From contig BFAR01000076.1 of assembly GCA_008974855.1 (NCBI GenBank), forward strand, positions 1 through 14,149: a stretch of DNA of 14,149 nt. Reading direction: 5' to 3'. Shown here in pieces: positions 1-14,149 of this stretch. Source of the stretch: an archaeon MnTg01 (lineage in GTDB: Archaea > Thermoproteota > Nitrososphaeria > Nitrososphaerales > Nitrosopumilaceae). Under the pieces are notes generated by a model that saw nothing but the letters and a program-made list of their open reading frames with translations, was not told the DNA's origin and ran no database searches. The position numbers were made by a program, and so were the translations under genes. Positions within the stretch are counted from its first letter, which is position 1; each line of letters opens with the position of its first letter.

Positions 1-990
1 ATCCCAATAGCTTAATTTTTTGCTTGAAATCTCAAGATCGTCAATTCGAATTTTGCTTAATTTATCAAAATCCATTTTTAGAAATGACATTACAGATATT
101 ACTACTTTAACATGTCTTGATAGAGATGACCAACGTTTTTTAGCTCTACTCATTATTTCAGAATAGTTAAGATCTTTTTTCTTTAGTCCTAATTCGGTTC
201 TAACTTTTTCAATTGTTTTATTGTCAACAGTTGGAATAGAAAATTTTGAATCCTCAACCATTCGTTTAATTGTTTCAACATCTACGCCATAGGGATGTGG
301 ATTAAGTATAGTTGGAGCAGGAGGCATAGTCCTTACAATTTTTGTGTAACGGAATTTTTCTCCTTTAGGATCATCAAAAGTGACTGTGGCATATGGAGTG
401 ATAAGAGATGTTTGGTATACATAATCTCGAATTTTTGCACCAGCTTTTGAATAGTCTCCTTCAAGACAAATACTCACCGATAAACCAGTTTTTGAAATTT
501 CTCTGGTTTCGTGTTTTAATATTACAGGTTTATTTTTTTGTATATCTAAAAGTAATTCATATTCATCTTGAGTTTTTCCATCAGTTGAACTCTTAACAAT
601 AACAGGTTTGTTAGTAGTAATTTGCCCATAGAGAATAGCCATTGTTGCTCCAAGTCCAAACATTCCTCTTGCTTGTTTTAATCCAAATTTTGAACCATAA
701 AGGACAGTTCCAAAAGCTAATGGAACATATTGTGAATCTATTCCTGGGCCATTATCTTTTACTGTCAGGATGTATGGTTTTGGATCTGGTTTTTCAGGTT
801 CTACTGCCTTTATAGTTAAGTGCACATCAGGAAGAATTCCATGTTGATCACATGCATCAAGTGCATTTTCAACAAACTCTCTTACAGCAGTATAAAGAGA
901 TCTTGAAGGATTACTGAATCCTGCTAGATCACGGTTTTTGTAAAAAAATTCGCTTGGGGATATTTGAATAAAAGAATCGTTAGAAGACAT
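1..990 (-). CDS. top6B: DNA topoisomerase VI subunit B (partial, 3' end outside window)
   Basis: This is the ATPase subunit of the type IIB topoisomerase that relaxes and decatenates DNA together with the cleaving subunit Top6A. The reading frame begins with ATG at 990 and stays open for 330 codons to the window edge. The GHKL ATP-binding motifs are plain: the N-box ENALDA at residues 41-46, DNGPGI at 79-84, and the glycine-rich lid RGMFGLGA at 108-115. The visible part covers the GHKL fold, the following helix-two-turn-helix region and the start of the transducer domain; the family is usually 500-650 residues. Its first 11 bases overlap the end of the KH-protein gene, so it is translated as the third gene of the RIO1-KH-top6B operon. 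top6A would be expected just beyond position 1, which is inference. The identification is near certain. Confidence 0.97.
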   Translation of the reverse strand, partial: MSSNDSFIQISPSEFFYKNRDLAGFSNPSRSLYTAVREFVENALDACDQHGILPDVHLTIKAVEPEKPDPKPYILTVKDNGPGIDSQYVPLAFGTVLYGSKFGLKQARGMFGLGATMAILYGQITTNKPVIVKSSTDGKTQDEYELLLDIQKNKPVILKHETREISKTGLSVSICLEGDYSKAGAKIRDYVYQTSLITPYATVTFDDPKGEKFRYTKIVRTMPPAPTILNPHPYGVDVETIKRMVEDSKFSIPTVDNKTIEKVRTELGLKKKDLNYSEIMSRAKKRWSSLSRHVKVVISVMSFLKMDFDKLSKIRIDDLEISSKKLSYWD

Positions 991-1549
991 TTTGATTTTC
1001 CCACAGTTGTAATTTTTCTAGTTTGTTTTGTCTTCTTGCTGACTCTAGTTTACTATAAACTGAACGATGCATACTTCCTCCTGAAAGAGAAGTTATTGCA
1101 GTAACTGCAAGTTTTAGTTGTGTTGGTGAACCAATAATTGAAACAGTTCTACCATAAACAGAAATGTTCGTTCCACTTAGGTTTTCCATATTTGTCCTCG
1201 CCTTACCACCTTCTCCAATAATTCTCCCTTTTATCCTTTCAACTTGTGCAGAAGATTTTCCTACAAATTCCCTCAAATCTATTACATGCAACACATTTTC
1301 CCCTGTTAGTAATCGCATTGCATTCTCTGGGGAAAAACCTCTACCAATCGCCATTACAATTTCCATTGCCTTAAATGGTTGAATATCATCAATTTTTCCA
1401 ATTCCACTGATCGTTGTTTCTCCAGTGTCACTATCGATTTCTAATTTCACAGAACAAGCATGTTCAATTTTGGATTTTATCTGACCCGATTTTCCAATAA
1501 GTGCACCAATTCTATCTACTGGAATTCGAATTAATTTTTCAAAACTCAT
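980..1549 (-). CDS. KH-domain RNA-binding protein, Pno1/Dim2 type
   Basis: This archaeal relative of eukaryotic Pno1/Dim2 (also Krr1-like) is expected to act in small-subunit rRNA maturation in the cytoplasm. The 189-residue product has two KH modules. The first carries IGKSG around residues 18-22, and the second carries IIGEGGKAR around 110-118, each holding the GxxG loop that contacts RNA. A conserved tail motif, GGSMHRSVYSKLE, follows at 157-169. The length fits archaeal members. The ATG at 1547-1549 overlaps the RIO1 stop as ATGA, and the gene end overlaps the top6B start by 11 bases, so translation is probably coupled. In eukaryotes Rio-family kinases and Pno1 act on the same pre-40S particle, so the pairing with RIO1 makes functional sense. 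Confidence 0.95.
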   Translation of the reverse strand: MSFEKLIRIPVDRIGALIGKSGQIKSKIEHACSVKLEIDSDTGETTISGIGKIDDIQPFKAMEIVMAIGRGFSPENAMRLLTGENVLHVIDLREFVGKSSAQVERIKGRIIGEGGKARTNMENLSGTNISVYGRTVSIIGSPTQLKLAVTAITSLSGGSMHRSVYSKLESARRQNKLEKLQLWENQNVF

Positions 1550-2328
1550 TTAGTAACCTTCCGCAATACATCTGATGGGTGTTCAACTGTTAGGCCTCGT
1601 TTGACAAAGAATTTAGTGATATTATTAATGTCTCTTTTAAGAAAATCATTTGAATTTGGATGATTGAGATCTACAGCAGAGCCAAGATCAAAAAGTATCA
1701 AGCCCTTATCAGTTTTAAAAATATTATATTCAGAAAAATCACCATGCACTAGTTTCGCTTTATTGTACAACATTTTGATTAGTGATATTGAAGACTCATA
1801 ATCGTGTTCATCTACATGCGATTCCAAAAGGGTTTTCGCAGGAGTTCCATCTTTACCTATAAATTCCATAACAAGAATATTCTTAGAAACATGTAGGGGT
1901 TTTACCACCGGTATGCCTTTTTTCAAACATAGCGATAAATTTCTGAATTCTTTTTGTGCCCAAAGATAGACCAAATTTTTTGTTCCTTTTTTTATTCTAG
2001 AAAAACGTGGGTCACCCTCAATATACTGAATACGTTTTTTAAAATTTGATGTAGTTACAAGATATACTTTTAATGCTAGATCTTCATCATTCTCACCTTT
2101 TGCCCAAAAGACAACAGATTCTTTTCCAGCTTTTACAACTCCATTCATGTATAATACAACATTTGATTTAATCAAATTATACAATTCCATGACTGTTAGT
2201 TTATCTAGAACTTCGTTGACAACTTTGTTTTTCTTAAAACCATCAAAAAGTTTCTTTCGTTTTGATTTTTCAGCTAGTTTATTTTCGATTTTTAATTCAA
2301 ATTCTTCATTTAGATTATCAAAAGACAT
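1546..2328 (-). CDS. rio1: RIO1-family serine protein kinase
   Basis: This is an atypical protein kinase/ATPase of the RIO1 family, which acts in late maturation of the small ribosomal subunit. Of 260 residues, about 1-45 form a charged N-terminal helix region. The P-loop KAGKESVVF spans 66-74, and the ATP-anchoring lysine is in LALKVY (K87). The catalytic loop HGDFSEYN is at 195-202, with the catalytic Asp at 197 and Asn at 202. The metal-binding segment LFDLGSAVD is at 212-220 and stands in for the canonical DFG. The insertion between the P-loop lysine and the hinge (EGDPRFS..KKGTKN) is typical of RIO1. It is the first gene of the RIO1-KH-top6B operon. An AT-rich stretch at 2346-2362, about 25 bases upstream of the ATG, may be its TATA element. 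Confidence 0.96.
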   Translation of the reverse strand: MSFDNLNEEFELKIENKLAEKSKRKKLFDGFKKNKVVNEVLDKLTVMELYNLIKSNVVLYMNGVVKAGKESVVFWAKGENDEDLALKVYLVTTSNFKKRIQYIEGDPRFSRIKKGTKNLVYLWAQKEFRNLSLCLKKGIPVVKPLHVSKNILVMEFIGKDGTPAKTLLESHVDEHDYESSISLIKMLYNKAKLVHGDFSEYNIFKTDKGLILFDLGSAVDLNHPNSNDFLKRDINNITKFFVKRGLTVEHPSDVLRKVTK

Positions 2329-2361
2329 GTTTCTAATCTTATACGAGATAAATTTTTTTTA

Positions 2362-2484
2362 TCATGTACTTTGAAATCCATTCTTAAAAAACAATTTTTT
2401 TTTAGATAATGAAATTGTACAATAATTAGTTGGTAAACCTACATCTGATTTTATTATTTTTTCATTTAATGTTTTTTGTTTCAT
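2362..2484 (-). CDS. possible small ORF, 40 residues, unknown
   Basis: This fills most of the 194-base gap between the DUF424 gene and RIO1. It opens with ATG at 2484 and ends with TGA at 2362-2364, coding for a lysine-rich, cysteine-poor 40-residue peptide (MKQKTLNEKI..., ending NGFQST). I recognise no family. No clear ribosome binding site or TATA box precedes it, and an AAAAAA run inside it makes chance a fair explanation. It is listed so that the gap is not left blank. The alternative is that the gap is simply the untranslated end of the aIF2-beta/DUF424 transcript plus the RIO1 promoter. Confidence 0.18.
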   Translation of the reverse strand: MKQKTLNEKIIKSDVGLPTNYCTISLSKKKLFFKNGFQST

Positions 2485-2522
2485 GATATGAATAATCATT
2501 TTTTGTATATAATTGTGGTGCT

Positions 2523-2819
2523 TTACATTTTGAAAATAAGTAGAAAAGGAACACCATCAACTTCTTTGATTGCTTGATGTGAGCCAATTCCTAAATCAAC
2601 TGATAGAGAAACTGTTTCTTTTCCAACCATGTTAATTGAAGAACATTTTTTTAAAAGATTTTGAGCTTCTTCTTTTTCTACAAAACGATCACAGTAATAG
2701 CGTTTGCTGATATTCATTGTTACTTTATCATCAGCAATTTTTTTCCCAAGTAAAGAAGAATCACATATGTTTAACATCAAATTATTTTGATGATTTGTAA
2801 TACGTACAGAAAATAACAT
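2523..2819 (-). CDS. DUF424 family protein
   Basis: This is a 98-residue archaeal conserved protein of unknown function. Family hallmarks visible are the N-terminal strand followed by NICDSSLLGKK (about residues 18-28), the central YYCDRFVEKEEAQNLL segment (about 41-56), NMVGKETVSLSVDLG (63-77), and the closing GVPFLLIF segment. No signal peptide or membrane segment is present. Its ATG shares one base with the aIF2-beta stop (TAATG), so the two are co-transcribed and probably translationally coupled. As I recall it, DUF424 proteins are often found next to aIF2-beta in archaea, which suggests a role tied to translation, but that link is only contextual. The product name is firm and the function is unknown. 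Confidence 0.9.
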   Translation of the reverse strand: MLFSVRITNHQNNLMLNICDSSLLGKKIADDKVTMNISKRYYCDRFVEKEEAQNLLKKCSSINMVGKETVSLSVDLGIGSHQAIKEVDGVPFLLIFKM

Positions 2820-3238
2820 TATGCGTATTTTCCTATCAATGGGGATTTAGCACCACAGGCTTCACAAATTAAAAATGAAATTCTTTTTTCTTTTTCTATC
2901 TTAGTATCAGGACTTGTACAAGTAGGACATTCAACATAGTCTTTAAAATAAATTTTAAATAAACGTGAAAAATCTGCTGGATCTCGTTTTCCAACAAATA
3001 TTGCTTTTTCACCCATTCGTTCTGCAGGAACAGCAAACTCTTTAGAGAGATATTGAAGAATTTTTTCAGGATCACGACGAAGTGCTTTCGAAAAATCTAA
3101 GAAATTACGAAGAAATGTCTTTTGTCCTTCCCACATTATATCCACAATAGGTAATTCAAATCGTTTCTCTGTCCCTTTTTTGGTTTCATTCAAGTCACCT
3201 TCAATACGTTTTAGTAATTTTTCATAATCAGTAGCCAT
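2819..3238 (-). CDS. Translation initiation factor aIF2 subunit beta
   Basis: This is the beta subunit of the heterotrimeric factor aIF2, which delivers initiator Met-tRNA to the small ribosomal subunit. The 139-residue product starts MATDYEKLLKR. It then has the core alpha/beta domain (FLRNFLDFSKALRRDPEKIL and the YLSKEFAVPAE region) and a C-terminal zinc ribbon with a CPTC pair and a CEAC pair, four cysteines. The frame extends upstream to a GTG at 3256. I chose the ATG at 3238 because homologues start with this segment and because CAATATAGGG lies about 28 bases upstream, which fits a leaderless transcript. The gene is followed directly, with a one-base overlap, by DUF424. Confidence 0.95.
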   Translation of the reverse strand: MATDYEKLLKRIEGDLNETKKGTEKRFELPIVDIMWEGQKTFLRNFLDFSKALRRDPEKILQYLSKEFAVPAERMGEKAIFVGKRDPADFSRLFKIYFKDYVECPTCTSPDTKIEKEKRISFLICEACGAKSPLIGKYA

Positions 3239-3261
3239 CGAAAATACAAAAAACACCTTAC

Positions 3262-3271
3262 CCTATATTGG
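3262..3271 (-). promoter_or_regulatory. TATA-like element for aIF2-beta
   Basis: CAATATAGGG on the minus strand is centred about 28 bases before the ATG at 3238. This is the spacing expected of an archaeal TATA box on a leaderless mRNA. It supports 3238 over the upstream GTG at 3256, which would lie only a few bases from the box. It also suggests that aIF2-beta has its own promoter and does not depend only on the upstream zinc-ribbon gene. Confidence 0.5.
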
Positions 3272-3295
3272 TTTAGTGTAAAAAGGAAAACAGGT

Positions 3296-3439
3296 CTACA
3301 TTTTACCGATACGAAAAACCTTAGTTCCACAATTTGGACAGGTTCCCTTTGCTGCAGGTCGTCCATTTTTTAATGTCACTTCTTCTGGATCTTTCATTTC
3401 GACTTTTTTTCTGCATTTAACGCAGTATCCTGTTACCAT
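3296..3439 (-). CDS. small zinc-ribbon protein (DUF5679-like)
   Basis: This is a 47-residue protein, starting MVTGYCVKCRKKVEMKDP. It has cysteine pairs C6/C9 and C34/C37 that would bind one zinc ion, separated by the segment EVTLKNGRPAAKGTC, which is typical of these archaeal and bacterial miniproteins. The function is not established for the family. The small size, basic composition and lone ribbon suggest nucleic acid or ribosome binding, but this is inference. The ATG is at 3437-3439 and the TAG at 3296-3298. It sits 58 bases upstream of aIF2-beta on the same strand. The pattern of cysteines and the recognisable ...KNGRPA..G.CP.CGTK.F.IG core make it a real gene despite its size. Confidence 0.88.
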   Translation of the reverse strand: MVTGYCVKCRKKVEMKDPEEVTLKNGRPAAKGTCPNCGTKVFRIGKM

Positions 3440-3552
3440 TATAACAAATCAAAAACTAGGTTCTATTTAGGAAGAAGCTGTAAAAAAAATTTAACTATAC
3501 ACTAGATGACTGTAAATTTTAGAATCAATTTTTAAAAATTTTACGGTTAATT

Positions 3553-3563
3553 TTTATATAAAG
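3553..3563. promoter_or_regulatory. palindromic TATA box in divergent intergenic region
   Basis: TTTATATAAA (3553-3562) is a perfect ten-base palindrome and a strong TATA sequence. It lies in the 251-base region between the divergent genes starting at 3439 (minus) and 3691 (plus). It could drive transcription in either direction. It is too far from either start codon for a leaderless message, so transcripts from it would have leaders of roughly 90-105 bases or be short non-coding RNAs. The rest of the region (3440-3690) is AT-rich, includes the 14-base palindrome AATTTTTAAAAATT at 3527-3540, and holds no tRNA or convincing small gene. Confidence 0.4.
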
Positions 3564-3657
3564 TGGAAAAATTTTAGTGACTTTTTCGAGGATTTATGTT
3601 TGAGACATGGTTTTAGTAAATTATTAAAAAATGATGAAATTAATAATTATCATAGGC

Positions 3658-3667
3658 AATTATAAAC
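3658..3667 (+). promoter_or_regulatory. TATA box for the gene at 3691
   Basis: AATTATAAAC is centred about 28 bases before the TTG at 3691, the geometry of a leaderless archaeal promoter. It supports the TTG as the true start. The dyad at 3671-3685 sits between this box and the start codon. Confidence 0.55.
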
Positions 3668-3670
3668 AAC

Positions 3671-3685
3671 CTTAATTCAATTAAG
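3671..3685. repeat. perfect inverted repeat, possible operator
   Basis: CTTAATT-C-AATTAAG is a perfect seven-base dyad around a single base. It occupies the space between the TATA-like box at 3658-3667 and the TTG start at 3691, where the transcription start would fall. A repressor bound here would block initiation, which is inference. In DNA this AT-rich, a dyad of this size can also occur by chance. Confidence 0.35.
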
Positions 3686-3690
3686 ATTAA

Positions 3691-4185
3691 TTGGCAACAA
3701 AAAAAGGAATTGCTTTAACAGGAATAATATTAGTCGCAATCACTGCTGCAAGTTTTATGGTATGGTTAATTCCACAAAATATTGAAACAAAAATTATAAT
3801 TTCTGATTTCGAAGTTCATTTGGATAATATAAAAGAAGTCCATTCAGCTCTAAACAATGAGATTAATGTAGAATTCCAAAAGATGTTAGATGAAAAAATA
3901 ACTGCTAAAGAATACATTAGTCTTGCAGAAATTTCTTCAACTCAAGTAAATTCTCAGATAATACAACTTGTAGAAAGTAAAGCACCAGAAGAATGGTATG
4001 AAAGTTATCTTAATTATATTGAATCACTCAAAACATTTAATTCGCAAATTCGAGAAACTATAATTGTTGCAACAATGATTAGTGAAGACAAAACTAATGA
4101 TATGCCAGATGTTATTGAAAAAATAGATTCGTTCAAAAAAAATTCTGAGGTATTAGCAAAAGCATCAGAACAATCCAGGCCATAA
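3691..4185 (+). CDS. single-pass membrane-anchored helical protein, unknown
   Basis: I do not recognise a family. The 164-residue product starts with a short basic stretch (MATKKG), followed by a hydrophobic helix at about 8-27 ending VWLIPQN. That is a signal anchor with the rest of the chain probably outside the cytoplasm. The remaining 135 residues are charged and helix-prone and contain no cysteines. There are repeated heptad-like leucine/isoleucine spacings around HLDNIKEVHSALNNEI and LVESKAPEEWYESYLNYIESL, so a helical bundle or coiled coil is likely. It starts with TTG, supported by a TATA box 28 bases upstream. It precedes the DUF373 gene by 83 bases on the same strand. Its function is unknown. 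Confidence 0.8.
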   Translation: MATKKGIALTGIILVAITAASFMVWLIPQNIETKIIISDFEVHLDNIKEVHSALNNEINVEFQKMLDEKITAKEYISLAEISSTQVNSQIIQLVESKAPEEWYESYLNYIESLKTFNSQIRETIIVATMISEDKTNDMPDVIEKIDSFKKNSEVLAKASEQSRP

Positions 4186-4236
4186 TAGAGTTCTAAGCCT
4201 CAAATCCTAACTGTACTATTTGCTAAAGTGGGAAAT

Positions 4237-4246
4237 CATTAAAAAC
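4237..4246 (+). promoter_or_regulatory. TATA-like element for the DUF373 gene
   Basis: CATTAAAAAC is centred about 27 bases before the GTG at 4269, consistent with a leaderless transcript and with GTG as the start. It suggests the DUF373-uppS unit is transcribed separately from the gene ending at 4185. Confidence 0.4.
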
Positions 4247-4268
4247 AAACTTCGTAATATGGATTATA

Positions 4269-5414
4269 GTGTCTCAAAAATCTGGAAAGCTCGAAAAGGA
4301 CATCAAAACTTCATCAGCTAACAAACTCCTTGTAATCTGTGTTGATAGAGATAATGATGTAGGAGATAAGGCAGGAATAGATACACCTGTTTTTGGAAGA
4401 AACGCGTGCATAGAAGCAGCACAGAGACTTGCCTTAGAAGATCCAGAAGATGCAGATTCGAATTCAATTTTCTATGCCATTAAAACATATGAAGATTTAG
4501 TAAGTAAGGGCTATCAAGCAGAAATTATTACTGTTGCAGGAGTTGCAAATCGTGGAGTCCAAGCAGATGAGAAAATTGCACGAGAGATTCGACAAATCTT
4601 AGAAAAATTTTCAGCAAATGGGGCTGTAATTGTATCTGATGGTGAAGATGATGAAAGTGTTATTCCAATAATACAGAATATTCTCCCAGTAGTCTCAGTA
4701 CAACGAGTAGTGATGCGTGTTAGTAGAAGTGTTGAGTATTCGTATGCAGTATTTGGAAAATACTTGAAAATGATTGCGTATGATTCAAAATATTCTAAAT
4801 TTTTCTTAGGGGTTCCAGGGATTTTACTTTTAATTGGTGGGATTGCAAGTGTTTTTAATTTAACAACTGAAATTTTCGCAGTTTTAATTAGCATTCTTGG
4901 TGCTGCATTTCTAATTAGAGCATTTGATATAGACAGAGCTTGGGTAAGTTGGTCAAAACCTACACCTGGGGGATTCATTAGAGTTTTTACAATGGTAACA
5001 GGAATTATTTTTATTCTTGCTTCAGTACCGGCAGGAATTGCTGTAATTAATTCTGAAATAATCAGTACAGATATGCAATTAATTGACGTAATAACAAATC
5101 AAGTAATCATAGGACAGTATGTTTTAGGAGCATCACCAATTTTGTGGATGGGGTTAGGTTCAATCTTCGGAGGAATTTTACTTAGTAATTGGCTTGGTGG
5201 AAGTTTGAAAAAGATAAGCGATGTATTAAGGTTAATTGTGCTTGTGGCAATTTATCCAACAATTTACCAATTTTCAAATATTTTAATCAATGACGAAAGT
5301 TCTTTTACCTTAATACCTCCATTATTGGCTGGATTAGCAATAACACTGATATCTGCCACCTTACTGTTCCGAAGATATAGGAAACACAAAGGTGGAGAGA
5401 TATTAACGGAGTAA
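4269..5414 (+). CDS. DUF373 family multi-pass membrane protein
   Basis: This is an archaeal conserved membrane protein of unknown function. The 381-residue chain has a soluble N-terminal domain (about 18-170). It includes the family signature LLVICVDRDNDVG at 20-32 followed by GIDTPVFGRNACIEAAQRLALEDPEDADSN, and a second acidic patch, VSDGEDDES, at 122-130. The C-terminal half has about six hydrophobic helices near 178-197, 201-219, 236-260, 283-305, 318-338 and 346-367, and then a basic tail. The aspartate-rich motifs look like a metal or nucleotide site, but this is inference. The GTG start is supported by a TATA-like element at -27. Its stop codon abuts the cis-prenyltransferase reading frame, so the two form an operon and a link to lipid-carrier or membrane metabolism is plausible. 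Confidence 0.92.
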   Translation: MSQKSGKLEKDIKTSSANKLLVICVDRDNDVGDKAGIDTPVFGRNACIEAAQRLALEDPEDADSNSIFYAIKTYEDLVSKGYQAEIITVAGVANRGVQADEKIAREIRQILEKFSANGAVIVSDGEDDESVIPIIQNILPVVSVQRVVMRVSRSVEYSYAVFGKYLKMIAYDSKYSKFFLGVPGILLLIGGIASVFNLTTEIFAVLISILGAAFLIRAFDIDRAWVSWSKPTPGGFIRVFTMVTGIIFILASVPAGIAVINSEIISTDMQLIDVITNQVIIGQYVLGASPILWMGLGSIFGGILLSNWLGGSLKKISDVLRLIVLVAIYPTIYQFSNILINDESSFTLIPPLLAGLAITLISATLLFRRYRKHKGGEILTE

Positions 5415-6193
5415 AAAAAATAGCCTTTCATTTATCTGGACTGTATAGATTATACTCTAAAAGATTAGAAAATGAAATTCGTGATGGGGATATTCCAAAT
5501 CATATTGCAATAATACTTGATGGTAATAGAAGATGGGCTAAAAAAAATCTAATGATCTCTAAAGGGGGGCATTGGCAGGGAGCAGATGCCGTAGAAAATC
5601 TTTTGGATTGGTGTGAAGAATTTGACATTAAAATAATTACACTTTATGTTTTATCTGAAGAAAATTTAGATAGAGAAGACCCTGAATTAGATTATCTTTA
5701 TAGTTTAATTAAAAATCGACTTGAAAAACTATACAACGATCCAAGAATTCATAGAAATAAAATGCGAGTTAAAGCAATTGGAAAAATTGAATTATTACCT
5801 GAGTCAGTTAAAGATGTAATACAAAGATTAGATGATGCCACTAAAAACTACAATAGTCATTTTCTAAATATTGCTATTGCATATGGTGGACAAAATGAAT
5901 TGGTTGACGCAGTAAAAAAGATAGGAGAAAAAATTAAGAGTGGTTCACTTGATGTTGATAAAATAGATAAAGAAGAAATTGAAGCAAATCTTTACACAGC
6001 ACACTTACCTCAATCATCTCCGGATATGATTTTACGTACATCAGGAGAAAAAAGATTAAGTGGTTTTTTAATCTGGCAAAGTGCTTATAGCGAATTAGTT
6101 TTCATGGATGTTTTTTGGCCAGAGTTTCGAAAGATTGATCTAATGCGAGCAATAAGAACATTTCAAAAAAGAAAAAGACGTTTAGGAAAATGA
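5411..6193 (+). CDS. uppS: isoprenyl transferase (cis-prenyltransferase, UppS family), start codon uncertain
   Basis: This enzyme condenses isopentenyl diphosphate onto an allylic diphosphate in cis to make long polyprenyl diphosphates. In archaea these are precursors of the dolichol-type glycosylation carrier. Counting from 5411, the catalytic motif LDGNRRWA begins at residue 36 with catalytic Asp 37. LNIAIAYGGQNE spans about 152-163, and the substrate motif LRTSGEKRLSGF runs from 208 and continues into the LIWQ segment. A length near 260 is normal. No ATG, GTG or TTG lies in frame between the upstream stop (5378-5380) and the catalytic Asp. The first ATG, at 5552, would delete motif I. I place the start at GTA 5411, where a single A-to-G change would restore GTG overlapping the DUF373 stop as GTGA. 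ATT at 5402 and ATA at 5420 are alternatives. The function is secure and the start is not. Confidence 0.9.
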   Translation, partial: VKKIAFHLSGLYRLYSKRLENEIRDGDIPNHIAIILDGNRRWAKKNLMISKGGHWQGADAVENLLDWCEEFDIKIITLYVLSEENLDREDPELDYLYSLIKNRLEKLYNDPRIHRNKMRVKAIGKIELLPESVKDVIQRLDDATKNYNSHFLNIAIAYGGQNELVDAVKKIGEKIKSGSLDVDKIDKEEIEANLYTAHLPQSSPDMILRTSGEKRLSGFLIWQSAYSELVFMDVFWPEFRKIDLMRAIRTFQKRKRRLGK

Positions 6194-6227
6194 TTATTAT
6201 GGCACCCAATAAAAGAAATGATTCACT

Positions 6228-6644
6228 TTGAAAAAAGAAAGATCTGCAGGAATTGTTCTATTTTTAAAAAAACCTGAAGGAAATCATTTTCTCTTATTGA
6301 ATTATCCTACAGGACATTGGGATTTTATTAAAGGAAAAATTGAACAAGGTGAAACAGAACATCAGACAGTGGTGAGAGAAACAAAAGAAGAAACTGGAAT
6401 ATCAGATCTAGAATTTATTGATGGATTTAAAGAAAATATCAATTATAATTTTCAATATGAAGGAGAATTGATTTACAAGGAAGTAGTATTCTTTTTAGCA
6501 AAAACTAAGACAGAAACTGTGATGGTTTCACATGAACACTTGGGTTATACTTGGCTAGACTACAAAAATGCTATTGGAAAGACCACTTATCAGAATGCGA
6601 AAGATGTATTATCAAAAGCAAATGATTTACTTCAAAAAACTTAG
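6228..6644 (+). CDS. Nudix hydrolase, Ap4A-hydrolase-like (NUDT2 type)
   Basis: This is a Nudix pyrophosphohydrolase. The Nudix box runs from Gly 36 to Ile 58 and matches GX5EX7REUXEEXGU completely (GKIEQGE, seven residues, then RETKEETGI). The preceding segment GIVLFLKKPEGN...LLNYPTGHWDFIKG resembles diadenosine tetraphosphatases of the NUDT2/MutT-like group. The 138-residue length also fits them. It would cleave Ap4A-like dinucleotides or other nucleoside diphosphate-X compounds in the cytoplasm; the exact substrate cannot be read from sequence. The start is TTG at 6228. The nearby ATGs at 6199 and 6218 are out of frame. It follows uppS by 34 bases, and its last 18 bases overlap the end of pyrF on the other strand. 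Confidence 0.9.
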   Translation: MKKERSAGIVLFLKKPEGNHFLLLNYPTGHWDFIKGKIEQGETEHQTVVRETKEETGISDLEFIDGFKENINYNFQYEGELIYKEVVFFLAKTKTETVMVSHEHLGYTWLDYKNAIGKTTYQNAKDVLSKANDLLQKT

Positions 6645-7373
6645 TTTTTGAAATTTTTCTGCTAAACTTGCAGGATTTTTGGCATTTAGAATTGTTCTAC
6701 CTATAATCAAAAAATCAGAACCTGCATCAATAACTTTTGCAGTTTTTCCACCCTGAGTTCCAATTCCTGGTGAATAAATATCCAAATTTTGTTTAGCTTT
6801 TTTGTTACAATACTTGATAATTTCAGGATATGTTGCTCCAACAATAATTCCATCAACTTTGCTTGAAAGAGCTGATTTTAAAAATAATTGATAAAGTGGA
6901 GTTGTAATAGAATTGTTTAATTTTATTTTCATTTCATAAGATACTTTAGATTCAGGTGCACTCATATGACATAGTGCAATAATTCCTTTGTGTTTTTTAT
7001 GAGCAGATGAAACAAGTTTTTTCAAAGCAGCTTGTCCCATGATTGGATTTACTATAACTGCATCAAAACCTGCCTTCCAAAGATTTTCTAGAGTTACTTC
7101 ATTTGTATTTCCAATATCATTTAATTTAATGTCTGCAATGGTTTGAAGATTATGTTTGTGAGCCAAATTGTTAATTCTAGTTATTTCCTTGAGTCCCAAT
7201 GGCAGTAACAAATGAAAATTAATTTTTATGCCACACAGAAATTTGTTTAAAGTTTTAATATTTTTTATTGTTTTTGCTTCTAGATTTTTTGTAGTATTAG
7301 AATAATCGTTTGCAAGTATAATTTTACCTTTATTTGCAGATATTCTATTTATCCTAGTTTTGAAGTTGGACAT
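6627..7373 (-). CDS. pyrF: orotidine 5'-phosphate decarboxylase
   Basis: This enzyme catalyses the last step of UMP synthesis, decarboxylation of OMP. The 248-residue TIM barrel carries the catalytic DxKxxD motif in IADIKLNDIGNTN (Asp 81, Lys 83, Asp 86). It also has the early strand ILANDYS with Asp 23, a strand-two lysine in GIKINFH (Lys 50), the IIVGAT strand (176-181), the phosphate loop SPGIGTQGG (201-209), and the closing phosphate-binding IIGRTIL (223-229). The spacing resembles the longer archaeal/PyrF subgroup. It starts with ATG at 7373 inside the end of the preceding gene, overlapping it by 20 bases, so it probably depends on coupled translation with that gene. Its 3' end is convergent with the Nudix gene. 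Confidence 0.95.
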   Translation of the reverse strand: MSNFKTRINRISANKGKIILANDYSNTTKNLEAKTIKNIKTLNKFLCGIKINFHLLLPLGLKEITRINNLAHKHNLQTIADIKLNDIGNTNEVTLENLWKAGFDAVIVNPIMGQAALKKLVSSAHKKHKGIIALCHMSAPESKVSYEMKIKLNNSITTPLYQLFLKSALSSKVDGIIVGATYPEIIKYCNKKAKQNLDIYSPGIGTQGGKTAKVIDAGSDFLIIGRTILNAKNPASLAEKFQKLSFLK

Positions 7374-8016
7374 AATTGACTAATGGATGTGTCTCTTTTA
7401 ATTTTATTATTTTGATATATGAATATCCGTGTTCTTGTGGATTTTCAACAAATGATGGTTCTGTTCCATTATTAGTAGCATATTTTAGGAATGGCTTTTC
7501 TGGATTTTTATCCAAAACTACGTGACAAAAATAAGATGCCCCTTCTTCATTAAAATTCATAAAAACTCCCATCATCCATTTTCCATTATGAGGGAAAGTG
7601 AATAATGGAAATGGAGTATCTTCAAAACCATAGCTAAGTTTTGCTAAGCTGGCAAGATCTTCAAGTTCAATTTGATGGTATTTCTCCTCAGAGCCATTTC
7701 CAGCTTTAAGATTATCTGGAAGAGACTTAATTTTCACTATAGGAGAATATAGTCTAGCAGTGTCTGAGGTAGAATTTACAATTGAAGATTTTTCTTTGCC
7801 AGACTTGAATTCATAACATAGATAGTGACCTTTGTTATCGATAGTTGTATAGTAGATAATTGGTTTTTCTTTAAGCAAATCCATTTGCACAGAAAGCACA
7901 TCTTCACCTTCATGTTCGTGTCGAAATGATACACGTGGAACTCTCTCTAAAGCACATACTAGTCGTGAAAATTCTAATGGAGAATCAACTTGAATGTACG
8001 TAGGTTGTTTGTCCAC
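7354..8016 (-). CDS. conserved hypothetical protein, 220 residues
   Basis: I do not recognise a family. The product is soluble, with no membrane segment or signal, and mixed alpha/beta in character. The N-terminal half is acidic (EHEGEDVLSVQMDL). The C-terminal half is rich in aromatic residues (TPFPLFTFPHNGKWMMGVFMNF and HGYSYIKIIK). Cys 21, Cys 68 and Cys 165 are scattered, with no metal-site spacing. The start is GTG at 8014-8016. The gene end overlaps the pyrF start by 20 bases, so the two are expressed together. A role near pyrimidine or purine metabolism (purA lies 54 bases upstream on the same strand) can only be guessed. A perfect eight-base dyad lies just upstream over the putative promoter. 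Confidence 0.78.
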   Translation of the reverse strand: MDKQPTYIQVDSPLEFSRLVCALERVPRVSFRHEHEGEDVLSVQMDLLKEKPIIYYTTIDNKGHYLCYEFKSGKEKSSIVNSTSDTARLYSPIVKIKSLPDNLKAGNGSEEKYHQIELEDLASLAKLSYGFEDTPFPLFTFPHNGKWMMGVFMNFNEEGASYFCHVVLDKNPEKPFLKYATNNGTEPSFVENPQEHGYSYIKIIKLKETHPLVNYVQLQN

Positions 8017-8027
8017 AACACTTTGTA

Positions 8028-8048
8028 AAGTTTAACTAAATTAAACTT
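8028..8048. repeat. inverted repeat over the putative promoter of the 220-residue protein and pyrF
   Basis: AAGTTTAA, five bases, TTAAACTT form perfect eight-base arms in the 54-base gap between the purA stop and the GTG at 8016. The dyad spans 12-32 bases upstream of that start, exactly where a TATA box (TTTAATTTAG on the minus strand) and the transcription start would lie. That makes it a candidate operator. It could alternatively be part of the purA transcript end, though a T-run after the hairpin is lacking. Confidence 0.4.
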
Positions 8049-8070
8049 AACCAAAAAAATTGAGGCTAAT

Positions 8071-9072
8071 TTATTTTCGAATGTCTATTACGTCATTTAC
8101 ATTTGGACCTGTTCCAATAAGCGTTACAGGCACGTTTAGGTTTTGTTCAATTTTTTTTATGAAGGATTTTGCTTCAGTGTTAAGAGAATCAAACGATATT
8201 TTGTTTGCACAGTCAGGAAATAATACATCTAATTTGGTAATTGCAATCTGAGTTGCGCTGTTAAGCATAATGGCTTTCCTAGCTAGGTTAAAATCAAATT
8301 CAGCAGCACGCCTCTGACGACCAGTCACCGTTCCTACCTCATCCCATCCTTTTTTTGATGTCTCTTCAGGCGTAAGCTCGTTTTCCATTGGTCCTGTGCC
8401 TACCCTAGTTACGTATGATTTGAAGACAACCATAACCTCATCTACCTTCTTTGGGCCTAATCCTATATCAGAACAAATTGCCGATGCAGTAACATCCTTT
8501 GATGTAACATATGGGTAGGTGCCATGCCATAATGATAGATGAGTTCCCTGTGTGCCTTCTACTAGAACATTCTCATTAGAATCAAGTGCGTTGTTTACTG
8601 CAGTGGGAACATCTTCTAAATATGAAGAAAGTGATTCAAAGTCCTTTGCTAACTTTAAAGTACGCATAGCTCTTTCTGCATTTGCAGGTCCTGTTCCTGA
8701 ACCAGTACTTCCTATAGTATCTTTTAATCGTCCTTTAGAATCCTCAATAAGATGAGTTTGTTCAATAACTCCACAATTTCTATCAACAAACGCTCTATTA
8801 GAAACGTCAAAATCGTTAATTTCTTTTAGTAAAACATCTGGGTTAATTACCACTCCTGGACCAATCATTACTTTAGATTTTTTATTTAAAAATCCACTTG
8901 GTAACATACGAATTTTGTATGTTCTGTTACCATCTATTACAGTATGACCAGCATTAGGACCCGCACCTCCACGTACTACAATAGAAGGATTATCTTTCAA
9001 AGCAAGATAAGAAATTATTTTTCCCTTGCCTTCATCTCCAAAGAAACCACCAACTACGACCGTTGAAGTCAT
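8071..9072 (-). CDS. purA: adenylosuccinate synthetase (short archaeal form)
   Basis: This enzyme makes adenylosuccinate from IMP, aspartate and GTP, the first committed step to AMP. The P-loop GDEGKGK is at residues 12-18 with the catalytic Asp 13. NAGHTV with the catalytic His follows at 40-45. Next come TIGSTGSGTGPA at 119-130, EGTQGT at 172-177, the IMP/aspartate loop VTGRQRRAAEFD at 249-260, and the guanine-recognising TKLD at 279-282. At 333 residues it matches the short archaeal type, which lacks segments found in the roughly 430-residue bacterial enzyme. The ATG at 9072 has a TATA-like box 28 bases upstream. Codon use looks slightly less AT-biased than in neighbouring genes, as expected of a well-expressed housekeeping gene. 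Confidence 0.97.
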   Translation of the reverse strand: MTSTVVVGGFFGDEGKGKIISYLALKDNPSIVVRGGAGPNAGHTVIDGNRTYKIRMLPSGFLNKKSKVMIGPGVVINPDVLLKEINDFDVSNRAFVDRNCGVIEQTHLIEDSKGRLKDTIGSTGSGTGPANAERAMRTLKLAKDFESLSSYLEDVPTAVNNALDSNENVLVEGTQGTHLSLWHGTYPYVTSKDVTASAICSDIGLGPKKVDEVMVVFKSYVTRVGTGPMENELTPEETSKKGWDEVGTVTGRQRRAAEFDFNLARKAIMLNSATQIAITKLDVLFPDCANKISFDSLNTEAKSFIKKIEQNLNVPVTLIGTGPNVNDVIDIRK

Positions 9073-9095
9073 ACATGTCAGTGCGTGGATATGGT

Positions 9096-9103
9096 GTATT
9101 TAA
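9096..9103 (-). promoter_or_regulatory. TATA box for purA
   Basis: TTAAATAC on the minus strand is centred 28 bases before the purA ATG at 9072, consistent with a leaderless message. The 82-base region 9073-9154 is a divergent promoter. On the plus strand TTTTAATAT at 9124-9132 is placed similarly for the TTG at 9155. Confidence 0.5.
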
Positions 9104-9154
9104 GCTAAATTATGACTCTATCATTTTAATATCCTATTTTCACAAGTTTCATTA

Positions 9155-9616
9155 TTGTCTGAGCCAAACTATGCCGGAAATATTATTATTATTTTAGCTA
9201 ATCTTCCTGATTTTCTTCGTACACCGATCTTAAAAAAAAGGTTGCTTGAATTTTTTTCAATGTCTGAACTAGATCGACAGGAAATTATTAACAACGCCCT
9301 TGAAGCAGGCCCAACTATCCCGTTTCCAAATTTTTCTAAATTATTTAAAACATGGCTTGAAGTTTTAACGACTATTTCTGAAGAACAAAGAAGTTTAATG
9401 TTTTCTAGATATATTGACGAAATAAGAAGAAAGCCAGAAAAATTAATTAATTTTTATTTAGATGGAATACTTGAAATTTTCTTGTCGTTAGATAATTCAC
9501 AAAAAGAGATAATTGCAAATTCAATTCATAGAATAATTTCTAATTTGGATGAAAGTAGTAAAAAGAAGCTATTTTTGATCATTCCAGAAAATGCTAAAAA
9601 ATCTCTTGGGTTTTAA
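9155..9616 (+). CDS. all-helical hypothetical protein, 153 residues
   Basis: I recognise no family. The product appears entirely alpha-helical and soluble, with no cysteines. Its N-terminal part is moderately hydrophobic (GNIIIILANLPDFLRTPIL). It is followed by repeated helix-turn segments with similar rhythm: FFSMSELDRQEIINNAL, TISEEQRSLMFSRYI, SLDNSQKEIIANSIH and NLDESSKKKLFLIIP. These four segments each read roughly as short residue-loop-(S/D)xxQ/R-E/KxI and could be degenerate helical repeats, which is inference. The start is TTG at 9155, backed by a TATA-like box at 9124-9132. It is divergent from purA and overlaps the YggX-like gene tail by four bases in a convergent arrangement. Confidence 0.75.
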   Translation: MSEPNYAGNIIIILANLPDFLRTPILKKRLLEFFSMSELDRQEIINNALEAGPTIPFPNFSKLFKTWLEVLTTISEEQRSLMFSRYIDEIRRKPEKLINFYLDGILEIFLSLDNSQKEIIANSIHRIISNLDESSKKKLFLIIPENAKKSLGF

Positions 9617-9885
9617 GGCTGTTCTGGTTTGCGATTATCTTCATTTGTAAAATCTACAACATCGCCTTCAGGAGTCCTTACTCCGACAAAAATTTGCTCA
9701 TTTTTTTTAAGAAGTTTTCTATGATCAGGAAGGGACATATCTAATTTCATTTCGTTCATAACCATTATGCTATATTCTTTCCATTCAGCCCAACATTTGT
9801 TGCAACAAGGATAGATTGCAGCCTTAGGATCTAAAGTCTCATTTTCAGAAATTGGGTTTTTGCATTTAGTGCAGGTTTGACTCAT
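9613..9885 (-). CDS. YggX-like Fe(2+)-trafficking family protein with zinc-ribbon-like N-terminus
   Basis: The central segment CWAEWKEYSIMVMNEMKLD (31-49) followed by DHRKLL (54-59) and an aromatic-containing end (EQIFVGV) resembles the bacterial YggX family. Its consensus is W..W...QTMLINE..L......RK.L. That family protects iron-sulfur clusters and labile iron from oxidative damage. Here the N-terminus instead carries C5-x2-C8 and C27-C28-x2-C31, a likely zinc or iron site. A 20-residue polar tail (68-90) follows the family core. The product is 90 residues long. A TATA-like AGATAAAAGG lies about 27 bases before the ATG at 9885. A role in iron handling in an ammonia oxidiser is plausible but inferred. 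A simple zinc-ribbon protein with chance similarity is the alternative. Confidence 0.72.
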   Translation of the reverse strand: MSQTCTKCKNPISENETLDPKAAIYPCCNKCWAEWKEYSIMVMNEMKLDMSLPDHRKLLKKNEQIFVGVRTPEGDVVDFTNEDNRKPEQP

Positions 9886-9906
9886 AATCTAGCAGTATAA
9901 TAAACT

Positions 9907-9916
9907 CCTTTTATCT
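9907..9916 (-). promoter_or_regulatory. TATA-like element for the YggX-like gene
   Basis: AGATAAAAGG on the minus strand is centred 27 bases before the ATG at 9885. The same 77-base divergent region carries AATAATAATTAATT (9934-9947) on the plus strand, about 25 bases before the ATG at 9963. Confidence 0.45.
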
Positions 9917-9962
9917 TTTTTTGAATCTAAACCAATAATAATTAATTCGTGTTATTATAGAT

Positions 9963-10172
9963 ATGAAAATCAAGTGTCCAAAATGCAATAAAGTCGCTGA
10001 ACTTTCACCAGATTTTTCAGTTGTTAAATGTGACCATTGTAATTTTGATATGAGTTATGGAGAATATGTAAAATATGTAGCTCATAAGGATGCAAAATAC
10101 TCTGACATCTTAGGAGATTACACAGGAAGCACTGAAGGAGAGACTGCAGGATCTTTAGATGAATGGGATTAA
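9963..10172 (+). CDS. small zinc-ribbon protein, 69 residues
   Basis: The N-terminal half is a zinc ribbon, CPKC at residues 5-8 and CDHC at 23-26 (KCDHCNF), which would bind one zinc ion. It is followed by a short helix (YGEYVKYVAHKD) and a flexible, acidic, Gly/Ser/Thr-rich tail ending EWD. I do not recognise a named family. Such miniproteins in archaea are often nucleic-acid- or ribosome-associated, but the acidic tail argues for a protein partner. The ATG start has a TATA-like stretch about 25 bases upstream. It is divergent from the YggX-like zinc-ribbon gene and sits 60 bases before a membrane-protein gene. Confidence 0.82.
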   Translation: MKIKCPKCNKVAELSPDFSVVKCDHCNFDMSYGEYVKYVAHKDAKYSDILGDYTGSTEGETAGSLDEWD

Positions 10173-10232
10173 GCTACTAGTTAAATGATTCATCAAGTTA
10201 AAATAATTAATTTTAAAGAATAATTATCATAG

Positions 10233-10871
10233 TTGGAATTTATCTTAGAAAATATACTAAATTTGATTGGCTTTATTGTGGGGCTTACAATTGGTATCTT
10301 GTCATACATTGGATTCAAAAATACTGGAAGTCCTACACTGTTTAGATTAGGAATTGCTTTTTTATCAATTAGTGTTGGTTTTTTTGTAGTATGGGCTGGT
10401 TATATGGCAGAAGACTTTGTTTTACAGAAAGGTCACATAGAAAAATGGGTGCAAACATTAGGTATAGGGATTCAAACAATTGGTTATTTTTTTATCGCAT
10501 TCTCACATAGTATTAAATCATTTTTTCCTAAATCAAGATATTTGAGATCAGTTGGAATGCTTCCTCTGTTCTTAGTTTCTGCAGTTCATATTGAACACAT
10601 TCTTAGATCTGTTTCATTTATCCTGTTAGCTTATGGTGCAATTGAAACTATTCTTTCTTATTTTGAAGGAAAAAAGAAAGGAACAATTTTTGTTGCTTTG
10701 GGATTATCATTTCTTGCATTTGGAGAATTTCTAGGATGGTACTCTTTTGTTTTTCCAGAATCTATTTTGTATTATGTTTCAATTTCTATTAAAATTGCTG
10801 GTTTGATTTCTCTCTTTATCCCAATTAGTAAGATTCCTCTAACAAAAATAAAATTTGATTCTGAGTTCTAA
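10233..10871 (+). CDS. integral membrane protein, about seven TM helices, unknown
   Basis: This is a 212-residue hydrophobic protein with about seven predicted membrane segments near residues 7-26, 36-56, 73-92, 106-121, 124-143, 150-168 and 178-197. Short charged loops (EDFVLQKGHIEKW, EGKKKG) and a basic C-terminus (KIPLTKIKF) join or follow them. Two histidines in HIEHILR and single acidic residues inside helices (GEFLGWY, AIETIL) are unusual for a purely structural membrane protein and could be functional. I recognise no transporter or enzyme motif. The start is TTG at 10233, with TTAAAATAATT about 30 bases upstream. A winged-helix regulator gene follows on the same strand, so a sensor/regulator pair is possible. 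Confidence 0.82.
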   Translation: MEFILENILNLIGFIVGLTIGILSYIGFKNTGSPTLFRLGIAFLSISVGFFVVWAGYMAEDFVLQKGHIEKWVQTLGIGIQTIGYFFIAFSHSIKSFFPKSRYLRSVGMLPLFLVSAVHIEHILRSVSFILLAYGAIETILSYFEGKKKGTIFVALGLSFLAFGEFLGWYSFVFPESILYYVSISIKIAGLISLFIPISKIPLTKIKFDSEF

Positions 10872-10991
10872 GAAGGTTAAAATTCCCTATAGATTGTGTA
10901 AGTATAGAAGGGGAAAAATTGGGCAAATTACATTGTCAATTTCTTTTATCTTCTTAGTATATTGAACAATAGCGTATTCCTATCATATACG

Positions 10992-11309
10992 ATGTCAAAA
11001 ATTAATGCGGAGGCAAGAATGGTGACCACGTATAGGCCACATATGAAAATTATTGGAGATATTTTATCCACTACTAGAGATGATTTGCATTCAGATGGAG
11101 GTGCTAGTGTAACATACCTAATAAGAAAAGCAAATGTTTCTCATACAAGAATTTCAAAAATTTTAAGCAATCTTGTTTCTCAAGGATTGTTAGAGCAGGT
11201 TAATTCTGAAGGTACTTTTAGATATAAAATTAGTTCTAATGGAAGGGAATTTTTAGTAGCGTATCAAACCTTTAGTAGGTTCGCAGAAAATTTTGGTCTA
11301 GTTATTTAA
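10992..11309 (+). CDS. winged helix-turn-helix transcriptional regulator (ArnR1/HTH_45-like)
   Basis: This is a small DNA-binding protein. With the ATG at 10992 it has 105 residues. The segment YRPHMKIIGDIL, then GASVTYLIRKANVSHTRISKIL (helix-turn-helix with recognition helix SHTRISKILSNL), SQGLLEQV, and the wing FRYKISSNGREFL is typical of the archaeal HTH_45/ArnR1-like winged helix group. The frame extends to a TTG at 10962. I prefer 10992 because a TATA-like AGTATATT at 10955-10962 lies about 30 bases upstream of it. An ATG at 11019 is also possible. It follows the multi-TM protein by 120 bases and may control it or itself. No ligand domain is present. Confidence 0.85.
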   Translation: MSKINAEARMVTTYRPHMKIIGDILSTTRDDLHSDGGASVTYLIRKANVSHTRISKILSNLVSQGLLEQVNSEGTFRYKISSNGREFLVAYQTFSRFAENFGLVI

Positions 11310-11386
11310 TCCTCAACTGAATCATCTAAATCGTCGTCAAAATCGTCTTCAAATTCATTATCTTCATATTCAGATTTACTTTCCAT
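11306..11386 (-). CDS. possible 26-residue acidic miniprotein
   Basis: A complete ATG-to-TAA frame encodes 26 residues, more than half of them Asp or Glu (MESKSEYEDNEFEDDFDDDL and then DDSVED). Its stop overlaps the stop of the winged-helix gene on the other strand, and it fits exactly into the gap before the divergent tsaC gene. The composition is far from that of a random AT-rich frame: its codons are GAT/GAC/GAA-dominated. That suggests either a real acidic miniprotein or the remnant of an acidic tail. No conserved family is recognised. Confidence 0.38.
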   Translation of the reverse strand: MESKSEYEDNEFEDDFDDDLDDSVED

Positions 11387-11400
11387 GTGAATTCCACATG
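11384..11400. repeat. inverted repeat CATGTG-N5-CACATG
   Basis: Perfect six-base arms lie around five bases (centre GAATTC-like). The repeat overlaps the start codon of the putative acidic miniprotein and lies 43-59 bases upstream of the tsaC start. It is less AT-rich than its surroundings, so it stands out more than the other dyads. It is a candidate binding site for the neighbouring winged-helix regulator, which is inference. Confidence 0.35.
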
Positions 11401-11442
11401 TTTTGATAAATCAAATTATTATTAAAGATACTTTCATCATTA

Positions 11443-12048
11443 GTGGAAACATTGAGAGTAAAATGTGATCAAGAGGGAATTAATATCGCAGTAAATACTA
11501 TTAAAAATGGAGGAACGATAGTTTTTCCTACAGATACTGTATATGGTATTGGTTGTGATCCATATAATCAAAATGCTATAAAGTCAATTTATCAAATAAA
11601 AAAACGAGTTCAATCTAAATCATTTCCAATTTTAGGTTTATCAAAAAAAGAACTTTTAGAAGTTGCCATATTTGATGAAAAAGCAAATAAAATTGCTGAC
11701 AAATATTGGCCAGGTCAAATTACTTTAGTATTAAAACTTAGAGATAAAAAATTAAAACAGATTCTAAATCTAGATGACAAAATAGCAGTACGGGTTCCTA
11801 ATAATGAATGTGTCCTGGCAATTTTAAAAAAATGCAAACTAATCGTAGGAACTAGTGCAAATATTTCTGGTTCTCAATCATTTAAAGATCCTGAAGAATG
11901 TATTAGGAATATTTCAGGGTATGACTTGTTTGTTGATGGGGGAATAATTTCTAGTAAAGGCGAGTCTACAGTAATTGAAATTGATAAAGAATTGAAAGTG
12001 GGAAGGAAAGGAGTCATATCTGAAGAGGAGATAATGGAGCTGTTTTGA
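11443..12048 (+). CDS. tsaC: L-threonylcarbamoyladenylate synthase (TsaC/YrdC/Sua5 family)
   Basis: This enzyme makes threonylcarbamoyl-AMP from threonine, bicarbonate and ATP. KEOPS then transfers the group to A37 of ANN-decoding tRNAs (t6A). The 201-residue protein is a single YrdC domain without the C-terminal Sua5 domain, so it is of TsaC type. Motifs are GGTIVFPTDTVYGIGCD (23-39), KKRVQSKSFPIL (53-64, the KxR..xKP-like nucleotide site), YWPGQITLVL (88-97), AVRVPN (115-120), VGTSANISG (135-143), and STVIEI (175-180). The start is GTG at 11443. An AT-rich TATA-like stretch (11413-11427) is suitably placed. Its TGA overlaps the TTG of the THUMP gene, and a Cgi121-domain gene lies just beyond on the other strand. 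Confidence 0.95.
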   Translation: METLRVKCDQEGINIAVNTIKNGGTIVFPTDTVYGIGCDPYNQNAIKSIYQIKKRVQSKSFPILGLSKKELLEVAIFDEKANKIADKYWPGQITLVLKLRDKKLKQILNLDDKIAVRVPNNECVLAILKKCKLIVGTSANISGSQSFKDPEECIRNISGYDLFVDGGIISSKGESTVIEIDKELKVGRKGVISEEEIMELF

Positions 12049-12566
12049 ATTTAATTCTCACATGTCCTCGTCATTATGAAGAAGAAGCTATAAGAGAAAT
12101 TAAGAAATTTCTTAACGAGTTTGGAGATGAAAATCCTGAATTCAATATAACAAACATGCCTGGCATAATTACAATAAAAACGAGTCTAAATCCTATTAAT
12201 ATTATAGAAAAGATTCGTGATAAGATACTAGATGAGCCTTGGTCTGTTAGATATTGTCAAAGAATAATTCCAATTCAAAGTGTTTGTGCTACAGATATCA
12301 AAGAAATTAAAGATGAAATTCAAAAAAAGATTAAATTTTTCAAACCAGAAGATAGTTATCGAATTACGGTAGAAAAAAGAAATTCAAAAATTTCTTCTAA
12401 TGAAATTATATCGGAAATTGCAAAAGATATTTCAAATAAGGTTTCTTTAGATACTCCAGATTGGGTTGTATTAATAGAAATAATTGAAGATGAAACAGGA
12501 ATTGCCGTTATTCCAAACAATACTATCTTAAGTGTAGAAAAGGTAAAACGGTCGTTATCAGATTAA
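12045..12566 (+). CDS. THUMP-domain protein, Tan1/THUMPD1-like
   Basis: This is a probable tRNA-binding adaptor. The 173-residue chain starts with LILTCPRHYEEEAIREI (3-19), typical of Tan1-like proteins. It continues with the YCQRIIPIQSVCAT segment (70-83). The THUMP core is RITVEKRNSKISSNEII (106-122) through SLDTPDWVVLIEI (134-146) and TGIAVIP (151-157). Yeast Tan1 and human THUMPD1 recruit the acetyltransferase Kre33/NAT10 to make ac4C12 in tRNA. The equivalent job here is inference, and no acetyltransferase or methyltransferase domain is attached. The TTG start overlaps the tsaC stop as TTGA, and GGAG sequences lie just upstream in tsaC, so the two are co-translated. The last nine bases overlap the convergent Cgi121-fusion gene. 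Confidence 0.88.
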   Translation: MNLILTCPRHYEEEAIREIKKFLNEFGDENPEFNITNMPGIITIKTSLNPINIIEKIRDKILDEPWSVRYCQRIIPIQSVCATDIKEIKDEIQKKIKFFKPEDSYRITVEKRNSKISSNEIISEIAKDISNKVSLDTPDWVVLIEIIEDETGIAVIPNNTILSVEKVKRSLSD

Positions 12567-13334
12567 AATAGTTGCTTTTTCAGTTAATAGATCTTCCAAT
12601 GGGTTTAAAGATATTATTGCATCTATCTGATTTTTTGATATATTAAATTTTTTTCTTAAAAAAATTTGATTGTTTTTAGATAGTGGATTATTGTTTAGAA
12701 ACGGTTTAACATAATTAAATAATTTGTTTAGCATGAATTTTTTACCAATTGCAATTACTATAAAGCCATCACCAGTTTTTATTCCAACTCGATGTATAGC
12801 ATCTTGAATCTGTGTGGTACATGCAAATCTCAATAAAATATCAGTATCAATCCTTTTTGAGATTAAAGTGCTGTTTTCTTTAGCCATATTTGAAATGGTA
12901 ATAATTTTTTCTGCGTGAGATTTACTAAGAATATAGTTAGAGGATATTGCTTGAATTACTAGATCAGGATATTTTTTCCTTGTTTTATCTAAAAAATTAA
13001 TATCAAGTTTTCGATTTGCTTTGATATCAAATAACTCAACATATGAATTAGAAATTTTGAATTGAATCCTTGTAGAAGAACCTCCATGTATTATTGGAAT
13101 TATACTAACAACATCATTATTTTTTAATTTAGTAAATGATCCATCTATTGCTGAAGAATCGATTCCATTAACAGCAACTAATAAATTATTTACATCAAGA
13201 TTAATAGAATTTTTTGGTTTATTCTTTACTAAAAAATCTAAGAGTTGTTGGATAGTAATATCATTTTCATCAATAATAAGACTATCAACTAAAAATGATT
13301 TTTTAGCACCACCCAAAAATTTTACAGTGATCAT
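12558..13334 (-). CDS. MoaD/ThiS-like ubiquitin-fold domain fused to KEOPS subunit Cgi121
   Basis: This is a two-domain protein of 258 residues. Residues 1-85 read as a complete beta-grasp sulfur-carrier/ubiquitin-like domain. MITVKFLGGAKKSF is the first hairpin, ITIQQLLDFLVKN the helix, LLVAVNGIDS a mid strand, and LKNNDVVSIIPIIHGG the final strand ending in Gly 84-Gly 85, where free MoaD and SAMP proteins end. Residues about 90-258 are a Cgi121 domain. Its hallmarks are DILLRFACTTQIQDAIHRVG (165-184), FIVIAIGKK (191-199), and the end KKFNISKNQIDAI...EDLLTEKATILI. Cgi121 binds the kinase Bud32 and presents tRNA 3' ends to KEOPS for t6A synthesis. Stand-alone Cgi121 is about 150-180 residues. 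It lies 33 bases after eS17 on the same strand and converges on tsaC-THUMP. Confidence 0.88.
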   Translation of the reverse strand: MITVKFLGGAKKSFLVDSLIIDENDITIQQLLDFLVKNKPKNSINLDVNNLLVAVNGIDSSAIDGSFTKLKNNDVVSIIPIIHGGSSTRIQFKISNSYVELFDIKANRKLDINFLDKTRKKYPDLVIQAISSNYILSKSHAEKIITISNMAKENSTLISKRIDTDILLRFACTTQIQDAIHRVGIKTGDGFIVIAIGKKFMLNKLFNYVKPFLNNNPLSKNNQIFLRKKFNISKNQIDAIISLNPLEDLLTEKATILI

Positions 13335-13367
13335 TTAGAAAATTCTGGTTTATCTATAAAATTCATC

Positions 13368-13700
13368 TTACACCTTATTACCAGAGGATGATTCTTCAGA
13401 CTTGTTCTCTGAAACCGTTTCTGTCACTTCTAGTGGTTCTTCTTGATTTGTTGACGCTGATTGTTCCTCACTAGTACGTTCTTCATTCCCAGATTTAGCT
13501 TCTTTAGCTAATTTTTCTTCATTCTGTCGAATTTCACGCTTTATGAATCTAGTAATGAATCCAGCTAACTGATTTTTTAATCCTTTTGAGCGTACAATAG
13601 CAATATCATCTATAATTTTTTTATTTTCACGAAAATCTGTACCAAATTTTTCTTTGTAAGTCTCTAGTATTTCCATTGAAATTTTTTTAATTCTATCCAC
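13368..13700 (-). CDS. rps17e: 30S ribosomal protein eS17 with acidic C-terminal extension
   Basis: This is a small-subunit protein shared by archaea and eukaryotes. The core is residues 1-62: MDRIKKISMEILETYKEKFG, then TDFRENKKIIDDIAIVRSKG, then LKNQLAGFITRFIKREI, matching the S17e signature (FxxNKK and the LRNxIAGYITRLVK-like motif). Archaeal eS17 is usually about 60-70 residues. Here residues 63-110 add a low-complexity tail rich in Glu, Ser, Thr and Asn and nearly free of hydrophobics. The GTG at 13700 is supported by a strong TATA box about 25 bases upstream and by the family start. It is followed after 33 bases by the Cgi121 fusion, probably on one transcript. Confidence 0.92.
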   Translation of the reverse strand: MDRIKKISMEILETYKEKFGTDFRENKKIIDDIAIVRSKGLKNQLAGFITRFIKREIRQNEEKLAKEAKSGNEERTSEEQSASTNQEEPLEVTETVSENKSEESSSGNKV

Positions 13701-13720
13701 AAATCCGGATACAGTGTGGG

Positions 13721-13729
13721 TTTTTTATA
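13721..13729 (-). promoter_or_regulatory. TATA box for eS17
   Basis: TATAAAAAA on the minus strand lies 21-29 bases upstream of the GTG at 13700, inside the 30-base gap after tatD. It is one of the clearest TATA boxes in the window. It implies a leaderless eS17 message and a promoter of its own for the eS17-Cgi121 unit, separate from tatD. Confidence 0.6.
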
Positions 13730-13730
13730 C

Positions 13731-14149
13731 CTATATGCCTAGAAAATTTTTTGAGTTTTGTTCTAAAATTGCTGTAAATTCATCATATGATTTTCTAATT
13801 ATTTTTGAGGCACAAAATATCACACTTGGAATAAAACTTACTTGTGCAGTTTTTAATTCAAAGCATCTTGCAAATTTTACAGGTCCGTCAGTCTCTACTA
13901 ATATTCTATCAACTTCTGTTTTGGACAATAAAACTTGTTTATCATTTGCATAAACTAAGAGAGGACCAAATGAAACAAAAAATCCTAATTCCATTGCTTT
14001 ATTGAGCTGTTTTTTATTTCCGTCAAACCAATGTAAGAGCATTCCTTTAAGTGAATATGATGGAATTATTTCATAAATTTTATCAAGTGCTTTTCTAGAA
14101 TGTATTGAAATAGGTTTTTGTAGTTTTTCTGCAACAGATAATTGAGATT
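13731..14149 (-). CDS. TatD family metal-dependent hydrolase (partial, 5' end outside window)
   Basis: Only the C-terminal roughly 139 residues are visible; the frame is open to the right edge. TatD proteins are TIM-barrel metallohydrolases with DNase activity. Visible metal-ligand motifs are PISIHSRKAL near the left of the fragment (His), LLHWFDGN (His), and the LVETDGP strand (Asp), in the order and spacing expected. The last motif is followed by an unusually divergent region where TatD normally has PYLAP, and then the closing helix YDEFTAILEQNSKNFLGI, equivalent to the usual ...NTxRLFGL end. The stop TAG at 13731-13733 is followed after 30 bases by eS17. The gene is intact as far as seen. 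Confidence 0.9.
   Translation of the reverse strand, partial: SQLSVAEKLQKPISIHSRKALDKIYEIIPSYSLKGMLLHWFDGNKKQLNKAMELGFFVSFGPLLVYANDKQVLLSKTEVDRILVETDGPVKFARCFELKTAQVSFIPSVIFCASKIIRKSYDEFTAILEQNSKNFLGI

Follow-up and report, generated by a model that had tools for sequence, protein, structure and literature searches.

A fused gene in the S17e neighbourhood

The window analysed here, a stretch of 14,149 nucleotides, comprises contig BFAR01000076.1 (assembly GCA_008974855.1) of the ammonia-oxidising archaeon MnTg01, a member of the Nitrosopumilaceae. It encodes a chain in which a ubiquitin-like (Ubl) domain is joined to Cgi121, a subunit of KEOPS (Table 1). This two-domain open reading frame had been described in the earlier note as a MoaD/ThiS-type Ubl in residues 1-85 followed by Cgi121 in residues 90-258. 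The observation and both domain identities were confirmed by sequence profiles and an AlphaFold model, which are concordant (pLDDT 90.5). Residues 1-85, for which the note had asked for a structural check, are predicted to adopt a beta-grasp fold that matches MoaD, Urm1, and SAMP1, and the profile matches include the Urm1 structures 2k9x (E 2.2e-5) and 2ax5 (E 6.5e-4). No Ubl family scored above cut-off in an NCBIfam search of the fusion, with Urm1_like, moaD_arch, MoaD, and SAMP1 all falling below. The remainder of the chain has both the fold and the sequence profile of Cgi121. Gln71-Ile72 of Methanocaldococcus jannaschii Cgi121 are reported to contact the tRNA 3' end (CCA) (PMC7718258). The pair compared with them, Gln175-Ile176, is invariant in 161 aligned fused rows, and by alignment these would be the residues that contact the CCA end in the window protein.

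Table 1. Features of the Ubl-Cgi121 locus in the window.
Feature	Positions	Strand	Remarks
Sua5/YrdC, threonylcarbamoyl-AMP synthase of t6A synthesis	11443..12048	+	TIGR00057 E 3.6e-47, above cut-off
Stand-alone THUMP protein	12045..12566	+	Pfam THUMP E 1.1e-9; convergent with fusion gene, 3' ends overlap by 9 bases
Ubl-Cgi121 fusion gene	12558..13334	-	258 aa, ATG start
Cgi121 domain, residues 90-258 and stop	12558..13067	-	
Gln175-Ile176	12807..12812	-	Aligned with Gln71-Ile72 of M. jannaschii Cgi121 (profile alignment to MJ0187)
Linker S86-S87-T88-R89	13068..13079	-	Entropy 1.55-3.06 bits; pLDDT <50 at 84-86
His83-Gly84-Gly85, proposed mature C-terminus and cut site	13080..13088	-	Conserved HGG
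Ubl domain (Urm1/ThiS/MoaD-like beta-grasp), residues 1-85	13080..13334	-	Pfam ThiS E 1.2e-8; model matches
Ribosomal protein S17e	13368..13700	-	Pfam S17e E 2.4e-19; same strand, 33 bases upstream of fusion gene

The reading frame is continuous, as had been stated, and both domains are present in 119 of the 120 homologues listed (the best 120 of 1162, those nearest the query); an assembly merge was therefore rejected as the source of the fusion. Among 37 Nitrosopumilaceae loci the neighbours were S17e (37/37), the THUMP protein (37/37), TatD (35/37), and Sua5 (28/37), the last adjoining THUMP wherever it was found. Sua5 is probably sited elsewhere in the remaining nine genomes, since their locus sequence extends at least 419 bases beyond THUMP. 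The proposed tie to t6A synthesis is strengthened by Sua5 and the THUMP protein as neighbours. The THUMP protein was also seen at Cgi121 loci of several other families. The S17e of the window is 110 amino acids long and carries a long acidic, serine-rich tail past the 67-position S17e model of NCBIfam.

The fusion itself is already known and has been in print since 2010, so the suggestion that such a join was undescribed was mistaken. Makarova and Koonin reported Ubl-Cgi121, with S17e beside it, in all Thaumarchaeota then sequenced (PMC2948915); theirs is the same protein family as the one in the window, likewise next to S17e. The same authors suggested that SAMPylation regulates KEOPS, or that functions in the turnover of RNA and proteins are coordinated, and mentioned a Ubl-E1-TBP arrangement in Thaumarchaeota. 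Cleavage of the chain as a precursor and the split and unlinked forms described below are absent from the relevant passages of that account, and neither the series of forms nor the cleavage reading was met in the available portions of the literature examined on the fusion. KEOPS and Cgi121 do not appear in the main text of a 2024 survey of archaeal fusions (PMC11237513), and no Ubl-Cgi121 passage was found in searches of PMC9889334 or PMC9654439. No experimental test of the fusion was found in the literature searched, which was mostly open-access.

Fused, split, and unlinked forms across the order

One Cgi121 locus per genome was collected from the window's order, giving 102 loci in 14 families. 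Forty-one are fused, 50 have a Ubl gene upstream on the same strand (a class called adjacent here, with gaps to cgi121 of up to about 700 bases), and 11 have no Ubl nearby. Pfam PF08617 had no match in 31 of the 101 genomes of the order sample; four loci without such a match (L120, L133, L138, and L139) entered through a Ubl search, a route that favours the adjacent class, and Cgi121 matches in three genomes of family f1, identified as the Nitrosopumilaceae from the source names of homologues (G143, G184, G248), and matches in three genomes of family f3 that contributed no Cgi121 locus (G291, G266, G258) were left out of the 102. Fused loci make up 36 of 37 in f1 and 5 of 34 in f3. The split arrangement was found in all 14 families, with a single such locus in f1, and all 11 loci without a nearby Ubl belong to f3. 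A scan of genome contigs placed fused loci in records of Nitrosopumilus, Nitrosotalea, Nitrosarchaeum, and Nitrososphaera. One of the six split rows in that scan (L278, Nitrosotalea sp. TS) has a frame break inside the Ubl that is possibly a sequencing error.

Fused and split Ubls alike carry the motif HGG (91/91 in the order set). In the 50 split Ubls HGG is the exact C-terminus in 33 and is followed by 1-9 extra residues in 16, which are like short precursors, and one is fused elsewhere. That one (L195, 397-1236) joins a Ubl with an FHGG border to a phosphoribosyltransferase in a chain of 279 amino acids (Pribosyltran E 3.5e-16, ThiS E 4.1e-8), and cgi121 and sua5 are the next genes after it; at another locus (L202) a stand-alone phosphoribosyltransferase gene lies between ubl and cgi121. 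The one split Nitrosopumilaceae genome, G058, has a TGA directly after HGG-A. The reading frames of ubl and cgi121 overlap in five loci of family f2 (L157, L160, L162, L165, and L189), where a possible cgi121 start lies inside the end of ubl in another frame. Among the 30 best Cgi121 loci found beyond the order in the phylum sample, five have a Ubl within reach upstream (L012, L014, L032, L024, and L021), with HGG at the end or at most two residues from it, and three of the five are directly adjacent. No such Ubl was within reach at the other 25.

Of the 11 genomes whose cgi121 has no Ubl nearby, 10 encode the Ubl beside S17e elsewhere; nine of these Ubls end exactly at HGG and one runs five residues further. 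No Ubl of this type was found in the eleventh, G262. At all 13 unlinked Ubl loci examined, those 10 and three from additional genomes, S17e adjoins on the same strand, and TatD is present at 12. This position beside S17e supports the orthology of the unlinked Ubls, and because it holds for all 13, the Ubl appears to have stayed in place while cgi121 moved. A quick tree of 78 rows (including 13 of the 37 Nitrosopumilaceae rows, and leaving 28 of its 75 inner branches open) grouped f1 and f3 each together and intermixed fused and split rows within one f3 clade. Seven changes among the fused, adjacent, and unlinked states are required on this tree, which does not separate gain from loss. Because every locus examined in the remaining 12 families is split, the operon S17e-ubl-cgi121 is probably older and the fusion derived, apparently more than once, with one secondary split in f1 (G058).

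The earlier note had offered two options for the Ubl, a fixed docking domain or a part that is cleaved off. Both were apt, and the evidence favours cleavage, because in most related families sampled the Ubl is a separate protein that ends at HGG or a few residues past it. If the fusion instead stays intact, the Ubl would serve KEOPS permanently as a docking or regulatory domain, with its Gly-Gly as a flexible hinge or part of a binding surface, not a reactive end. The near-constant fusion in Nitrosopumilaceae is in keeping with this, and a physical link within KEOPS is plausible since the ubl and cgi121 genes neighbour each other across the order and in 5 of the 30 loci outside it. However, a docking domain would not be expected to occur as a free protein with HGG as its exact end (33/50), to be separated from cgi121 in some members of one family, or to be attached to another partner, the phosphoribosyltransferase. 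We regard permanent docking as somewhat unlikely.

Conservation at the Gly-Gly border

Fused rows were aligned from 120 of 121 homologue rows (one of 245 amino acids was left out; the homologues are the best 120 of 1162, nearest the query) and the 41 fused loci, giving 161 rows of which 160 are distinct, the window protein being present twice. The intact Gly-Gly noticed at the domain border is real, with HGG at positions 83-85, and its conservation in homologues, the other check that had been proposed, is complete in the rows aligned: H83-G84-G85 shows no variation in 161 of 161. Positions 86-91, directly behind it, are variable (entropy 1.55-3.08 bits), and position 92 has an entropy of 1.19 bits; the mean is 1.39 bits for the Ubl and 1.78 bits for positions 100-258. 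Residues 84-86 form the sole segment of the model with pLDDT below 50. The genome-contig scan returned HGG in 79 of 80 rows, a biased count that carries no evidential weight because the peptide pattern searched with itself contains HGG.

The absence of variation in three adjacent columns, with variable residues behind them, argues for selection at the border. An invariant HGG ahead of a drifting stretch is the pattern expected of a processing site or of a functional C-terminus, and three fixed residues in that setting would not be expected of a mere hinge; it is not obvious why the hinge of a docking domain should keep H-G-G constant when the sequence that follows is not. The same columns bear on the idea that the fusion is a neutral joining of operon genes through loss of a stop codon, with the Gly-Gly a relic that has no present function. 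Fused, adjacent, and unlinked states do alternate, with seven changes on the 78-row tree, and in G058 a TGA directly behind HGG-A separates the two genes, as neutral joining might produce. Selection on the motif speaks against a relic, and this explanation was rejected on the invariant HGG (161/161) as extremely improbable.

A putative cleaved precursor and its candidate enzymes

We propose, with a probability of roughly 0.55, that the conserved Urm1-like Ubl joined to Cgi121 is a derived linear precursor, processed by a JAMM protease whose cut falls after Gly85. Fusion would have arisen in an ancestral S17e-ubl-cgi121 operon whose Ubl was a separate product ending in His-Gly-Gly. Translation would yield the fused chain in linear form, and a JAMM/MPN+ metalloprotease would then separate its two parts behind Gly85. 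The freed Ubl would then be adenylated by a MoeB/Uba4-type E1 and would serve as a sulfur carrier for tRNA 2-thiolation through an NcsA/TtuA-type enzyme, as a protein modifier, or as both, and the freed Cgi121 would join KEOPS and hold tRNA by its 3' end while t6A is made. Two traits of JAMM-processed linear Ubl precursors, a Gly-Gly border and a related free form, are both found in this family.

Cleavage of comparable chains has been described. HvJAMM1 is reported to cut SAMP1-MoaE behind the C-terminal Gly, no cutting was observed in vivo once the Gly-Gly had been deleted, and the uncut form did not support DMSO respiration (PMC4443979). DRJAMM is reported to cut MoaD-MoaE (PMC8832034), and CsRpn11 and CsJAMM to process Ub and SAMP precursors (PMC6043591). 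SAMP1-MoaE and MoaD-MoaE resemble Ubl-Cgi121 in their N-terminal Ubl, Gly-Gly at the border, C-terminal pathway partner, and encoded JAMM; they differ in that the partner is MoaE of molybdopterin synthase, that SAMP1-MoaE was engineered, and that cutting was shown by experiment in those cases and is a prediction here (PMC4443979, PMC8832034). An invariant Gly-Gly need not mark a JAMM site, since HvJAMM1 is said to have cut linear fusions that lacked a diglycine in earlier work cited in PMC8832034. Taken against the in vivo result in PMC4443979, such diglycine-independent cutting means that Gly-Gly alone is no proof of a JAMM site, and it might be retained for a reason other than cutting.

A protease of the JAMM family is encoded in the window genome, whose Prok-JAB protein (E 4.5e-13) contains the motif H-S-H-x7-S-x2-D, read in that copy alone; matches to the Prok-JAB family were obtained in all 22 Nitrosopumilaceae searched. 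At two loci, in two genomes of one Nitrososphaeraceae genus (L085, 7-447; L133, 2138-2554), the Ubl-Cgi121 group has a JAMM gene next to it, and these are the only 2 of 116 loci scanned with a JAMM-motif reading frame beside the Ubl, none being found in the other 114 short loci. The ubiquity of the protease family is also what would be expected if cutting were a switch, the intact chain being an inactive storage form of KEOPS and Ubl whose cutting activates t6A synthesis and sulfur transfer together, in the manner of SAMP1-MoaE. SAMP1 on MoaE is reported to keep molybdopterin synthase off until HvJAMM1 cuts (PMC4443979), and the suggestion that SAMPylation regulates KEOPS (PMC2948915) points in the same direction. 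However, the two genes are separate in most families sampled, and regulation by cutting the fusion could therefore not be general; such a switch is distinctly unlikely.

The linear precursor that we favour would need an E1, and the window genome encodes one of the MoeB/Uba4-type family, itself a Ubl-E1 fusion of 446 amino acids with AGG at the border (L001:1432-2772) that contains the genome's second Ubl. This fusion is another possible source of carrier. When its border was compared in 120 proteins 80-98% identical to the query, several residues behind the Gly-Gly were as conserved as the Gly-Gly itself, and the comparison was uninformative. A full-length E1 match was missing in 4 of 39 Nitrosopumilaceae, with none in G065, G193, and G236 and a score below cut-off (23.5 bits) in G208, all four being 98-99% complete multi-contig drafts, and in one fused Nitrososphaeraceae genome out of five (G273, 87% complete). 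The fusions of these five E1-deficient genomes retain an unaltered HGG. ThiS-family matches numbered two in 36 of 40 Nitrosopumilaceae and one in four, and those four are the same Nitrosopumilaceae without a full-length E1. The 29 ThiS-family matches listed for Nitrosopumilaceae lie in reading frames of 258-271 or 438-484 amino acids, apart from one of 89 amino acids in the split G058; no ready-made free Ubl of a fused genome was found among the matches listed, though PF02597 could miss a divergent one.

The persistence of HGG in four near-complete Nitrosopumilaceae genomes without a clear E1 counts against the precursor and in favour of the docking domain. HGG may have a use independent of E1, which would favour docking, or E1 may have been lost recently or lie in assembly gaps. 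Points in favour of the precursor are the Ubl attached to a phosphoribosyltransferase in L195, the second Ubl attached to E1 in the window genome, the published JAMM cutting of Ubl fusions, the JAMM family in every Nitrosopumilaceae genome searched, and the NcsA/TtuA-type family TIGR00269 in 20 of 22; TIGR00269 had no match in G095 or in the window genome, which is incomplete (68.9%). The Ubl was also considered as the MoaD of molybdopterin synthase. Its partner MoaE was found in 0 of 22 Nitrosopumilaceae, the 68.9% complete window genome included, which makes a role in molybdopterin synthesis unlikely, and this candidate was rejected. Compared with the Urm1/Uba4 and SAMP/UbaA systems, the Ubl profile matches Urm1 structures and an E1 is encoded in the window genome; in those systems, however, the Ubls are free proteins, whereas the C-terminal glycine of the Ubl described here is internal in the encoded product, and a clear E1 is absent in the 4 of 39 Nitrosopumilaceae.

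The precursor might couple two tRNA modifications, supplying Urm1-like carrier and Cgi121 in equal amounts and placing the carrier at or on the KEOPS complex; in this way tRNAs that require both modifications, s2U34 and t6A37, for example tRNA-Lys-UUU, would be handled together. This extension is quite doubtful. In the ubiquitin-ribosomal protein fusions of eukaryotes, as in Ubl-Cgi121, a Ubl forms the N-terminal part of an unrelated housekeeping protein; there the partner is ribosomal and eukaryotic DUBs cut after Gly-Gly. Should the coupling hold, Ubl-Cgi121 would be an archaeal counterpart of these fusions. The occurrence of a single gene pair in split, fused, and unlinked states amounts to a natural experiment. 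If the proposal is correct, a cleaved Ubl precursor with a role outside molybdopterin synthesis would tie Ubl biology in ammonia-oxidising archaea to both tRNA thiolation and the synthesis of t6A.
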